A stretch of 64,000 nt of DNA, from NCBI RefSeq assembly GCF_003336875.1, contig NZ_QGNJ01000005.1, forward strand, positions 124,001-188,000, read 5' to 3'. The translations under genes and the position numbers were made by a program. This DNA comes from Oleisolibacter albus. GTDB lineage: Bacteria; Pseudomonadota; Alphaproteobacteria; Azospirillales; Azospirillaceae. Of the stretch, positions 1-64,000 are shown piece by piece; the stretch's first letter is position 1, and every line of letters starts with the position of its first letter. A model generated the notes under the pieces. The model was not told where the DNA came from, ran no database searches, and was given only the letters and a program-made list of their open reading frames with translations.

Positions 1-983
1 CGGGCGGGCCGGCCCAGCGGGCCGGTCTGCATGTGGGGGACTTGCTGCTGGCCATCGATGGCGAGAGCACCGTCCCCCTGACACCGGATGAGATTTCCGA
101 CCGGCTGCGCGGCCAGTCCGACACGGTGGTGCAACTCAGCATCGGCCCGTCCCTGCATCAGGCCCGGCAAGTGACGCTGCATCGCGCCTGGATCGTTCCC
201 GATACCGTGAGCAGCGAGGTCATCGGTAAGGTCGGGCTGATCCGGATCAGCCGCTTCAACGCCTCCACCGCCGACGGGGTGCGGACGGCCGTGGCCCGGC
301 TGCAGGCCCGCCTGGGCCGCGACGTCCATGGCTATATCCTGGATCTGCGCGGCAATCCCGGTGGCAAGCTGGACCAGGCCACCGCCGTGGCCGATCTGTT
401 CCTGCGCGACGGTCGAATCATCAGCACCCGTGGCCGCCATCGCGGCAGCCTGCAGGAATTCGATGCCCATAGCGACGAGATCCTGGACGACAAGCCGCTG
501 GTGGCGCTGATCGACGGACGCTCGGCCAGTGCAGCGGAAATCGTGGCGGCGGCCCTGCTGGACAGCGGCCGGGCCGTGCTGGTGGGCGCCTCCACCTTCG
601 GCAAGGGCAGTGTCCAGACCGTCACCACCCTGCCGAACGGCGGGGAGCTGTTCCTCACCTGGTCGCGGATGTATGCGCCGAGCGGCTATACCCTGCACCG
701 GCAGGGCGTGCAGCCCACCGTCTGCACCAGCAACGGCTTGCGCAGCGTGGATGAGGCCATGGCGTCCCTGCGTGCCAACCCGACGGTGCCGGCCTCGACC
801 CTGGCCTTGTGGCGGATGCAGGCCCCCGAGAACGAAACGGCCCTGGCCGCCCTGCGCCAGACCTGCCCATGGAAGGAGCATGCTCCGACCCTGGATGTGG
901 ACATCGCCCGGGCGCTGCTGGACGATCCCCCCCTCTATAACCGCGCACTGGCCCGGTCGCGGACGAATATGGCGGAGCGCTAG
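1..983 (+). CDS. S41-family C-terminal processing peptidase (5' truncated)
   Basis: A serine protease of the CtpA/Prc family, which cleaves periplasmic or secreted proteins near their C-termini. The reading frame is open to the window edge and already encodes PDZ-domain residues (GGPAQRAGLHVGDLLLAIDG), so the start lies upstream; the GTG at 33 is internal. The core domain has the RGNPGG segment, the nucleophile motif SASAAEI (about 521-541) and the general-base lysine in FGKGSVQT (codon 603-605). The Ser/Lys dyad is therefore intact. After the core there is a C-terminal extension of roughly 80 residues. It is followed by the rpmG promoter and is probably the last gene of its transcript. Function is clear at family level; the substrate is unknown. 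Confidence 0.9.
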   Translation, partial: GGPAQRAGLHVGDLLLAIDGESTVPLTPDEISDRLRGQSDTVVQLSIGPSLHQARQVTLHRAWIVPDTVSSEVIGKVGLIRISRFNASTADGVRTAVARLQARLGRDVHGYILDLRGNPGGKLDQATAVADLFLRDGRIISTRGRHRGSLQEFDAHSDEILDDKPLVALIDGRSASAAEIVAAALLDSGRAVLVGASTFGKGSVQTVTTLPNGGELFLTWSRMYAPSGYTLHRQGVQPTVCTSNGLRSVDEAMASLRANPTVPASTLALWRMQAPENETALAALRQTCPWKEHAPTLDVDIARALLDDPPLYNRALARSRTNMAER

Positions 984-995
984 ACAGCTTTCTCC

Positions 996-1023
996 TTGAC
1001 AGGGCGGCGCACATGACTAGATT
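996..1023 (+). promoter_or_regulatory. Putative sigma-70 promoter of rpmG
   Basis: A consensus TTGACA at 996-1001 is separated by 16 bases from TAGATT at 1018-1023, which matches four of six bases of the -10 consensus. It lies about 100 bases before rpmG and just after the protease stop codon. Recognised by eye only. Confidence 0.5.
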
Positions 1024-1121
1024 GCCGCGCTACGCCGCAGCGATGCGGCACGGATTCGTAGTCACTTTTCGGCCGCGCGTGGTGCTGTGGCCGTAGCAAG
1101 GCCGCAGGTAGGGCAGGTATC

Positions 1122-1289
1122 ATGGCGAAGCAGAATACCGTACTGATCAAGCTGGTGAGCTCCGCGGACACCGGCTTCTTCTATGTGAAGAAGAAGAACC
1201 CCCGCAAGACGACCGAGAAGCTTGAGTTCAACAAGTACGATCCGGTCGCGCGCAAGCACGTTCCGTTCAAGGAATCGAAGATGAAGTAA
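1122..1289 (+). CDS. rpmG: 50S ribosomal protein L33
   Basis: A 55-residue, strongly basic protein beginning [20 protein letters not shown] and ending [11 protein letters not shown], typical of alphaproteobacterial L33. L33 is a small protein of the large ribosomal subunit near the tRNA exit site. There are no cysteines, so this is the zinc-independent form. It is a single-gene unit, with a promoter at 996-1023 and an intrinsic terminator at 1321-1347. Confidence 0.95.
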
Positions 1290-1320
1290 GCTCTGCGTTC
1301 CGCGAGCTTCTCACGATGAA

Positions 1321-1347
1321 AGGCCGCCCATCCGGGCGGCCTTTTTG
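1321..1347 (+). terminator. Intrinsic terminator after rpmG
   Basis: Perfect 9-bp stem (AGGCCGCCC / GGGCGGCCT) with a 4-base loop and a run of T directly after it. It lies 31 bases after the rpmG stop codon. Confidence 0.9.
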
Positions 1348-1591
1348 TTTATGGCCTCGCGCCATCGGAGCGGCGTCCGCCATCCGGCCCGCATAGAAAA
1401 AACAGACCAGCAGAGTCTGAGCCATAGTCCGCCCGATTTGACCCACCGGCTCCGAACGGCCATTTTCATGACCACGCCCCGTAAACACCCGTCAATCATT
1501 CCCACAGGGAAGACAAGATGATGGCAGGGCAGTTTTAAAGTCTTTCCTTACGACACATTGATTATTAGACCTTCACGGGAGACACCGAGAC
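1348..1591 (+). other. Non-coding leader upstream of the NHLP precursors
   Basis: No supportable gene. The last 70 bases are AT-richer than the surroundings (TTTTAAAG near 1533 and ATTATTAG near 1561), which suits a promoter for the precursor genes. No convincing -35/-10 pair can be assigned. A GGGAGA ribosome-binding sequence lies at 1577-1582. Confidence 0.4.
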
Positions 1592-1930
1592 ATGACCCAG
1601 GATTCTGTCAATGTTTTGGATCAGGCGCGCAAGCACATTGAAGAAGCTCTGATCAAGAAGGCCGGCGAGGATGCCGGCTTCCGCGCACGCCTGCTGGCCA
1701 ATCCCCATGCCGCCATCAAGGAGATGATCGGCATCGATCCCATCCCCGCCACCAAGCTGACGGTGGTCGAGGAGAAGCCCGGCGAAGTGGTCATTGTGCT
1801 GCCGGCGGCCCTGTCGAACGTGGAACTGCCGGACGATCTGCTGGACCTCGCCTCCGGCGGCACCAGCTTCAGCGCGTTCCTTCCAGCCGATTACTATATG
1901 AATCCTGAGAAGTATCGCCGGAAGAAGTAA
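1592..1930 (+). CDS. NHLP-leader RiPP precursor peptide, copy 1
   Basis: A 112-residue protein with a long conserved leader and a short variable tail. The leader resembles the nitrile hydratase alpha subunit, as in NHLP (proteusin-type) precursors. Visible hallmarks are FRARLLANPHAAIKEMIG, KPGEVVIVLPA and VELPDDLLDLASGG, where the double glycine at residues 89-90 is the expected leader cleavage site. The predicted 22-residue core starts TSFSAF, contains Tyr-Tyr and further Tyr, and ends in a basic KYRRKK tail. It has no cysteine, so lanthionine or azoline chemistry from Cys is excluded. The leader is nearly identical to that of the gene at 2190. NHLP leaders are known to direct peptide maturases and C39-peptidase exporters; neither is seen in this window. 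A GNAT gene follows at 2615. Confidence 0.85.
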   Translation: MTQDSVNVLDQARKHIEEALIKKAGEDAGFRARLLANPHAAIKEMIGIDPIPATKLTVVEEKPGEVVIVLPAALSNVELPDDLLDLASGGTSFSAFLPADYYMNPEKYRRKK

Positions 1931-2189
1931 TCGGACAGCGGGACGTCACGCCTGCCGTTGGGAATGCCACCGACCATGGCCCGCCATGGATCGAGGTCGC
2001 GGCAGCCTCTGTGGGGTGGCAGTCCGATCGCAAGGCCGGGAAGGACAACACCGATGGGTCCTCCTCCCGGCCGGCTCCCAGGGTCTGCCGTGGCCTGCAC
2101 GGGTTCGGCCCCGGGAATGCGTCAGCCCCCCTGCCGATCGGATGGCTTCGCCCCTTTCTTCATCGACCTTTTCAGAAGGACTGAACCGG

Positions 2190-2525
2190 ATGAGCGGTAT
2201 TTCTTCCGATGCGCTGCATCAGGCGCGCAAACACATCGAAGGCGCGCTGGTCAAGAAGGCCGGCGAGGATGCGGGCTTCCGCGCCCGCCTGCTGGCCAAC
2301 CCCCATGCCGTCATCGACGAGCTGGTGGGCATGGACCCGATTCCCTCCACCAAAGTGACGGTGATCGAGGAAAAACCCGGTGAGGTGGTCATCGTGCTGC
2401 CGGCCGCCCTGTCGGGTGTGGAGCTGCCGGACGATCTGCTGGACCTTGCCTCCGGCGGCACCAGCTTCAGCGCGTTCATCCTCTATGGCCCGCCCTACCC
2501 CGACCGCAAGCCCAAGCGGGGCTGA
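2190..2525 (+). CDS. NHLP-leader RiPP precursor peptide, copy 2
   Basis: A 111-residue paralogue of the gene at 1592. The start is set by AGAAGGA at 2174-2180, nine bases before ATG 2190; the frame is open further upstream but without leader similarity. The leader again runs to a double glycine at residues 89-90 (LLDLASGG). The predicted 21-residue core starts with the same TSFSAF and then diverges into a Tyr/Pro-rich segment (ILYGPPYP) and a basic end (DRKPKRG). It has no cysteine. Strict conservation of the leader and first six core residues, with a free remainder, is the pattern of one maturation system acting on two products. Followed after 10 bases by a hairpin, then the GNAT gene. Confidence 0.85.
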   Translation: MSGISSDALHQARKHIEGALVKKAGEDAGFRARLLANPHAVIDELVGMDPIPSTKVTVIEEKPGEVVIVLPAALSGVELPDDLLDLASGGTSFSAFILYGPPYPDRKPKRG

Positions 2526-2535
2526 CCGCACTCTG

Positions 2536-2564
2536 CCGCCGGCAGCGATTTCCGCTGCCGGCGG
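2536..2564 (+). terminator. Hairpin between precursor 2 and the GNAT gene
   Basis: Perfect 11-bp stem CCGCCGGCAGC / GCTGCCGGCGG (12 bp if the inner G-C closes), followed by only two T. The weak U-tract suggests partial termination or 3' stabilisation of the precursor mRNA, giving more precursor than enzyme. Confidence 0.5.
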
Positions 2565-2614
2565 TTCCCGGATCTGGCACAGACAGGTCCGTACCGTGAC
2601 ACGCAGCCGTCGCC

Positions 2615-3577
2615 ATGATCCACGACCTGGTTATCCGCCGGATCCGCCCGGATGAAGCCGGCGTGTTCCGTGGCTTCACCTTCAAGACCTTCTCGGCTCT
2701 GCTCGCGCCGCCGGCCGTGCATGCCCCGGAACAGATCTGCCTTGGCGCCTGGGTCCAGGGCATTCCCGTCGGTCTGGCCCTTGCCGGTCCGGCCCTGTTG
2801 GCGCTTGGACGTTACCAGCTCTACTCGATCATGGTGGCCCCGGCTTGGCGCCGCCGGGGAATCGGGCGGGAACTGGTCCGGGCGGTCGCGGCTGAAACCG
2901 GGCGCCGCGGCGTCGCCACCCTGGCCACGGAATGGTCCGACCGGCTGCCCGGCGCCCACACGTTCGCGGCACTGCTGGCCGGTACGGGCTTCGGGGCACC
3001 GCAGGCGACCCTGCTGCGGGTCTCCGGACCGGTGGCCGCGGCAGAGCGGCTGTTCCGTCCGGGATTCGTTGATCGCATCCGGGCCGACGGGCTGCGGCTA
3101 CGGTCCTGGCAGGACATCGGCCCGGCAGCGCAGGCATTGGCCGATACTCTGGAACGGACCGGCGGGATTCCCCCCTGGGCCAATCCCGTGTCCCAATGGC
3201 AGGAGTTGGCCCCCGACCTGTCGCTGGTCCTGACCGACACAGAAGGCAAGATCCAGGGCTGGATCATCTGCACAGCCCAGCGCGCTCTGAACCGCTGGGT
3301 CTTTCCCATCGGCTGGGTCTCCCCGGCCTATGCCAAGCGCGGCTGGCTGCTGGCCGGTGTGGCGGAGGCCGCCCGCCTGCTGATGGAGCGGTACGGTCCC
3401 GATGCACGCGTGGCCCTGGAAACCAGCCCCCATACCCCCGCCATGTGGCAGATCCTGGAACGGCAGTTCACGCCAGTGGCCCAATGGTCGGACCGCCTGC
3501 TTACCGCCTCTGTCACGGTCGACACGATGCAGCCCGCCGCGATGGAGACGACCGCGGCAGCCCCCGGATCCCCATAG
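2615..3577 (+). CDS. Tandem GNAT-family acyltransferase next to RiPP precursors
   Basis: A 320-residue protein of two GNAT-like halves. The N-terminal half has the acyl-CoA binding motif A, read as VAPAWRRRGIGRELV at about residues 74-88. The second half (about 165-300) has a GNAT-like layout but lacks a clear RxxGxG pyrophosphate loop, so it is probably structural or substrate-binding. GNAT enzymes move an acyl group from CoA to an amine. It lies 90 bases after the second NHLP precursor, in the same direction. In the selidamide family, GNAT-type maturases fatty-acylate Lys/Orn side chains of proteusin-type precursors. Both cores here end in Lys/Arg, so a role as peptide acyltransferase is a reasonable inference. 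An unrelated acetyltransferase cannot be excluded. Confidence 0.75.
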   Translation: MIHDLVIRRIRPDEAGVFRGFTFKTFSALLAPPAVHAPEQICLGAWVQGIPVGLALAGPALLALGRYQLYSIMVAPAWRRRGIGRELVRAVAAETGRRGVATLATEWSDRLPGAHTFAALLAGTGFGAPQATLLRVSGPVAAAERLFRPGFVDRIRADGLRLRSWQDIGPAAQALADTLERTGGIPPWANPVSQWQELAPDLSLVLTDTEGKIQGWIICTAQRALNRWVFPIGWVSPAYAKRGWLLAGVAEAARLLMERYGPDARVALETSPHTPAMWQILERQFTPVAQWSDRLLTASVTVDTMQPAAMETTAAAPGSP

Positions 3578-3631
3578 AGACATCGCGCAGGCGCGCACGG
3601 CCCGAACAATGCCTGAGCGAACCGATCCGAC

Positions 3632-5029
3632 CTAAGCCGCACCCGCGACGTCGGCCACCACCTTGTTGCGGCCCGAGCGCTTGGCCTGATAGAGGGCCAC
3701 ATCGGCGCGCCGCAGCAGACTTTCGCCGGTTTCCACATGCCCGTCGGGACCGGCTTCGGCCACGGCCACCCCGATGCTGATGGATACCCCGATCTCGCCG
3801 ACGGGCGCCCCCACCTTGAACCCTTCGTCACTGATGCGGCTGCGCAGCCGCTCCGCCACCACCAGAGCCTGAGTCAGGTCGGTGTCCGGCATGACCACGA
3901 CGAATTCCTCACCCCCCAGCCGCGCCACCAGATCGAAGTTGCGCAGATTGCGACCGGCCCGGCCGGCAACCTCCTTCAGCACCTCGTCGCCGATGGCATG
4001 ACCATAGCTGTCATTGACCAGCTTGAAATGGTCGATGTCGAACAGCAGGGCCGCCACCGGCTTGGCATTCTCGCGGCCACGGTCGAGCAGGCGCGGCAGA
4101 TGGGCCGAAAGATAGCGGCGGTTGAACAGGCCGGTCAGGCTGTCGGTCAGCGCCAGGCTGAGGCTCTGTTCGTAATTGGCACGCAGCCGATCCTGGTAAC
4201 GCTTGCGCCGGACCTGGGTCCGGGCCCTGGCCAGCAGCTCGTTGCGGTCGATCGGTTTGATCAGATAGTCGTTGGCGCCGAGTTCGAGCCCCTTGGCCAC
4301 CCGGTCCATGTCGGCCTCGTCCGCCAGCAGCAGCACCGGCGCCTGCCGGGTGCGCTCGTGGCTGCGCAGCTGCGAACACAGACGCAGGCCATCCTCGCGC
4401 AGCAGGGTCAGGCTGACGATGATCAGCTCGAACTCCTCCTGCTGCGCCCGCTCCAGGGCAGCACCACAACTCTCCAGCGCCACCACGCTGCTGCGGTCCC
4501 GGGCCAGCGTCTCGCCGATCTTGTCACGGTCGATGGCGCTGTCTTCCACCACCAGAATCCGCGCGCCCTCGGCCGACTGGGTCTGCACGGAGTCGGTCGA
4601 GACCAGCACCCCCAATTGTCCCGAGGTGCTTTCGCGCAGGCGCCACTCGTCCATCATCATCTTCAGCCGCACCAGCGAGCGGACGCGGGCGAACAGGGCC
4701 ACATCGTTGACCGGCTTGGTCAGGAAATCGTCCGCCCCGGCCTCCAGGCCGCGCACCCGGTCGGCAGCGTCGGACAGGGCTGTGACCATGACCACCGGGA
4801 TATGCATGATGGCGGGATCGGAACGGATGCGCTCACAGACCTCGAACCCGTCCATGCCCGGCATCATCACGTCGAGAAGAACGATGTCCGGCTGGTGATC
4901 CCGGATTCGGTCCAATGCCTCCGGCCCGCTGCTGGCGGTGATGACATCGAAGTACTCCCGCGTCAGCTTGGCGGCGAGCAGCTTCACATTGGGAAGGACG
5001 TCATCTACGACCAGAACCCGTGCCGACAT
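3632..5029 (-). CDS. pleD: PleD-type response regulator with diguanylate cyclase domain
   Basis: A 465-residue REC-REC-GGDEF protein, the PleD architecture. The first receiver has the phospho-acceptor Asp in DIVLLDVMMPG and the conserved KP. The second receiver has Ser where the Asp should be (LIIVSLTLL), as expected for the PleD adaptor domain. The cyclase domain has an intact GGEEF active site and an RxxD inhibitory site (RNFD) five residues before it. It makes c-di-GMP and is subject to product inhibition. In Caulobacter, PleD localises to the cell pole and controls the motile-to-sessile switch. It lies 36 bases downstream of divK, the canonical operon order. Confidence 0.95.
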   Translation of the reverse strand: MSARVLVVDDVLPNVKLLAAKLTREYFDVITASSGPEALDRIRDHQPDIVLLDVMMPGMDGFEVCERIRSDPAIMHIPVVMVTALSDAADRVRGLEAGADDFLTKPVNDVALFARVRSLVRLKMMMDEWRLRESTSGQLGVLVSTDSVQTQSAEGARILVVEDSAIDRDKIGETLARDRSSVVALESCGAALERAQQEEFELIIVSLTLLREDGLRLCSQLRSHERTRQAPVLLLADEADMDRVAKGLELGANDYLIKPIDRNELLARARTQVRRKRYQDRLRANYEQSLSLALTDSLTGLFNRRYLSAHLPRLLDRGRENAKPVAALLFDIDHFKLVNDSYGHAIGDEVLKEVAGRAGRNLRNFDLVARLGGEEFVVVMPDTDLTQALVVAERLRSRISDEGFKVGAPVGEIGVSISIGVAVAEAGPDGHVETGESLLRRADVALYQAKRSGRNKVVADVAGAA

Positions 5030-5065
5030 GTGTGCTCTTACCTATCGGCCCGGTCCAGGCCGGGC

Positions 5066-5479
5066 TCATCCAAGAAATTGTCCAATCGTCTGCAGAAAGC
5101 CTGCCACCGAGATGGGCTTGGCGATATACCCCTCGCACCCGCCCTGGCGGATCTTTTCCTCATCCCCTTTCATGGCAAAAGCAGTGACGGCGACCACAGG
5201 GATGCCCCGCAGCTCGTCATCCTCTTTGATCCATTTGGTGACTTCAAGGCCGGATACCTCCGGCAGTTGAATATCCATCAGGATGAGGTCCGGGCGGTGC
5301 TCACGCGCCAGGCGCAGGGCATCCATCCCATCCTTGGTCTGTAGTGTGCGGTAGCCGTGAGCCTCCAGGAGATCGTGGAAGAGCTTCATGTTCAGCTCAT
5401 TGTCCTCGACGATCAGCACCCGCTTGCAGGGAGCTGTTTCGACGGACGCAGAGCCAGCCCTTGAAATGTCGGCACACAT
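5066..5479 (-). CDS. divK: Single-domain response regulator DivK
   Basis: A 137-residue stand-alone receiver: [20 protein letters not shown] at the N-terminus, phospho-Asp in [10 protein letters not shown], and YIAKPI. This is the DivK family, which controls the polarity kinases DivJ/PleC/DivL and hence CtrA. The ATG at 5479 is preferred because GGGAG lies seven bases before it; the frame extends 16 codons further upstream without a good binding site. It probably shares a transcript with pleD. Confidence 0.93.
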
Positions 5480-5683
5480 TACGATGCTCCCGGACCCCAC
5501 ACAACAGGGACGGAACGGCCATGGCACTTCGCCCCGACCATCCCGTGCGCTACATTCCAGTGATAGCGCCCAAACGTTAAACGCGCCTTACCCCTTTTGA
5601 GCGGAACGAACCGACCGTATCCCGGTCTGGATGCCACCGGGCTGAGCCGGGTCCCACGAGGCCGGATCCAATCGAGCAACCCC

Positions 5684-7030
5684 ATGTCGACTTCGCCGGT
5701 AAACGCGACCGATCCCAGCCGGAACTGCCTGTGCCGGACCTGCGGGCGCCTGTTGCCGTCCGGCACCCGGCGCTGCCCGGCCTGTGCCGGCACCCGCATC
5801 CTGTCGCACCCTGACGTGCAGGGGTTGGGCATCGCCCATCTGGACTGCGATTCCTTCTATGCCAGTGTGGAGAAGCGGGACGATCCGACCCTGCGCGACC
5901 AGCCCGTGATCGTCGGCGGCGGACAGCGCGGCGTGGTGTCCGCCTGCTGCTACGTGGCCCGCATGTATGGCGTGCGCTCGGCCATGCCGATGTTCAAGGC
6001 CCGCCAACTCTGTCCCGATGCCGTCGTCATCCGGCCGGACATGCGAAAATATGCCGCTGTCGGCCGGCAAGTGCGGCGGTTACTGGAGTCGGCCACTCCC
6101 CTGGTCGAACCCCTGTCCATCGACGAGGCCTTCCTCGACTTGACAGGCACCGAGCAACTGCATGGCGGCAGCCCGGCCCAGACCCTGATCCGGCTGGTCC
6201 GGCGCATTGAAACGGAGATCGGCATCACCGCCTCGGTTGGACTGTCCTACAACAAGTTCCTGGCCAAGGTGGCCTCGGACCTGGACAAGCCGCGGGGATT
6301 CGCCGTCATCGGCCGGGCCGACGCCCTGTCCTTCCTGGAGGGCAAGCCCGTCTCCATCATCTGGGGCGTGGGCCGGGCCTTGCAGAAGAGGCTGGAGGCC
6401 GACGGGATACGGACAGTGGGCCAGTTGCGGGACAGCGATCCGCTGCTGCTGATGCGGCGCTACGGGACCATCGGGCAGAGGCTCTGGCACTTCGCCCGCG
6501 GCGAAGACAACCGGACCGTCACGCCGAACGCTCCGGCCAAGAGCATCTCGGCGGAAACCACCTTCGACCGCGACCTCTCGGACGGCGATGCGCTGCGCCG
6601 GGCCCTGTGGCCGCTGGCGGAGACCGTGGCCCGGCGGCTGAAGGCCGCCGATCTGGCCGGCCTTACCGTGACGCTGAAGCTGAAATCCGCCGACTTCCAC
6701 CTGCGCAGCCGCAGCCACCGCCTGCCGTCGCCGACCCAACTGGCCGACCGTCTCTATCAGATGGGGTGCGACCTGCTGCGGCCGGAACTGGACGGGACAC
6801 CGTTCCGCCTGATCGGCATCGGCTGCGCCGACCTGCGTTCCGGCGCCGATGCCGATCCGCCCGATCTGGCCGATCCGGACCTGGCCCGGCGCAAGCGGGT
6901 GGAACAGGTCATCGATCAGGTGCGCGCCAAGCTGGGAACCGGTGCCATCCTGAAAGGGCGCGGCCTGGGCGCCCGCAGCCCCCGTGGGCCGGACAGCGCC
7001 GATGATGGGACCACGGACGAGGAGGAGTGA
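5684..7030 (+). CDS. dinB: DNA polymerase IV with N-terminal zinc ribbon
   Basis: A Y-family translesion polymerase of 448 residues. The catalytic motifs HLDCDSFYASVEKRD and SIDEAFLDLT give the acidic metal ligands, and SVGLSYNKFLAKVASDLDKP follows. Before the polymerase domain is a CxxC-x9-CxxC zinc ribbon (CRTCGRLLPSGTRRCPAC), a known N-terminal extension of some alphaproteobacterial DinB proteins. The frame is open upstream to a TTG at 5597; ATG 5684 was chosen because it begins just before the ribbon. Neither start has a strong ribosome-binding site. It is divergent from divK and converges on eipB with four bases between their ends. Confidence 0.93.
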   Translation: MSTSPVNATDPSRNCLCRTCGRLLPSGTRRCPACAGTRILSHPDVQGLGIAHLDCDSFYASVEKRDDPTLRDQPVIVGGGQRGVVSACCYVARMYGVRSAMPMFKARQLCPDAVVIRPDMRKYAAVGRQVRRLLESATPLVEPLSIDEAFLDLTGTEQLHGGSPAQTLIRLVRRIETEIGITASVGLSYNKFLAKVASDLDKPRGFAVIGRADALSFLEGKPVSIIWGVGRALQKRLEADGIRTVGQLRDSDPLLLMRRYGTIGQRLWHFARGEDNRTVTPNAPAKSISAETTFDRDLSDGDALRRALWPLAETVARRLKAADLAGLTVTLKLKSADFHLRSRSHRLPSPTQLADRLYQMGCDLLRPELDGTPFRLIGIGCADLRSGADADPPDLADPDLARRKRVEQVIDQVRAKLGTGAILKGRGLGARSPRGPDSADDGTTDEEE

Positions 7031-7033
7031 GGT

Positions 7034-7849
7034 TCAGCAGGGCGGCTTCGGTGCCGCTTCCAGGCTCTCCAGCCGCACATCCACCTTGAAGTCGCCATAG
7101 TCGATCTGCATCGAGCGGACGACGCCATTTTCCAGAAGGGTCAGATTGGACTCATACTCCGGCAGAGGCTCCCGGGAGTCGGTCGGGAAAAAGGCCATGT
7201 AGACCCGGTGCGCCCTGGCCTGCAGCAGGTCCGTCCCTTTGACGTCGGCCGGTGCCGGCGTCACCATTCTGCCCAGCAGGGCGCCGACATCGCTGGCCCC
7301 CTCGGCTTCTGCCCCGTCGAACACCGGCGCCGAGACATACAGGCCCGGCTGCCCCCGGGACAGCAGGTGGAGCGTGTGGGCCGTGGGGAACATGGTGCCG
7401 GGCTTCAGCGTCACCTCGTGCGGTTCCGGCAGCACATAGCGGGCCGTCCCGCCCTTGTCGCCGTCCAGCCTGGCTTCGCCCTTCAGCTCCTCATCCAGCT
7501 CGCCGTTGGTGCTCTTGCGCACATTGAAGCGATAGGCGCGGCCGTCCTTGGATTCCCAGGTCACATAGCTGGTGTTGAGATCGACCTGCTCCCCCTCGGC
7601 GTAGGTGAATTTCACCTGGAAACGCTGCTCGATGGTCCAGGCATCGCAGGCGTCGGCCCAGGTGAAGGTCATGCTGCCGTCGACCCCGGCCACCGAACTC
7701 TGAGAGCGGGCATTGGCCAGGCTCAGCTTGTAGGTGGCTTGATGCGGCGCGATGGTAACGACAGCGGCCTGGACGGTGGACGGCAACAGCAGGGCGGCCG
7801 CCACCACAAGGCACCGAAGGCCGGCCGCGGCGGAAGAAGCGGGTTTCAT
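7034..7849 (-). CDS. eipB: EipB-like cell-envelope integrity protein (DUF1849)
   Basis: A 271-residue periplasmic protein: basic N-terminus, hydrophobic segment to about residue 28 and a signal-peptidase-like site after VQA. The mature part matches the EipB family: an APHQATYKLSLANA opening, then DGSMTFTW and CDAWTIEQRF, then FPTAHTLHLL and FDGAEAEG. EipB is known in Brucella as a periplasmic spiral beta-protein needed for envelope integrity, with one conserved disulfide. Here Cys68 and the terminal Cys271 are the matching pair. The ATG is used as start; a GTG three codons earlier is also possible. Single gene. Confidence 0.85.
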   Translation of the reverse strand: MKPASSAAAGLRCLVVAAALLLPSTVQAAVVTIAPHQATYKLSLANARSQSSVAGVDGSMTFTWADACDAWTIEQRFQVKFTYAEGEQVDLNTSYVTWESKDGRAYRFNVRKSTNGELDEELKGEARLDGDKGGTARYVLPEPHEVTLKPGTMFPTAHTLHLLSRGQPGLYVSAPVFDGAEAEGASDVGALLGRMVTPAPADVKGTDLLQARAHRVYMAFFPTDSREPLPEYESNLTLLENGVVRSMQIDYGDFKVDVRLESLEAAPKPPC

Positions 7850-8098
7850 CTCGGACACGCGGAACCATCGGGCAGCGGGAACGGTCGGTCATTGTCCCTG
7901 ATCCCCGGTACGACGCAAGGGAATTTGCGCGAATGCACCGGAACGGGTACCGCCAACCGCAGCCCCCATCCCGGCAACACTTGCCGGCGGCCGGCAGTTT
8001 CTACCCGGCCGCCCGGGGCACCGACTCGGCCAGCGGCCATGCATATCCTAGTGTGCGCGGCAGAAAGATTGCATTTTAGCTTTGGCATGTCGTTTGCG

Positions 8099-8117
8099 AC
8101 GTCCGATCGGCAGACGT
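8099..8117. repeat. Inverted repeat ACGTC-N9-GACGT upstream of the diguanylate cyclase
   Basis: Perfect 5-bp arms spaced nine bases apart, ending 19 bases before the start codon at 8137. Position and symmetry fit a regulator site, but the arms are short for such GC-rich DNA. Confidence 0.3.
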
Positions 8118-8136
8118 TTCGATCAGGAGCTCGGAC

Positions 8137-8805
8137 ATGGGTCCGCTGGATGTCGCCATTGCCCCCCTGCTCACCGGTTCACCGGGCATTCCCCTGGATG
8201 CGCCGTTGGCCCGAACCCGCCCCAGCCTGTCGGAAGGAAGCCGCCTGCGCCTCGCCATCCGCCAGTTGCGGGAGGCCGAAGCGCTGATCGCCCGGCAGCA
8301 GGCGCGGATCACCGAACTGGAGAAGCTGTCCACCACCGACGTGCTGACCGGCCTGTTGAACCGCCGCGGCTTCGCCGAGGCGTTCCAGCGTGTACTGGCC
8401 GACGCGCGCCGCAGCCAGCGCGGTGGCGCCCTGATCTTCGTCGATCTCGATGGATTCAAGGCCATCAATGACCGCAACGGCCACGCCTGCGGCGATGCCT
8501 ATCTGCAAAGGGCGGCCACGGTCCTGCGCGATCATGTCCGGGGACACGATCTGGTGGCGCGGCTGGGGGGAGACGAGTTCGCCGTGGTGCTGACCGGCAG
8601 CACCCCCGCCGCCGCGCGCTCCCGCGCCACCCATCTCGCCGCCCTGTTCCACGGCCGGACCTGCTGCTGGCAGGGCGAGGCCCTGCCATTGCGGGCCAGT
8701 TTCGGCCTCCAGCCCTTTGCGCCCGGTGACGCCGTCGACGCGGTTCTGGCGGCGGCCGACGCCGCCATGTACCGGATGAAGCAGGCCCGCCGGGCCATCG
8801 CCTGA
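8137..8805 (+). CDS. Small diguanylate cyclase (coiled coil plus GGDEF)
   Basis: A 222-residue protein. Residues about 30-65 form a likely coiled coil (LRLAIRQLREAEALIARQQA), followed by a GGDEF domain with intact RLGGDEFAVVL and an RxxD inhibitory site (RGHD) in front. It should make c-di-GMP with product feedback. There is no recognisable sensor or membrane segment, so the input must come through the first 60 residues or a partner. AGGAG lies seven bases before the ATG. Transcribed alone towards aspS. Confidence 0.88.
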   Translation: MGPLDVAIAPLLTGSPGIPLDAPLARTRPSLSEGSRLRLAIRQLREAEALIARQQARITELEKLSTTDVLTGLLNRRGFAEAFQRVLADARRSQRGGALIFVDLDGFKAINDRNGHACGDAYLQRAATVLRDHVRGHDLVARLGGDEFAVVLTGSTPAAARSRATHLAALFHGRTCCWQGEALPLRASFGLQPFAPGDAVDAVLAAADAAMYRMKQARRAIA

Positions 8806-8822
8806 TCCGGCCCGGCACAAGA

Positions 8823-8853
8823 AAACGCCGCCCGGATCGTCTCCGGGCGGCGT
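8823..8853 (-). terminator. Terminator between aspS and the cyclase gene
   Basis: Perfect 13-bp stem (AACGCCGCCCGGA / TCCGGGCGGCGTT) with a 5-base loop. Read on the minus strand it is followed by TTTTCTT, so it terminates aspS and may also stop the convergent cyclase transcript. Confidence 0.85.
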
Positions 8854-8879
8854 TCGTGCGTCCACCGGTACCCTTGCTG

Positions 8880-10682
8880 TCAGGCCGTGGCCTTCTTCGG
8901 CAGGTCGAGCTTGATATGCAGCTCTTTCAGCCGGTCCGGCGTGACCGTGTTCGGCGCCTGCATCAGCAGATCCTCGGCCCGCTGGTTCAGCGGGAAGACG
9001 ATGACCTCGCGGATGTTCGGCTCGTCGGCCAGCAGCATGACCATACGGTCGATGCCCGGGGCCGAGCCGCCGTGCGGCGGGGCGCCCAGCTTGAACGCCG
9101 ACAGCATGCCGCCGAACTTGGCCTCCAGCACCTCCGGCGGATAGCCGGCGATCTCGAAGGCCTTGTACATGATCTCCGGCATGTGGTTCCGGATGGCGCC
9201 CGACGACAGTTCCACGCCGTTGCAGACGATGTCGTACTGGTAGGCCTTGATGGTCAGCGGATCGCGGTTCAGCAGCGCGTCCAGACCGCCCTGGGGCATG
9301 CTGAACGGGTTGTGGCTGAAATCGACCTTCTTGCGCTCCTCGTCATACTCGAACATCGGGAAGTCGACGATCCAGCAGAACTCGAAGCGGTTCTTGTCGA
9401 TCAGATCCAGGCGGTTGGCGATCTCCGTGCGGGCCAGACCGGCCAGCTTGGCGGCCGGGCCGGCCTGATCGCAGACGAAGAACACGGCATCGCCGTCCTG
9501 GCAGCCGGTCAGGCCGCGCAAGGCCCCCTGGGCCGCCTCCGGCACGAACTTGGCGATGGGGCCGGCACCGGCGCCGTCCTTGAACAGGATGTAGCCGAGG
9601 CCTGGAGCGCCCAGGCCGCGGGCCCAGTCGTTGAGCTTGTCGAAGAAGCTGCGCGGCTGCTCGGCCACGGCCGGCACGCGGATGGCGCGCACCACCCCGC
9701 CCTTCTCCACCACGCCCTTGAAGGCCTTGAACTCCACATCGTCACGCGTGAACACGGACGTCACGTCGGTGATCAGCAGCGGGTTGCGCAGATCCGGCTT
9801 GTCGGAGCCGTATTTCAGCATCGCCTCGTCATAGGGGATGCGGACGAAGGGATAGGCGCTGACCGACTTCTTGGTGCCGGTGAAGCCGCTGAACTCCTCG
9901 AAGATGCCGTGGATCACCGGCTCGATGGCGGCGAACACGTCCTCCTGGGTGACGAAGCTCATCTCGAAGTCGAGCTGGTAGAACTCGCCCGGCGAGCGGT
10001 CGGCGCGGCTGTCCTCGTCACGGAAACAGGGGGCGATCTGGAAATAGCGGTCGAAGCCCGACACCATCAGCAGCTGCTTGAACTGCTGCGGCGCCTGGGG
10101 CAGCGCGTAGAACTTGCCGGGATGGTTGCGCGACGGCACCAGGAAGTCGCGCGCGCCCTCGGGGCTGCTGGCCGTCAGGATCGGGGTCTGGAACTCGACG
10201 AAGCCCTGCTCGATCATGCGGCGGCGGGCCGAGGCGATGACATGGCTGCGCAGCAGGATGTTGCGCTGCATCTTCTCGCGGCGCAGATCCAGGAAGCGGT
10301 AGCGCAGGCGGAACTCCTCGCCGGCATCCTGTTCGCTGTTGACCTGCAGCGGCAGCGGATCGGCGACCGACTGCACGGCCAGATCCTGCACCTGCACTTC
10401 GATATGGCCGGTCGGCAGCTTGTCGTTGATGGTCTCGGCCGTGCGCTTCACCACCTTGCCGGTCACGGTGATGACCGACTCCAGGCGCAGACCCTCGGCG
10501 GTCTTGAAGTGGGGACCGGAAATGTCCAGCACGCACTGGGTGATGCCGTAATGGTCCCGCAGGTCCACGAACAGCAGCTGCCCATGGTCGCGCTTGCGGT
10601 GAATCCAGCCGGACAGGCGGACGATCTCGCCGGCATTCTCCTGCCGGAGCTGGCCACAATTATGAGTGCGGTACTGGTGCAT
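8880..10682 (-). CDS. aspS: Aspartate--tRNA ligase
   Basis: A 600-residue bacterial class II synthetase that charges tRNA with aspartate. Order: N-terminal OB-fold anticodon-binding domain ([32 protein letters not shown]), catalytic core with motif 2 ([19 protein letters not shown], about residue 220), the GAD insertion (about 290-420), and motif 3 ([14 protein letters not shown], about 535). The ATG at 10682 gives the standard start; 32 upstream codons in frame have no similarity. Length is normal for the family. Confidence 0.97.
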
Positions 10683-10799
10683 CGTCGGGACCGATCTCGA
10701 GAAAAGGCAAGGTGGCCCGCGGTCCTCCGACCGCAGGCAATGGTGCGCAACACCGCACGGAACCGCCGATCTTGTCAAGGTGCCGCTGGCGCAGCGATT

Positions 10800-11555
10800 T
10801 CATACCTCGTCGCGCCAGCGGGCGATGATGCGGGCCAGCGTGCCGTCCTGGCGGATCATCTCCAGGCCCTGGGCGAGGCGTGCCGCCTTCTCCTCCCGCC
10901 CCCGTGGCAGTGCGATGTAGCGGGGGACTTCGGCCAGCACCGTGGGCAGGAAACGGATACGGTCGCCGAGTCCCTCCCGCCGGGCCACCCAGGCCAGGGC
11001 CACGCGATCCCCCACCACCGCATCGACCCCGCCGGTCACCAGCTTGCGCAGCGACTGGGCGACGGAAACGGACTCCTCGCGGGTGAAGCCTCTGGCCGCA
11101 TCGAAATCCGGCGTATAAAGAAAACCGCGCACGGTGCCCACGGTGCGCCCATGCAGGCTGTCGAGTCCGCTGAAGACGAGGCGGCTCTCCTTCGGGACCG
11201 CCAGCACCGTCTGGCCGGTCCGGAAGGGACCGACCATCAGATACCGCTCGAACCGGGCCGGAACACCGACCATCTGCACCACGACATCGGCGTCGCCACG
11301 ATCAAGAGCAGCCAGGACCCGCGGCCAGGGCAGGGTCCGGAATTCCCAGTCGACCCCGATCCGGCCCAATATGGCCTGCACGATCTCCAGATCCATGCCG
11401 GAGAAGCGATCACCATCGCGGAAATTATAGGGCGGGAAGGTATCGTCGAAATAGACGGACCAGCGCTCCCGCGCCAATGTCCGCCGCCCCATCAGCAGTC
11501 CGCCGCAAAGGGCGGCCAGACCACCCAGGACACGCCGCCGCCTTACGTCGCTCAT
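10800..11555 (-). CDS. Periplasmic solute-binding protein, amino-acid type (PBP_like/SBP_bac_3)
   Basis: A 251-residue exported protein. The start MSDVRRRRVLGGLAALCGGL has an arginine-rich n-region ahead of a hydrophobic segment; RRRRVLGG resembles a weak Tat-like signal. The mature part opens with WSVYFDDTFPPYNFRDGDRFSGMDLEI, the ligand-pocket start of family 3 binding proteins, and keeps the hinge region VGTVRGFLY. No permease or ATPase is adjacent, so it may be an orphan binding protein or sensor. The start at 11555 keeps it clear of the divergent rnd gene; the frame is open further upstream without support. The ligand cannot be read from sequence. Confidence 0.78.
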   Translation of the reverse strand: MSDVRRRRVLGGLAALCGGLLMGRRTLARERWSVYFDDTFPPYNFRDGDRFSGMDLEIVQAILGRIGVDWEFRTLPWPRVLAALDRGDADVVVQMVGVPARFERYLMVGPFRTGQTVLAVPKESRLVFSGLDSLHGRTVGTVRGFLYTPDFDAARGFTREESVSVAQSLRKLVTGGVDAVVGDRVALAWVARREGLGDRIRFLPTVLAEVPRYIALPRGREEKAARLAQGLEMIRQDGTLARIIARWRDEV

Positions 11556-11578
11556 CCCCCCGCCACACTCCATCCGGC

Positions 11579-11606
11579 CTGACAACCCACCGCATACAGG
11601 TATAAC
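11579..11606 (+). promoter_or_regulatory. Putative sigma-70 promoter of rnd
   Basis: CTGACA at 11579-11584 and TATAAC at 11601-11606, each matching five of six consensus bases, with a 16-base spacer. It lies 88 bases before the rnd start in the divergent intergenic region. Confidence 0.5.
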
Positions 11607-11694
11607 TTTTCCGGCTTTTTTAGCAAAGCCGCTTGCCGCCCGTGTCGAGAGACCCTTGGTTCCCCGGCACCGGGTCGTGTATCTACGGGGAACC

Positions 11695-12849
11695 ATGACT
11701 CTGATCACCACCACCGACGCTCTCACCGCCTTCATCCGCAGCCTTCAGGGTGCCGACTACGTCACCGTCGACACCGAGTTCATGCGAGAGAAGACCTATT
11801 GGCCTCAGCTCTGCCTGGTCCAGGTGGCCGGCCCCGAGGCCGCCGCCGCCATCGACCCGCTGGCACCGGGCATGGACCTGACGCCGCTGTTCGAGCTGAT
11901 GGACGATCCGTCGGTGCTGAAGGTGTTCCATGCCGCCCGCCAGGATGTGGAGATCTTCTTCCACCTGACCGGCAAGATCCCCACGCCACTGTTCGATACC
12001 CAGGTGGCGGCCATGGTCTGCGGCTTCGGTGATTCCGTGGGCTATGAAACGCTGATCACCAAGCTGACCCCGGCCCGCATCGACAAATCCAGCCGCTTCA
12101 CCGACTGGTCGCAGCGCCCCCTGACCGACCGGCAGCTGCAATATGCGCTGTCGGATGTGACGCATCTGCGCCCGGCCTTCGAGAAGCTGCGCAAGCGCCT
12201 GGCCAAGACCGGGCGGGAACACTGGCTGACCGACGAGATGGCGGTTCTGACCGACCCGGCCACCTATACGCTGACGCCGGAGGATTCCTGGAAGCGGCTG
12301 AAGGTGCGCACGGAGAAGCCGCGGTTCCTGGCCATCCTCAAGGAGGTGGCGGCCTGGCGCGAGCGCGAGGCCCAGCGCAAGGATCTGCCGCGCCAGCGCG
12401 TGCTGCGCGACGAGGCACTGGTGGAGATCGCCGCCCACGCCCCGGCCACCCCGGACCAGCTGGCCCGCACCCGCGGCCTGGGCGAGAATCTGGCGCGCGG
12501 CCGCTATGGCACCGAGCTGCTGGCGACGGTGCAGACGGCCCTGGCCATTCCGGACAGCCAGCTGCCGCGCCCCGAGCCGCGGGTCGAGCCGGCACCGGGC
12601 ATCGCCCCCATCGTCGAGCTTCTGCGCGTGCTGCTGAAGATGGTCTGCGACGAGAGCGAGGTGGCCAGCCGGCTGGTGGCCAATGCCGCCGACCTGGAGG
12701 CCATCGCCGGTGACGATGAGGCCGATGTGCCGGCCCTGCGCGGCTGGCGGCGGGAGCTGTTCGGCGAAGCCGCCCTGCGGCTGAAGCAGGGCCAGCTGGC
12801 GCTGGCCATCGCCGGCAAGAAGGTCAAGCTGGTGGAACTGGGAAACTGA
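11695..12849 (+). CDS. rnd: Ribonuclease D
   Basis: A 384-residue 3'-5' exoribonuclease of the DEDDy class that trims tRNA 3' ends. Visible motifs: DTEFMRE (first Asp and Glu), HAARQDVEIF (second Asp) and QYALSDVTHL (Tyr and last Asp). The HRDC domain follows (about residues 205-285), and a variable C-terminal region ends the protein. The ATG at 11695 directly follows GGGG; the frame opens 13 codons earlier. Converges on the amidotransferase gene. Confidence 0.94.
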   Translation: MTLITTTDALTAFIRSLQGADYVTVDTEFMREKTYWPQLCLVQVAGPEAAAAIDPLAPGMDLTPLFELMDDPSVLKVFHAARQDVEIFFHLTGKIPTPLFDTQVAAMVCGFGDSVGYETLITKLTPARIDKSSRFTDWSQRPLTDRQLQYALSDVTHLRPAFEKLRKRLAKTGREHWLTDEMAVLTDPATYTLTPEDSWKRLKVRTEKPRFLAILKEVAAWREREAQRKDLPRQRVLRDEALVEIAAHAPATPDQLARTRGLGENLARGRYGTELLATVQTALAIPDSQLPRPEPRVEPAPGIAPIVELLRVLLKMVCDESEVASRLVANAADLEAIAGDDEADVPALRGWRRELFGEAALRLKQGQLALAIAGKKVKLVELGN

Positions 12850-12893
12850 AGCCGGAGGCCGCCGGCATCCGGCGAGATGAGTCACTCACGACG

Positions 12894-13706
12894 TCACGGT
12901 CCGAAGGGGACCACCTCCACCCGGCCGGCCTCGGCGGTGAGGAAGCTGCCCTCCGGCACTTCCGTCCAGGTATTGGCATCCTCGTCCAGCGGCTCCGACA
13001 GCACCAGCACGCCGTCGCTGCCGCGGGCGAAGCGCACCGTGCCCTGGGAGCATTCGGCCACGCTGCCATGGGCCCAGTACAGGCTGGGCGACTTGCCGTC
13101 GCTGGACCAGCGCACGGCGTTGATGCGGCGCCCGTCGGTATAGGCTGCCGTCATGCGGAACGGTTCGCGCACCCCCTCCTCCCGCATCAGGCCGAGGATG
13201 GTGGCCAGCATGCGCCGGAATGCCCCCATGGGGTCGTCAGCCAGCCCGTCGCCCAGGGCCAGATAGAACAGGGCCTCGCTGTCGGTCGAGCCCTCCCGGT
13301 GCTTGTAGAGGCGTTTGTCGATGCGCCGCTCCACCCCCTGGCGCAGATCGGACCAGCCGCCGACCTGGCCATTGTGCATGAACAGCGACCGGTCATAGCG
13401 GAAGGGATGGCAGTTCAGCCGGGCCGTGGCCGGACCTGTGGAGGCACGCACATGGGCGAAGAACAGGGGGGAGCGGATCTGCTCTGCCAGGGAGCGCAGA
13501 TTGGCATCGTTCCAGGCCGGCATGGTGTCCCGGTAGAGGCCGGGGCGCGGCAGGTCGCCATACCAGCCCAGGCCGAACCCGTCGCCATTGGTGGGGGCGA
13601 CGCTGCGCTGGGCCGACAGGGACTGGCGGATCAGCGAATTGCACGGCTTGAACAGCAGCGTGTCCATGGCGATCGGTTCACCGCCATAGGCGAGCCACCG
13701 GCACAT
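12894..13706 (-). CDS. Class II glutamine amidotransferase-like protein
   Basis: A 270-residue Ntn-hydrolase of the YafJ/EgtC-like group. The protein starts Met-Cys-Arg-Trp-Leu-Ala-Tyr-Gly, so Cys2 becomes the N-terminal nucleophile after Met removal. NGDGFGLGWYGD and FAHVRASTGP are the glutamine-binding loops, and HPFRYDRSLFMHNGQVGG supplies the oxyanion-hole Asn-Gly. It probably hydrolyses glutamine or a gamma-glutamyl compound; no synthetase partner is adjacent. AAAGGA eight bases before the ATG at 13706 fixes the start. Confidence 0.87.
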   Translation of the reverse strand: MCRWLAYGGEPIAMDTLLFKPCNSLIRQSLSAQRSVAPTNGDGFGLGWYGDLPRPGLYRDTMPAWNDANLRSLAEQIRSPLFFAHVRASTGPATARLNCHPFRYDRSLFMHNGQVGGWSDLRQGVERRIDKRLYKHREGSTDSEALFYLALGDGLADDPMGAFRRMLATILGLMREEGVREPFRMTAAYTDGRRINAVRWSSDGKSPSLYWAHGSVAECSQGTVRFARGSDGVLVLSEPLDEDANTWTEVPEGSFLTAEAGRVEVVPFGP

Positions 13707-13926
13707 CGCATCATCCTTTCGCAACCCACATCGACCAAGCCAGCCTAGACAGGCTGATGTGGCGGAACAAGGGCGCAAGCAACAGCGGTCCCGGCTGCCC
13801 CGCATTGTCCTGCCCGGATCGTGCCCCGGCGCCCCCGCTCCTTTCCGGCCCTCCGGCACTTTCTCGCGGCTGAACTGTTGATCTTTGTGAAGCCGCCACA
13901 GCGCGGCTGTTGCAAAGGAGCAGATC

Positions 13927-14109
13927 ATGGCGAATGAAGACAAGATCCGCGGTCGCGGCCAGGAACTGAAGGGCGATGTGAAGCAAACGGCCGGCGACGC
14001 TCTGGGCAATGACGATCTCCGCCGTGAAGGTACGACCGACAAGGCCAAGGGCAAGGTCAACCAGGTCAAAGGGGACGTGAAGGACGCCATCGACGATCTG
14101 AAGCGCTGA
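13927..14109 (+). CDS. CsbD-family stress protein
   Basis: A 60-residue hydrophilic helical protein (MANEDKIRGRGQELKGDVKQ, then KAKGKVNQVKGDVKDAIDDL) with the repeated KGxVKxxxG pattern of CsbD. The family is induced by general stress in many bacteria; its molecular role is unknown. AAAGGAG precedes the ATG. The phospholipase D gene follows 10 bases later, so the two are probably co-transcribed. Confidence 0.92.
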   Translation: MANEDKIRGRGQELKGDVKQTAGDALGNDDLRREGTTDKAKGKVNQVKGDVKDAIDDLKR

Positions 14110-14119
14110 ACCGCCAGCC

Positions 14120-15610
14120 ATGGTGCTGACGGCAGAGACCGTTGGAGACAGCCTGCCCTCGCCCGGCCGCCTTTTGCGGCCGGGCGAAACCTGTTGGCGG
14201 CTGGAGCGGGCCGAGCGCATGGCGGTCATCGTCGATGCCGCCGATTACTTCGCCACCGTCCGCGACGCGCTATTGCAGGCCCGGCATCAGGTTCTGTTGA
14301 TCGCCTGGGACTTCGACACGCGGATCAAACTGGTTCCCGGTTCACCAAGGAATGGCATCCCACGGCGACTGGGGCCGTTCCTGACCTGGCTGGTGCGCCG
14401 TCGCCCCGACCTGCACATCCATGTGCTGAAATGGCGCCTGAGCGCGGTCAGCGGCGCCTGGAGGGGTATGCTTCCCCTGACGCTGTTGAACTGGCGCGGT
14501 GAATCCCGGCTGGAATACCGCTTGGCGGCCGACCATCCCCTCGGCGCCTGCCACCATCAGAAGATCGTCGTCATCGACGATGCCCTGGCCTTCTGCGGCG
14601 GGATCGACATGACGGCCGACCGCTGGGACACCCGCGCGCATCTTGATCAGGATCGTCGCCGCCGCCGCCCCAGCGGACTGCGCTATGAACCGTTCCACGA
14701 CATAACGGCCGCTGTGGACGGCGATGCGGCCCGGTCGTTGGGCGATCTGGCCCGCGGGCGCTGGCGCAGCGCCACCGGCGTTGATCTGCCGGTTCCACCA
14801 CCGGGACCGGACCTCTGGCCCCAGCGTCTGACACCGTTGCTGCGCCGGGTCGATGTCGGTATCGCCCGCACGCAGCCGGCCCATGACGGGCAGGACGCCG
14901 CACATGAAGTAGAGGCATTGTGGCTGGCGGCCATCGCCGGCGCCCGGCGCCGCATCTATATCGAATCCCAGTATTTCGCCTCCCGCCTGATCGCACGCGC
15001 GCTGCTCGACCGGCTGGCCGATCCGAACGGGCCGGAGATCGTGGTCATCAACCCGACCGACGCCCACGACTGGCTGGAGCAGCAGGCCATGGGGCGGGCA
15101 CGCGACCATATCCTGTCCGCCCTGCGCGCCGCGGACACCGGCGGCCGCTTCGCCATCTATGCGCCGGTGACAGCCCGGGGGCGGCGCATCTATGTGCATG
15201 CCAAATTGCTGATGGTGGATGACCGTATCCTCCGCATCGGCTCCTCCAACATCAACAACCGTTCCATGGGTCTGGACACCGAGTGCGATCTGGCGGTGGA
15301 ACCCGGTCCGACACAGGCCCTGACGACGGTGCGCCAGGGGCTGGTGGCGGAACATCTGGGCTGCATGCCCGAGGAGGTGGCGCGGCTGGAGGCGCAGACC
15401 GGATCGCTGGTCGCCAGCATCGAGCAGTTGCGCCAGAGGCCCGGCAGAACCCTGCGCCCGCTGGACGCAAAGCCGGTCACCGCCGCCGACGCCTTCGTCG
15501 TCGAGCGCGAACTGCTGGACCCGGAACGCCCGCGCTGGCCGTTCCAATCGCTGCTGCACCGGGTGGACTGGTCCTGGCTGCGGCATCACGGGCAGCGCCG
15601 TCCGCGCTGA
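14120..15610 (+). CDS. Phospholipase D/cardiolipin synthase-like protein
   Basis: A 496-residue protein with two HKD catalytic motifs: HHQKIVVIDD at about residues 147-156 and HAKLLMVDD at about 360-368, each followed by the usual GG/GSxN segment (FCGGIDMT, IGSSNINNRSMG). The PLD superfamily hydrolyses or transfers phosphodiesters. There is no N-terminal membrane anchor, unlike classical cardiolipin synthase ClsA, so it is closer to soluble PLD-like or ClsB/C-type proteins. The pairing with csbD suggests membrane remodelling under stress (inference). Confidence 0.88.
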   Translation: MVLTAETVGDSLPSPGRLLRPGETCWRLERAERMAVIVDAADYFATVRDALLQARHQVLLIAWDFDTRIKLVPGSPRNGIPRRLGPFLTWLVRRRPDLHIHVLKWRLSAVSGAWRGMLPLTLLNWRGESRLEYRLAADHPLGACHHQKIVVIDDALAFCGGIDMTADRWDTRAHLDQDRRRRRPSGLRYEPFHDITAAVDGDAARSLGDLARGRWRSATGVDLPVPPPGPDLWPQRLTPLLRRVDVGIARTQPAHDGQDAAHEVEALWLAAIAGARRRIYIESQYFASRLIARALLDRLADPNGPEIVVINPTDAHDWLEQQAMGRARDHILSALRAADTGGRFAIYAPVTARGRRIYVHAKLLMVDDRILRIGSSNINNRSMGLDTECDLAVEPGPTQALTTVRQGLVAEHLGCMPEEVARLEAQTGSLVASIEQLRQRPGRTLRPLDAKPVTAADAFVVERELLDPERPRWPFQSLLHRVDWSWLRHHGQRRPR

Positions 15611-15811
15611 TCCGGAACCCGGTTATGGCCCCGCCTGCCAGGGCAGCGCAGCAGACAGCGTGATTCTTCTGCAACACCGGGAGCAAATCCGGCAAAATTT
15701 GCCCACTTGATTAAGACCCCCTTCATCCATTCGGTGCATCTTACCTCGAAAAGGCAGGTAAACCCTTGTAGACTCGCGCTGCTTGGGCATCGCGACGTGG
15801 GAGCAGCACCC
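15611..15811 (+). promoter_or_regulatory. Regulatory region before the flagellar operon
   Basis: No gene. It holds a palindrome GGCAAA-A-TTTGCC (15691-15703), a CtrA-like TTAA-N7-TTCA (15711-15725, seven of eight bases of TTAA-N7-TTAA) and an inverted repeat TTACCT-N9-AGGTAA (15741-15761). No clear sigma-54 site was found. Class II flagellar operons in Caulobacter are CtrA-activated, so a CtrA site would make sense, but the match is imperfect. Confidence 0.4.
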
Positions 15812-17473
15812 GTGGAGTCGTTTCTGCAGACCTTGCGGAATCTCGGCACCGCCCGTCTGGCGGGCATCGGTGCCGCCGTTCTGGTGACGATCGGCATCAT
15901 CGGCTATGCCGCGTCGCAATGGTCGACGCCGGACATGGCGCTGCTTTACGGCGATCTCAGCCCGTCCGATGGCGGCGCCATCGTCCAGCAGCTGGAGCAG
16001 CAGCAGATCCCCTACCGGGCCAGCCCGGATGGCACCCGCATCGAAGTCCCCTCCGATCAGGTGGGGCGGCTGCGCATGGTGCTGGCCCAGCAGGGCATTC
16101 CCACCGGCGGCACGGTGGGCAACGAGATCTTCAACCAGCCGGAAAGTCTGGGCACCACGGCCTTCATGCAGAATGTGCAGCAGCTGCGGGCCAAGGAAGG
16201 CGAGCTGGTCAAATCCATCCAGACGCTGCAGCCGGTCATGACCGCCCGCGTACATCTGGTGCTGCCCAAGCGCGAGCTGTTCGCCCGCCAGTCCCAGACC
16301 GCCACCGCCAGCGTGCTGTTGAAGCTGCGGCCGGGCCATGCGCTGAAGAAGGAACAGGTGGTGGCGATCCAGACCCTGGTCGCCGCCGCCGTGCCACAGC
16401 TGGAGCCGGGCAACGTCTCCATCATCGACGACAAGGGCAATCTGCTGTCGCGCGGGCTGCAGGCCAATTCCGCCGAAGCGCTGGTGGCCAACGCCGAGGA
16501 AAAGCGGCTGCAGCGGGAACAGCAACTGACCCAGACCGTGGAAGAGCTGCTGGGCCGCACCGTGGGCCAGGGCCGGGTGCAGGCGCGCGTGTCGGTGGAG
16601 ATGGATTTCGATCGCATCACCACCAACAGCGAGATCTTCGATCCCGACAGCCAGGTGGTCCGCGGCACCCAGACCGTCAATGAAAGCAGCGAAGCCCAGA
16701 ACAAGGATGGCGTCGATCCCGTGACCGTGGCCAACAACCTGCCCACGGCCAACGCCGCCGCCAATGCCGCGACCGGCGGCTCCAATGAGAAGCGGAACCG
16801 CACCGAAGAGACCGTCAATTACGAGATCAACAAGACGGTCAAGGTGCATGAGCGCGAAACGGGGCAGGTCCGCCGCCTGTCGGTGGCCGTCCTGGTGGAT
16901 GGCAACTACACCCCGGGCAAGGACGGCGAACAGCCCACCTATCAGCCGCGCAACCAGCAGGATCTGGACCAGCTGCGCCGTCTGGTGGAATCCGCCATCG
17001 GCTTCGATGCCGCCCGCGGCGATACCGTCGAAGTCGTCAACATGCAGTTCTCCCGTCCCGACGACATCAGCGCCACCGACGACACCATCCTGGGGCTGGC
17101 CCGCGAGGATGTGGTGCGCATCGCCCAGACCATCATCCTGGCCATCGTCGTCATCCTGGTCATCGTCCTGATCATCAAGCCGCTGGTGGCCCGTGCCCTG
17201 GACAGGACGCCGCAGCTGGAAGACGAGGTCGATCTGCTGGCCGACGGCAGCGGGGCCATGCCACAGCTGGCCGGCCCTGGCGGCGGCGCCCTGGCCCGCG
17301 AACTGGCCATGGAAGCGGCCCAGGCCAACGAGGAGCTGGAGCAGATGATCGACATCAACCGCGTCGACGGCCGCGTCCGCGCCTCGTCGTTGCGCAAGGT
17401 CGGCGAGATCGTGGAGAAGCATCCCGAGGAAGCCGTCTCCATCATCCGCAACTGGCTCTACCAGGAAAGCTGA
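15812..17473 (+). CDS. fliF: Flagellar MS-ring protein FliF
   Basis: A 553-residue inner-membrane protein forming the MS ring of the flagellar basal body. It starts at GTG 15812 (preceded by GGGAG), giving VESFLQTLRNLGTARLAG. The first membrane helix is at about residues 18-38 and the second at about 438-457 (IAQTIILAIVVILVIVLIIK), with the periplasmic ring-building domains between (PDMALLYGDLSPSDGGAIVQ, TARVHLVLPKRELF). The cytoplasmic tail ends with the FliG-binding segment (DGRVRASSLRKVGEIVEKHP, NWLYQES). First gene of the flagellar operon; fliG does not follow it. Confidence 0.97.
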   Translation: MESFLQTLRNLGTARLAGIGAAVLVTIGIIGYAASQWSTPDMALLYGDLSPSDGGAIVQQLEQQQIPYRASPDGTRIEVPSDQVGRLRMVLAQQGIPTGGTVGNEIFNQPESLGTTAFMQNVQQLRAKEGELVKSIQTLQPVMTARVHLVLPKRELFARQSQTATASVLLKLRPGHALKKEQVVAIQTLVAAAVPQLEPGNVSIIDDKGNLLSRGLQANSAEALVANAEEKRLQREQQLTQTVEELLGRTVGQGRVQARVSVEMDFDRITTNSEIFDPDSQVVRGTQTVNESSEAQNKDGVDPVTVANNLPTANAAANAATGGSNEKRNRTEETVNYEINKTVKVHERETGQVRRLSVAVLVDGNYTPGKDGEQPTYQPRNQQDLDQLRRLVESAIGFDAARGDTVEVVNMQFSRPDDISATDDTILGLAREDVVRIAQTIILAIVVILVIVLIIKPLVARALDRTPQLEDEVDLLADGSGAMPQLAGPGGGALARELAMEAAQANEELEQMIDINRVDGRVRASSLRKVGEIVEKHPEEAVSIIRNWLYQES

Positions 17474-17483
17474 GGGGCCGGCC

Positions 17484-18182
17484 GTGCCACTGATCCGCAA
17501 ATTCCAGTTCGACCAGTCCTTCGATGAAGGCGCCGACCTGCTGCCTCCCCCGGCAGCGGAACCCGAGATCATGGCGCCGCCCGAACCGCCGCCACCGCCG
17601 GAACCCAGCTTCACCCTGTCCGAGGTGCAGGAGCAGATCCGTCAGGCCAGCGCCGCCGCCCATGCGGCCGGTGTCGAGGAAGGCCGGGTCCGGGGCCGCA
17701 CCGAAGCCGAAACCGAGACGAGCCAGGCTCTGGCCGCAGCACTGGGCCGGGTGCAGCAGTCCCTTGGCGCCCTGATGCAGGCGCAGTCGGACGAAATGGC
17801 CCTGCGCCGCGACAACACGGTCCGCATCGCCCTGGGCGCCGTGGCCAAGCTGCTGCCCGCCTATGTGCAGCAGCACGGGCTGGCCGAGGTGGAGGCTGTG
17901 GTCGGCACCTTCCTCGGCGAGCTGGCCGACGAACCCAAGCTGACCATCCGTGTGCATGGGCAATGGCTGGAGGCGTTGCGCGCCAACATCGACGCCCTGG
18001 CCACGCGCCAGGGTTTCGGCGGCAGCGTCAGCGTTCTGGCCGACCCGAAGCTGGGGCCGCTGGACGTCAAGGCCGACTGGGGCACCGGCGGCGCCGAGCG
18101 TGACGTCACCCGGCTCTGGGCCGATATCGACCGGATCGCCGGCAGCCTGCTGGGGGGACGCACCCCCTTCGCCGGTTCCTAA
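17484..18182 (+). CDS. fliH: Flagellar assembly protein FliH/FlbE
   Basis: A 232-residue protein starting at GTG 17484, ten bases after fliF. Pro-rich N-terminal segment (EPPPPPEPS at about 34-42), then a helical coiled coil (LSEVQEQIRQASAAAHAAGV) and a C-terminal domain (TIRVHGQWLEAL, GGAERDVTRLWADIDRI) as in FliH/FlbE. FliH regulates the export ATPase FliI and links it to the C-ring through FliN, which is encoded next. Assigned by similarity of layout and position. Confidence 0.82.
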   Translation: MPLIRKFQFDQSFDEGADLLPPPAAEPEIMAPPEPPPPPEPSFTLSEVQEQIRQASAAAHAAGVEEGRVRGRTEAETETSQALAAALGRVQQSLGALMQAQSDEMALRRDNTVRIALGAVAKLLPAYVQQHGLAEVEAVVGTFLGELADEPKLTIRVHGQWLEALRANIDALATRQGFGGSVSVLADPKLGPLDVKADWGTGGAERDVTRLWADIDRIAGSLLGGRTPFAGS

Positions 18183-18206
18183 GACAGCGCAGCCAGGATC
18201 ACCGCC

Positions 18207-18527
18207 ATGGCAAACGACATGAGCCTCAACGAGTTCGATGCCGGCTCCGGCAAGGGGACCGAGCTGGACATCACGCCGGTGATCAAGGACCTGGAATCGG
18301 TCTATGACATCCCGGTGCAGATCTCGGCCGTGCTGGGCAAATGCACCATGCAGGTCAGCCAGCTGATGAAGCTGGGCCGCGGCTCGGTGGTGGAACTGGA
18401 CCGCAAGGTGGGCGAGGCCATCGACATCTATGTCAACAACCGGCTGGTGGCCCGCGGCGAGGTCGTGGTGGTCGAGGACCGGCTGGGCGTGACCATGACC
18501 GAAATCATCAAGACCGACCGGTCGTGA
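18207..18527 (+). CDS. fliN: Flagellar motor switch protein FliN
   Basis: A 106-residue SpoA-domain protein: VYDIPVQISAVLGKCTMQVS, LMKLGRGSVVELDRKVGEAI, NNRLVARGEVVVVEDRLGV. FliN forms the lower C-ring and binds FliH. Located between fliH and motA; typical length for alphaproteobacterial FliN. Confidence 0.96.
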   Translation: MANDMSLNEFDAGSGKGTELDITPVIKDLESVYDIPVQISAVLGKCTMQVSQLMKLGRGSVVELDRKVGEAIDIYVNNRLVARGEVVVVEDRLGVTMTEIIKTDRS

Positions 18528-18537
18528 CGGGCTGCTG

Positions 18538-19419
18538 ATGGATGATCATCCCGCCACCTCCCGCGCCAGGGCCGCCATGCCCGGACCCGTGTCGGTCATG
18601 CCGACGCCGGTGCCGGCATCGCCGGACATGCTGCCGCCCCTGGAGCGGCGGCTGGACCTGACCGTGGTGCTGGGTCTGGGGTCGGCCGCCCTGCTGCTGC
18701 TGGCGGCCCTGGCCATGGGGGGCGGTCCCGGCGCCTTTCTGAACCTGCCGTCCATACTGATCGTGCTGGGCGGTACCGCCGCGGTCACCGTCGTCTCCTT
18801 CTCCTGGCACGATGTCATGGCGTCCTGGCGTGCCCTGGGCCGCACCGTGCGGACCGGAAGCGCCGAGCCGCAGGATGCCGCCCTGGCGGCGCTGGACATC
18901 GCCGACCATGCCCGCCGCAACGGGCCGCTGTCGCTGCAGCCGCTGCTGCAGCCGGCCGCCGACGAGCCGGTGCTGGCCCGTGCCCTGGATCTCATCGTCG
19001 ACTCGCTGCCGGCCGACAAGATCGAACGCATCCTGCGCACCGAGATCGAGGCCAACCAGGCCCGTGCCCGCATTGCCGCCGCCCTGTTGCGCCGTGGCGC
19101 GGAGGTGGCTCCGGCCATGGGGCTGATCGGCACCCTGGTCGGTCTGGTGCAGATGCTGGGCAGCCTCAACGACCCGGCGAAGATCGGCCCGGCCATGGCC
19201 GTGGCCCTGCTGACCACCTTCTATGGCGCCATCCTCGGCAGCGTGGTGCTGTCGCCGCTGGCTGCCAAGGTGGAGCGCAATGCCGAACACCAAGCCCTGG
19301 TGGAGGGGATCTACCTGCTGACCGCCGGATCGGTGGCACGGCAGGAGAATCCCCGCCATCTGGAGATCCTGATCAACACCGTGCTGCCCCCGGACCTCCG
19401 GGTCAGCGCGTATGACTGA
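18538..19419 (+). CDS. motA: MotA-like flagellar stator protein
   Basis: A 293-residue membrane protein with helices at about 36-58, 61-80, 185-215 and 220-245. The C-terminal half (EVAPAMGLIGTLVGLVQMLG, PAMAVALLTTFYGAILGSVV) is the MotA/TolQ/ExbB channel signature, and the intervening cytoplasmic loop has the size expected for MotA. MotA and MotB form the ion-driven stator. No motB gene is adjacent. A MotA identity rather than ExbB is inferred from the flagellar operon. Confidence 0.87.
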   Translation: MDDHPATSRARAAMPGPVSVMPTPVPASPDMLPPLERRLDLTVVLGLGSAALLLLAALAMGGGPGAFLNLPSILIVLGGTAAVTVVSFSWHDVMASWRALGRTVRTGSAEPQDAALAALDIADHARRNGPLSLQPLLQPAADEPVLARALDLIVDSLPADKIERILRTEIEANQARARIAAALLRRGAEVAPAMGLIGTLVGLVQMLGSLNDPAKIGPAMAVALLTTFYGAILGSVVLSPLAAKVERNAEHQALVEGIYLLTAGSVARQENPRHLEILINTVLPPDLRVSAYD

Positions 19420-19463
19420 CTGGGGTCCGGACCCGTGACCGGACCCGGAAGAGGGTATGAGCG

Positions 19464-20894
<1,431 letters not shown>

Positions 20895-20946
20895 GACAAT
20901 CCGACCTGTTATCCCCTACTCCCCTAGCCCCTGACTGCCGGCCCCG

Positions 20947-23061
20947 ATGACCGACCAGACGCAGACCAACAGCAATCTTGCCTCCGGGATGGACGCCCTG
21001 CGCATCACGCTGGACGCCGTCAAGCGGGGCGAGGTCGGCTTTGCCCTGGCCATCGTCATCATCATCGCGGTGCTGATCTTCCCGCTGCCCACCTTCCTGC
21101 TGGATGTGGGTCTGGTGATCTCCTTCGCCTTCTCCATCCTGATCCTGATGGTGGTGCTGAGCATCCAGAAGCCGCTGGAATTCAGCAGCTTTCCCACCAT
21201 CCTGCTGGTCAGCACCATGCTGCGCCTGTCGCTGAATCTGGCCTCGACCCGGCTGATCCTGGGGCACGGCCATGAAGGCAGTCAGGCCGCCGGCCATGTG
21301 ATCGCCACCTTCGGCGCCTTCATCATGGGGGGCAACTTCATCATCGGCGTCACGGTGTTCGGCATCCTGATGCTGGTGAACTTCACCGTCATCACCAAGG
21401 GGTCCGGCCGTATCGCCGAGGTGGCGGCCCGCTTCACCCTGGACGCCATGCCGGGCAAGCAGATGGCCATCGATGCCGACCTGTCGGCCGGCCTGATCGA
21501 CGAGACCGAGGCACGGCGGCGCCGCTCGGAACTGGAGCAGGAAAGCCAGTTCTTCGGGTCCATGGACGGTGCCAGCAAGTTCGTGCGCGGCGATGCCGTG
21601 GCCGGTCTGGCCATCACCTTCCTGAACATCATCATCGGCATGATCATCGGCATGGCCCAGAAGGACATGGCGTTCCAGGCCGCAGCCAAGTCCTATACGC
21701 TGCTGACCGTGGGCGACGGCCTGGTCTCGCAGATCCCGTCGCTGATCGTGTCGCTGGCCGCCGGCCTGATGGTGTCGAAGTCGGGCGGACAGGGTTCCAC
21801 CGACAAGGCCGTGGTCGGACAGCTGACCTATTATCCGGCGGCCCTGGGGCTGACCGCCGGTCTGGTCTTCTTCTTCGGGCTGATGCCCGGCATGCCGAAG
21901 ATCCCCTTCTTCCTCATGGGCGCCGGGCTGGCGGCGGCGGCCTATTACCTGCCCAGACTGAAGCTCAAAGCCCAGGAGGAGGCGGTGGAGGCCGAGATCG
22001 CCGCCCAGCCGCCGCCGCCGGTGGTGGAGGAACCGATCTCCTCGGCCCTGGCCATCGACCTGATCCGGCTGGAGCTGGGCTACGGCTTGCTGGCCCTGAT
22101 CAACACCGAGGTCGGACACCGGCTGACCGACCAGATCCGCGGCCTGCGCCGGCAATTGGCCGGCGATATCGGCATCATCCTGCCGTCGGTGCGCATCCAG
22201 GACAATCTGCAGCTGCCACCCAACGCCTATGTCATCCGCATCAAGGAGATCGAGGCGGGCCGCGGCGATCTGCGCCCGACCATGCTGCTGTGCATGGACC
22301 CGCGCGGCGAGCGCATCACCCTTCCCGGTGAGTCCACGACGGAGCCGACCTTCGGCCTGCCGGCCATGTGGGTCGAGCCGGTCTACCGTGAGGAAGCCCT
22401 GTTCAAGGGCTATACCGTGGTTGATCCGCCAACGGTGCTGACCACACACCTGACCGAGATCATCCGGGACAACATGGCGGAACTGTTGTCCTATGCCGAG
22501 ACGCAGAAGCTGCTGGACGAGCTGGGCAAGGAGCACCAGAAGCTGGTGGCCGACGTCATTCCCAGCCAGATCAATATCGGCGGGCTGCAACGGGTGCTGC
22601 AGAGCCTGCTGGCCGAGCGCATCTCCGTCCGCGACCTGCCCACCATCCTGGAAGGCGTGGCCGAGGCCACCGCCTATACCCGCAACATGACGCAGATCAG
22701 CGAGCATGTGCGCGCACGCCTGGCCCGCCAGATCTGCGACGCCAATACCAATGACATGGGCTATATCCCGCTGGTAACGCTCAGTCCCGATTGGGAACAG
22801 GCCTTTGCCGAATCCATTGTCGGCGAAGGCGAGGACCGGCAATTGTCGATGGCACCGTCGCGGCTGCAGCAGTTCATCAGCAGCGTCCGCCAGACCTATG
22901 AGCGCTTCGCCATGCAGGGCGAGGCGCCGGTTCTGCTGACCACACCGGGAATCCGGCCGTTCGTGCGCTCGATCATCGAGCGCTTCCGACCGGCCACGGT
23001 GGTGATGTCGCAGAGCGAGATCCACCCGAAGGCCAAGATCAAGACGCTGGGACAGATCTGA
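20947..23061 (+). CDS. flhA: Flagellar export gate protein FlhA
   Basis: A 704-residue component of the flagellar type III export gate. Eight N-terminal transmembrane helices (about 25-330) include the conserved FHIPEP-type cytoplasmic loop region (ARFTLDAMPGKQMAIDADLS, with the typical DETEARRRRSELE following). The C-terminal cytoplasmic domain (about 360-704) binds chaperone-substrate complexes. Length and motifs are normal. It follows flbD after 52 bases. Confidence 0.97.
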   Translation: MTDQTQTNSNLASGMDALRITLDAVKRGEVGFALAIVIIIAVLIFPLPTFLLDVGLVISFAFSILILMVVLSIQKPLEFSSFPTILLVSTMLRLSLNLASTRLILGHGHEGSQAAGHVIATFGAFIMGGNFIIGVTVFGILMLVNFTVITKGSGRIAEVAARFTLDAMPGKQMAIDADLSAGLIDETEARRRRSELEQESQFFGSMDGASKFVRGDAVAGLAITFLNIIIGMIIGMAQKDMAFQAAAKSYTLLTVGDGLVSQIPSLIVSLAAGLMVSKSGGQGSTDKAVVGQLTYYPAALGLTAGLVFFFGLMPGMPKIPFFLMGAGLAAAAYYLPRLKLKAQEEAVEAEIAAQPPPPVVEEPISSALAIDLIRLELGYGLLALINTEVGHRLTDQIRGLRRQLAGDIGIILPSVRIQDNLQLPPNAYVIRIKEIEAGRGDLRPTMLLCMDPRGERITLPGESTTEPTFGLPAMWVEPVYREEALFKGYTVVDPPTVLTTHLTEIIRDNMAELLSYAETQKLLDELGKEHQKLVADVIPSQINIGGLQRVLQSLLAERISVRDLPTILEGVAEATAYTRNMTQISEHVRARLARQICDANTNDMGYIPLVTLSPDWEQAFAESIVGEGEDRQLSMAPSRLQQFISSVRQTYERFAMQGEAPVLLTTPGIRPFVRSIIERFRPATVVMSQSEIHPKAKIKTLGQI

Positions 23062-23119
23062 TGCGAGCGAACCCGGCGAACACCTGGAGTGATGGCATGG
23101 CAGAACAGGCAGGCACATC

Positions 23120-24130
23120 ATGCGACTGAAGTCGTTCCATGCGCCCACCATGCATGAGGCCATGCGGCTGGTCCGCGAGGTGCTGGGGGATGACGCCATC
23201 ATCGTCGCCACCCGCGAGGAGGAGGGCGTCGGCGTCCGCGTCACCGCCGCCATCGAGGAGGATGAGGGGCTGACATCGGGCCATGCCATGCCGCTGGCCG
23301 GCCCGCGACTGCCGGAGCCCCTTGGCCCCGACCCGCTGGATCAGGTGTCGGAAGTGCTGATGCGCCATGGCGTGCCGGCCGATCTGAACCAGCAGCTGAT
23401 GGACACCATCGCCGGTGTCGAGGCGCGGGACCCCATGGCCGCCCTGGCGGGCGGGCTGGACGGCGTCTTCGCATTCCAGCCGCTGCCCGATGGCCGGTCG
23501 CCGCGGCCGATCATGCTGGTCGGCCCGCCCGGCGCCGGCAAGACCCTGACCGTCGCCAAGCTCTGTGCCCGGGCGGCGCTGGCCAAGCGGCCGGTGGGGG
23601 TCATTTCCACCGATACCATCCGTGCCGGCGGCACCGAACAGTTGCAAGCCTTCACCCGAGTCCTCAAACTAAGGTTGATTACCGTGGAAGACCCGATGGC
23701 GCTGGCCGATGCGCTGGAGGTCCACCGCGGGACGGAACAGGTGCTGGTCGACAGTGCCGGCCGTAATCCCTATTCCGAGGCCGACATGAAGGATCTGCGC
23801 GACTTCCTGGTGGCGGCCGATATCGAGCCGGTGCTGGTGCTGCCGGCCGGCCTGGACGCCATGGAAGCCGTGGAGATGGCTCAGGCCTTCCGCCAGGTCG
23901 GCGCCCGGCGCATGCTGGTCACCCGTCTGGACATGGCCCGCCGCTATGGCAGCATCCTCGCCGCTGCCCATGACGCTGGCCTGGCTTTTGCAGATGCCAG
24001 TGCGACGACCAAGGTGGCCGACGGGCTGACCCCCCTGACGCCGATGACGCTCGCCCGATTCATGATGCCCGAACACGAAGCCACCACCCAGCAACCACGC
24101 CGAACCAAGCAGACGGGGACACACGCATGA
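23120..24130 (+). CDS. flhF: Flagellar SRP-type GTPase FlhF
   Basis: A 336-residue protein. The N-terminal basic region starts MRLKSFHAPTMHEAMRLVRE, the family hallmark. The G domain has the P-loop GPPGAGKTLTVAKL (about 134-148), DTIRAGGTEQLQAF, DSAGRNP, and TRLDMARRYGSIL. FlhF recruits the first basal-body components and sets flagellar position and number, antagonised by FlhG. Its last four bases overlap the flhG start (ATGA), so the two are translationally coupled. Confidence 0.95.
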   Translation: MRLKSFHAPTMHEAMRLVREVLGDDAIIVATREEEGVGVRVTAAIEEDEGLTSGHAMPLAGPRLPEPLGPDPLDQVSEVLMRHGVPADLNQQLMDTIAGVEARDPMAALAGGLDGVFAFQPLPDGRSPRPIMLVGPPGAGKTLTVAKLCARAALAKRPVGVISTDTIRAGGTEQLQAFTRVLKLRLITVEDPMALADALEVHRGTEQVLVDSAGRNPYSEADMKDLRDFLVAADIEPVLVLPAGLDAMEAVEMAQAFRQVGARRMLVTRLDMARRYGSILAAAHDAGLAFADASATTKVADGLTPLTPMTLARFMMPEHEATTQQPRRTKQTGTHA

Positions 24131-24915
24131 CCGACCTGACCATGGCCGCTCCCAATGTGACCCCCCTGCGCCGGCAGAATGTCATCGCCGTTGCCAGCGG
24201 CAAGGGTGGAGTAGGCAAAACTTTCTTCTCGATCACTCTTGCCCATGCGCTGTCCCGTCTGGGCAAAAAGACCCTGCTGTTCGACGGCGATCTGGGGCTG
24301 GCGAACGTGGACATCCAGCTGGGGCTGATGCCGAAGCGCGACCTGGGACAGGTGATCGACGGGCTGGTCAATCTGTCCGGGGCGACGACCCGGTTCCAGG
24401 AGGGGGGTTTCGACATCATCGCCGGCCGGTCCGGCTCCGGCACGTTGGCCAATCTGCCGGCCCAGCGGCTGGGGCATCTGCGGACCGAGCTGGCCGACAT
24501 GGCCCGCGTCTACGACCATGTGGTCATCGATCTGGGGGCCGGTGTCGACCGCAATGTGCGTACCTTCTCCGGCCCGGCGGGCGTGACCCTGGTGGTCACC
24601 ACCGACGAGCCCACCAGCATCACCGATGCCTATGCCTTCCTGAAGCTGAGCTATCAGACCAACCCGATGGCGGACCTGCGCGTGGTGGTCAACATGGCCC
24701 AGACCCGGGGCGACGGCATGAAGACCTATGAATCGCTGCTGGCGGCCTGCCGCCGGTTCCTGAACAAGTCGCCGCAACTGGCGGGAGTCGTGCGGCGGGA
24801 CCTGAAGGTGCGGGATTCGATCAAGGCGCAGATGCCGCTGCTGCTGCGCTCGCCCACCAGCGACGCCGCCCATGATGTCGAGGCCATCGCCCAGCGCATC
24901 GTCCAGGGCCAATAG
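24127..24915 (+). CDS. flhG: Flagellar number regulator FlhG (MinD-like ATPase)
   Basis: A 262-residue ParA/MinD ATPase: deviant Walker A KGGVGKTFFS (about 26-35), switch I DGDLGLANVDIQLGL, switch II VIDLGAGVDRNV, and the C-terminal helices. FlhG (also FleN/YlxH) restricts flagellar number and stimulates the FlhF GTPase. There is no obvious N-terminal DQAxxLR FlhF-activating motif in the first 25 residues; the segment there is MTDLTMAAPNVTPLRRQN. Confidence 0.93.
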   Translation: MTDLTMAAPNVTPLRRQNVIAVASGKGGVGKTFFSITLAHALSRLGKKTLLFDGDLGLANVDIQLGLMPKRDLGQVIDGLVNLSGATTRFQEGGFDIIAGRSGSGTLANLPAQRLGHLRTELADMARVYDHVVIDLGAGVDRNVRTFSGPAGVTLVVTTDEPTSITDAYAFLKLSYQTNPMADLRVVVNMAQTRGDGMKTYESLLAACRRFLNKSPQLAGVVRRDLKVRDSIKAQMPLLLRSPTSDAAHDVEAIAQRIVQGQ

Positions 24916-24930
24916 GCCGGGACCACCGCG

Positions 24931-27474
24931 GTGAGCGGCCCCCTGCCCCCGTCCCAGGCCCTCGTCGCCAGCAACGGTCTGACGGTGGCCGGGGTGGCGC
25001 TGCCGGTCCCCGTGGGCGAGGTCGAGATCCGGCAACTGCCGGCATGGCTGCTGGGCCTGTCCCGCCCGGTCACGCTGAGCGGGCAGGTGGTGGCGCAGGA
25101 GCAGGGCAGCGCCACTTTGCGCACCGCCGCCGGCGATGTGGTGCTGCGCACCAGCACCCCGCTACCGACCGACCGGCCACTGACCCTGCAGATCCCCGGC
25201 CAGACCGCGGGGGCCGTCCTGCCGCGGGCACAGATCTATGCGCCGGCGGCCACCACCGCACCGGCATCCCCCTCCCCGGCACCAGCCCCCCAGCCTGCGG
25301 CCGGCCAACCGTCCGCGGCCCAGGCGAGCACGGGGCAGGCGAGCACGGGACAAGCCGCCGCGCCCCCCTCGGCGACAACACAGCCGGTGACCAGCCCGCC
25401 GTCCGCGCCCGTTCCAGCCGCCTCCCCGCCCCCCACACCGGTACCCGCGGCGCCCCAGGTCCAACCCGGGGCAAGCCTGCCTGCCTTGGTGCTCCCGGCA
25501 GCACCAAGGCCCCCATCGCCGCCCGCGGCAAGCCAGTCCGACGGGCGATCCACGGCCGAGGCCCCGATGGATACCGCACCGGAGTCTCCCGGCCTGGGCC
25601 TGATCCTTGCCGGCGGCCGGGCGACCGGCAGCGGACAGCAGGGACAGCCGAGCATCGCCTTGCCCACCCCGGCGGCGGCCCCACCAGCGCCGGCGGTCCC
25701 CGTGCCTGCCCAGGCCGCCCCGCAGCAGGCCACGCCGCTGCCACGCGTGCCTTCATCGGATGGATCGGTCGCGATCGCGCCCGAGCAGGCGCCCGACCAA
25801 GCGCCCGGACCGGTACCGCCGGGTCTGCCCGCCGCCCTGCCTGTCCAGGCGGCAGGCCCGGCGCCAATAGCGGTGTCCCGCGGGGCACTCCCGGTGTCCG
25901 CTGAACCGGCACCCACCGGCACGCAGGCGGGGGCCGTCCCCACTGCCCCCGCCATGGCCAACCCCGGGCCGGCAGGACCTGCCGTCCCGGCTTCCCCAGG
26001 ACCCACCGGCCCATCGACCGCCACCGGTCCTGCCGCGGCAGCCCCCGTTCCTCCCACACCCGGGACGGCCAGCGCGAACCGGTCGGTCCCAGCCGCAGCA
26101 CCGCCCGCTTCGGGGCGGCCAGACGCCCCGAAGCCCGCCCCGGCCCCAGCCCCAGATGGCCTGCCCCCTCCATCACCATCCGGCCTGGCCATGGCGGCGC
26201 CGGCCATGGCACGGGACGGTGCGGGCTGGCGTGGAATGTTGAGCGCGGCAGGGAGGCTGCTGGGGTTCGATCCCGCCCGCCCGCCGGGACAGGTTCCGCC
26301 GACGGCCCCGTCGCCCCCGCCTCCATCGGCCACGCCTGTTGCCCAGGACGCGACATCGGCACTGCCGGGGCAGCCACCCCGCGCGGGCACGACCCCGGTC
26401 CAGGCCGGAGCCATGACGGCAGTGCTGGCCGCCGCAGATCCCGCCGTTCCGGCACGGTCCATTGCGTCCCAGCCCACGCCGCCGACCGCCCCCCAGAGCC
26501 AACCGGCCCAGACGGTACCGGCAGTGGTGCCGGCAGCGGGACCGGCTGTCCTGTCGCCGGGCAGCGTGGTGCAGGTGCGGGTACTGGCGCTGACGCCGCC
26601 CGGCCTGACGCTGCCGATGACCGACATGACCGGGCAGGCCCCGCTTGCGGGAACGGTGCTGGCCACGACCACCACGGGCCAGCCGGTGGTGGCGACGGCG
26701 CGCGGGACCCTGGTGCTGCAAGGTCAGGCCGATCTGGCACCGGGAACGGCCGTGGCGCTGGAGATCCTGGAGCCGGCCCCCGGCCAGGCCCGGCCCGCGC
26801 CCGCCCTGGACCCGCGGCACGGCAGCGACTGGCCGGCCCTGCGGGAGATGATGGAGGTTCTGGCCGGCACCGATCCGGCCCTGGCCCGGACACTGGCCCA
26901 TGCCGTTCTGCCCCAACCCAACCGGCGCCTGACCACCAACCTGCTGTTCTTCCTCAGCGCCCTGCGCGGGGGCGATGCCGGCGGCTGGTTGGGCGAGGCG
27001 ACGACGACGGCGCTGGACCGTGGCGGACAGGGCGCGTTGCTGAACCGGCTGATCGAGGATTTCCGCGCCATCGCCCAGCAGGCGGCGGAACCCTTGCCCG
27101 ATGGCTGGCGCGCCTATGCCATCCCCTTCGGCGAACCGAGCCAGATTGGCCGGCTGCAGCTCTATGTCCGGGCAGCCGGTGACGACGAGGACCAGGCCAC
27201 CGCCGCCCGCCGCGGCGCCCCCCGGCGCTTCCTGGTGGAGGTGTCGTTCAGTCAGCTCGGTCCCATGCAGCTGGACGGGCTGCTGCAGGCGCGGCGGCTG
27301 GATCTGGCGGTGCGGACGCTGGATCTGTTGCCCGGCACGCTGACGGCCGAGCTGTCGGCCCTGTTCCGGACCAGCCTGGACGCCACCGGCTTCACCGGCA
27401 GCATCGCCTTCCAGACCGGGGCGCAACGCTGGGCCAAGCTGCACAGCGCGCGGGGCCGTCCGGTCCAGGCCTGA
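24931..27474 (+). CDS. Pro/Ala-rich protein, possible FliK-like hook-length protein
   Basis: An 847-residue protein ending the flagellar operon, starting 15 bases after flhG. Residues about 1-95 form a beta-rich head (VTLSGQVVAQEQGSATLRTA). Residues about 100-540 are low complexity, dominated by Pro, Ala, Gly, Thr and Gln with few charges. Residues about 545-620 resemble the head again (SVVQVRVLALTPPGLTLPMT). The C-terminal 200 residues include RRFLVEVSFSQLGPMQLDGL, close in style to the FliK C-terminal domain. FliK measures hook length with an extended Pro-rich region and switches export specificity through its C-domain. Identity is inferred from layout and position, not certain. Confidence 0.6.
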   Translation: MSGPLPPSQALVASNGLTVAGVALPVPVGEVEIRQLPAWLLGLSRPVTLSGQVVAQEQGSATLRTAAGDVVLRTSTPLPTDRPLTLQIPGQTAGAVLPRAQIYAPAATTAPASPSPAPAPQPAAGQPSAAQASTGQASTGQAAAPPSATTQPVTSPPSAPVPAASPPPTPVPAAPQVQPGASLPALVLPAAPRPPSPPAASQSDGRSTAEAPMDTAPESPGLGLILAGGRATGSGQQGQPSIALPTPAAAPPAPAVPVPAQAAPQQATPLPRVPSSDGSVAIAPEQAPDQAPGPVPPGLPAALPVQAAGPAPIAVSRGALPVSAEPAPTGTQAGAVPTAPAMANPGPAGPAVPASPGPTGPSTATGPAAAAPVPPTPGTASANRSVPAAAPPASGRPDAPKPAPAPAPDGLPPPSPSGLAMAAPAMARDGAGWRGMLSAAGRLLGFDPARPPGQVPPTAPSPPPPSATPVAQDATSALPGQPPRAGTTPVQAGAMTAVLAAADPAVPARSIASQPTPPTAPQSQPAQTVPAVVPAAGPAVLSPGSVVQVRVLALTPPGLTLPMTDMTGQAPLAGTVLATTTTGQPVVATARGTLVLQGQADLAPGTAVALEILEPAPGQARPAPALDPRHGSDWPALREMMEVLAGTDPALARTLAHAVLPQPNRRLTTNLLFFLSALRGGDAGGWLGEATTTALDRGGQGALLNRLIEDFRAIAQQAAEPLPDGWRAYAIPFGEPSQIGRLQLYVRAAGDDEDQATAARRGAPRRFLVEVSFSQLGPMQLDGLLQARRLDLAVRTLDLLPGTLTAELSALFRTSLDATGFTGSIAFQTGAQRWAKLHSARGRPVQA

Positions 27475-27559
27475 ACGGTTCCGCCGCCCCCGGTGGCGCC
27501 CCTGGCAAGTTGCCGCGGGACACCGCATAGTTGCCCGGCGGACCCGAACGGAGATAGCG

Positions 27560-28852
27560 ATGGCTGACGCCATGCCGGCGCCCACCGAACATCCCCTGCG
27601 CGCCCTGCTGAATGACGAGGTGCATGCACGACCGCACCTGCGCATCGGCACACCGGCCCGCATCACCCATCTGGCCCATCTCACCGGGGAAATGGTGGCG
27701 GCCGATCTGGAGCATATTACCGCCCTGTGCCGACAGGCCGGCGCACCGCTGCCGGGGGCGGATGCCCGACAGGTGCAGCTGACGCTGGGCGACCGGCTGC
27801 TGAAATGGGAGCGGCATACCGAATTCACCGCCGTGACCATCGCCGCCCCCGATCCCGGCGACGGCCACTGGTCGGCTTTGACCGGGGCGCTGACAGCCTG
27901 GACCGATGGGCTGCCGGGACAGCGGCTGGTGGCGGTGCATTTGAGGATCGAGGCGGATACGGCGCCGCCGCACGGGCCGGAGAGCCTGGGCCGCCTGTTC
28001 CCCAGCGGCGATCTGGTCGGGTCCGTCATCAATGGCGGTGACGCCCTGGTCTGGACCGATTTCCGCCTGGGTACGGACGGGTTCACCCGCTTCCTGGTGC
28101 GCGACCGGGCGCTGACACCATCACGCGCCGGCCGGCTGGCCCGGCGGCTGCTGGAGGTGGAAACCTACCGCATGATGGCGCTGCTGGGCCTACCGCTGGC
28201 CCGGGAGGCCCAGCCGATCCTGGCCGGGCTGGAGCGGCGGCTGGATGAGATCGTCTCCCGCACCGCCGCCGCCCGCGGCGTGGAGGAGGAGCACCAGCTG
28301 CTGGACGGGCTGACCCGGCTGGCCGCCGAGCTTGAGGCGCTGAATGCCCACAGCCGCTATCGGTTCGGCGCCACCGCCGCCTATGCCGAGCTGGTAGACC
28401 AGCGGCTGACGGAGTTGCGGGAGGACCCTATCCCCAGCCTGCAGCGCATCGGCATCTTCCTGGAGCGCCGGTTCCGCCCGGCCGTGCGCACCTGCGAAGC
28501 CATGGCCAGGCGCCAGATCCAGCTGGCCCAGGGCGTGGCCCGCGCCAGCGGGCTGCTGCGCACCCGCGTCGATGTCCACCGGGCCGAGCAGAATGTGCAG
28601 ATCATGCGCTCGCTGGAGCGCCGCACCGCCACCCAGATCCGCATCCAGGAGGCGGTGGAGGGCTTGTCGGTGTTCGCCATCAGCTATTATCTGCTGGGCC
28701 TGCTGAAATACGTGTTCGAAGGGTTGCCGGGGCTGGGCCTGCATCTGCCCAAGGAGGCCTTCACGGCCCTGGCCGTGCCGCTGGTGCTGGCCAGCGTCTG
28801 GCTGGGGGTCCGCCGTGTCCGCCGCGCCCTGAAACCCGACGAGGAGCATTGA
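27560..28852 (+). CDS. DUF3422-family membrane protein
   Basis: A 430-residue protein. It opens with HPLRALLNDEVHARPHLRI, the family signature, and has long helical regions in the middle. Two transmembrane helices lie near the C-terminus (FAISYYLLGLLKYVFEGL about 372-389, LAVPLVLASVWLGVRRV about 405-421). This family is conserved in Alpha- and Betaproteobacteria and has no established function. Six bases separate it from the CPBP gene, so the two are likely one operon. Confidence 0.85.
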   Translation: MADAMPAPTEHPLRALLNDEVHARPHLRIGTPARITHLAHLTGEMVAADLEHITALCRQAGAPLPGADARQVQLTLGDRLLKWERHTEFTAVTIAAPDPGDGHWSALTGALTAWTDGLPGQRLVAVHLRIEADTAPPHGPESLGRLFPSGDLVGSVINGGDALVWTDFRLGTDGFTRFLVRDRALTPSRAGRLARRLLEVETYRMMALLGLPLAREAQPILAGLERRLDEIVSRTAAARGVEEEHQLLDGLTRLAAELEALNAHSRYRFGATAAYAELVDQRLTELREDPIPSLQRIGIFLERRFRPAVRTCEAMARRQIQLAQGVARASGLLRTRVDVHRAEQNVQIMRSLERRTATQIRIQEAVEGLSVFAISYYLLGLLKYVFEGLPGLGLHLPKEAFTALAVPLVLASVWLGVRRVRRALKPDEEH

Positions 28853-28858
28853 GCCATC

Positions 28859-29812
28859 GTGCCCGTGGTTCTTCCTGAGCGGCCGCATGTGACGCCGCCG
28901 CCAGCCCTGCCGGCCCTGCGCTTCCTGGAACTGGGCAGGCTCGACGGGCGGCGGCCCTGGACCTATGCCGCCGGGCTGGTCCTGGTCTTCGGCATCACCG
29001 CCCTGCTGGCCGTGCCGGTGATCGGTCTTCTGGTCCTGATCGGGCAGCGGCTGGGTCCCGGCGCCGCCGGTCCGGCTGCCTTGGACAGCGTGGGCAATGC
29101 CCTGCATCTGCTGGCCCTGTTCACCCCGCATCTGCTGGGGCTGCCGATCCTGCTTGTCGTGCTGCGCCGGCTGCACCGCCGCCCGCTGCATACGCTGTGG
29201 TCGCCGCGAGCGGGGATCGACGGACGGCTGTTCCTGCGCTCCTTCGGCCTGTCCCTGGGTGTCATTGGCGCCGGGCTGCTGGCCGGGCTGGCACTGGACC
29301 AGGACACGCCGCTGCAATGGAGCATCGATCCGCTGCGCTGGATCCTGGCCCTGCTGCTGTTCGGGCCTTTGTGGCTGATCCAGGTGTCGGCGGAGGAGCT
29401 GCTGTTCCGCGGCTATCTCAGCCAGGGGCTGATGCGGCTGCTGCCACAACCGGGCCTGGTGGCGCTGGTCGTCGCCGGCCTGTTCGTGCCGCTGCATTAC
29501 AACCCGGCCTATCCCTGGTGGGCCTATGCCGATCTGATGCTGACCAGCCTGATGCTGTCCGCGCTGACCTGGCGGGCCGACCGGCTGGAGGCGGCCATCG
29601 GCCTGCATCTGGCCAACAACCTGTTCCTGTTCGCCGGCATCGGCAATGCGGGCACCGGGATCGTCGATCAGCCGCTGGCCCGCATCCCCGGCGAGGATTT
29701 CGGCAGCCCAGAGGGGCTGCTGCTCAGCCTGCTGCAGTTCGCGGTTCTTTATGCGCTGCTGTTCGGCCGCAGCGGAACCGGCCTGTGGCGGCGGGAAACG
29801 CCTCCGCCCTGA
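28859..29812 (+). CDS. CPBP-family intramembrane metalloprotease
   Basis: A 317-residue polytopic membrane protein starting at GTG 28859. The catalytic motifs of the CPBP (Abi/Rce1-like) family are all present: EExxxR in AEELLFRGYL (about residue 179), FxxxH in GLFVPLHYN, and HxxxN in HLANNLF. These proteases cleave within or near the membrane; substrates of bacterial members are mostly unknown. It converges on the ABC ATPase gene. Confidence 0.88.
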   Translation: MPVVLPERPHVTPPPALPALRFLELGRLDGRRPWTYAAGLVLVFGITALLAVPVIGLLVLIGQRLGPGAAGPAALDSVGNALHLLALFTPHLLGLPILLVVLRRLHRRPLHTLWSPRAGIDGRLFLRSFGLSLGVIGAGLLAGLALDQDTPLQWSIDPLRWILALLLFGPLWLIQVSAEELLFRGYLSQGLMRLLPQPGLVALVVAGLFVPLHYNPAYPWWAYADLMLTSLMLSALTWRADRLEAAIGLHLANNLFLFAGIGNAGTGIVDQPLARIPGEDFGSPEGLLLSLLQFAVLYALLFGRSGTGLWRRETPPP

Positions 29813-29832
29813 CCGGCAGGGGAGGCCGGGCG

Positions 29833-30591
29833 TCAGATGCCGGCGCCCTGCTCCACATAATCCGACAGGCGGGTGCGGATGGCGGCGGCTGTCGCCCGCG
29901 CCTCGGCATGGTCACGCAAGCGCGGGCGCGGCAGGGCAATGCAATCCTCCGAGCGCACGCCGGCCGGGCTGCCGGCCAGCAGCACCACGCGGTCGGCCAG
30001 ATAGACGGCCTCGTCGATGTCATGGGTGACGAACAGGATGGTCTTGCCCGTGCGCTGCCACAGATCCACCAGTTCGTCCTGCAGGGTCTGGCGGGTGATG
30101 GCGTCCAGCGCCCCGAAGGGCTCGTCCATCATCAGCAGGTCGGGGTCCACGGCCAGGGCGCGGGCAATGGCCACGCGCTGACGCTGACCGCCCGACAGCT
30201 GGTGCGGCCAGCGGTCGGCCTTGTCCGCCAGCCCGACCAGGGCCAGGACATCCAGGGCCCGACGTCGCTTCGCCCCGGCATCGAGGCCCAGCCCCTCCAG
30301 CCCGAACTCCACGTTCCGCACCACCCGGCGCCAGGGCAACAGCCTTGCATCCTGGAACACCAGGGCATAGGGGCGCCGCCCCGGCGTCGGCGGCTGATCG
30401 GTATCCACCGTGCCGGACTGCGCCCGCACCAGACCGGCGATGACGCGCAGCAGGGTGGACTTGCCCACACCGGACGCACCGACCACGGCCACGAACTCCC
30501 CCTTGTCGATGGTCAGGGAGAAATCCTTCAGCACGGTGGTGGGGCCGCGGTCGCCGGCGAAGGCCAGCGTCATGTCGGAAATGCGGATCAT
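29833..30591 (-). CDS. ABC importer ATPase (SsuB/TauB type)
   Basis: A 252-residue nucleotide-binding subunit: Walker A GASGVGKSTLL, signature LSGGQRQRVAIARALA, Walker B LLMMDEPFGALD and the H-loop VTHDIDEAV. Its subfamily serves nitrate, sulfonate, taurine or thiamine-precursor importers. The ATG at 30591 overlaps the permease stop by four bases (ATGA), which argues for this start over an in-frame ATG three codons earlier. Last gene of the three-gene operon. Confidence 0.92.
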   Translation of the reverse strand: MIRISDMTLAFAGDRGPTTVLKDFSLTIDKGEFVAVVGASGVGKSTLLRVIAGLVRAQSGTVDTDQPPTPGRRPYALVFQDARLLPWRRVVRNVEFGLEGLGLDAGAKRRRALDVLALVGLADKADRWPHQLSGGQRQRVAIARALAVDPDLLMMDEPFGALDAITRQTLQDELVDLWQRTGKTILFVTHDIDEAVYLADRVVLLAGSPAGVRSEDCIALPRPRLRDHAEARATAAAIRTRLSDYVEQGAGI

Positions 30592-31349
30592 GCCTTCCAC
30601 CGCAGCAGGCGGTCGCGCAGGGCGACGAAGCTGGTGTCGATGACACCGTAGAGCACGGCCATGGTGATCATGTAGACGACGACAATGTCGGTCGCCAGCA
30701 GACTGGAGGCCTGCATCATGCGCTGGCCCACACCGGGGACGCCGAACAGCTCCGCCGCCACCACGGCCATCCAGGCCTGTCCCAGGCCGGTGCGCAGGCC
30801 GGCCATGATGGGGGAAATGGAGGCCGGCAGGATGATCTTCACCAGCTTGGCCAGAGGCGAGCGGTGGCCGAAGGCATCCGCCAGCTCCAGCAGGTCGCGG
30901 TCCACGGCCTGCACCGCGCCCAGGGCGGCGAAGTAATTGATCCAGAACACGCCGACGACGATGATGAAGGTGGCGGCACCGGGTGTCACCCCGAACCAGA
31001 TGATGGCGAAGGGCACCCAGGCCAGACCGGGGATGGGGCGCAGCAGGCGCACCACCCAGCTGGTCAGATCCTCCAGCCGCCGGCTCATGCCCGTGACCAC
31101 CCCCAGGGCGACCCCGAGAAAGGAGCCGAGCGCCAGTCCCCAGAGATAATGGCCCAGGCTGTGGAGCACCGCCTCGCCCCAGGTGCCGGACCGTATCTCC
31201 CGCCAGAAGGTGTCGGGAATGGCGGAGGGCGGCGGCAGCAGCACCGGGCGCACCAGCCCGAGGCGCGGCACCGCCTCCCAGATCGCCAGGAAGACCGCGA
31301 CGCCGAGAAGGGCGAGCAACAAGCGTGGAATTCTGCGGGACTGCGGCAT
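30588..31349 (-). CDS. ABC importer permease (SsuC/TauC type)
   Basis: A 253-residue membrane subunit with about six helices and the EAA loop for ATPase contact (ELADAFGHRSPLAKLVKIIL, then PASISPIMAGLRTGLGQAW). It belongs with the ATPase downstream and the binding protein upstream. A GTG seven codons earlier (31370) is an alternative start; neither has a strong ribosome-binding sequence. Confidence 0.9.
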   Translation of the reverse strand: MPQSRRIPRLLLALLGVAVFLAIWEAVPRLGLVRPVLLPPPSAIPDTFWREIRSGTWGEAVLHSLGHYLWGLALGSFLGVALGVVTGMSRRLEDLTSWVVRLLRPIPGLAWVPFAIIWFGVTPGAATFIIVVGVFWINYFAALGAVQAVDRDLLELADAFGHRSPLAKLVKIILPASISPIMAGLRTGLGQAWMAVVAAELFGVPGVGQRMMQASSLLATDIVVVYMITMAVLYGVIDTSFVALRDRLLRWKA

Positions 31350-31410
31350 GGCGTCAGGATGGACTCGCACGGGACTCGGCGCAAGGCGGCCGGGATGGCA
31401 GAGAAGCGAA

Positions 31411-31439
31411 CGCCTCCTCCCGGGACCGGGGAGGAGGCG
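31411..31439 (-). repeat. Intra-operon hairpin 2 (binding protein to permease)
   Basis: Perfect 11-bp stem CGCCTCCTCCC / GGGAGGAGGCG with a 7-base loop, no T-run. With the hairpin at 31446 it forms a tandem structure between two co-directional genes. Confidence 0.6.
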
Positions 31440-31445
31440 CCGCTT

Positions 31446-31477
31446 ACCGGTCCGGCCGGGGGCCGGGCCGGACCGGT
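31446..31477 (-). repeat. Intra-operon hairpin 1, just after the binding-protein gene
   Basis: Perfect 12-bp stem ACCGGTCCGGCC / GGCCGGACCGGT with an 8-base loop, directly after the binding-protein stop codon at 31479. It likely protects the 3' end of the first cistron or causes partial termination, so that the binding protein is made in excess. Confidence 0.6.
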
Positions 31478-31478
31478 T

Positions 31479-32489
31479 TCACTTATTCGTCGCCTTGGCG
31501 TAGTAGCTGGCGTCGAACAGCCCTTCCAGCGGCGAAGCCTGCTTCACCGCCCCGAGCTTCACCTGATAGTCCTGCATCACACCGGTCTGTTCCGCGATGA
31601 CGGCGGGATCGACGTTGAATTTCACCGCCTTCGACGTCAGCGCCCGTTCCATCACCTCGGCGCTGATCAAGCCCTTGCCCAGGGCCGCTTCGACCGCCTT
31701 GGCCGCAACCTTGGGATCGGCCTTGATGAGGTCCGTGGCCTTGACGGTCAGATCCACGAGTTTCTGCGCGATATCGGGATGGGCCTTGGCGAAGTCGTCC
31801 GTCAGGGCGATCACGTTGCCGGGCTGGTTCGGCAGGATGTCGCCGCCATAGGCCAGCACCTTCACCTGCGGATTGCGGTCGGTGATGATGGTCAGGGCCG
31901 GCTCGCGCACGATGGCGGCATCGACCGCACCGGCCAGGAGCGCCTGCTGCGTGGCATCGATGCCCATGGGCACCAGTTCGATGGCCGCCTTGTCGGCCTT
32001 GGCCCGCTCCCACAACCAGTATTGCAGCATGGTGTTGGGCACCGAGCCGGCCGGCTGGGTCGCCACCTTCAGCGGCCGGCCCAGCTTTTTCGACAGGGCC
32101 GCAATGGCCTCGGCCGGGCTGCCGGGCTGGGCCGCCAGATCCGGACCGGCAGCCACCACCAGTTCCTCCACGGCCGTGGCCGCAACCACGCGCACGCCGA
32201 TGCCCTGGCTGCGGGCCACGATCACCGGCCCGACACCGGCGATATAGGTGTCCAAGGTGCCGGAGGCCAGCGCCTGGATCATGTTCGGTCCGCTGTCGAA
32301 CTGCTTCAGCTGCAGGTCGAAGCCGTTCTCCTTGTCCCAGCCGAGATTGTCGATGACGAACGCCTGGGCCGCGCCGAGCACGGGGATATAGCCGGCGCGG
32401 ACCACAACCGGGTCCGCTGCCCGGGCCGTCGGAGACAGCGCCAGGACGGCGACCGCCGCAAGGGCGAAACGGCGAAAGGACGAGATCAT
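31479..32489 (-). CDS. ABC importer substrate-binding protein (SsuA/NMT1-like)
   Basis: A 336-residue exported protein with a signal peptide (MISSFRRFALAAVAVLALSP, cleavage after ARA). The mature part has VRAGYIPVLGAAQAFVIDN, a feature of aliphatic sulfonate, taurine, nitrate or thiamine-precursor binding proteins. ASGTLDTYIAGVGPVIVA and AGAVDAAIVREPAL support the class. First gene of the operon. The substrate is not determined; sulfonate is one option, and it would fit the cysteine-codon leader encoded divergently at 32816. Confidence 0.88.
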   Translation of the reverse strand: MISSFRRFALAAVAVLALSPTARAADPVVVRAGYIPVLGAAQAFVIDNLGWDKENGFDLQLKQFDSGPNMIQALASGTLDTYIAGVGPVIVARSQGIGVRVVAATAVEELVVAAGPDLAAQPGSPAEAIAALSKKLGRPLKVATQPAGSVPNTMLQYWLWERAKADKAAIELVPMGIDATQQALLAGAVDAAIVREPALTIITDRNPQVKVLAYGGDILPNQPGNVIALTDDFAKAHPDIAQKLVDLTVKATDLIKADPKVAAKAVEAALGKGLISAEVMERALTSKAVKFNVDPAVIAEQTGVMQDYQVKLGAVKQASPLEGLFDASYYAKATNK

Positions 32490-32767
32490 GCTACCCCTCG
32501 AACGTGGGACGATATGGGTTTTACGCTTCCGTATCCCACCGATTTTGTCAATATAGTGCGTTAAACTTTCTATTTCACTGTTCCGAATTGTTATTCAAAG
32601 ATAAAAACGCTTGGAAAATGCATAATAGCGATTGAGGGCGCTTGACAGAGCCGCGCTTATCCCCAACTCTGGGGCCAAGGCCGGATGGCCCCGGACCGGC
32701 CCGCCGCCTCAGGGCCCGCGGAGATTTGACGGACGCAGCTTGCGCCGCGACACCAAACGCTAAAGCG
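32490..32767. other. AT-rich divergent regulatory region
   Basis: No supportable protein gene. Bases 32540-32640 are strikingly AT-rich for this genome and probably carry promoters. On the minus strand a TTGACA (plus 32546-32551) lies 57 bases before the binding-protein start, but no good -10 follows. On the plus strand TTGACA lies at 32642-32647, likewise without a clear -10. GGGCCA and related inverted repeats near 32670-32700 form a further GC-rich hairpin. Confidence 0.4.
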
Positions 32768-32786
32768 CCTCGAAGTCCCTTCGAGG
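32768..32786 (+). repeat. Leader hairpin A before the Cys-Cys short ORF
   Basis: Perfect 8-bp stem CCTCGAAG / CTTCGAGG with a 3-base loop, ending 14 bases before the AGAAGGAAGG ribosome-binding sequence of the short ORF at 32816. Confidence 0.55.
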
Positions 32787-32815
32787 TTCTCCGGTTTGTG
32801 AGAAGGAAGGGCGCC

Positions 32816-32896
32816 ATGGTCGCCATGACCACGCTTCTGATGCCGCCGATGACCAGCCTCCAGCCGCCGGCGCAGCGCCGGTGTTGTCGACGCTGA
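32816..32896 (+). CDS. Short leader ORF ending Arg-Arg-Cys-Cys-Arg-Arg
   Basis: A 26-codon ORF (MVAMTTLLMPPMTSL, then QPPAQRRCCRR) with a strong ribosome-binding sequence, AGAAGGAAGG at 32801-32810, five bases before the ATG. Two adjacent Cys codons flanked by Arg pairs sit just before the stop, and a stable hairpin begins 15 bases after it. That is the layout of a leader peptide that reads out charged tRNA-Cys. Polycysteine short ORFs acting as cysteine-responsive attenuators are known in mycobacteria; application here is inference. The next gene in this direction starts at 33022. Confidence 0.5.
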   Translation: MVAMTTLLMPPMTSLQPPAQRRCCRR

Positions 32897-32910
32897 CCCG
32901 CATGAAGCTG

Positions 32911-32947
32911 CCGTCCGGCCGGCGCGCCTGAGCGCCGCAGCGGACGG
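32911..32947 (+). promoter_or_regulatory. Leader hairpin B after the Cys-Cys short ORF
   Basis: Two-part stem: CCGTCCG / CGGACGG (7 bp) and CGGCGC / GCGCCG (6 bp), separated by a small internal loop, with a 6-base terminal loop. No U-run follows, so if it acts in attenuation it would be by masking or Rho, not as a classical intrinsic terminator. Confidence 0.5.
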
Positions 32948-33021
32948 GTTCTGACCATACACCCTGTCACGGCCATCAATTTCACAGCGCAGCGGATGTG
33001 ATCCGCTGCGGGAGGACATCC

Positions 33022-33273
33022 ATGTCTGCACACGCCTTCGTCATCGAGACGGGCCGGCACACCGCCGGACTTGCCATTGTCGAGACCAATGGCTTCCGCT
33101 TCTACGCATCCAACTCTTTGTTCTCGGCCCTGGAAGGGCGCCGGTTCGGCAGTATCGCCGCGATCGAGCAGGCCTGCCGCCGGCGCGAAACGGAGGTGCG
33201 CCGTTCCACCTCCCGCAGCGACAGCCGCGGTCAGGTCTTCCGCAGCTGGGGACCACAGGCGTCGGCAGGCTGA
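33022..33273 (+). CDS. Small conserved-looking protein of unknown function
   Basis: An 83-residue protein with GGGAGGA ten bases before its ATG, so translation is well supported. It has a compact N-terminal part rich in aromatic residues (NGFRFYASNSLFSALEGRRF) and a very basic C-terminal third (CRRRETEVRRSTSRSDSRGQ). No family recognised. It lies downstream of the structured leader with the Cys-Cys short ORF and is its only candidate target in this direction. Confidence 0.7.
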   Translation: MSAHAFVIETGRHTAGLAIVETNGFRFYASNSLFSALEGRRFGSIAAIEQACRRRETEVRRSTSRSDSRGQVFRSWGPQASAG

Positions 33274-33313
33274 CGCCGCTCCGCCAAGGACAACGCAATA
33301 AAGGCGACGGGCC

Positions 33314-33496
33314 TTACACCGGCTTTCCGTCGAAATACTGCTCCTCGAACTCCCGGATCATCTCCTGCGCCTCGCGCAGCATGCGGCGGATGATCCGGGG
33401 ATCCGGCTCGGTACACAGGGTTTCGCTCACGGCCTTGCCGAGTACCGCGCCCGCCTGGGCCAGCAGCTTCACCGCCAACCGTTCTTCCAGCGTCAT
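33314..33496 (-). CDS. Small acidic helical protein of unknown function
   Basis: A 60-residue protein (MTLEERLAVKLLAQAGAVLG, then RIIRRMLREAQEMIREFEEQ) predicted almost fully helical. The ATG at 33496 is preferred since the preceding 11 codons are low quality. No family recognised. It converges on the 83-residue gene at 33022. Confidence 0.6.
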   Translation of the reverse strand: MTLEERLAVKLLAQAGAVLGKAVSETLCTEPDPRIIRRMLREAQEMIREFEEQYFDGKPV

Positions 33497-33744
33497 GACC
33501 GCCCCATTCTGCCGTCTGCGCCAGCACATAGCGCATCCCCGCCCCCCCTGCCAGAGGCACGGGGCGCGAGACGGTCATGCATGCCGCCGCCCCGCTCCCT
33601 TCGCCGGGGCAAGGCTGTCCGAGCGGGACCGTTAAAGAAGCGTATCATCCCTCTGCGCGGGTACTGGACGAGGCAAAGACTCGCCCGTAGAGTGCGAATG
33701 ACTTTCACCTATCCCGTTTTCTGTCCATCGAGGGATTTCTTCGC

Positions 33745-35307
33745 ATGCGCCCTGCTTCGCTTCGCGCCGCACTGTTTGCCGGCACCGCCCTTCTTGTGCT
33801 CTCCGGCTGCGGTGACAAAGGGCCGCCCATCGACGAGGCGGGCGCGCGCAAGATTGAGAACGGGATCCAACAGGGCCTCGACCTCTATCTGTACGACCGT
33901 CCGGGCATGGATGTGACGGTTGAAGGCGCACCGAAGGCGGTTCCCGCCGGGGATCATTACGATGTGACCTTCCCCGGCCTCAGCATCCGCCTGGGCGACC
34001 AGGATCCGGAAACGGCCGGCGAGGACGGCTCCACCGGCACCGTCGCCAAGGTCGGCAGCACCACGGCGCGCGTCGTCCCGCTGAAGGATGGAACCTACCG
34101 CTATGAGGGCAAGTTGCCCGATACGCTTCAGATCGTCGGCGCTGACGACGAGCAGATCGCCTTCAAGATCGGCTCCAGCCGCGTGGCCGGTGTCTGGCTG
34201 CCGCAATACGACACCAGTGTCGATTACGAGTTGAAGGCGGAGAAGCTGAGCCTCGACGCCAAGGACCTGGAGATCGACAACTTCGGGATCGACCTGATCG
34301 AGAGCAAGCAGACCTCGACCAAGAAGGGAGAAGGCATCAACGCCGTCGATGCCATCCTGTCGATGAAGGGGCTGTCGATTGCTGGCAATGGCGACACCGT
34401 CAAGCTCGACGGCCTGTCCTTCGCCTCCGCCCTCAAGGACCTGGACCTGCCGAAATACATGGCGGTGCTGCGCGAATTCCAGACCATGAGCAAGGCCATG
34501 GCCGGGAAGGTGGAGACGCCCGCGGCCCAGCATGAGATCCTGGCCAAGGTCGGTCAGCTGTTCCAGACCATGGGCGCCATCTCCGGCACGCTGACCGGAA
34601 CCGGCCTGTCCATCCAGAGCGATGACGGCGACAAGGTCGCCCTGGCCGAATTCACCTATGGCAGCGACTATAGCGGCGGCGCGGCGGAGTTGGGGCGCGC
34701 CGGCACGAGCTTCAGCTTCCGCGGTCTCAGCATCGATCCGGCACCGGAAATGGCCTGGGCCATTCCGCAGTCCATGGAAATCCGCCTGCGTGCGGACAAG
34801 ATCCCAGCGGCCGCCATGGGCAAGGCCCTGCTGGACGTCGTCGGGGCCGCGCCAGCCGGCACCGATGAGGACGAGGCATCGGAAGCCCAGCAGATGGCGG
34901 CCATGGCCGCCATGGCCGCCGTTACCGAGGCGGCCGGCAAGGCCGGCACCACGCTGACCGCCGATGCCATCACCGTCACCCTGCCCGCAGCCGCTGCCAG
35001 CCTGACCGGCAGCGCCACCGTGGTGCCGACGGCGGCCAAGGGCGTCACCGCCGACTATACGCTGGTGCTGACCGACCTGGACAAGGCGGTGAAGGCCCTG
35101 TCGGCGCCGTCGGGCGGCGCTATCGACCCGCAGCAGATGCAGGCGGCCATGATGCTGGGCATGGTCCAGACCCTGGCGACGCCGGGCAAGGGCAGCGACG
35201 GGCGCCCGACCCATACGCTCCGCCTGCTGGTGAAGGAGGATGGCAGCATCCTGGTCAACGACAAGGACATCGCTCAGATCATGCAGGCCATGCAGGGCCA
35301 GAACTGA
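33745..35307 (+). CDS. Large lipoprotein of unknown function
   Basis: A 520-residue protein with a lipoprotein signal (LFAGTALLVLSGC, Cys about residue 27), so it is anchored in the envelope. The mature part is a long series of beta-type repeats with statements such as KLDGLSFASALKDLDLPKYM and YDTSVDYELKAEKLSLDAKD, then TADAITVTLPAAAASL near the end. The style resembles DUF945/DUF2125-like periplasmic proteins, but no family is assigned. The Ala/Met-rich segment at about 380-400 is low complexity. Followed by its own terminator at 35342. Confidence 0.75.
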   Translation: MRPASLRAALFAGTALLVLSGCGDKGPPIDEAGARKIENGIQQGLDLYLYDRPGMDVTVEGAPKAVPAGDHYDVTFPGLSIRLGDQDPETAGEDGSTGTVAKVGSTTARVVPLKDGTYRYEGKLPDTLQIVGADDEQIAFKIGSSRVAGVWLPQYDTSVDYELKAEKLSLDAKDLEIDNFGIDLIESKQTSTKKGEGINAVDAILSMKGLSIAGNGDTVKLDGLSFASALKDLDLPKYMAVLREFQTMSKAMAGKVETPAAQHEILAKVGQLFQTMGAISGTLTGTGLSIQSDDGDKVALAEFTYGSDYSGGAAELGRAGTSFSFRGLSIDPAPEMAWAIPQSMEIRLRADKIPAAAMGKALLDVVGAAPAGTDEDEASEAQQMAAMAAMAAVTEAAGKAGTTLTADAITVTLPAAAASLTGSATVVPTAAKGVTADYTLVLTDLDKAVKALSAPSGGAIDPQQMQAAMMLGMVQTLATPGKGSDGRPTHTLRLLVKEDGSILVNDKDIAQIMQAMQGQN

Positions 35308-35341
35308 GCCCTGCCGATCCCCAGGTCGGGACGGATCGACG

Positions 35342-35377
35342 AAGCCGGGCGGGACCTTCCCGCCCGGCTTTGCTTTT
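35342..35377 (+). terminator. Intrinsic terminator after the lipoprotein gene
   Basis: Perfect 13-bp stem AAGCCGGGCGGGA / TCCCGCCCGGCTT with a 3-base loop, then TGCTTTT. Confidence 0.9.
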
Positions 35378-35498
35378 GCCGGCAGCGGCCGACGGCACTT
35401 GTCCCCCTGCGTATGTTGCAAACGTGTTATGAGGGGCTGCGAAGTTTCGAGCGAAGACGCTATATAGTCGCGGCCTTCCCGCCCCGGAGCCCCAAACC

Positions 35499-36893
35499 TT
35501 GGCCCGAGCCGCCACGCGATACGTCTGCCAGAACTGTGGTGCGTCGTACCCGAAATGGTCCGGCAAGTGTGACGCCTGCGGTGAATGGAACACCCTGGTC
35601 GAGGAGCAGGTGGCGGAGTCCGCCCCCAAGGGGCTGGGCAAGACGCCGGGCCGGCGGATCGAGTTCGTGGCCCTGTCCGGCGTGTCCAAGGAGGCGCCGC
35701 GGCGCCTGAGCCATATCCAGGAATTCGACCGGGTCTGCGGCGGCGGTCTGGTCAACGGCTCCGCCCTGCTGATCGGCGGCGACCCCGGAATCGGCAAATC
35801 CACCCTGCTGCTGCAGGTCACGGCCTGCCTGGCCCAGGAAACCCGCTGCGCCTATATCAGCGGCGAAGAGGCCGTGGAGCAGGTGCGCATGCGCGCCGCC
35901 CGCCTGGGCCTGGTCAATGCCCCGGTGGAGTTGGCCTCCGCCACCAATGTCCGCGACATCGTCGCCTCGCTCGACCATGCCGACGGGCCGCGGGTGGCGG
36001 TGATCGATTCCATCCAGACCATGTATATCGACACGCTGGACAGCGCACCGGGAACCGTGGCCCAGGTCCGGGCCACGGCGGCAGAACTGATCCGGGTGGC
36101 CAAGCGCCGCGGCATCACCCTGCTGATCGTCGGCCACGTCACCAAGGACGGCCAGATCGCCGGCCCCCGCGTGCTGGAGCACATGGTCGACACCGTGCTC
36201 TATTTCGAGGGTGAGCGCGGGCACCAGTTCCGCATTCTGCGCGCCGTGAAGAACCGCTTCGGTCCCAGCGACGAGATCGGCGTCTTCGAGATGGGCGAGG
36301 ACGGGCTGGTGGAGGTAACCAATCCGTCAGAGCTGTTTCTTGCCGACCGCCGTGGGGATATAACCGGGACAGCCGTCTTCGCCGGCATCGAGGGCACGCG
36401 CCCTGTACTGGTGGAGGTGCAGGCGCTGGTTGCGCCGTCGCCCCTGGGAACACCGCGTCGTGCCGTCGTCGGCTGGGACAGTTCCCGGCTGGCCATGGTG
36501 CTGGCGGTCCTGGAGGCCCGGTGCGGAGTCGCCATCGGAGCCAATGACGTGTACTTGTCTGTCGCCGGCGGGTTGAAGGTCACGGAGCCGGCGGCCGATC
36601 TGGCCGTTGCCGCCGCCCTGGTCAGTTCACTGACCGGTGAGCCGGTGCCGGCGGATGCGGTGGTGTTCGGGGAAATCGGACTGTCCGGGGAGGTCCGTCC
36701 AGTGAGCCAGACCGACCAGCGCCTGAAGGAAGCGGCCAAGCTGGGGTTCGGCCGGGTGCTGATGCCGGCGCCGCGGCGGTCGCGGGGCGGTGCGGGCGAG
36801 GATACGCTGCGGCGGGTCGAACTGGACCATCTCAACGATCTGTTGCCCCTGTTCCAAACGGATTCCCCCCCGCCGCGCCGGGGAAAGGATTGA
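35499..36893 (+). CDS. radA: DNA repair protein RadA
   Basis: A 464-residue RecA-like branch-migration helicase. It begins at TTG 35499 (GGAG nine bases before) with a four-cysteine zinc finger (CQNCGASYPKWSGKCDACGE), then Walker A GGDPGIGKSTLL (about 93-104), the RadA-specific KNRFG (about 251), and a C-terminal Lon-protease-like domain (DVYLSVAGGLKVTEPAADLA). TATATA at 35461-35466 could be its -10. First gene of a radA-cvpA-purF-SDR block with short gaps. Confidence 0.96.
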   Translation: MARAATRYVCQNCGASYPKWSGKCDACGEWNTLVEEQVAESAPKGLGKTPGRRIEFVALSGVSKEAPRRLSHIQEFDRVCGGGLVNGSALLIGGDPGIGKSTLLLQVTACLAQETRCAYISGEEAVEQVRMRAARLGLVNAPVELASATNVRDIVASLDHADGPRVAVIDSIQTMYIDTLDSAPGTVAQVRATAAELIRVAKRRGITLLIVGHVTKDGQIAGPRVLEHMVDTVLYFEGERGHQFRILRAVKNRFGPSDEIGVFEMGEDGLVEVTNPSELFLADRRGDITGTAVFAGIEGTRPVLVEVQALVAPSPLGTPRRAVVGWDSSRLAMVLAVLEARCGVAIGANDVYLSVAGGLKVTEPAADLAVAAALVSSLTGEPVPADAVVFGEIGLSGEVRPVSQTDQRLKEAAKLGFGRVLMPAPRRSRGGAGEDTLRRVELDHLNDLLPLFQTDSPPPRRGKD

Positions 36894-36896
36894 GCG

Positions 36897-37613
36897 ATGC
36901 AGAGCAGCGGCATCAACCCCGTCGACATCATCGCCATTGTCGTCCTGCTGGTTTCGGCCCTGATGGCCTTCGCCCGGGGCTTCGTGCGTGAGGTCCTGTC
37001 CATCGCCGGCTGGGTGGCTGCCGCCCTGGTGACCTGGTGGGCCTTCCCGGCCGTGGCCCCGTTCCTGCGGGAGAAGTTCCCGACTCAGGCGGTGGCCGAC
37101 GGGCTGACTCTGCTGGGGCTGTTCACCCTGTCGCTGATCGTGTTCAGCGTCTTCACCCATTCACTGGCCGGCCGCGTGCAGGAAAGCGCCCTGTCCGCCA
37201 TCGACCGCAGCCTGGGCTTCGCCTTCGGCGTGCTGCGCGGCGCCGTGCTGGTCAGCCTCGCCTATCTGTTCGCCCTGTGGCTCTGGCCCGACAGCCAGCC
37301 GGACTGGCTGCAACAGGCCCGGACCCGGCCGCTGATGGCCGTCGGGGCCGAGATGCTGCAGGATCTGATGCCCGACCCCAATCTGGACCCGGCCCAGCGC
37401 GCCGCAGAGCGTGAACGCCGCCGCCGCCAGGAGCAGGTCGAGGCACAACGGACCCTGGAACGCCTCGCCAATCCAGAGCCGGCCCGGCCGGCCTCGACCG
37501 GCGGCCCCACCTCGCCGCCCGGCTACAATACCGAAGAGCTTGGCCGGCTGGAGCAGCTGATCAAGAACACGGACGCCGCTTCCCCCGCCCCTGGGGAGCC
37601 GCAGGCGCAATGA
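36897..37613 (+). CDS. cvpA: CvpA-family membrane protein
   Basis: A 238-residue protein, three bases after radA. Four membrane helices lie in residues 1-130 (IIAIVVLLVSALMAFARGFV, SLIVFSVFTHSLAG, AIDRSLGFAFGVLRGAVLVS), the CvpA core, followed by a charged Arg/Glu/Gln-rich and Pro-rich cytoplasmic tail. CvpA was named for colicin V production and is needed for envelope stress tolerance in several bacteria. Its location before purF is conserved widely. Confidence 0.93.
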   Translation: MQSSGINPVDIIAIVVLLVSALMAFARGFVREVLSIAGWVAAALVTWWAFPAVAPFLREKFPTQAVADGLTLLGLFTLSLIVFSVFTHSLAGRVQESALSAIDRSLGFAFGVLRGAVLVSLAYLFALWLWPDSQPDWLQQARTRPLMAVGAEMLQDLMPDPNLDPAQRAAERERRRRQEQVEAQRTLERLANPEPARPASTGGPTSPPGYNTEELGRLEQLIKNTDAASPAPGEPQAQ

Positions 37614-37662
37614 CCCCCTCCCCTCTCTTCCCCGCTTCCACAGCCCGAAAGGCGCCCTGACA

Positions 37663-39114
37663 ATGCTGACCACCCACCCCTTCGACGACGACAAGCTGCG
37701 CGAGGAATGTGGCGTCTTCGGCGTTCTCGGGCCGCAGGACGCCGCGGCGCTCGCCGCCCTTGGCCTGCACGCCCTGCAGCACCGCGGACAGGAGGCGGCG
37801 GGCATCGTCAGTTTCGATGGCAGCGAGTTCCACGCCCATCGGGCGTTGGGGCAGGTCGGCGACATCTTCGGCAACGAGCAGGTCATGCGCACGCTGAAGG
37901 GCGCCGCCGCCATCGGCCATGTGCGTTATGCCACCACCGGCGAGACGGCGCTGCGCAATGTGCAGCCGCTCTATGCCGAGTTCGAGTTCGGCGGCTTCGC
38001 CGTGGCCCATAACGGCAACCTAACCAACGCGCTGATGCTGCGCCGCCAGCTGATCCGCCGCGGCTGCCTGTTCCAGTCCACCACCGACACTGAAACCATT
38101 ATCCATCTGATGGCCACCGCACGCGGCGGCAATGTCATCGACCGGCTGGTGGAGGCCCTGCGGCAGGTGGAGGGCGCCTACAGTCTGGTGTGCGTGGCCA
38201 AGGACCAGGTGATCGGCGTGCGCGATCCCTCCGGCGTGCGGCCGCTGGTGCTGGGCAAGCTGGGCGATCACCCCGTGCTGGCCTCGGAAACCGTGGCGCT
38301 GGACATCATCGGCGCCGATTATGTGCGCGATATCGAGCCGGGCGAGATGGTGGTGCTGGAGGAAGGCTCGGTGCAGAGCCTGCGCCCCTTCCAGGCCGCG
38401 CCTTCTAAGTTCTGCATCTTCGAATACATCTACTTCGCCCGGCCCGACAGCTTCATGGAAGGCCACTCCGTCTATCAGGTGCGCAAGGCCATCGGCTCGC
38501 AGCTGGCCATCGAAAGCCACGTGGAGTCCGACGTGGTCATCCCGGTGCCGGACAGCGGCGTACCGGCAGCACTGGGCTATGCCGAGCAGAGCAATGTGCC
38601 CTTCGATCTGGGCATCATCCGCAACCATTATGTCGGCCGCACCTTCATCCAGCCCACGGACAAGATCCGGCGGCTGGGGGTGAAGCTGAAGCACAATGCC
38701 AACCGGCACTACATCGAAGGCAAGCGCATCGTGCTGGTGGATGACAGCATCGTCCGCGGCACCACCTCGGTGAAGATCGTCGAGATGATGCGCGATGCCG
38801 GTGCCAAGGAGGTGCATATGCGCATCTCCAGCCCGCCGACCAGCCATAGCTGCTTCTACGGCATCGATACGCCGGAGAAGGAGAAGCTGCTGGCACACAG
38901 GCTGTCGGTCGAGGAGATGTGCAAGTACATCGGTGCCGACAGTCTGGCCTTCATCAGCCTGGACGGGCTGTACAAGGCGCTGGGCCACGCCAAGCGCGAC
39001 AGCGGCATGCCGCAATATTGCGACGCCTGCTTTACCGGTGACTATCCGCTGGCGCTGACCGATTATGACAGTGCGCGGACCGATGTCTCCTACCTGGCCG
39101 AACGCCGGGCCTGA
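37663..39114 (+). CDS. purF: Amidophosphoribosyltransferase
   Basis: A 483-residue enzyme of the first committed step of purine synthesis: PRPP plus glutamine gives phosphoribosylamine. A 15-residue propeptide precedes the catalytic Cys16 (EECGVFGV), which becomes N-terminal. The glutaminase domain has QHRGQEAAGI, GHVRYATTG and HNGNLTN. The phosphoribosyltransferase domain has the PRPP loop VLVDDSIVRGTT (about 357). Cysteines near the C-terminus (PTSHSCFYGID, QYCDACF) fit the Fe-S-containing Bacillus type. Terminator at 39141. Confidence 0.97.
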   Translation: MLTTHPFDDDKLREECGVFGVLGPQDAAALAALGLHALQHRGQEAAGIVSFDGSEFHAHRALGQVGDIFGNEQVMRTLKGAAAIGHVRYATTGETALRNVQPLYAEFEFGGFAVAHNGNLTNALMLRRQLIRRGCLFQSTTDTETIIHLMATARGGNVIDRLVEALRQVEGAYSLVCVAKDQVIGVRDPSGVRPLVLGKLGDHPVLASETVALDIIGADYVRDIEPGEMVVLEEGSVQSLRPFQAAPSKFCIFEYIYFARPDSFMEGHSVYQVRKAIGSQLAIESHVESDVVIPVPDSGVPAALGYAEQSNVPFDLGIIRNHYVGRTFIQPTDKIRRLGVKLKHNANRHYIEGKRIVLVDDSIVRGTTSVKIVEMMRDAGAKEVHMRISSPPTSHSCFYGIDTPEKEKLLAHRLSVEEMCKYIGADSLAFISLDGLYKALGHAKRDSGMPQYCDACFTGDYPLALTDYDSARTDVSYLAERRA

Positions 39115-39140
39115 GTCCGTCCCCGCCGACTTTCGCTTGA

Positions 39141-39177
39141 CGCCGGGTCCGGGTGCCACGTACCCGACCCGGCGTTT
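39141..39177 (+). terminator. Terminator-like hairpin between purF and the SDR gene
   Basis: Stem CGCCGGGTCCGGGT / ACCCGACCCGGCG (13 bp with one bulged C), then TTT. The SDR gene begins 26 bases later, so read-through or a promoter inside the structure is needed for its expression. Confidence 0.55.
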
Positions 39178-39203
39178 CCCTGTCCAATGCCCACGAGCCG
39201 CCC

Positions 39204-39932
39204 ATGACCTCTGCTTCCCAGCCCCGCCGTCTCGACGGCCGTGTCGCCCTTGTGACCGGCGCCTCCCGCGGCATCGGTGCCGCCATTGCCGAACGGCTGG
39301 CCGCCGAAGGCGCCCATGTGGTGCTGGTGGCCCGCACGGTCGGCGGCCTGGAAGAGGTGGACGACCGCATCCGCGCGGCGGGTGGGGCCGCCACCCTGAT
39401 TCCGCAGGATCTGCTGGACGGAGCCAAGCTGGACATGCTGGGGCCGGCCATCTTCGAGCGGTTCGGCCGTCTGGACGTGTTCGTGGCGGCGGCCGGGCTG
39501 CTGGGCACCATCGGTCCCATCGCCCATGCCGACCCCAAGGACTGGGACCGGGTCTTCGGCGTGACGGTGAACGCCAATATGCGCCTGATCCGCACCACCG
39601 ACCCGCTGCTGCGCCGGTCCGACGCCGGGCGCGCCGTGTTCCTGACCGACCGCTACGCCCAGACGCCGGTGGCCTATTGGAGCGCCTATGCGGCATCCAA
39701 GGCGGCGCTGGAAATGATGGCCAGGTTGTGGGTGGCGGAAACACAGGGCAGCAGCCTGCGGGTCAATCTGCTCGATCCCGGCCCGGTGGCCACGGGTCTG
39801 CGCCAGACGGCTTTTCCCGGCGAAGACCCGGCGACGCTGCAGACGCCGGACATGGCGGCCCGGGCCATCGTCGAGTTCTGCGTGCCGGCCTGTGATCTGA
39901 ACGGGGAGCGCGTCGACCTCACCCCCGTTTGA
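39204..39932 (+). CDS. SDR-family oxidoreductase
   Basis: A 242-residue short-chain dehydrogenase/reductase. Nucleotide-binding TGASRGIG near residue 19, VAAAGLLG (NNAG-like position), and the catalytic YxxxK in YAASKAAL. The strand that normally carries the catalytic Ser reads VFLTDRYAQTPVAY, so the Ser appears to be replaced by Thr or Asp. Fourth gene of the radA-cvpA-purF block, an arrangement seen in related bacteria. Substrate unknown. ATG 39204 is used; the frame extends 17 codons upstream without similarity. Confidence 0.87.
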   Translation: MTSASQPRRLDGRVALVTGASRGIGAAIAERLAAEGAHVVLVARTVGGLEEVDDRIRAAGGAATLIPQDLLDGAKLDMLGPAIFERFGRLDVFVAAAGLLGTIGPIAHADPKDWDRVFGVTVNANMRLIRTTDPLLRRSDAGRAVFLTDRYAQTPVAYWSAYAASKAALEMMARLWVAETQGSSLRVNLLDPGPVATGLRQTAFPGEDPATLQTPDMAARAIVEFCVPACDLNGERVDLTPV

Positions 39933-39946
39933 TTTTTTTAGGACCG

Positions 39947-39962
39947 CGTGATTTAGGTCACA
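39947..39962 (+). promoter_or_regulatory. CRP-like operator with downstream -10
   Basis: CGTGA-TTTAGG-TCACA matches nine of the ten fixed bases of TGTGA-N6-TCACA. A TACAGT at 39985-39990 (four of six bases of the -10) puts a start at about 39997, so the site is centred near -42, the class II activator position. No -35 is needed in that geometry. Confidence 0.5.
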
Positions 39963-39996
39963 GTCGGAGCGGCGATGCCGGGGCTACAGTTTCCTC

Positions 39997-40102
39997 ACTG
40001 ACGTTTCCCCGCTCAGTGTTCGGATGGGTCCCCCCTTCTTACCCGTCCGGAAAAGAAGCCCGACTGGCAGGCCCGCCGCCCCCCAACGGCGGGCCTTTTT
40101 TT
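39997..40102 (+). ncRNA. Candidate small RNA with two C-rich loops
   Basis: A stretch of about 106 bases between the predicted start and a strong intrinsic terminator, with no supportable reading frame. Hairpin 1 (40021-40049) pairs CGGATGGGT with ACCCGTCCG (one G-U) and exposes a loop CCCCCCTTCTT. Hairpin 2 is the terminator (40070-40095), whose loop is CCCCCCAA. C-rich loops that can pair with ribosome-binding sites occur in known alphaproteobacterial sRNAs (for example the cuckoo RNAs with CCUCCUCCC), so a trans-acting sRNA is plausible. It could also be a 3' UTR product of the SDR mRNA. Confidence 0.5.
40070..40102 (+). terminator. Intrinsic terminator of the SDR gene/candidate sRNA
   Basis: Perfect 9-bp stem GGCCCGCCG-type (GGCCCGCCG / CGGCGGGCC) with an 8-base C-rich loop, then seven T. 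The strongest intrinsic terminator in the window. Confidence 0.92.
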
Positions 40103-40153
40103 GTCTGCACGGGAGCAGTGGAGCCATGATGGACATGGCAACGGACCGGCCGC

Positions 40154-40852
40154 TCAGCGTGCCAGGGTCCACCCCATGTCCCAGAAACCGGCCTCGAGCC
40201 GGCTGGCCGAATCGAAGGTTCGCAAGAGATCGGGGAAGCGCGCAGCCGCCCCACGCCGGTCGCCGAGGCGGTCCAGCAGCTCCACCTGCGCCCGGGCCAC
40301 GGCCCGATAGTCGGGATCGGCATACATCTCGATCCAGGCCCGGTAAGGATTGCCCTCCAGCCGGGTGGCCGGGTCGGCCATCAGCGCCGCCGCGATGTCG
40401 GCATAACCGATGATGCAGGGCGCCAGGGCCACATGCAGATCCAGCAGGTCCCCGGACAGTCCGCGTTCCAGCACGAAGCGGGTGTAGGCCAACGTGGCTT
40501 GCGCCTCGGGCGCGGCGGCCATGGCCGCCTCATCAAGGCCCCAGCCGGCGCAGTAGCGCACATGCAGCCCCATCTCCAGATCCAGGATGGCGGTCATGGA
40601 GCGGGAGGCTGCCCGCATATCCTCCAGCGTATCCGCCTTGTAGGCGGCCAGGGCGTAGGCGCGGGCGAAATGGATGAGGAACAGATAGTCCTGGATCAGA
40701 TAATGGCGGAAGCTGGCGTCGGGCAGGCTGCCGTCCCCCAGGGCACGCACGAAGGCATGATCCACATAGCTGTCCCAGGAGGACCGGACGGCGCGGCGCA
40801 AACGGTCGAACAGGCCGCCGGGCGTCGCCAGATCCTCCAGGACCACGGGCAT
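40154..40852 (-). CDS. tenA: TenA-family thiaminase II-like protein
   Basis: A 232-residue helical-bundle protein. Typical TenA residues: DYLFLIHFARAYA (about 55-67) and ALAPCIIGYADI with the catalytic Cys146, and a C-terminal Glu in EAGFWDMGW. TenA hydrolyses aminopyrimidine in thiamine salvage. The gene lies three bases after fdx in an Fe-S assembly operon, an unusual neighbourhood, since no thi genes are near. Assignment to TenA is firm; the reaction is by analogy. Confidence 0.9.
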   Translation of the reverse strand: MPVVLEDLATPGGLFDRLRRAVRSSWDSYVDHAFVRALGDGSLPDASFRHYLIQDYLFLIHFARAYALAAYKADTLEDMRAASRSMTAILDLEMGLHVRYCAGWGLDEAAMAAAPEAQATLAYTRFVLERGLSGDLLDLHVALAPCIIGYADIAAALMADPATRLEGNPYRAWIEMYADPDYRAVARAQVELLDRLGDRRGAAARFPDLLRTFDSASRLEAGFWDMGWTLAR

Positions 40853-40855
40853 GGG

Positions 40856-41170
40856 TTACTTGCTGCCCGGAACGCGCACCACCAGACCGTCCAGCTCCTC
40901 GCTGATGCGGATCTGGCAGCCCAGGCGCGAGGTCTTGGTCAGGCCGAAAGCCAGATCCAGCATGTCCTCCTCGTCCTCATTGGCCTCGGGCAGCACATCA
41001 TACCATTGCGGATCGATGATGACGTGACAGGTGGAGCAGGCCAACGACCCCTCGCACGCGCCTTCCAGATCGATATTGTGACGACGCGCCACTTCCAGGA
41101 TCGACAGGCCGAGGGGGGCATCCACCTCGCGGCGGGTCCCGTCGGTTTCAATGAACACCATCTTCGGCAT
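40856..41170 (-). CDS. fdx: [2Fe-2S] ferredoxin of the Isc type
   Basis: A 104-residue adrenodoxin-type ferredoxin with ligands Cys39, Cys45, Cys48 ([14 protein letters not shown]) and Cys85 (LGCQI). It supplies electrons for Fe-S cluster assembly, and its C-terminal LVVRVPGSK is typical. Located between hscB and tenA in the operon starting at iscR. Confidence 0.95.
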
Positions 41171-41276
41171 TGCGCCACAACTCCTACAGCCGAACAGCCG
41201 GCAGCCGGCCCCATCAGAAATCGCGATGTTGTTACGAGCGGGCGTGCCGCAAGTCCAGTGCGGATTGCACAGCCCG

Positions 41277-41900
41277 TCAGGGCGCGGACTTCGCGCTCGA
41301 CAATTCCGCCCGGCGACGGCGGGCCGTCTCGGCAGCCAGCTGCATATCCTCGGCCCGGCGCAGCAGATCCGCCGCCTGATGCAGATTGCCCAGGCGGAAG
41401 GCCGTGGACAGGTCGCGCAGCACCAGTTCCAGTTCCAGACCCAGCCGGGCGGCGAAACGATCGATGGCGGTCAGATCGACAGCGACGGCGAGATCGATGG
41501 ACCAGTCGGCCCGCGGCGGCGTCGCCGGCAGGTTCTGGCCCTCGATCTCCAGCAGGTGGCGCGCACGCGTGATCGGATCGCGCAACATCACCCCGGCCTG
41601 CTCCAGAGCCGTGCGCTGGCGTTCAGCCAGTTCCCGCTCACGCGGGCCCTTGCCGGCGAAGCGGAGCGGATCGAAAACGCGACTGAGCCCATGCACCTGA
41701 CGGTCGAGATCCGCCTGGGCCAGATCGAAACGCCGGGGCAGGTTCAGACGGGTGAAGGCATCGACCGACGCCGGGGGCTGGACACTGCCGCATTGATGGC
41801 AGAACAGGGCGCGCGGGCTCACGGCCTTGCCGCAGAACCAGCAACTGCCCAGATCTCCTGCCAGCACAGTCGGGCGCGAAACGGATGGATCGGTCATCAT
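41277..41900 (-). CDS. hscB: HscB-like Fe-S co-chaperone without an HPD motif
   Basis: A 207-residue J-protein relative. N-terminal zinc ribbon CWFC (Cys20, 23) and FCHQC (Cys34, 37), the CWxC-x-FCxxC pattern also found in human HSCB. The J-domain region reads [20 protein letters not shown] (about 69-88); the expected His-Pro-Asp is replaced, and FDP sits in its place. The C-terminal helices ([30 protein letters not shown]) that bind the scaffold are present. HPD is required in this family to stimulate the Hsp70 partner HscA. hscA is not in this operon. Start: tandem ATGs at 41900/41897; a GTG at 41948 is an alternative. Confidence 0.8.
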
Positions 41901-41975
41901 CTGCAAGGAATGTCCATTGCCGAGCCGGATGCAAGCGCGTTTCCACACGCCCTGCCGCCGTGCAGAGTTAACGGG

Positions 41976-43076
41976 TCAGGCGGCACGACGGCTCCGTGCG
42001 CGCATGGAAAGCCAGGTTGAGACGAAACGGTCGATGTCCTCCCCCTTGCTGCTCCAGCCAAGACTGACGCGGATGGCGCTGGCAGCCAGCCCATCATCCG
42101 CGCCCATGGCGCGCAGTACATGCGACGACTTGACCTTGCCACTGGAACAGGCGGCACCGCTGCTGACGGCGATACCGGCCAGATCGAACTGCATCAGCTG
42201 GCTCTCCGCCCCCACCCCCGGCAGAGCGATGCAGCTGGTGTTGGCCACCCGCGGCGCCGCCCGGCCAAAGATCACCGCTTCGGGCGCGGCGGCCAGCACT
42301 CTTTCCTCCAGCCTATCACGCAGAATGGCAAGAGCCGCATAGCCATCCAAATCCCGCCGGGCGGCCGCAGCCGCAGCCCCGAACCCGGCGAGTCCGGCCA
42401 CATTCTCCGTTCCCGCCCGCTGCCGTCGCTCCTGCCCGCCGCCACGCACCAGGGGATCGAGGTTGATCTGGGGTGCAACCAGCAATGCTCCGACGCCCTG
42501 CGGCCCGCCGATTTTGTGACTGGATACCGTCAACAGGTTTACCCCTGACGCCGCAAGGTCAAGGGGAATTCGACCGGCCGCCTGGACCCCGTCACTATGA
42601 AGCACCCCGCCGGCTGCCCGGACCAGTGCTGCAACCGCCGGCAGGGGTTGCAGCACACCAGTTTCATTGTTGGCCGCCTGGACGCTGACCAGGGTCGGAG
42701 CGCCAACGGACAAGGCGCGTCGCAATGCCTCCAGATCGATCAGCCCATCCGGCCCGACCGGCAGGCGCTCCGCCTCGGGAGCGGCTTCCAGCACCGAGGC
42801 ATGTTCCGTCGCCAGCACCAGCCGCCGACGCATCCCCGACACCCGCAGGGCAAGGTTGTTGGCCTCGGTTCCGCTGCCGGTGAAAACCACCCAGGAAGAT
42901 GGAGCGCCGACCAGGGCGGCGACGGCGTCTCGGGCATCCTCCACCAGCCGCCGGGCCTTGCGCCCCGGCCCATGGACGGAACTGGGATTGCCGGTGAGAT
43001 CAAGCGCCGCCAGCAGGGCGGCCCGGGCTTCGGGCCGCAGCGGCGCGGTCGCATTCCAGTCGAGATACAGGCTCAT
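41976..43076 (-). CDS. Cysteine desulfurase, NifS/IscS-like (short form)
   Basis: A 366-residue PLP enzyme that takes sulfur from cysteine for Fe-S and other sulfur cofactors. It starts at MSLYLDWNATAPLRPEARAA. PLP Lys188 lies in SSHKIGG; His92 and Asp162/Gln165 of the active site are present. The mobile Cys lies in SSGAACSSGK (Cys310), a NifS-type loop. It is shorter than IscS (about 400 residues), and in related bacteria this type precedes true iscS. Follows iscR by 22 bases. Confidence 0.92.
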   Translation of the reverse strand: MSLYLDWNATAPLRPEARAALLAALDLTGNPSSVHGPGRKARRLVEDARDAVAALVGAPSSWVVFTGSGTEANNLALRVSGMRRRLVLATEHASVLEAAPEAERLPVGPDGLIDLEALRRALSVGAPTLVSVQAANNETGVLQPLPAVAALVRAAGGVLHSDGVQAAGRIPLDLAASGVNLLTVSSHKIGGPQGVGALLVAPQINLDPLVRGGGQERRQRAGTENVAGLAGFGAAAAAARRDLDGYAALAILRDRLEERVLAAAPEAVIFGRAAPRVANTSCIALPGVGAESQLMQFDLAGIAVSSGAACSSGKVKSSHVLRAMGADDGLAASAIRVSLGWSSKGEDIDRFVSTWLSMRARSRRAA

Positions 43077-43098
43077 GCCGCCATCCACGCCGGTTCCC

Positions 43099-43563
43099 CT
43101 ACTCAGCCGCGATCGTGGCGGCCCTGTCGTCGGCGATGCGGGCCGGACGGACACGCCGTTCCAGCACATCGGCAAGGCTGACGGAGGAAAGATAAAGAAG
43201 GATCTGGTGATCGAGCTCTTCCCATAGGTGATGGGTGAGGCACCGTGTCTTGTCGCTACGGCAACCCTTGCCCTCCCCGCCGGCGGCGCAGCGGGTGGTC
43301 CGGATCGGCTCATCAACGGCGAGGATAATGCTGGAGACCGGAATGGCCGCGGGATCGGAGGCCAACAGGTAGCCGCCACCGGGACCACGCACACTGCGCA
43401 CCAGCGCCGCCGTGCGCAGGCGGGCGAACAGCTGTTCCAGATAGGACAGGGAGATCTCCTGGCGGTCGGCGATCTCGGCCAGAGCAACCGGACAGCCCTG
43501 GCTGTGCTTGGCCAGATCCACCATGGCCATGACAGCGTAGCGTCCCTTGGTGCTCAGCTTCAT
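43099..43563 (-). CDS. iscR: Rrf2-family Fe-S regulator IscR
   Basis: A 154-residue winged-helix regulator that senses Fe-S status. It starts MKLSTKGRYAVMAMVDLAKH. Cluster ligands Cys92, Cys101, Cys108 and His111 (TTRCAAGG, GKGCRSDKTRCLTHHLW) match the Cys3-His pattern of IscR, with a longer first spacing than E. coli. The recognition helix region is ISLSYLEQLFARLRTA. It is the first gene of the operon and probably autoregulates it. The frame is open far upstream without similarity; ATG 43563 is the accepted start. Confidence 0.93.
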   Translation of the reverse strand: MKLSTKGRYAVMAMVDLAKHSQGCPVALAEIADRQEISLSYLEQLFARLRTAALVRSVRGPGGGYLLASDPAAIPVSSIILAVDEPIRTTRCAAGGEGKGCRSDKTRCLTHHLWEELDHQILLYLSSVSLADVLERRVRPARIADDRAATIAAE

Positions 43564-43998
43564 CAGTCCCTCCGTTCGGCCCTTATCGCCCGGCGCTCCG
43601 CCCCGCGGAACGTGTCCCGCACCGACGGCCGGAACCGACGCGTTCCAGCCGCCGCGCGATCCTGTCCGCCCCCCCACAATGTCGCGCGAAAGATGCTTGA
43701 ATTCAGCCGCTCTCGCCGTGATATAGTCCCCCGCCCTGACCGGACCACCCGGCGGCGCCATCCATGGGGGGCTCCCTCCACCCGGGCAGCGTCGCGTCAT
43801 GGACCGGGACTGTCCCGGATCCGGCCCGGAACTGGCCCGGAACTGGCAATGCCGCCATCGGTTGCGATATAAGATGACCTACCTACATGGTCAAGAATTG
43901 CACCTTCAAGAGTCGTCGCCCCTCATGGGGCTTGCAAAGGAAATATGCAAAGATGCAGGCTGCGGGCTCTTGGCGACGTCTGACCCGGGACCGGTATA
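43564..43998. other. Divergent intergenic region iscR/hydrolase
   Basis: About 435 bases with no gene I can support. It should hold the iscR promoter on the minus strand. A tandem direct repeat of CCCGGAACTGG occurs at 43825-43835 and 43836-43846. A small plus-strand reading frame near 43799 has no ribosome-binding site or family and is not called. Confidence 0.5.
43839..43863 (+). promoter_or_regulatory. Weak EcfG-like promoter of the hydrolase gene
   Basis: GGAAC (43839-43843), 16 bases, then GGTT (43860-43863), against the EcfG consensus GGAAC-N16/17-cGTT. It lies 136 bases before the start at 43999. The imperfect -10 makes this a weak call. Confidence 0.3.
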
Positions 43999-44661
43999 AT
44001 GCCTGACGTGATCATCAACGGGCCTGCTGGCCGGATCGAAGGCCGCTATTCGCACGGCAAGATCCCCAACGCCCCCGTCGCCCTGCTGCTGCATCCGCAT
44101 CCGCAGCATGGCGGGACGATGAACAACCGCGTCGTCTATACCCTGTTCCATGCCTTCACCAAGCGTGGCTTCTCCGCCCTGCGCTTCAATTTCCGTGGCG
44201 TGGGACGCAGCCAGGGCAGCTATGACCGTGGCGAGGGGGAACTGTCCGACGCGGCCAGCGCGCTGGACTGGCTGCAAACCTACAACCCCAATGCCAGCAG
44301 CTGCTGGATCGGCGGCTTCAGCTTCGGTGCCTGGATCGGCATGCAGCTGCTGATGCGCCGACCGGAAATCGACGGGTTCCTGTCAATCGCCCCGCCGGCC
44401 AACATGTTCGATTTCAGCTTCCTGGCACCCTGCCCGGCATCCGGCCTGATCGTGCATGGCGACCGGGACGAGGTGGTGCCGGAGGCGTCGGTGACCCGGC
44501 TGGTCAACAAGCTGTCGAGCCAGCGCGACATCCGCATCGAGTACCGCAAGGTCGAAGGCGCCAACCACTTCTTCAACGAGAAGTCCGACGATCTCGGCCG
44601 CATCGTCGACGCCTATCTGGACACGGCGCTGGGCACCAGCCAGCCGGCGGCAGTCGGGTAA
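43999..44661 (+). CDS. Alpha/beta hydrolase (small, YcjY/dienelactone-like)
   Basis: A 220-residue alpha/beta hydrolase. LLLHPHPQHGGTMNNRVVYT opens the fold (oxyanion region), LRFNFRGVGRSQG follows, the nucleophile Ser is in GGFSFGAW (about 98-105), Asp in VHGDRDEVVP (about 156) and His in GANHFF (about 193). A common housekeeping esterase-like family with unknown substrate. Converges on anmK. Confidence 0.88.
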   Translation: MPDVIINGPAGRIEGRYSHGKIPNAPVALLLHPHPQHGGTMNNRVVYTLFHAFTKRGFSALRFNFRGVGRSQGSYDRGEGELSDAASALDWLQTYNPNASSCWIGGFSFGAWIGMQLLMRRPEIDGFLSIAPPANMFDFSFLAPCPASGLIVHGDRDEVVPEASVTRLVNKLSSQRDIRIEYRKVEGANHFFNEKSDDLGRIVDAYLDTALGTSQPAAVG

Positions 44662-44688
44662 TCCTGCCGCACCGGACGTTTCCCTGGC

Positions 44689-44719
44689 GGGCGGCCATCG
44701 TCGCGATGGCCGCCCGTTT
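44689..44719 (+). terminator. Hairpin between hydrolase and anmK
   Basis: Perfect 12-bp stem GGGCGGCCATCG / CGATGGCCGCCC with a 3-base loop, then GTTTCC. Probably terminates the hydrolase transcript. Confidence 0.65.
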
Positions 44720-44734
44720 CCTATCAGGGCCGTG

Positions 44735-45820
44735 TCAGGTCCCCGGCGCCGCGTAACGGCCACCGGTCAGGGGCTGCGGCACGCCCGTGGTGCCCGGCAG
44801 TGACAGGGGCAGCCCCAGACGCGACCGTACCGCCAGATAGGCGAAGGCCTCCGCCTCCAGCGCGTCGCCATCCCAGCCCACGGCCTCCACCGGCGCCACG
44901 ACCGCGCCCAGACGCCGGGCCAGCAGCAGCATCAACGTCCCGTTGAGACGCCCACCACCGGTCACCAGCCAGCGCCGCGGGCGCTGTGGCAGATGCGGCA
45001 GTGCCGCGGCCACACTGGCAGCCGTGAAGGCGGTGAGGGTGGCGGCCCCATCCTCGGCCGACAGCCCGTCGACAGCACCGGCGGACCAGGCATCCCGGTC
45101 CAGGGACTTCGGCGGCGGCGCGCTGAAATAGGGATGGGCCATCAGCCGGGACACCATGTCCTCGTCCACGCGCCCGCGGGCGGCCAGCCCCCCATCGGCA
45201 TCGAAGTCCCGGCCGGTGTGGCGCAGAACCCAGTCATCGATCAGGGCATTGCCGGGACCGGTATCGAAGGCCAGGACATCCAGCGCCCCCTCGCCCAGCC
45301 AGGTGACATTGGTAACGCCGCCGATGTTCAGCACGGCCACAGGCCGCTCCAGACCGGTGGACAGCGCCTGGTGATAGAGCGGCACCAACGGCGCCCCCTG
45401 CCCGCCCGCCGCCACATCGGCGCTGCGGAAATCACAGACGACGGGAATGCCGGTCAGCCCGGCCAGCAAAGTGCCATCCCCGATCTGCCAGGTCCGGCGC
45501 TGCTCCGGCGCATGCAGGATGGTGTGGCCGTGGAAGCCGATCAGGTCCACCCGCGCCGCCTCCAGGCCGGCCAGCCGCAGCAGGGCGACCACCGCCTGGG
45601 CATGCAGTTCCGTCAGTTCCCGCTCCACCGCCGCCACATCGCCGCGTCCGCCGAGCGCGCCGCGCAACCGCTCGCGGAAGGCACTGCGGTAGGGCACGGT
45701 CAGGCGCTGACCCGACCGCTCCACCCGGCCTCGCCCGTCTGTGCGGATCAGGGCAGCATCGATCCCGTCCAGCGAGGTGCCGCTCATCAGACCGAGCGCC
45801 AGGGAAAGTCCGTCTTGCAT
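44735..45820 (-). CDS. anmK: Anhydro-N-acetylmuramic acid kinase
   Basis: A 361-residue sugar kinase that phosphorylates and opens 1,6-anhydro-MurNAc in peptidoglycan recycling. It begins LALGLMSGTSLDGIDAAL, the phosphate-binding signature, with IGFHGHT, QIGDGTLLA, NIGGVTNVTW and FDTGPGNALIDD. The C-terminal part has the GGGRLNGTLM loop. The frame stays open for over a kilobase upstream but that is antisense to tyrS; the ATG at 45820 gives the normal protein. Confidence 0.95.
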   Translation of the reverse strand: MQDGLSLALGLMSGTSLDGIDAALIRTDGRGRVERSGQRLTVPYRSAFRERLRGALGGRGDVAAVERELTELHAQAVVALLRLAGLEAARVDLIGFHGHTILHAPEQRRTWQIGDGTLLAGLTGIPVVCDFRSADVAAGGQGAPLVPLYHQALSTGLERPVAVLNIGGVTNVTWLGEGALDVLAFDTGPGNALIDDWVLRHTGRDFDADGGLAARGRVDEDMVSRLMAHPYFSAPPPKSLDRDAWSAGAVDGLSAEDGAATLTAFTAASVAAALPHLPQRPRRWLVTGGGRLNGTLMLLLARRLGAVVAPVEAVGWDGDALEAEAFAYLAVRSRLGLPLSLPGTTGVPQPLTGGRYAAPGT

Positions 45821-45901
45821 TGTCTGGGTGGTGTCGTTTGTCCGTGGATGTGCTAACACGCCCATCCTTTTCCAGGCCATGCAAGCAACAAGGTGAAGGC
45901 C

Positions 45902-47170
45902 ATGAGCACGACCGTTCCCGCATCCGTGAAGTCGGACTTCCTGCGCGTGATGCTGGAGCGCGGCTATTATCACCAGTGCACCGACCTGGACGCCCTGGAC
46001 AAGAAGCTCTGCGACAGCGTGGTCGTGGCCTACAACGGCTATGATGCCACCGCCGACAGCCTGCATGTGGGCCATCTGCTGCCCACCATGATCCAGCGCT
46101 GGCTGACCAAATGCGGTGGCCGCTCGCTGCTGCTGATGGGCGGCGGCACGACCAAGGTCGGCGATCCCTCCGGCCGCGACGAGACGCGGCAGATGCTGAC
46201 CAACGACCAGATCAACGCCAACATTGCCAAGATCCGCACCGCCTTCGACCGCATGTTCAGCTTCGGCGACGGTCCGGGACAGGCCACGCTGGTCAACAAT
46301 GCCGATTGGCTGGACAAGCTGGAGTACATCCCGTTCCTGCGGGATATCGGCCGGCATTTCACCATCAACCGCATGCTGACCTTCGATTCGGTCAAGCTGC
46401 GGCTGGACCGGGAGCAGCCGCTGACCTTCCTGGAATTCAACTACATGATCCTCCAGGCCTATGATTTCGTGGAACTGCACCGGCGCTATGGCTGCACGCT
46501 GCAGACCGGCGGTTCCGACCAGTGGGGCAATATCGTCAACGGCGTCGATCTGGGCCGACGCATCGCCAATGCCGACCTGTTCGGCCTGACCTGCCCGCTG
46601 CTGACCACCGCCAGCGGCGCCAAGATGGGCAAGACCGCCGCCGGCGCCGTCTGGCTCAATGCCGACCGCCTGCCCGACTGGGATTTCTGGCAGTACTGGC
46701 GCAACACCGAGGATGCGGATGTGGGCCGCTTCCTGAAGCTGTTCACCGAGCTGCCGCTGGACGAGATCCGCCGTCTGGAGGCGTTGCAGGGCGCGGAGAT
46801 CAACGAGGCCAAGAAGATCCTGGCCACCGAGGTCACCCGGCTGGTCCGTGGACCGGAAGCGGCCGAGGCGGCGGCCGAGACCGCCCGCCGCACCTTCGAG
46901 CAGGGCGCCCTGGCCGAGGGGCTGCCCACGGTCGAGGTTCCCGCGTCCGACCTGGCTGGCGGGCTTCCGGTCTATGGTCTGCTGGCGACCGCCGGTCTCG
47001 TCGCCTCCAACGGCGAAGCCCGCCGCCAGATCAAGCAGGCGGCGGTCAAGGTCAATGACCGGCCGGTGAGCGATGAGTTTGCCACGGTCAGCGATGCCGA
47101 CCTCACCGCCGATGGCGCCATCAAGCTTTCGGTGGGCAAGAAGCGCCACGCGCTGGTGAAGCCGGTCTGA
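45902..47170 (+). CDS. tyrS: Tyrosine--tRNA ligase
   Basis: A 422-residue class I synthetase. HIGH-type motif HVGH (55-58), KMSKS-type motif KMGKT (about 241-245), tyrosine-binding residues in [12 protein letters not shown], and a C-terminal S4 RNA-binding domain ([20 protein letters not shown]). AAGGTG seven bases before the ATG at 45902 decides the start. It diverges from anmK, a frequent arrangement in Proteobacteria. Confidence 0.97.
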
Positions 47171-47189
47171 GCGGGGCTGCCATGCGACA

Positions 47190-47217
47190 GCCTGTCCGGC
47201 CCCGCGGCCGGACAGGC
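47190..47217 (+). terminator. First hairpin after tyrS
   Basis: Perfect 12-bp stem GCCTGTCCGGCC / GGCCGGACAGGC with a 4-base loop but no T-run, 19 bases after the stop codon. Confidence 0.5.
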
Positions 47218-47266
47218 CCTTGCCGGGGTTTGCGGCGCGCCCATATTGCAGCGTAGAATTCCATCA

Positions 47267-47293
47267 GGGCGCCGGCCTTTTCGGCGCCCTTTT
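47267..47293 (+). terminator. Second hairpin after tyrS, intrinsic terminator
   Basis: Perfect 8-bp stem GGGCGCCG / CGGCGCCC with a 7-base loop, then TTTT. Confidence 0.75.
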
Positions 47294-47391
47294 CCGTGGC
47301 GACAGCCTGTCCCGCATCCTGCCCGACGACGCCGCCCCCGTTCGGACTGTCCGCCCCCGGCGCGGCAGCCCCACCCGCATGGAGAAGCCCC

Positions 47392-47619
47392 ATGTCAAAG
47401 AAAAAGCCGCACGTCGAAACCGGCAGCGTCCTCTTCGATGTCCTCTACCAGGACGGCACCCGCACCTCGAACCGCAAGGTCCCGGCCGCTCTGCTGGGAG
47501 GGCTGGATGGTGACGACCCCGCCCGGGGCTTCATCGAGGAACAGGACCGTAAGATCGCCGAAATGTCCGGTCATCCGCGTGGCCCCATCGCCTCCATCTC
47601 CCGCTCGTCCGGGCGCTGA
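47392..47619 (+). CDS. Small conserved-looking protein of unknown function
   Basis: A 75-residue hydrophilic protein (MSKKKPHVETGSVLFDVLYQ, then TSNRKVPAALLGGLDGDDPA). GGAG lies seven bases before the ATG at 47392; an in-frame GTG/ATG further upstream has a Pro-rich segment without a binding site. No family recognised. It converges on the AsmA-like gene. Confidence 0.7.
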   Translation: MSKKKPHVETGSVLFDVLYQDGTRTSNRKVPAALLGGLDGDDPARGFIEEQDRKIAEMSGHPRGPIASISRSSGR

Positions 47620-47631
47620 CCGGCGGCATAT

Positions 47632-50600
47632 CTAGGGGCGAGACTTGCCTTTCTCCGCCGCAGGCTTATCCCCCCGCGGCGCCGGTGTTTTCTCTTTTTT
47701 CCGTGCCTCCTCCCCGGCTGGCTCACCCAGGAAGAACAGGTTGCGCAGGAAGCCGGGCGCCAGGACGGCCAGCGGGTTGACGCCCACGCTGAGATTGTCC
47801 AAGGGACCGGTGACCCGGTAGGTGGCGGCGAACAGGCCCTGGCCCTCGCCACCCACCAGGGCTTCCCCCAGCAGCGGGATGACGCCCAGCAGCTTGTTGA
47901 ACGTGCTGAAGGGCACGATGGTGCCCTGCAGGTCGGCCTTGTCCCGCTTCAGATCGATATTGCCTTCCAGGGTCAGCCCCACCTGTGAGCCGGAGGTGCG
48001 GATCTCGCGCAGGCTGATGCCGCTGTCATACCAATGGAAGGCGCCGGTCAGCTTGGTGAAGCCCATGGGCTTGCCGGCCATGAAGTCGGCGAAGCCCTGG
48101 GGACCGGCGGCGGCGAGAATGCGGGCCAGCACCGGCGCATCCTGCACCTGATAGTCGGTGACCTCCACCGTGCCGACGACAGTCTCCTTGGGATCATCCG
48201 GCGAACTGCTTCCCCGGACGGTCATGGCGCCTCCGCGCACCTGACTCAGCACGCCCAGTTCGCGCAGGGTCGCCCCGGCATCGTCGGTATCGACGCTGAG
48301 CGACAGGCTGTGCCCATCGGGCACATAGCGCACCCGGACATGGCCGCTGTCGCTGACCTGGGCATCAAGTTCCGTCCGGCGCCAGATCCTCTCATCCCGT
48401 TCCATACGGCCGACGGCACGACGGATCGTCTGCCCCTCCTCGCCCGTGACGACCTGGTCGAGATCGAAGGTGATGTCGAGCGGGCGCTGCTTCTCCGCCT
48501 CAGGCTCCGCCTCGGCACCGGCTGCCGCATCCTTCTTGCCGCCCCGGAAGGGACGGGCATCGAAGGATTGTCCGCGGACATCGATGGCGAGGCCGCCATC
48601 GGGGCGGTCGCGCAGCTCCAGGCGGGCATTGCTGCTGCCCAGGCGGAAATTGTCGAGCACCAGGTGCTTGAGGTGGTAATCGCGGGCATCCAGTTCCAGA
48701 CGCCCATCCGCCCGCAACTCCGCAGTCTGCACCTTGACCGACGGAAACAGCAGCGGCTTGCCATCGACGAAACGGATCGACGCCTCGGCCCGGCCGGGCA
48801 GGCCCGGCCGCTTGACCCAGTTCAGCACATCGATGCGCACCGTCGAAGGTGTCAGGTCCAGTTGCGCATCGATGGTCTCCACCCGGGCACCGGGCTTTCC
48901 GGCCCGGATATAGGTCATGTCGATGCCCGCCGGCCCGTTGAGCCAGTCCGGAAAATCCAGATTGAAGCGCGCCCGTTCGGCATCATTGGGCATGGCCTGC
49001 ACCCGGACCTGGGTGCCGACAGGTGCCTCGGCCGGAAAATTCTCGTCCCAGGCGACCGTGGCCGGCACGCCATTGAGCTGGGCCGTCCCCTCCACATGCA
49101 TGGCCTTGCTGTCGACGCTGAGATCGAGTTGGCCCTGTGTCGCCCTGATGTCGGCGACGATGTTGTCGACAGCCACATCCGTCAGCTTGGCGGTTCCGTC
49201 GACCTTGACATCGTCCATGGTCAGGCGGGCGATCAGCGGAAAGGCGAAATGCAGATCGGCCTTGGCCGTGCCGCCCACCTTCTTCGGCGTGAGATTGACC
49301 TTGCGCGCATAGCCCAGCGGCTCGTGGTCGAGCACGGTCAGGGCGGAGGATATGGGGCCCGAGAGGGGAATCCGGATGTCGATGGCCTCGTCGGAGGTGT
49401 CGAGACCATAGATCAGCACCCGGCCGGGTCCGGCCTGCATGTCCAGAAGCTTGCCGGATGTCAGGCTGATGTCGAAAGCCTTGCCGTCGAAGGTCGCCGT
49501 TCCCGCCACATCCCGCGCCGGTGGCAGCGGCTTGCGGTAATGCACCGTGAACCCGGACAGGGCGAAGCGCCCCTGCATCCGGGTCGGGTCCACGGCAAAG
49601 GGGTCATCGGCCGGCGCCGTTCCGTCCAGTTCGAAGCTGGTACGGTCGAACACCCCGTCGGTCATGTTCTCGACCATCCAACTGCGCACATTGGCCCCGA
49701 CACCGGCCGGCCAGAGCCGGGCCAGATCGGCCATGGGCAGATCATCCACCTCGGCCTTCAAGGCCAGGTCTGTCGTCTCCGCCTCCCGCTGCGCGGTTCC
49801 CGACACGATGAGGCGTGGCCGGCCGAAATCCAGCTCGAAACGGTCGAGGCTGAGGCGCCGCCCGCCTTCATCCAGGCGGCCCGTGAGCTTCAGGCCATCG
49901 AAGGCGACCGGTGCGGGATAGCGCTCCGGCAGGATCAGCTGTCCCTTGCCGCCGGACAATCCCAGCACGGCCGAGCGCGGGACCAGATCGGGACCAGCCT
50001 CCACCGTCACCGACCCGGCCAACGACACCTCCAGCGCCCCCAACGGCGCCAGCACCGGCGCCAGCACCGCGAACTCCGCCGGGCGCAGGTCGGCCACGTC
50101 CAGACGGACGGAGTAGGTGCCCGTGGCGATGCTGTAGGCGATCTCGGCCGCCATCTGGTTGATGCGCCCGCCCAGATCCACGTCCAGCGCCGCCTCGCCC
50201 CGCATGCCGGCGGCATTGCGACGAAGGCTGAGGTCGAGTTTCGGCGCGCTCCAGGTCAGGCCGATCTGCCGGTTGTCCACCTCCAGCCTGGCATTGGTGA
50301 TCCGAAGCTCCGTCAGCGCGCCCAGCGGATCAAGCGGATCAGGCGGCCGGCGCAGTGCGTCCACCAACTCGTTGACCAGGCGGGCACCCGCATCCGGGTC
50401 CAACTCGGCCTCATCCCTGCGGACATCGAGCCGGAATTCGCCGCTTTCGGTCCGCTGGGCATAGAGCCGCGGTTCCACCAGTTCCAACCGCGTCGGGGCC
50501 ACCCGGCCATGCAGCAGGCCGGGCAGCGACAGGTTGAGGCGAAGCTCGGGAATGGCCGCGACCACACCGCCCGATGCGCCGAAGGCCGTGACCTCCCGCG

Positions 50601-50832
50601 CCCGGATCTCCAGCGGCTGACCGAATCCGGCCCACCCCAGCACGGTTCCGCCGATACCGATCCGCACCGGCGACTGCTGGTTCAGTGCCTGCTCGACATA
50701 GGGGGTGAGCCACCCCACCTCCAGCGGCTGCTGCGTCAGACGCCAGGCGAGCAGGCCACCGCCAAGGACCAGCATACCCAGCAGCCCGGCGACGATTTCC
50801 AATGCAATCAAGGCGGACCGTTTCAGGATCAT
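47632..50832 (-). CDS. AsmA/DUF3971-type envelope protein (YhdP/TamB-like)
   Basis: A 1066-residue protein with one N-terminal membrane anchor (ALIALEIVAGLLGMLVLGGG, about 7-26) and a long periplasmic beta-rich body. Repeated segments such as LRLNLSLPGLLHGRVAPTRL and the C-terminal AsmA-like region (GLTLEGNIDLKRDKADLQGT, ILGVIPLLGEALVGGEGQGL) match the DUF3971/AsmA_2 architecture. In E. coli YhdP and TamB form lipid-conducting bridges between the membranes. The C-terminal tail is rich in Lys. Divergent from glnE. Confidence 0.9.
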   Translation of the reverse strand: MILKRSALIALEIVAGLLGMLVLGGGLLAWRLTQQPLEVGWLTPYVEQALNQQSPVRIGIGGTVLGWAGFGQPLEIRAREVTAFGASGGVVAAIPELRLNLSLPGLLHGRVAPTRLELVEPRLYAQRTESGEFRLDVRRDEAELDPDAGARLVNELVDALRRPPDPLDPLGALTELRITNARLEVDNRQIGLTWSAPKLDLSLRRNAAGMRGEAALDVDLGGRINQMAAEIAYSIATGTYSVRLDVADLRPAEFAVLAPVLAPLGALEVSLAGSVTVEAGPDLVPRSAVLGLSGGKGQLILPERYPAPVAFDGLKLTGRLDEGGRRLSLDRFELDFGRPRLIVSGTAQREAETTDLALKAEVDDLPMADLARLWPAGVGANVRSWMVENMTDGVFDRTSFELDGTAPADDPFAVDPTRMQGRFALSGFTVHYRKPLPPARDVAGTATFDGKAFDISLTSGKLLDMQAGPGRVLIYGLDTSDEAIDIRIPLSGPISSALTVLDHEPLGYARKVNLTPKKVGGTAKADLHFAFPLIARLTMDDVKVDGTAKLTDVAVDNIVADIRATQGQLDLSVDSKAMHVEGTAQLNGVPATVAWDENFPAEAPVGTQVRVQAMPNDAERARFNLDFPDWLNGPAGIDMTYIRAGKPGARVETIDAQLDLTPSTVRIDVLNWVKRPGLPGRAEASIRFVDGKPLLFPSVKVQTAELRADGRLELDARDYHLKHLVLDNFRLGSSNARLELRDRPDGGLAIDVRGQSFDARPFRGGKKDAAAGAEAEPEAEKQRPLDITFDLDQVVTGEEGQTIRRAVGRMERDERIWRRTELDAQVSDSGHVRVRYVPDGHSLSLSVDTDDAGATLRELGVLSQVRGGAMTVRGSSSPDDPKETVVGTVEVTDYQVQDAPVLARILAAAGPQGFADFMAGKPMGFTKLTGAFHWYDSGISLREIRTSGSQVGLTLEGNIDLKRDKADLQGTIVPFSTFNKLLGVIPLLGEALVGGEGQGLFAATYRVTGPLDNLSVGVNPLAVLAPGFLRNLFFLGEPAGEEARKKEKTPAPRGDKPAAEKGKSRP

Positions 50833-50928
50833 CGTGTGTTCGGCGCGCCTTCCGGATAGGCTGAAGCGGGTTCGGCGGCAGAGTTACACCTGCCCCGTCC
50901 GACGTTGGCATAGCCCGGTACGCCCCTC

Positions 50929-53904
50929 ATGTTCAATCCTCAAAGCCTCCCTGCCGCCGGTGATTCGCATCAAGCCGCCCTGGGGCTGGAGCGTTGGATG
51001 GATGCCGCCGCCACCGGCAATACCGACCTGTCCCGCTTTGCCCGGGAACTTGCCGCCGATGCGGCCGGACATGCCCTGCTGACGGCCATATTCGGCAACA
51101 GCCCGTACCTCTCCAACGCGCTGGTGCGGGAGATGGCGTTCTTCCGCGACCTGCACAGCCGCGGTGTCGATGCGACTTTCGCCCGCCTGCTGGCCGATCT
51201 GGACCGCGATTATGGCCGGGAGACGGCGACCGAACGGCTGATGCGCAGCTTGCGTCTGGCCAAGCGCCGGGCTGCTCTGCTGATCGGCGTGGCCGATATC
51301 ACCGGGGCCTGGCCGCTGGAGCAGGTCACCGGGGCTTTGAGCGATCTGGCCCAGACGGCGCTGCGGCTGACGGTGCGGCTGCTGCTGCGCAACGCGGCGG
51401 CCGCGGGCAAGCTGGTCCTGCCCGACCCGGATAATGATCCGGAGCGCGGCAGCGGCCTCATCGTGCTGGCCATGGGCAAATTCGGGGCGCGGGAACTCAA
51501 CTACAGCTCCGACATCGACCTGATCCTGCTCTATGACGACGGGGTGGTGCAGGTTCCGGACGGGGAACCGTCCAAACTGTTCGTGCGCATGGCCCGTGAA
51601 CTGGTCCGCATCATGGAGGAGCGCACGGCGGACGGCTATGTCTTCCGTACCGACCTGCGCCTGCGGCCCGACCCCGGCGCCACACCGCTTGTGGTCTCCG
51701 TCTCGGCGGCGGAGGCCTATTACGGCGCACTGGGCCAGAACTGGGAACGGGCAGCCATGATCAAGGCGCGGCCCGTGGCCGGCGATGCCGAAGCCGGCGA
51801 CGGCTTCATGGAGATCATCCGCCATTTCGTCTGGCGCCGCGCCCTGGATTTCGCCGCCATCCAGGACATCCATTCCATCAAGCGCCAGATCGGCAGCCAC
51901 AAGGGCCACCGGGAGACGGCGGTCAACGGCCACAACATCAAGATCGGCCGCGGCGGCATCCGCGAGATCGAGTTCTTCGCCCAGACCCAGCAGCTGATCT
52001 TCGGCGGGCGCGACCGTTCCTTGCGCATCTCCGGCACGGTTCCGGCCCTGCGCGCCCTGGTCTGTGCCGGGCGGGTGGAACCGCGGGTGGCGGAAGACTT
52101 GGCCGAAGCCTACCGCTTCCTGCGCACGGTGGAACACCGGGTGCAGATGGTGGACGACCAGCAGACCCATGAGCTGCCCAAGAGCGACGAGGGCGTGGCC
52201 CGCATCGCCACCTTCATGGGCTTCGCCGCGGTCCAGGACTTCCGCGACCGGCTGATGCTGATGCTGACGCGGGTGGAGGACCATTATGCCCGCCTGTTCG
52301 AGGAGGCCCCGCCGCTGTCCGGTCCCGGCAATCTGGTCTTCACCGGCACCGAGGACGATCCGGAGACGCTGGGCACCCTGCGCGGGCTCGGCTACCAGAA
52401 CCCCTCCGCCGTGGCGGCCCAGATCCGCGCCTGGCACCATGGGCGCTACCGCGCCACCCGCAGCACCCGCGCCCGTGAGCTGCTGACCGAGCTGGTGCCG
52501 ACCCTGCTGGAGGCCTTCGGCAAGACGCCCCACCCGGATCAGGCCTTCCTGAAATTCGACGAGTTCCTGGCCCGGCTGCCGGCCGGGGTGCAGCTGTTCA
52601 GCCTGTTCTATGCCAATCCCAACCTGCTGGACCTGGTGGCCGAGGTTATGGGGACGGCGCCGCGTCTGGCCGAAATGCTGGCCCGGCGTCCGGCCGAGTT
52701 GGATGCCGTGCTGCTGCCCGGCTTCTTCGGCCAGTTGCCCGACCGCGACGAGTTGGAGCAGGGATTCCATGCCCTGGTCGGCGAGGCCGCCCATTTCGAG
52801 GAGGTGCTGGATCTGGCCCGGCGCTGGACCAACGAGCATCGCTTCCGGGCCGGCGTCCATATCCTGCGCCATATCAGCGACGCCGACCGCTGCGGCCCCT
52901 TCCTGACCGAGGTGGCCGAGGTGGGGCTGGCCGGACTGCAGCAGGCGGTGGAGGCGGAGTTCGCCAAGCGGCACGGCCGCTTCCCCGGGGCCGGCTTCGC
53001 CATCCTGGGCATGGGGCGGCTGGGGGCCCGCTCCCTGTCCCTGCGCTCCGACCTGGATCTCATTACCGTGTACCAGGTGCCGGCGGAGGTCAGCGCCAGC
53101 GACGGCGAACGTCCCCTTTCCCCGGCCGACTATTTCATCAAGCTGACCCAGCGGCTGATCAGCGCCATCACCACCCAGACGGCCGAGGGCCACCTCTACG
53201 AGGTGGATATGCGCCTGCGCCCCAGCGGCAATGCCGGGCCGCTGGCCGTCAGCCTGGAGGCCTTCGAGCGCTACCAGCGGGAGAATGCCTGGACCTGGGA
53301 GCATATGGCCCTGACCCGCGCCCGCGTCATCACCGGGCCGGATGCCCTGCGCCAGCGGCTGGGGGCCGCCATCACCGCCGTGCTCACGGCCCCCCGCGAT
53401 CCGGCCAAGCTGCGGCGCGATGTGGCCGACATGCGCGCCCGCATCGACCAGCAGCACCATAGCGACGACCCCTGGGCCGTGAAATATGTGCGCGGCGGCA
53501 TGATCGATATCCAGTTCATCGCCCAGTATCTGGCCTTGCGCCACGCTTCGGAACGGCCGGAGATCCTGGACCCCAACACCACCGGTGCGCTCGCCTGGCT
53601 GGGGGATTGCGGCTATCTCGACACCGCGACCGCCAACACCCTGATCGACGCGCACAAGCTGTACCGCCGCGTGCAGGGCTTCCTGCGCCTGACCACGGAG
53701 GGCCGTTTCACCGCCATGAAGGCACCGGCCGCCCTGAAGGCCGGGCTGGCGCGGACGGTGCTGCCAGACGCCGGCGAGGCTGCGCTGTTCGAGACGGCGG
53801 AAGCCGAGATGCGCCGCGTTGAGGCCGAGGTCCACGCCCTGTTCCGGCAGGTGGTGGAGGAACACGCTGCCGGACCGGACCGGGCGGACGGTTCTCCCGG
53901 TTGA
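50929..53904 (+). CDS. glnE: Bifunctional glutamine synthetase adenylyltransferase/adenylyl-removing enzyme
   Basis: A 991-residue protein with two nucleotidyltransferase domains. The N-terminal half (about 180-205) has GLIVLAMGKFGARELNYSSD, the adenylyl-removing site; the C-terminal half (about 690-715) has FAILGMGRLGARSLSLRSDL, the adenylylating site, each with the DxD metal ligands (DIDL, DLDL). It tunes glutamine synthetase to nitrogen status under PII control. Normal length. Confidence 0.97.
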   Translation: MFNPQSLPAAGDSHQAALGLERWMDAAATGNTDLSRFARELAADAAGHALLTAIFGNSPYLSNALVREMAFFRDLHSRGVDATFARLLADLDRDYGRETATERLMRSLRLAKRRAALLIGVADITGAWPLEQVTGALSDLAQTALRLTVRLLLRNAAAAGKLVLPDPDNDPERGSGLIVLAMGKFGARELNYSSDIDLILLYDDGVVQVPDGEPSKLFVRMARELVRIMEERTADGYVFRTDLRLRPDPGATPLVVSVSAAEAYYGALGQNWERAAMIKARPVAGDAEAGDGFMEIIRHFVWRRALDFAAIQDIHSIKRQIGSHKGHRETAVNGHNIKIGRGGIREIEFFAQTQQLIFGGRDRSLRISGTVPALRALVCAGRVEPRVAEDLAEAYRFLRTVEHRVQMVDDQQTHELPKSDEGVARIATFMGFAAVQDFRDRLMLMLTRVEDHYARLFEEAPPLSGPGNLVFTGTEDDPETLGTLRGLGYQNPSAVAAQIRAWHHGRYRATRSTRARELLTELVPTLLEAFGKTPHPDQAFLKFDEFLARLPAGVQLFSLFYANPNLLDLVAEVMGTAPRLAEMLARRPAELDAVLLPGFFGQLPDRDELEQGFHALVGEAAHFEEVLDLARRWTNEHRFRAGVHILRHISDADRCGPFLTEVAEVGLAGLQQAVEAEFAKRHGRFPGAGFAILGMGRLGARSLSLRSDLDLITVYQVPAEVSASDGERPLSPADYFIKLTQRLISAITTQTAEGHLYEVDMRLRPSGNAGPLAVSLEAFERYQRENAWTWEHMALTRARVITGPDALRQRLGAAITAVLTAPRDPAKLRRDVADMRARIDQQHHSDDPWAVKYVRGGMIDIQFIAQYLALRHASERPEILDPNTTGALAWLGDCGYLDTATANTLIDAHKLYRRVQGFLRLTTEGRFTAMKAPAALKAGLARTVLPDAGEAALFETAEAEMRRVEAEVHALFRQVVEEHAAGPDRADGSPG

Positions 53905-53996
53905 CATCGCCCTTCCCCGCCCCACACTTCCTGGCGTTGCGGGCTGGCTCCGGCCGCCCGGTCCATTGTTCTGTCGTCATGTCCAACGAGGATTCC

Positions 53997-54461
53997 ATGA
54001 GCGTCGAGGTCGGCTCCCCCGCCCCGGACTTCACCCTGCCCACCGATGGCGGCGGCAGCGTCACCCTGTCAGCCCTGACGGGCAAGACGGTGGTGCTGTA
54101 TTTCTATCCCAAGGACGACACCTCGGGCTGCACCAAGGAGGCCTGCGGTTTCGGTGAGGCACTGCCGGATTTCTCCGCCGTCGATGCCGTCATCATGGGC
54201 ATCTCCAAGGACAGCGTGGCCAGCCACGACAAGTTCAAGGCCAAGTACAACCTGCCCTTCACGCTCGCCTCCGACGCCGGGTCGGACGTGACCGAACGCT
54301 ATGGCGCCTGGGTCGAGAAGAGCATGTATGGCCGCAAATACATGGGCATCGACCGCTCCACCTTCCTGATCGGCAAGGACGGGCTGGTCAAGGCCGTGTG
54401 GCGCAAGGTCAAGGTCCCCGGCCATGTGGAGGACGTGCTGAAGGCGGCCAAGGGCGTGTGA
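53997..54461 (+). CDS. bcp: Thioredoxin-dependent peroxiredoxin (Bcp/PrxQ)
   Basis: A 154-residue peroxiredoxin. PKDDTSGCTKEACGF contains the peroxidatic Cys and a second Cys five residues later (C-x4-C, atypical 2-Cys Bcp type). It reduces peroxides with thioredoxin. GAGGA five bases before the ATG at 53997 fixes this start over the ATG 18 bases earlier. Single gene between glnE and a small lipoprotein gene. Confidence 0.94.
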   Translation: MSVEVGSPAPDFTLPTDGGGSVTLSALTGKTVVLYFYPKDDTSGCTKEACGFGEALPDFSAVDAVIMGISKDSVASHDKFKAKYNLPFTLASDAGSDVTERYGAWVEKSMYGRKYMGIDRSTFLIGKDGLVKAVWRKVKVPGHVEDVLKAAKGV

Positions 54462-54652
54462 GACCGGCGGCCGTTGATCCGTGACCGGTCAGCGGCCGCA
54501 TCCGCGGCCCTGACCCTCGCGCTGAGGAGACGCGGCCCGGCAGAGTCCGCTTCCCCGGCGCAAGAGTGTTTCCATCCGATCAGTCGGATCTCAACGGGCT
54601 ATCCTGGCGCCGATAACGGGCCGGTATCGGCCGGCAGGATGAGATCGGGGTC

Positions 54653-55036
54653 ATGCGGGCACGCATCGGAATGATAATGGCCGCCACGCTGCTGCTGGCG
54701 GGCTGCGCCGAGCTGGAGGCGCTGGAGCGGCAACAGGCGGAGCGGCAGCGGGCCGAGGATCAGGCCACCTGCGCCGGCTATGGCTTCCAGTTCGGCACGG
54801 ACAATTTCGCCCGCTGCATGATGCGGCTGGACCAGGACCGCGAGCGCCAAGCCTATATCGAGCGCCGCGACGCCGAGGAGCAGCGGCGGCGCGAGGAATG
54901 GAAGGCGGAAAACGCCTATCGCCGCAACGGCCAGTGCGACGATGCCCGCTACAACACCTCCAACGGCGGGCGTGCCGCGCCCGGAGCCGACGAATATGAC
55001 TGCAAGGTGCTGGGCCTGGGCGACGGGCGGAAATAG
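54653..55036 (+). CDS. Small lipoprotein, Arg/Glu-rich
   Basis: A 127-residue protein with lipobox LLLAGC (Cys about 18). A coiled-coil-like charged region (LEALERQQAERQRAEDQAT) is followed by a CxGYGFxxGTDNFARCM motif that recurs in small proteobacterial lipoproteins, and two further Cys pairs near the end. No function known. The 190 bases before it hold no gene. Confidence 0.75.
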   Translation: MRARIGMIMAATLLLAGCAELEALERQQAERQRAEDQATCAGYGFQFGTDNFARCMMRLDQDRERQAYIERRDAEEQRRREEWKAENAYRRNGQCDDARYNTSNGGRAAPGADEYDCKVLGLGDGRK

Positions 55037-55115
55037 GCGGGCCTGATCCCGGCCGGCCGATGGTCCAGGCGGCGGATGGCCCGCCCCCATCGGTTCCGAT
55101 CGGGGCAAAGGCGGC

Positions 55116-55745
55116 TCACAGCCGCCCGGCGATCTCCGCCGCCAGGGCTTCGATTTCCTCGGCGCCGCGGCTGCGGCGTTCGGTTTCCTGCAGCGACAAC
55201 CCCTCCATCACGGCGGCGGCGAAGCCGATGCGGTTGCCCAGATGGGCGCCGGCCACGGTCACGCCCAGCTCGGCCGCCTTGTCGGATACGGCGTCCACCA
55301 GCTTGCCGCGGGCGGGAACGCGGTTCAGCACCAGCAGCACCGGGCGCTTTTCCGACCGGGCCAAATCCAGGGTCGGGCGTGTGGCCCACAGATCCATGGG
55401 GCTGGGCTGAACCGGCACCACCACCAGATCGGCGGAGCGCACGGCGATCTTGGCCTCCGTCTCAGCATGGGGCGGGCTGTCGATGACCACCAGATCATGC
55501 TCACGCGCCAGCTGCTCCACCTCGCGCTGGGTGCGCCAGCCGGACAGGCGCAGATGGGTCAGGCCGGTATCCCCCAGGGCCTGCGCCCGCAGCTCGTGCC
55601 AGGCGGTGAAGCTGCCCTGCGGGTCGATATCGACGCTGGCCACGCGCTTTCCGGCCAGGCGCCAGGCCACGGCCAGATGGATGGCCAGCGTGGTCTTGCC
55701 GGCCCCGCCCTTCTGCTGCGCGATGGTGATGACCCGTCCCGCCAT
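55116..55745 (-). CDS. ParA-family ATPase (orphan)
   Basis: A 209-residue compact ParA-like ATPase: deviant Walker A QQKGGAGKTTLAIHLA (about 9-24), Walker A' DIDPQGSFTAWHELR, VIDSPPHAE (Walker B), and VVPVQPSPMDLWATRP. The length suits orphan positioning ATPases such as PpfA/ParC-like ones rather than chromosomal ParA. There is no parB, and the gene is divergent from a tRNA-modification gene. Target unknown. ATG 55745 has GGGAG at a long (11-base) spacing. Confidence 0.87.
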   Translation of the reverse strand: MAGRVITIAQQKGGAGKTTLAIHLAVAWRLAGKRVASVDIDPQGSFTAWHELRAQALGDTGLTHLRLSGWRTQREVEQLAREHDLVVIDSPPHAETEAKIAVRSADLVVVPVQPSPMDLWATRPTLDLARSEKRPVLLVLNRVPARGKLVDAVSDKAAELGVTVAGAHLGNRIGFAAAVMEGLSLQETERRSRGAEEIEALAAEIAGRL

Positions 55746-55808
55746 GACGCTGCACACTCCCTGGTTTCCGCCCGTGCGGAGTGTGCGCCAGCAGCGTGGA
55801 GGCGGCAA

Positions 55809-55826
55809 CTGTGCAGTGCAGCACAG
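55809..55826. repeat. Palindrome CTGTGC-N6-GCACAG between divergent genes
   Basis: Perfect 6-bp arms with a 6-base spacer (AGTGCA), 64 bases from the ParA-like start and 58 bases from the Sua5 start. Symmetry fits a dimeric regulator; the regulator is unknown. Confidence 0.4.
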
Positions 55827-55883
55827 CGGCCATGGCCGTTGCGGTTCCGGCCGGGCCGGGGCTAGAACGGCGGAACCGCTTGG

Positions 55884-56909
55884 ATGTCCGCCATGACCGA
55901 CGCCGAAAACACGCCCTTCCCGTCCCAGGCCCCGCCCACGCCGGCCCCCCAGGTGCTGCCGCCCTCCCCTGCCGCCTATGCCACGGCGCGGAGCGTGCTG
56001 GCCGATGGCGGACTGGTGGCCTTCCCGACGGAGACGGTGTACGGGCTGGGCGCCGATGCCGGCAATGACCGGGCCGTAGCCGATATCTTCGCCGCCAAGG
56101 GACGGCCCAGCTTCAATCCGCTGATCGTGCATGTGCTGGATCTGGCCCAGGCCGAGCCGCTGGTGCAGGTGGATGAGCGGGCGCGGCAACTGGCCGCCCT
56201 GTTCTGGCCCGGCCCGCTGACCCTGGTTCTGCCGCGCCGGGCCGCGGCACCGCTGTCGCTGCTGGTCAGCGCCGGCCTGGATAGCGTGGCCGTGCGGGCG
56301 CCGTCGCATCCGGTGGCACGGGCCATGCTGGCCGCGGCCGGCTGCCCCGTCGCCGCCCCCAGCGCCAATGTCTCCGGCCATGTCAGCCCGACGGCGCCGG
56401 TGCATGTGGCCGAGGAATTCCCCGAGGGTGGCGGCGGCCGGCTGCGCCTGATTCTGGCCGGCGGGCGCTGCCCGGTCGGCGTGGAGTCCACGGTGCTGGA
56501 CCTGACCGGTGAACGGCCGGTGCTGCTGCGGCCGGGGGCCGTCACCCGCGAGGAACTGGAACAGGTGCTGGGGCCGGTGGATCTGGCCGGGGCCGGCACC
56601 GGCATCAAGGGACCGGGCATGTTGAGCAGCCATTACGCCCCGCGCCTGCCGGTGCGCCTCAACGCCCTGGACCCGCGCCCGGACGAGGCCCTGCTGGCCT
56701 TCGGTCCCGACGCCTTCATCCGCGGCGGGCATGAGCGGCTGAACCTGTCGCCCAATGGCGATCTGCACGAGGCCGCCGCCAACCTGTTCGCCATGCTGCG
56801 CGCCCTGGACAAGCCCTGCTGCACCGGCATCGCCGTGATGCCCGTGCCCGAGGACGGGTTGGGTGCGGCCATCAATGACCGGCTGCGCCGGGCCGCGGCG
56901 CCGCGCTGA
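55884..56909 (+). CDS. tsaC: L-threonylcarbamoyladenylate synthase (Sua5 type)
   Basis: A 341-residue enzyme that makes threonylcarbamoyl-AMP from threonine, bicarbonate and ATP for the t6A modification of tRNA. YrdC domain: GLVAFPTETVYGLGADAG, KGRPSFNPLIVHV, and SANVSGHVSPT. After about residue 220 there is the Sua5 C-terminal domain (SSHYAPRLPVRLNALDPRPD). This two-domain length marks the Sua5 rather than the short TsaC form. Two nearby ATGs (55884, 55893) are equally possible starts. Confidence 0.93.
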   Translation: MSAMTDAENTPFPSQAPPTPAPQVLPPSPAAYATARSVLADGGLVAFPTETVYGLGADAGNDRAVADIFAAKGRPSFNPLIVHVLDLAQAEPLVQVDERARQLAALFWPGPLTLVLPRRAAAPLSLLVSAGLDSVAVRAPSHPVARAMLAAAGCPVAAPSANVSGHVSPTAPVHVAEEFPEGGGGRLRLILAGGRCPVGVESTVLDLTGERPVLLRPGAVTREELEQVLGPVDLAGAGTGIKGPGMLSSHYAPRLPVRLNALDPRPDEALLAFGPDAFIRGGHERLNLSPNGDLHEAAANLFAMLRALDKPCCTGIAVMPVPEDGLGAAINDRLRRAAAPR

Positions 56910-56948
56910 CGCCTCGTCTCCCGATGGACGGGGCGACGCAGGGACGGA

Positions 56949-57860
56949 TCAGGCCCCGACCATGCCGGCGAGATTGGGCGTGATCCGGGGATTGTTGGTG
57001 TTGTCGTTCTCGCTCTTCCGGCCGGCGCGCTGCGGATCGCTGCCGCTGCCCGAAGTCGGCGGGGCAAGGCTGTCCAGGACCATGACGGCGTAGGTGGAGA
57101 TGGGTTCGCGCCCCGAGGCGACCGAACGGCCGTATTGCCAGGGCTGGGAACCGGTATCGACGCCCTGCACCCGGCCGAAGATGCTGCTGTCGGCATAATG
57201 GGCATCGTCGCCGAACTTGGCAGCGAACCGGTCATAGACTTGCCCCACCGACCGCGGGCGGGACCCGTCATAGAAGACGTTGAGATTGGCACGGGCCGCG
57301 TCCGGCAACAGCGACGCCGCGGGCTGGTTGGGGTTCTTCTCCAGTGCCTTCAGGAACTTGGCCGCCCCGCCGGCCCCCAGGAAATGGGCCATGTACAGCT
57401 CGGTCTTGCCCACAGGCCGGCCCAGCTCGCCCTCCAGATAGTCCTTGTTCTCGTTGGCCAGTTCACCAGCCATGATAGCGGACAGGCGCGGGTCCTTGCG
57501 CAGATTGAGGATTTCCTTGCGAGTGGCGGCGTCCTTGGCCTGGATGCGCCCGTTCTCCCCGGTTTCCAGCGCGTCGGCATAGACGCCCAGACCATGCTTG
57601 CTCCCGTACTGCTTGACCATCTTCAGCCATGTGCCCTCGGTGAACTGGAACAGCCCGGTGGCACTGCTGGTCTTGGCCTGGACATCGGTGCGGTAGCCGC
57701 TTTCCACGGAAGCTTTTTCCATGAGGTAGGAAAAATCGACCCCCGTGCTGGCACTGGCCTGGCGGACGGCATTCATCACATGGGCAGGGGCTGCCTGGCG
57801 GGATGCCTGGGGATCGGCCAATCGGGGTGTGGTCAGGGCGCTGGTCACGATATGCCTCAT
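56949..57860 (-). CDS. Lytic transglycosylase-like protein, probably flagellar
   Basis: A 303-residue protein with an SLT-type domain in its first half (MEKASVESGYRTDVQAKTSS, then ATGLFQFTEGTWLKMV; the Glu in ASVESGYR is the likely catalytic acid). Lytic transglycosylases open peptidoglycan so that envelope structures such as the flagellar rod can pass. Start MRHIVTSALTTP at 57860 is chosen because a sigma-54 promoter at 57884 would put the transcript start at about 57873, leaving the longer in-frame starts upstream of it untranscribed. No clear signal peptide is visible, so export may use the flagellar system (inference). The C-terminal 120 residues are of unknown type. Confidence 0.8.
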   Translation of the reverse strand: MRHIVTSALTTPRLADPQASRQAAPAHVMNAVRQASASTGVDFSYLMEKASVESGYRTDVQAKTSSATGLFQFTEGTWLKMVKQYGSKHGLGVYADALETGENGRIQAKDAATRKEILNLRKDPRLSAIMAGELANENKDYLEGELGRPVGKTELYMAHFLGAGGAAKFLKALEKNPNQPAASLLPDAARANLNVFYDGSRPRSVGQVYDRFAAKFGDDAHYADSSIFGRVQGVDTGSQPWQYGRSVASGREPISTYAVMVLDSLAPPTSGSGSDPQRAGRKSENDNTNNPRITPNLAGMVGA

Positions 57861-57883
57861 GAACCGGAATTTGCCCTGTAATA

Positions 57884-57899
57884 AGCAAAGCCTGTGCCA
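57884..57899 (-). promoter_or_regulatory. Sigma-54 (RpoN) promoter
   Basis: Minus-strand sequence TGGCAC-A-GGCT-TTGCT matches the consensus TGGCAC-N5-TTGC exactly, with GG and GC ten bases apart. Start expected about 57873, 13 bases before the ATG of the transglycosylase gene. FlbD, the RpoN activator encoded at 19464, is the likely partner. Confidence 0.8.
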
Positions 57900-58198
57900 A
57901 GCCACCAGCTTCATCGACGCAAGGCCGGCGACAGGGGCGGATTGTCGCCCCACCGGTCCCCCCGGGCGCAGGTCCCGGCAGAAAACCAGCAGATACGCTG
58001 GTCATGCGGCCTTTCCCGGCCATGAGCGCCAGAGTTGTATCGATCCGTCCCCCGTCACGGTGCTTGCCCCTGGCGGCGGGCGCCGCCATGTTACGCACTG
58101 ACGGGGCGCACCCCCTTGGTAATCGGCCGTTCCGGCCGCAGGGATGAGACCGGCCCGCCAGACCGGGCCCCATTGAGGTTGGGAGGACTGCTCAAGCC
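57900..58198. other. Intergenic region before the acyl-CoA dehydrogenase
   Basis: No gene seen. Beyond the sigma-54 promoter it holds several GC-rich inverted segments (for example CGGCGGGCGCCGCC near 58075). A GGGAGGA at 58180-58186 is the ribosome-binding sequence of the next gene. Confidence 0.5.
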
Positions 58199-59995
58199 AT
58201 GATTCCGTATTCCGCGCCGATCGACGATATGCGCTTCACCCTGACCCATGTGGTCGGCCTGCCCAAGCTGGCCGATCTGCCCGGGTTCGATGCGGTGACC
58301 CCCGATCTTGTGGATGCCGTGCTGGAGGAAGCCGGCAAGCTGGCCCGTGACGTGCTGGCCCCGCTGAACACCGTGGGCGACAAGGAAGGTGCGACGCTGG
58401 AGAATGGTGTCGTCCGCACCGCCAGCGGCTTCAAGGACGCCTATTGGAAATATGTCGAGGGCGGCTGGAACAGCGTTCCCTTCGATCCGGAGTGGGGCGG
58501 CCAGGGCCTGCCCTGGGCCCTGGCCCTGCCGATCCAGGAGATGTGGCAGTCGGCCAATATGAGCTTCAGCCTGTGCCCCATGCTGAATCAGGGCGCGGTG
58601 GAACTGCTGACCGCGCATGGCTCGGAGGAGCAGAAGAAGCTCTATCTGGAGAAGATGATCGCCGGCGAATGGGCCGGCACCATGAACCTGACGGAGCCGC
58701 AGGCCGGGTCGGATGTGGGCGCCGTGCGCACCAAGGCCGACCCCCAGGGCGACGGCACCTACCGCATCAGCGGCCAGAAGATCTTCATCACCTATGGTGA
58801 GCACGACTACACCGACAACATCATCCATCTGGTGCTGGCGCGCACGCCCACGGCGCCGGCCGGTGTCAAGGGCATCAGCCTGTTCGTGGTGCCGAAGTTC
58901 CTGGTCAATGCCGACGGTTCGCTGGGGGCGCGCAACGATGTGCGCTGCGCCGGGCTGGAGCACAAGCTGGGCATCCATGCCAGCCCCACCGCCGTCATGG
59001 CCTTCGGCGACAACGATGCCTGCATCGGCTACCTCGTGGGTGAGGAGAACCGCGGCATCGAGTACATGTTCACCATGATGAACAATGCCCGGCTGGGCGT
59101 GGGGCTGCAGGGCGTCTCCATCGCCGAGCGCGCCTATCAGCAGGCGCGCGACTATGCCAAGAGCCGGGTGCAGAGCCGGGCCCTGACCGGCAAGGACCCG
59201 AGCCCGGTGGCCATCATCCACCATCCCGACGTCCGGCGCATGCTACTGACCATGAAGAGCCAGATCGAGGCGGCCCGCGCGCTGTCCTATCTGACGGCTT
59301 TCGCCCTGGACAATGCCCACCACAACCCCGACGAGGCGGCACGCAAGCACCATGCCGCCCTGAACGACCTGCTGACCCCGATCACCAAGGCCTGGTGTAC
59401 CGATCTGGGCGTCGAACTGACCAGCCTGGGCGTGCAGATCCATGGCGGCATGGGCTTCGTCGAGGAGACCGGCGCCGCCCAGCATTACCGCGACGCCCGG
59501 ATCGCGCCGATCTACGAAGGCACCAACGGCATCCAGGCCAATGATCTGGTGTTCCGCAAGGTCATCCGTGATGGCGGGGCCGCGGCCTTCGCCCTGCTGG
59601 CGGAGATCAAGGAGGTGGCCGCCCAGGCCAAGGATGGTCCGGGTGATGATCTGGTGACCATCGGCAGCAATCTGGCCGAGGCCGCCCGTGCCACCGAGCA
59701 GGCCACCACCTGGCTGCTGGAGACCGGCAAGGCCGATCCGGCCGCGGCGGCGGCCGGTGCGGTGAATTATCTGCGCCTGTTCGGCATCACCATCGGCGGC
59801 TATCTGACCGCCAAGGGCATGCTTGCGGCGGCGGAGCAGCTGCGCCAGCCGGGTGCGGATGCCAAGTTCCTGGATGCCAAGATGATCACCGGCCGGTTCT
59901 ATGCCGACCAGATCCTGCCGACGGCGCAGGGGCTGCTGCAGCCCATCGTCGCCGGCCATCGCAGCGTCATGGCCCTGGCGGAAGAGCAGTTCTGA
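58199..59995 (+). CDS. Acyl-CoA dehydrogenase, large DmdC-like form
   Basis: A 598-residue FAD flavoprotein, longer than classical ACADs (about 390) and of the AcdA/DmdC type with a C-terminal extension. N-terminal: RFTLTHVVGLPKLADLPGFD. Core: WAGTMNLTEPQAGSDVGAVRT and KIFITYGEHDYTDNI; GMGFVEETGAAQHYRDARIA; the catalytic Glu is in YEGTNGIQANDL. Such enzymes oxidise medium-chain acyl-CoA or methylmercaptopropionyl-CoA. Strong terminator at 60003. A single gene, so the pathway is not given by context. Confidence 0.92.
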   Translation: MIPYSAPIDDMRFTLTHVVGLPKLADLPGFDAVTPDLVDAVLEEAGKLARDVLAPLNTVGDKEGATLENGVVRTASGFKDAYWKYVEGGWNSVPFDPEWGGQGLPWALALPIQEMWQSANMSFSLCPMLNQGAVELLTAHGSEEQKKLYLEKMIAGEWAGTMNLTEPQAGSDVGAVRTKADPQGDGTYRISGQKIFITYGEHDYTDNIIHLVLARTPTAPAGVKGISLFVVPKFLVNADGSLGARNDVRCAGLEHKLGIHASPTAVMAFGDNDACIGYLVGEENRGIEYMFTMMNNARLGVGLQGVSIAERAYQQARDYAKSRVQSRALTGKDPSPVAIIHHPDVRRMLLTMKSQIEAARALSYLTAFALDNAHHNPDEAARKHHAALNDLLTPITKAWCTDLGVELTSLGVQIHGGMGFVEETGAAQHYRDARIAPIYEGTNGIQANDLVFRKVIRDGGAAAFALLAEIKEVAAQAKDGPGDDLVTIGSNLAEAARATEQATTWLLETGKADPAAAAAGAVNYLRLFGITIGGYLTAKGMLAAAEQLRQPGADAKFLDAKMITGRFYADQILPTAQGLLQPIVAGHRSVMALAEEQF

Positions 59996-60002
59996 CCGGG
60001 CG

Positions 60003-60034
60003 GTGGGGCCGGGAAGCCGGCCCCACCTCTTTTT
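60003..60034 (+). terminator. Intrinsic terminator after the acyl-CoA dehydrogenase
   Basis: Perfect 10-bp stem GTGGGGCCGG / CCGGCCCCAC with the tetraloop GAAG, then CTCTTTTT. Confidence 0.92.
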
Positions 60035-60127
60035 GGCTGCATTAATACAGGAAATTTCCCGTAAGCATTGCAGACGGGAACGAACGTCGGCACAGTTGGG
60101 CTGTCGCTGTCGGCCGATGTTGCGCGC

Positions 60128-61855
60128 ATGCGCCGTCTTCTGCTGCCCCTGGTGAGTTGTCTGACCTCTCCGCAGCCCGCCGGGGCGGACGGGTTCGTGC
60201 CGCTGCCCGCCAGCCGACCGGAAGCCTTCCTGCCCGGCACGGGCACGGCCTGGCTGGCAACGGAACAGGACCGCTATGGCACCCTGACCGGTGCCGGACT
60301 GATCCCTCTGCAAAGCCTCGGCCTGACCGCCCGCCAGGGTCTGATCTCCGACAGTCTGGCCGATCTGGCCCTGCGCCTGCGGGCCGATGGGGAGGATGGC
60401 CCCGCTGTTCTGCTGGGATTGAACGGACTCGGCGGGGATGAGCGTGAACGCGCCGACACCATGCTGCTGGGCTGGCGCATCGGGCCGGTGCAACTGTCCG
60501 CCGGCACGTCATGGTCGGGGGCGGCGGCTCCGCTGCACGGACGACCTGCGCCGATCGGGCAGGCGCGCTGGACGCCCGCGGACGGGTCCCTGACCCTGGC
60601 GGTCCAGGCCGGGCGCTATGGGCTGGAGACCCGGCCCCGGATCGATGCGGGCTGGCGGCCCCTGCCCTGGCTTGAGATCGGCTCGGCATGGCAGTCCGAC
60701 CGCGGACTGGTCGCCACCATGGCCCTGCGGCTGCATCCGGAGGCACTGCCGGTGCGGCCACCGCCGCGGCCCGTCCTGACCCGAGGCAATGACGGCACCG
60801 TCTGGGCCGAGCTTTCGCGCAGCGAGTCCGCAGCCACCGATCTGGGGCTGGCGCTGCGGCAAGCCCAGCCGCAGGCCGACGGAACCATCGTCGTGGCCGG
60901 CCACACGTTGGGGCTTCCCGGCGTCGGCCTCCGCCTGCTGGATGCCGATGTGGCCCGGGCCCTCAAGCATGAAGGCAGCCCGGCGGAAATCGGCCGCCAT
61001 GCCCGCCTGTCCCAGGCGCCGCTCCCGCCCTCGACCGGGCGCCGGCTGGATTTCGACCTTTCCAGCCGGCTGGCCTTGGGGCCGGGATCGGATGGCAGCG
61101 GCTGGATCTACCGCTGGACGGCCGATGCCGGCGCACATCTCCGTCCCCTGCCCGGCCTGCAGCTGTCCGCCGCCCTGCGTGGAACACTGGACGACACGGC
61201 CTGGCTGCTGCAGCCGCCACAGCGGGAACAGCCCGTGCGCAGCGATCTGGATGCCTATGCCACCCATCCGGTCAGCCTGTCCCGCGCGCTGGTGCAGGGC
61301 TGGGGCCGGCCGCTGGCGGATATGGCGGTGCTGGTGGAAGCCGGACATCTGGAGGAGATGTATGGCGGAGCCGGCGGAGAGCTGGAATGGCGGCCCCTTA
61401 CCGCCCGCTGGGCCGTGGGGCTGGACGCCCATCATGTCTGGAAGCGCCGGCCGGGCAGTTGGCGTCTGGTCCGCGGCAGCGACAGGACCACCGGGGCACT
61501 GGCGCTGCGGTGGGACCTCGACCGTCGGTCACTGAGCCGGATCGAGCTTTCGGGCGGGCGCTTCCTGGGCGGCGACTGGGGCGGCGAACTGCGCCTGGAC
61601 CGGCACTTCACCGGTGGGCTGCGGCTTGCGGCCGGGCTGACGGCGACGGCCGAGGGGCCTGCAGCCCGGCTGACCGTCACCCTGCCCCTGGGCAGTCTGG
61701 CCGGGTTGGCCGACAGCTGGGCCGAATTGCGGGTCGAGCCGCTGGCCCGCGACCGGGGCCAGAGGCTCGACCGTCCGTTGTCCCTGCCGGATCTCACGAC
61801 ACCGGCCGGCTATGGCCGCATCGCCGGCAGCTGGAACCGGCTGCTGGGGCCATAA
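60128..61855 (+). CDS. YjbH/GfcD-like outer-membrane beta-barrel protein
   Basis: A 575-residue exported protein with an N-terminal signal (MRRLLLPLVSCLTSPQPAGA). The body is built of repeated amphipathic beta segments (LTARQGLISDSLADLALRLR, ETRPRIDAGWRPLPWLEIGS, VLVEAGHLEEMYGGAGGELE, LSRIELSGGRFLGGDWGGEL), as in the YjbH family linked to exopolysaccharide export. No polysaccharide genes are adjacent here, so the role is by family only. The frame opens 20 codons upstream without support for that start. Confidence 0.8.
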   Translation: MRRLLLPLVSCLTSPQPAGADGFVPLPASRPEAFLPGTGTAWLATEQDRYGTLTGAGLIPLQSLGLTARQGLISDSLADLALRLRADGEDGPAVLLGLNGLGGDERERADTMLLGWRIGPVQLSAGTSWSGAAAPLHGRPAPIGQARWTPADGSLTLAVQAGRYGLETRPRIDAGWRPLPWLEIGSAWQSDRGLVATMALRLHPEALPVRPPPRPVLTRGNDGTVWAELSRSESAATDLGLALRQAQPQADGTIVVAGHTLGLPGVGLRLLDADVARALKHEGSPAEIGRHARLSQAPLPPSTGRRLDFDLSSRLALGPGSDGSGWIYRWTADAGAHLRPLPGLQLSAALRGTLDDTAWLLQPPQREQPVRSDLDAYATHPVSLSRALVQGWGRPLADMAVLVEAGHLEEMYGGAGGELEWRPLTARWAVGLDAHHVWKRRPGSWRLVRGSDRTTGALALRWDLDRRSLSRIELSGGRFLGGDWGGELRLDRHFTGGLRLAAGLTATAEGPAARLTVTLPLGSLAGLADSWAELRVEPLARDRGQRLDRPLSLPDLTTPAGYGRIAGSWNRLLGP

Positions 61856-61874
61856 GGGGGCGTGCCGATGGTGT

Positions 61875-62342
61875 TCAGCGCCGGGCGATGATGGTGCCAC
61901 TCTGCGGATCGAGCACGACACTGACCCAGTCGCCATCCGCCGTCCTGGCTTCGGACACATAGGTCTCGCCCTCGCGCCGGAACTCCTTGACGTCACTGAA
62001 CCCGAGCTGGCTGAAGCGGTTCAGCAGCGCCGTCTGCGTCTGGGCCAGACGGCTGCGGCTGGACCCGGCGGTCGGCTTTTCCACCTCCACCAGCACCTCA
62101 GACCCCGCGCTGGCCGTCATGCTGTCGCTGCTGCCGGTCCCTGTTGCGCCGGGGGCTGCCGCCGTGCCCATGGTCGAGGCGGCCGGGTCCTGCGCGCCCA
62201 TGCTCTGGGTCGCCGGGCCGGCCCCGGGCATGGTCTGGCTGTCACCCCTGTCCTGACTGCCGCTCGGCGACTGTGCCAGGGCGCCCGCCGCCGCCGGCAG
62301 GGTCAGCATCAGCACGGTCGCCGTGATCTTCATCGGATGCAT
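61875..62342 (-). CDS. Small secreted protein with PepSY-like C-terminus
   Basis: A 155-residue protein. Signal peptide MHPMKITATVLMLTLPAAAG (cleavage after ALA), then a Ser/Thr/Gly/Ala/Met-rich low-complexity region of about 60 residues, then a folded C-terminal domain (LLNRFSQLGFSDVKEFRREG, DWVSVVLDPQSGTII) of the PepSY/DUF kind. AAAGGA eight bases before the ATG at 62342 fixes the start. An EcfG-type promoter lies 40 bases upstream, so it is probably part of the general stress regulon. Function unknown. Confidence 0.75.
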   Translation of the reverse strand: MHPMKITATVLMLTLPAAAGALAQSPSGSQDRGDSQTMPGAGPATQSMGAQDPAASTMGTAAAPGATGTGSSDSMTASAGSEVLVEVEKPTAGSSRSRLAQTQTALLNRFSQLGFSDVKEFRREGETYVSEARTADGDWVSVVLDPQSGTIIARR

Positions 62343-62381
62343 CGGTGTGGTCCTTTCGTGCGGGATCTTGGTCCCGTCTGG

Positions 62382-62406
62382 AACGGGCGAGCGCCGTTCG
62401 GGTTCC
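62382..62406 (-). promoter_or_regulatory. EcfG-type promoter, minus strand
   Basis: Minus-strand GGAAC (62406-62402), 16 bases, CGTT (62385-62382), an exact match to GGAAC-N16/17-CGTT. The transcript would start about 62375, about 33 bases before the secreted-protein start codon at 62342. Confidence 0.7.
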
Positions 62407-62555
62407 CCGCCCCGCCGAGGCAATGACGAAGGGCATAGGCCGATTTGCCGAGCCCCCTGTCCTTGGCGCCAGTAGACGGCTGGCAGACCCGCACAGTATG
62501 TCCGGCGGAGCAGACGCGGCGGCCGGCGGATCGGTCGCTGCCGGGAGGTAGCACC

Positions 62556-62774
62556 ATGACCGAACAGCCGATTGCGGAGTTGCGCGAACTGGCCGTGAAA
62601 ATCGCCACATCCTATACCCAGGCGAACCCGGTCTCGGTTGAAACCCTCTCCGCCGTCATCCAGTCGGCCTATCGCGGACTGCTGGCCTGCACCCGGCCGC
62701 CGGGGCCTGCCGCGGTGGAGAAGACACCGCGGGGACGCTCAACCGGCGCGGGACGGCGGCGGCGCACAGCCTGA
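62556..62774 (+). CDS. MucR/Ros-like N-terminal domain protein without zinc finger
   Basis: A 72-residue protein with GGGAGGT seven bases before the ATG at 62556. Residues 5-45 (ELRELAVKIATSYTQANPVS, VETLSAVIQSAYRGL) follow the pattern of the MucR N-terminal oligomerisation domain, but the Cys/His zinc finger that binds DNA is missing. The tail instead ends with TGAGRRRRTA, basic enough for nucleic acid contact. It could act as an inhibitor of full-length MucR by mixed oligomers (inference). Low certainty of the family link. Confidence 0.55.
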   Translation: MTEQPIAELRELAVKIATSYTQANPVSVETLSAVIQSAYRGLLACTRPPGPAAVEKTPRGRSTGAGRRRRTA

Positions 62775-62801
62775 CCCTTGCCCTGACGACCTCTCCCGCG
62801 C

Positions 62802-62827
62802 GGAACCTTCGCTGACGAACCAGCGTT
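62802..62827 (+). promoter_or_regulatory. EcfG-type promoter, plus strand
   Basis: GGAAC (62802-62806), 17 bases, CGTT (62824-62827), an exact consensus match. It lies 61 bases upstream of the DUF1328 gene. Confidence 0.72.
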
Positions 62828-62887
62828 GTCCCGAGCGATTGCCGGCCGGCACGCCAATAGCCCGCCGGAGCGCAAGGAGGTCAGATC

Positions 62888-63052
62888 ATGCTCTACTGGG
62901 CCCTTATCTTCTTCATCGTTGCCCTTGTCGCCGGTGTCCTCGGCTTCGGCGGCATCGCGTCGGCGTCAGCCGGGATCGCGCAGATCCTGTTCTTCGTCTT
63001 CCTGGTCGTTTTTGTCGTATCCCTGATCATGGGCCTTGTCCGCCGTCGTTAG
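62888..63052 (+). CDS. DUF1328 (YtjA-family) small membrane protein
   Basis: A 54-residue hydrophobic protein: [20 protein letters not shown], then [20 protein letters not shown] and a basic end GLVRRR, with two membrane helices. The family is found in many Proteobacteria and is often stress-induced, function unknown. AAGGAGGT eight bases before the ATG is a near-perfect ribosome-binding site, and an EcfG-type promoter precedes it. A strong hairpin at 63060 follows. Confidence 0.93.
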
Positions 63053-63059
63053 ACGCCCC

Positions 63060-63087
63060 GCGGGGGCAGCCAACCGGCTGCCCCCGC
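63060..63087 (+). terminator. Hairpin after the DUF1328 gene
   Basis: Perfect 12-bp stem GCGGGGGCAGCC / GGCTGCCCCCGC with a 4-base loop, no T-run. It lies between convergent genes. Confidence 0.6.
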
Positions 63088-63115
63088 CGCTTACGGCGTC
63101 AGAACAGATCATTCC

Positions 63116-63550
63116 CTATGGAGACTCGTCGGCAGCCAATACCGGTTCGGCCACGGCTCCGACCATGAATTGGCTGAGACAGAGCAGCAGCGACAGACCG
63201 GCAACGGCCGCCGTCGCCCATAGCGTCCAGGGGGACGGTGCCGATCGTGGCCGACCGGCCTCAAGCGCGACCAGCAGGCGGGGCGGGACCGCTTCCTCCA
63301 GGATCGGATCGTAAAGGGCATGCAGCCCCTGGACCTGGGCCTGATACGCCATGGCCCGCATGGCCTCCTGGGGATCGCGCGCCAGGGTCTGCCCAAGCCG
63401 CGCCAGCCCCGATGACGGCAACTGGCCGTCGATCCAGGCATGCAGGTCGTCCCAGGCATCATCGTCCGGATCACCGGACACCGGCATCGCGTCCCGTCCT
63501 CCGGTTATGACCCGGAGCCCCTGTCCAGGGTCAGGCGGATTCGCGCTCAT
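63116..63550 (-). CDS. Anti-sigma factor, membrane-anchored
   Basis: A 144-residue protein. The N-terminal cytoplasmic part contains DDLHAWIDGQLPSSGLARLG, the LHAxxDGxL pattern of ECF anti-sigma factors, without the HxxxCxxC zinc motif. One membrane helix follows (WTLWATAAVAGLSLLLCLSQ, about 105-124). The ATG at 63550 overlaps the sigma gene by 20 bases, which supports translational coupling and a function as its antagonist. It keeps its sigma factor inactive until an envelope signal arrives (family role). Confidence 0.82.
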   Translation of the reverse strand: MSANPPDPGQGLRVITGGRDAMPVSGDPDDDAWDDLHAWIDGQLPSSGLARLGQTLARDPQEAMRAMAYQAQVQGLHALYDPILEEAVPPRLLVALEAGRPRSAPSPWTLWATAAVAGLSLLLCLSQFMVGAVAEPVLAADESP

Positions 63551-64000
63551 GCATCGGCTCATAACCGGCATCGGTGCCGCCATCCATCAGGATGCGCAGG
63601 GCGCGGCGTCCCCGTGACAGCCGTGACTTCACGGTCCCGATGGACACTTGCAGAATATCGGCAGCCTCGGCGTAGCTGATGCCCTCCAACCCGATCAGCA
63701 GCACAACCTCGCGCTGCTCCGCCGGCAGCCGGTCGAGCGCACGGCGCAGGTCCCGCAGTTCCAGCCGGACCACCTGGGAGCCATGCGCCCCTCCAAGCCC
63801 CGTCTGCACCTCGCTGTCGATATCGACAAAGGTCTGCTGCCGCCGGATGCCGTTGATGTGCAGGTTACGCAGAATGGTGAAAAGCCAGGCCCGCAGATTG
63901 GTTCCCGGCTGCCACAGATGCAGGCGGGAGAGGGCACGTTCCAGACATTCCTGCACCAGATCATCCGCCAGAGCACTGTCCCGTACCATGGCCCGGGCAA
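63531..64000 (-). CDS. ECF sigma factor (5' truncated by the window end)
   Basis: The C-terminal 156 residues of an RpoE-type sigma factor. Region 2 is largely visible (SALADDLVQECLERALSRLH, LRAWLFTILRNLHINGIRR), and region 4 has LPAEQREVVLLIGLEGISYA and SIGTVKSRLSRGRRAL (DNA-binding helix-turn-helix). The Met at 63989 is internal; the frame continues to the window edge (ARAMVRD). It is co-transcribed with the overlapping anti-sigma gene. It is not EcfG itself, whose partner would be NepR. Confidence 0.9.
   Translation of the reverse strand, partial: ARAMVRDSALADDLVQECLERALSRLHLWQPGTNLRAWLFTILRNLHINGIRRQQTFVDIDSEVQTGLGGAHGSQVVRLELRDLRRALDRLPAEQREVVLLIGLEGISYAEAADILQVSIGTVKSRLSRGRRALRILMDGGTDAGYEPMHERESA

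Follow-up and report, generated by a model that had tools for sequence, protein, structure and literature searches.

Described GNAT-dependent systems and their relation to the present locus

The selidamide class of RiPPs is defined by side-chain lipidation through GNATs. In the selidamides kamptornamide and phaeornamide the GNAT puts a fatty acyl group on a side chain; an arginase first makes ornithine or hydroxy-ornithine, and a LanM acts as well. In the nostolysamide system the tandem GNAT NpuN lipidates Lys1 of the Nif11-leader peptide NpuA by a C16-type acylation that is lost on K1A substitution, and the enzyme has a P-loop in its N-terminal domain that is absent or divergent in the other domain (PMC13060382). 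The same source describes the place of catalysis within the tandem GNAT as open, and it also presents NpuN-related clusters with NHLP or Nif11 precursors in which a lanthionine synthetase is not always found. More generally, the NHLP and Nif11 families combine conserved leaders with hypervariable cores (PMC2887384).

Here we analysed a 64,000-nucleotide window from Oleisolibacter albus (part of contig C40 of a 4.69-Mb source genome) that encodes two NHLP precursors followed by a tandem GNAT (Table 1). The cassette resembles phaeornamide in pairing an NHLP-family precursor with a GNAT, and the two are encoded together, as in selidamides, both here and in relatives. Neither the arginase nor the LanM of kamptornamide and phaeornamide belongs to the window cassette, and the lanthionine synthetase and core cysteines of the characterised selidamides, which lie outside the definition of that class, are lacking. 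It resembles NpuN/NpuA, with NpuN compared by description only, in having a tandem GNAT with an N-terminal P-loop, a divergent C-terminal domain and a leader with a GG junction. Unlike the nostolysamide system, it comes without a LanM, with an exporter on another contig and with a conserved FSAF core; moreover, the acylated lysine of NpuA is core residue 1, whereas the candidate lysine here lies in the tail. The leaders (TIGR03793 and TIGR03798) and exporter models (TIGR03794, TIGR03796 and TIGR03797) are those of the NHLP/Nif11 and NHLM systems in PMC2887384. In light of the clusters in PMC13060382 that carry NHLP or Nif11 precursors with no constant lanthionine synthetase, the proposal of the initial annotation that this might be a new cluster type was too strong: to judge from that account the kind is already known and the window cassette is a variant of it, and our loci may be among those in its figure S15. 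A literature search of titles and abstracts, with queries other than the FSAF motif, returned no dedicated description of an NHLP/tandem-GNAT system.

Table 1. Features of the cassette and its flanks, in window positions
Feature	Position	Strand	Basis
Gene taken to be ribosomal-protein-L33-like, 5' of the cassette	1122..1289		
Terminator-like hairpin, 12 pairs	1318..1345	+	pattern scan only; 3' of the L33-like gene
Precursor A, 112 aa: NHLP leader (to LASGG) and core TSFSAFLPADYYMNPEKYRRKK	1592..1930	+	TIGR03793, 52.5 bits
Precursor B, 111 aa: NHLP leader and core TSFSAFILYGPPYPDRKPKRG	2190..2525	+	TIGR03793, 51.6 bits; orthologues in relatives
13-bp hairpin without T-run, in the gap between precursor B and GNAT	2535..2565	+	folding of the 92-nt intergenic stretch
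Tandem GNAT, 320 aa	2615..3577	+	PF00583, 42.7 bits at residues 35-102; halves align; family alignments and tree
Convergent gene presumed to be PleD-like, 3' of the GNAT	3632..5029	-	

Organisation of the cassette and its precursors

The three genes lie where the initial annotation had placed them, all on the same strand. A terminator-like hairpin would separate the presumed L33-like gene from the cassette (the pattern scan finds three such sites in the region, where shuffled sequences give 1.5 on average). The intergenic stretch ahead of the GNAT gene folds at -48.1 kcal/mol, with z=-4.5 for the whole stretch, a second and weaker hairpin included; its 13-bp hairpin might act through RNA stability or attenuation and may favour precursor over enzyme mRNA. 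In six congeners the ORFs displayed for the 1.5 kb behind the presumed PleD-like gene are different ones and have no FSAF motif, and the position of the cassette beside this gene is not conserved among them.

Both leaders score above the curated TIGR03793 cut-off of 50.9 bits, if narrowly, and end in LASGG, the GG junction characteristic of NHLP-leader RiPP precursors. The shared ending had been recognised from the outset, but the leaders are 80% identical rather than nearly identical as then claimed. By alignment to its orthologues, which were found in eight family genomes and in Shinella, precursor B most likely starts at the ATG at 2190 and not at the longer ORF start at 1986. The two precursors are the only TIGR03793 matches in the source genome, which also has two Nif11-type precursors (contigs C23 and C12). 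Other arrangements occur among the relatives. In G057 and G045 an ORF that diverges from a tandem GNAT gene encodes two NHLP-like leader units ahead of one core (L072:7270-7863 and L074:7267-8385), and G001 and G002 have Nif11-type precursor ORFs with Lys-bearing cores (L170:3558-4271 and L171:3364-3672), with no GNAT or exporter seen within the 7-8 kb read.

The tandem GNAT

The Pfam GNAT models match the N-terminal half of the enzyme only, where a P-loop, RRRGIG, starts at residue 79; a degenerate counterpart, KRGWL, starts at residue 241. The two halves align in register in profile comparisons, with a local hhalign E-value of 1.1e-4 (probability 57%) and a global one of 0.0012 (probability 8%). 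Given this alignment of the C-terminal half, which is better locally than globally, the term double GNAT is probably correct, the second domain being degenerate. Judged by sequence, the enzyme thus has the NpuN-type design of two GNAT domains with a P-loop only in the N-terminal one. A sequence search of the PDB gave six weak matches at E<=0.1 (best E=0.0019), namely single-domain GNATs at the P-loop region and arginase-like chains, and among the matches shown for 14 family members no NCBIfam model exceeded its cut-off (best E 1.1e-5). The source genome encodes two more tandem GNATs, on contig C12. Directly 5' of one of these (C12:72747), and nested in a longer ORF, lies a Nif11-type ORF that was found by a purpose-built profile only and missed by TIGR03798; the enzyme is labelled 'none' in the tree.

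Linkage of tandem GNATs to leader peptides

We collected 27 full-length tandem-GNAT loci: 20 from 99 relatives, four from 387 genomes of the class, two from 14 genomes of one family and one from 397 genomes of the phylum; in the class and phylum scans the best five candidates per genome were scored, so some loci may be missed. Linkage was counted at the 25 loci with 1.5-kb flanks. A leader-like ORF lies within 1.5 kb at 19 of these, as against none of 37 control loci, which are partial, single-domain GNAT matches at 35 distinct places (G070 and G072 count twice). Some of the case leaders went into building the leader profiles, which are therefore circular for the cases though not for the controls, and the cases include near-copies that are not independent (L011, L012 and L030; L008 and L009). 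The two remaining loci, G057:C18 and G045:C4, also have a leader ORF (L078 and L079). With the curated models (E<=0.001 for TIGR03793 and 0.01 for TIGR03798), a leader is found within 2 kb at 16 of the 27 full-length loci, and above the curated cut-off at nine. All these leaders are of the NHLP or Nif11 type.

The loci with no leader ORF within 1.5 kb are of several kinds. L008 and L009, the FSAF-clade GNATs of G009 and G002, have FSAF precursors on other contigs of their genomes; L121 has a Nif11 match 1.8 kb away; L122 and L158 each lie directly 5' of genes read as HlyD, C39-ABC and ABC2; and L032, a GNAT paralogue of the source genome, has no leader ORF that we could find at this distance. 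Full-length members are rare: two genomes of the even phylum sample of 397, one of them the source genome, have one at E<=1e-12 among the best five candidates per genome. The initial annotation had named a GNAT family that is widespread without NHLP neighbours as the outcome that would speak against it. The opposite is observed, members being rare and mostly adjacent to a leader ORF, and the genome search that it called for bears out a set of RiPP-type precursors with a dedicated GNAT, the window leaders themselves passing TIGR03793. A chance neighbourhood of precursors and GNAT is ruled out by the difference between case and control loci.

Several plasmids carry larger assemblies. In Shinella sp. 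H4-D48 p1, 12.2 kb hold NHLP exporter genes, a GNAT, a Nif11 precursor, a radical SAM gene, an NHLP precursor and a second GNAT, while unnamed_2 of Ensifer sp. PDNC004 encodes two GNATs together with exporter genes, one precursor annotated as Nif11 and hypothetical ORFs that we read as further leaders; a second Ensifer match lacks usable annotation. On pMHb of Mesorhizobium huakuii (L154:5858-10737), a Nif11 precursor, a radical SAM epimerase, a tandem GNAT and a second radical SAM maturase lie between transposases; the core of this Nif11 precursor begins with Lys, and similar GNATs are found on other Mesorhizobium and Aminobacter plasmids. In Nostoc sp. ATCC 53789 and Gloeothece PCC 7822 a related domain occurs in TIGR03032-annotated proteins with no leader annotated nearby. 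Such cyanobacterial plasmid proteins (L152:6720-8831 and L155:4864-6858) have a tandem-GNAT-like region of about 24% identity and lie beside large repeat-domain proteins.

Pairing of core type and GNAT clade

FSAF precursors and FSAF-clade GNATs are found in the same eight of 59 family genomes; the corresponding chance value, 1/C(59,8)=4.5e-10, ignores relatedness and is not relied on. Cores were read in the fetched loci, the arrays in G023, G031, G039, G042, G054 and G091 not copy by copy. A tree of 33 GNATs unites the FSAF partners, that of Shinella and two unlinked enzymes in one clade (100/100) and the GGK-core, exporter-only and Microcoleus enzymes in another (100/99), the Microcoleus plasmid homologue, our nearest stand-in for NpuN, sitting on the GGK side on a long branch. 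Eight of the nine Nif11 cores displayed for G441 contig C3 start with Lys straight after GG, as do the G239 core and both G608 cores, like Lys1 of NpuA. Ensifer is an exception, with FSxF cores on Nif11 leaders adjoining GNATs outside the FSAF clade.

These patterns bear on whether the precursors are the substrates of the GNAT at all. They might be exported unmodified or be modified by enzymes encoded elsewhere, with the GNAT acting on some other substrate, as the FSAF precursors of G009 and G002, with no adjacent GNAT, could suggest. However, an FSAF-clade GNAT is present on a different contig in each of these two genomes, and the genome-wide co-occurrence and the linkage described above also argue against this reading, which we regard as improbable. 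A role of the GNAT in self-protection, through acylation of either the mature peptide or the target of that peptide, is still more doubtful: GNATs do serve self-resistance in other pathways (PMC13060382), but several clusters, such as those of G001 and Shinella, pair separate GNATs with separate precursors, and GNAT clade tracks core class in most cases.

A largely conserved core start behind a drifting leader

What is new here is the FSAF core motif with a Lys-bearing tail, the start of which is conserved within its type. The motif is invariant in all 11 NHLP-type rows of the precursor alignment. It recurs in Shinella, and in Ensifer it follows Nif11 leaders. When precursor B is compared with its counterparts in G001, G009, G045, G044 and G051, the first ten core codons show 6, 3, 4, 5 and 3 synonymous changes, respectively, and no amino-acid change. 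Over the last 40 leader codons there are 13 synonymous and 15 amino-acid changes against G001, and 7 and 11, respectively, against G009 (the leader counts for the other three are inflated by a one-residue gap and were left unused). Hence, the core start has synonymous changes only in five of six Azospirillaceae comparisons within the GP type. It is not fixed throughout, since G057 differs from precursor B at four of the first ten core residues, precursor A by four amino-acid changes in ten core codons (and four in 40 leader codons), and Shinella by three amino-acid and four synonymous changes (16 synonymous and 15 amino-acid changes in the leader). Over the eight GP-type rows the core has a mean identity of 67%, the leader one of 63%. 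A fixed core start therefore holds in most of the GP type, not all of it, where it stands in contrast to the variable cores of the NHLP and Nif11 families in PMC2887384: here the core start is nearly fixed and the leader drifts.

In an even class sample of 387 genomes the precursor alignment matched seven genomes at E<=1e-10; only the match in the source genome reaches the core, the other six ending at about the leader. On the plasmid of Ensifer sp. PDNC004 (L116:4627-5457), cores of the FSAF/FSSF type follow Nif11-type leaders, a combination that resembles a swap of leader and core.

The candidate acyl acceptor

The cores are rich in lysine, which makes up 31 of the 238 residues of the 11 FSAF NHLP cores, whereas the figure for 48 long window ORFs is 2.5%. 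Lysine is present in all 13 FSxF cores. It is absent from six of 38 compiled cores (a subset of those seen), all from G383 and G455, and because of these six it is not the acceptor throughout the family; in those two genomes the acceptor would therefore be another residue. Their loci (L150:6666-7923 and L164:6843-7948) each have three Nif11-type precursors beside a tandem GNAT and an exporter, with short cores that contain one Cys, Asn and Asp.

Within the FSAF type, too, the GNAT might acylate another site, either the invariant Ser of FSAF or the core N-terminus after leader removal. In favour of this, FSAF is more constant than any single Lys position, and Lys-free cores exist in the wider family. 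Acylation of the N-terminus would, however, need prior removal of the leader, a step that C39 exporters couple to export, and every FSxF core retains lysine. The described enzymes point both ways: in pfl, another NHLP cluster, the GNAT is inactive on the full-length peptide and its authors favour N-terminal acylation (PMC12636437), whereas NpuN is a side-chain enzyme (PMC13060382). Taken together, we consider acylation away from the tail lysines rather unlikely.

A distant exporter and a proposed scattered pathway

The window had been noted to contain no exporter, which was expected to be elsewhere or absent. The former is the case: contig C23 of the source genome, not adjacent to the cassette, encodes an NHLM set of HlyD, C39-ABC1 and ABC2, and all three models of the exporter of NHLP-leader RiPPs are above cut-off (TIGR03794, 315 bits against 156; TIGR03796, 1002 against 853; TIGR03797, 775 against 709), which rules out absence. 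Its neighbours score below cut-off; they are a cyclic-nucleotide-binding protein (TIGR03896, 133 against 161) and another C39/ABC pair. The source genome thus has a small multi-precursor system distributed over three contigs; in G001, about 20 kb contain the exporter and both GNATs along with an NHLP and a Nif11 precursor. No LanM match (TIGR03897) was found in the source genome and neither window core has a Cys, so a lanthipeptide is unlikely; partial matches to the LanC part, below cut-off, occur in two of eight FSAF genomes.

These observations are best explained, with a probability that we put at about 0.6, by a RiPP pathway with its genes dispersed across the genome. The NHLP leaders would present the C-terminal cores of both precursors to the tandem GNAT, the N-terminal domain of which would bind acyl-CoA and transfer the acyl group to the core, with a tail Lys as the most likely acceptor; the precedent is NpuN, which acts on Lys1 of NpuA (PMC13060382). 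The C39 domain of the NHLM ABC1 would then cut after the double glycine, and HlyD, ABC1 and ABC2 would export a short acyl-peptide. Several observations weigh against this reading: the Lys-free cores of G383 and G455, the tail position of the candidate lysine as compared with NpuA, the leaderless paralogue L032 and the Nostoc and Gloeothece proteins, and the Ensifer FSxF cores next to GNATs of a different clade.

Implications

More tentatively, the FSAF peptide could be an acyl-peptide that is both conserved and exported, such as a signal, with the motif under purifying selection while leader type (NHLP or Nif11), gene order and GNAT clade change, and with acylation by the tandem GNAT as the sole maturation before cleavage and export; the amino-acid changes at the core start of G057, precursor A and Shinella make this less probable. 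Two precursors and one enzyme, in a genome without a lanthionine synthetase, would make a very compact system in which to study how leaders guide the acylation of peptides, and the GNAT clades with their differing cores offer natural variants for locating catalysis in tandem GNATs. Finally, RiPP cores are usually variable, and a core start that is nearly constant between species points to a single receptor or role that is itself fixed.
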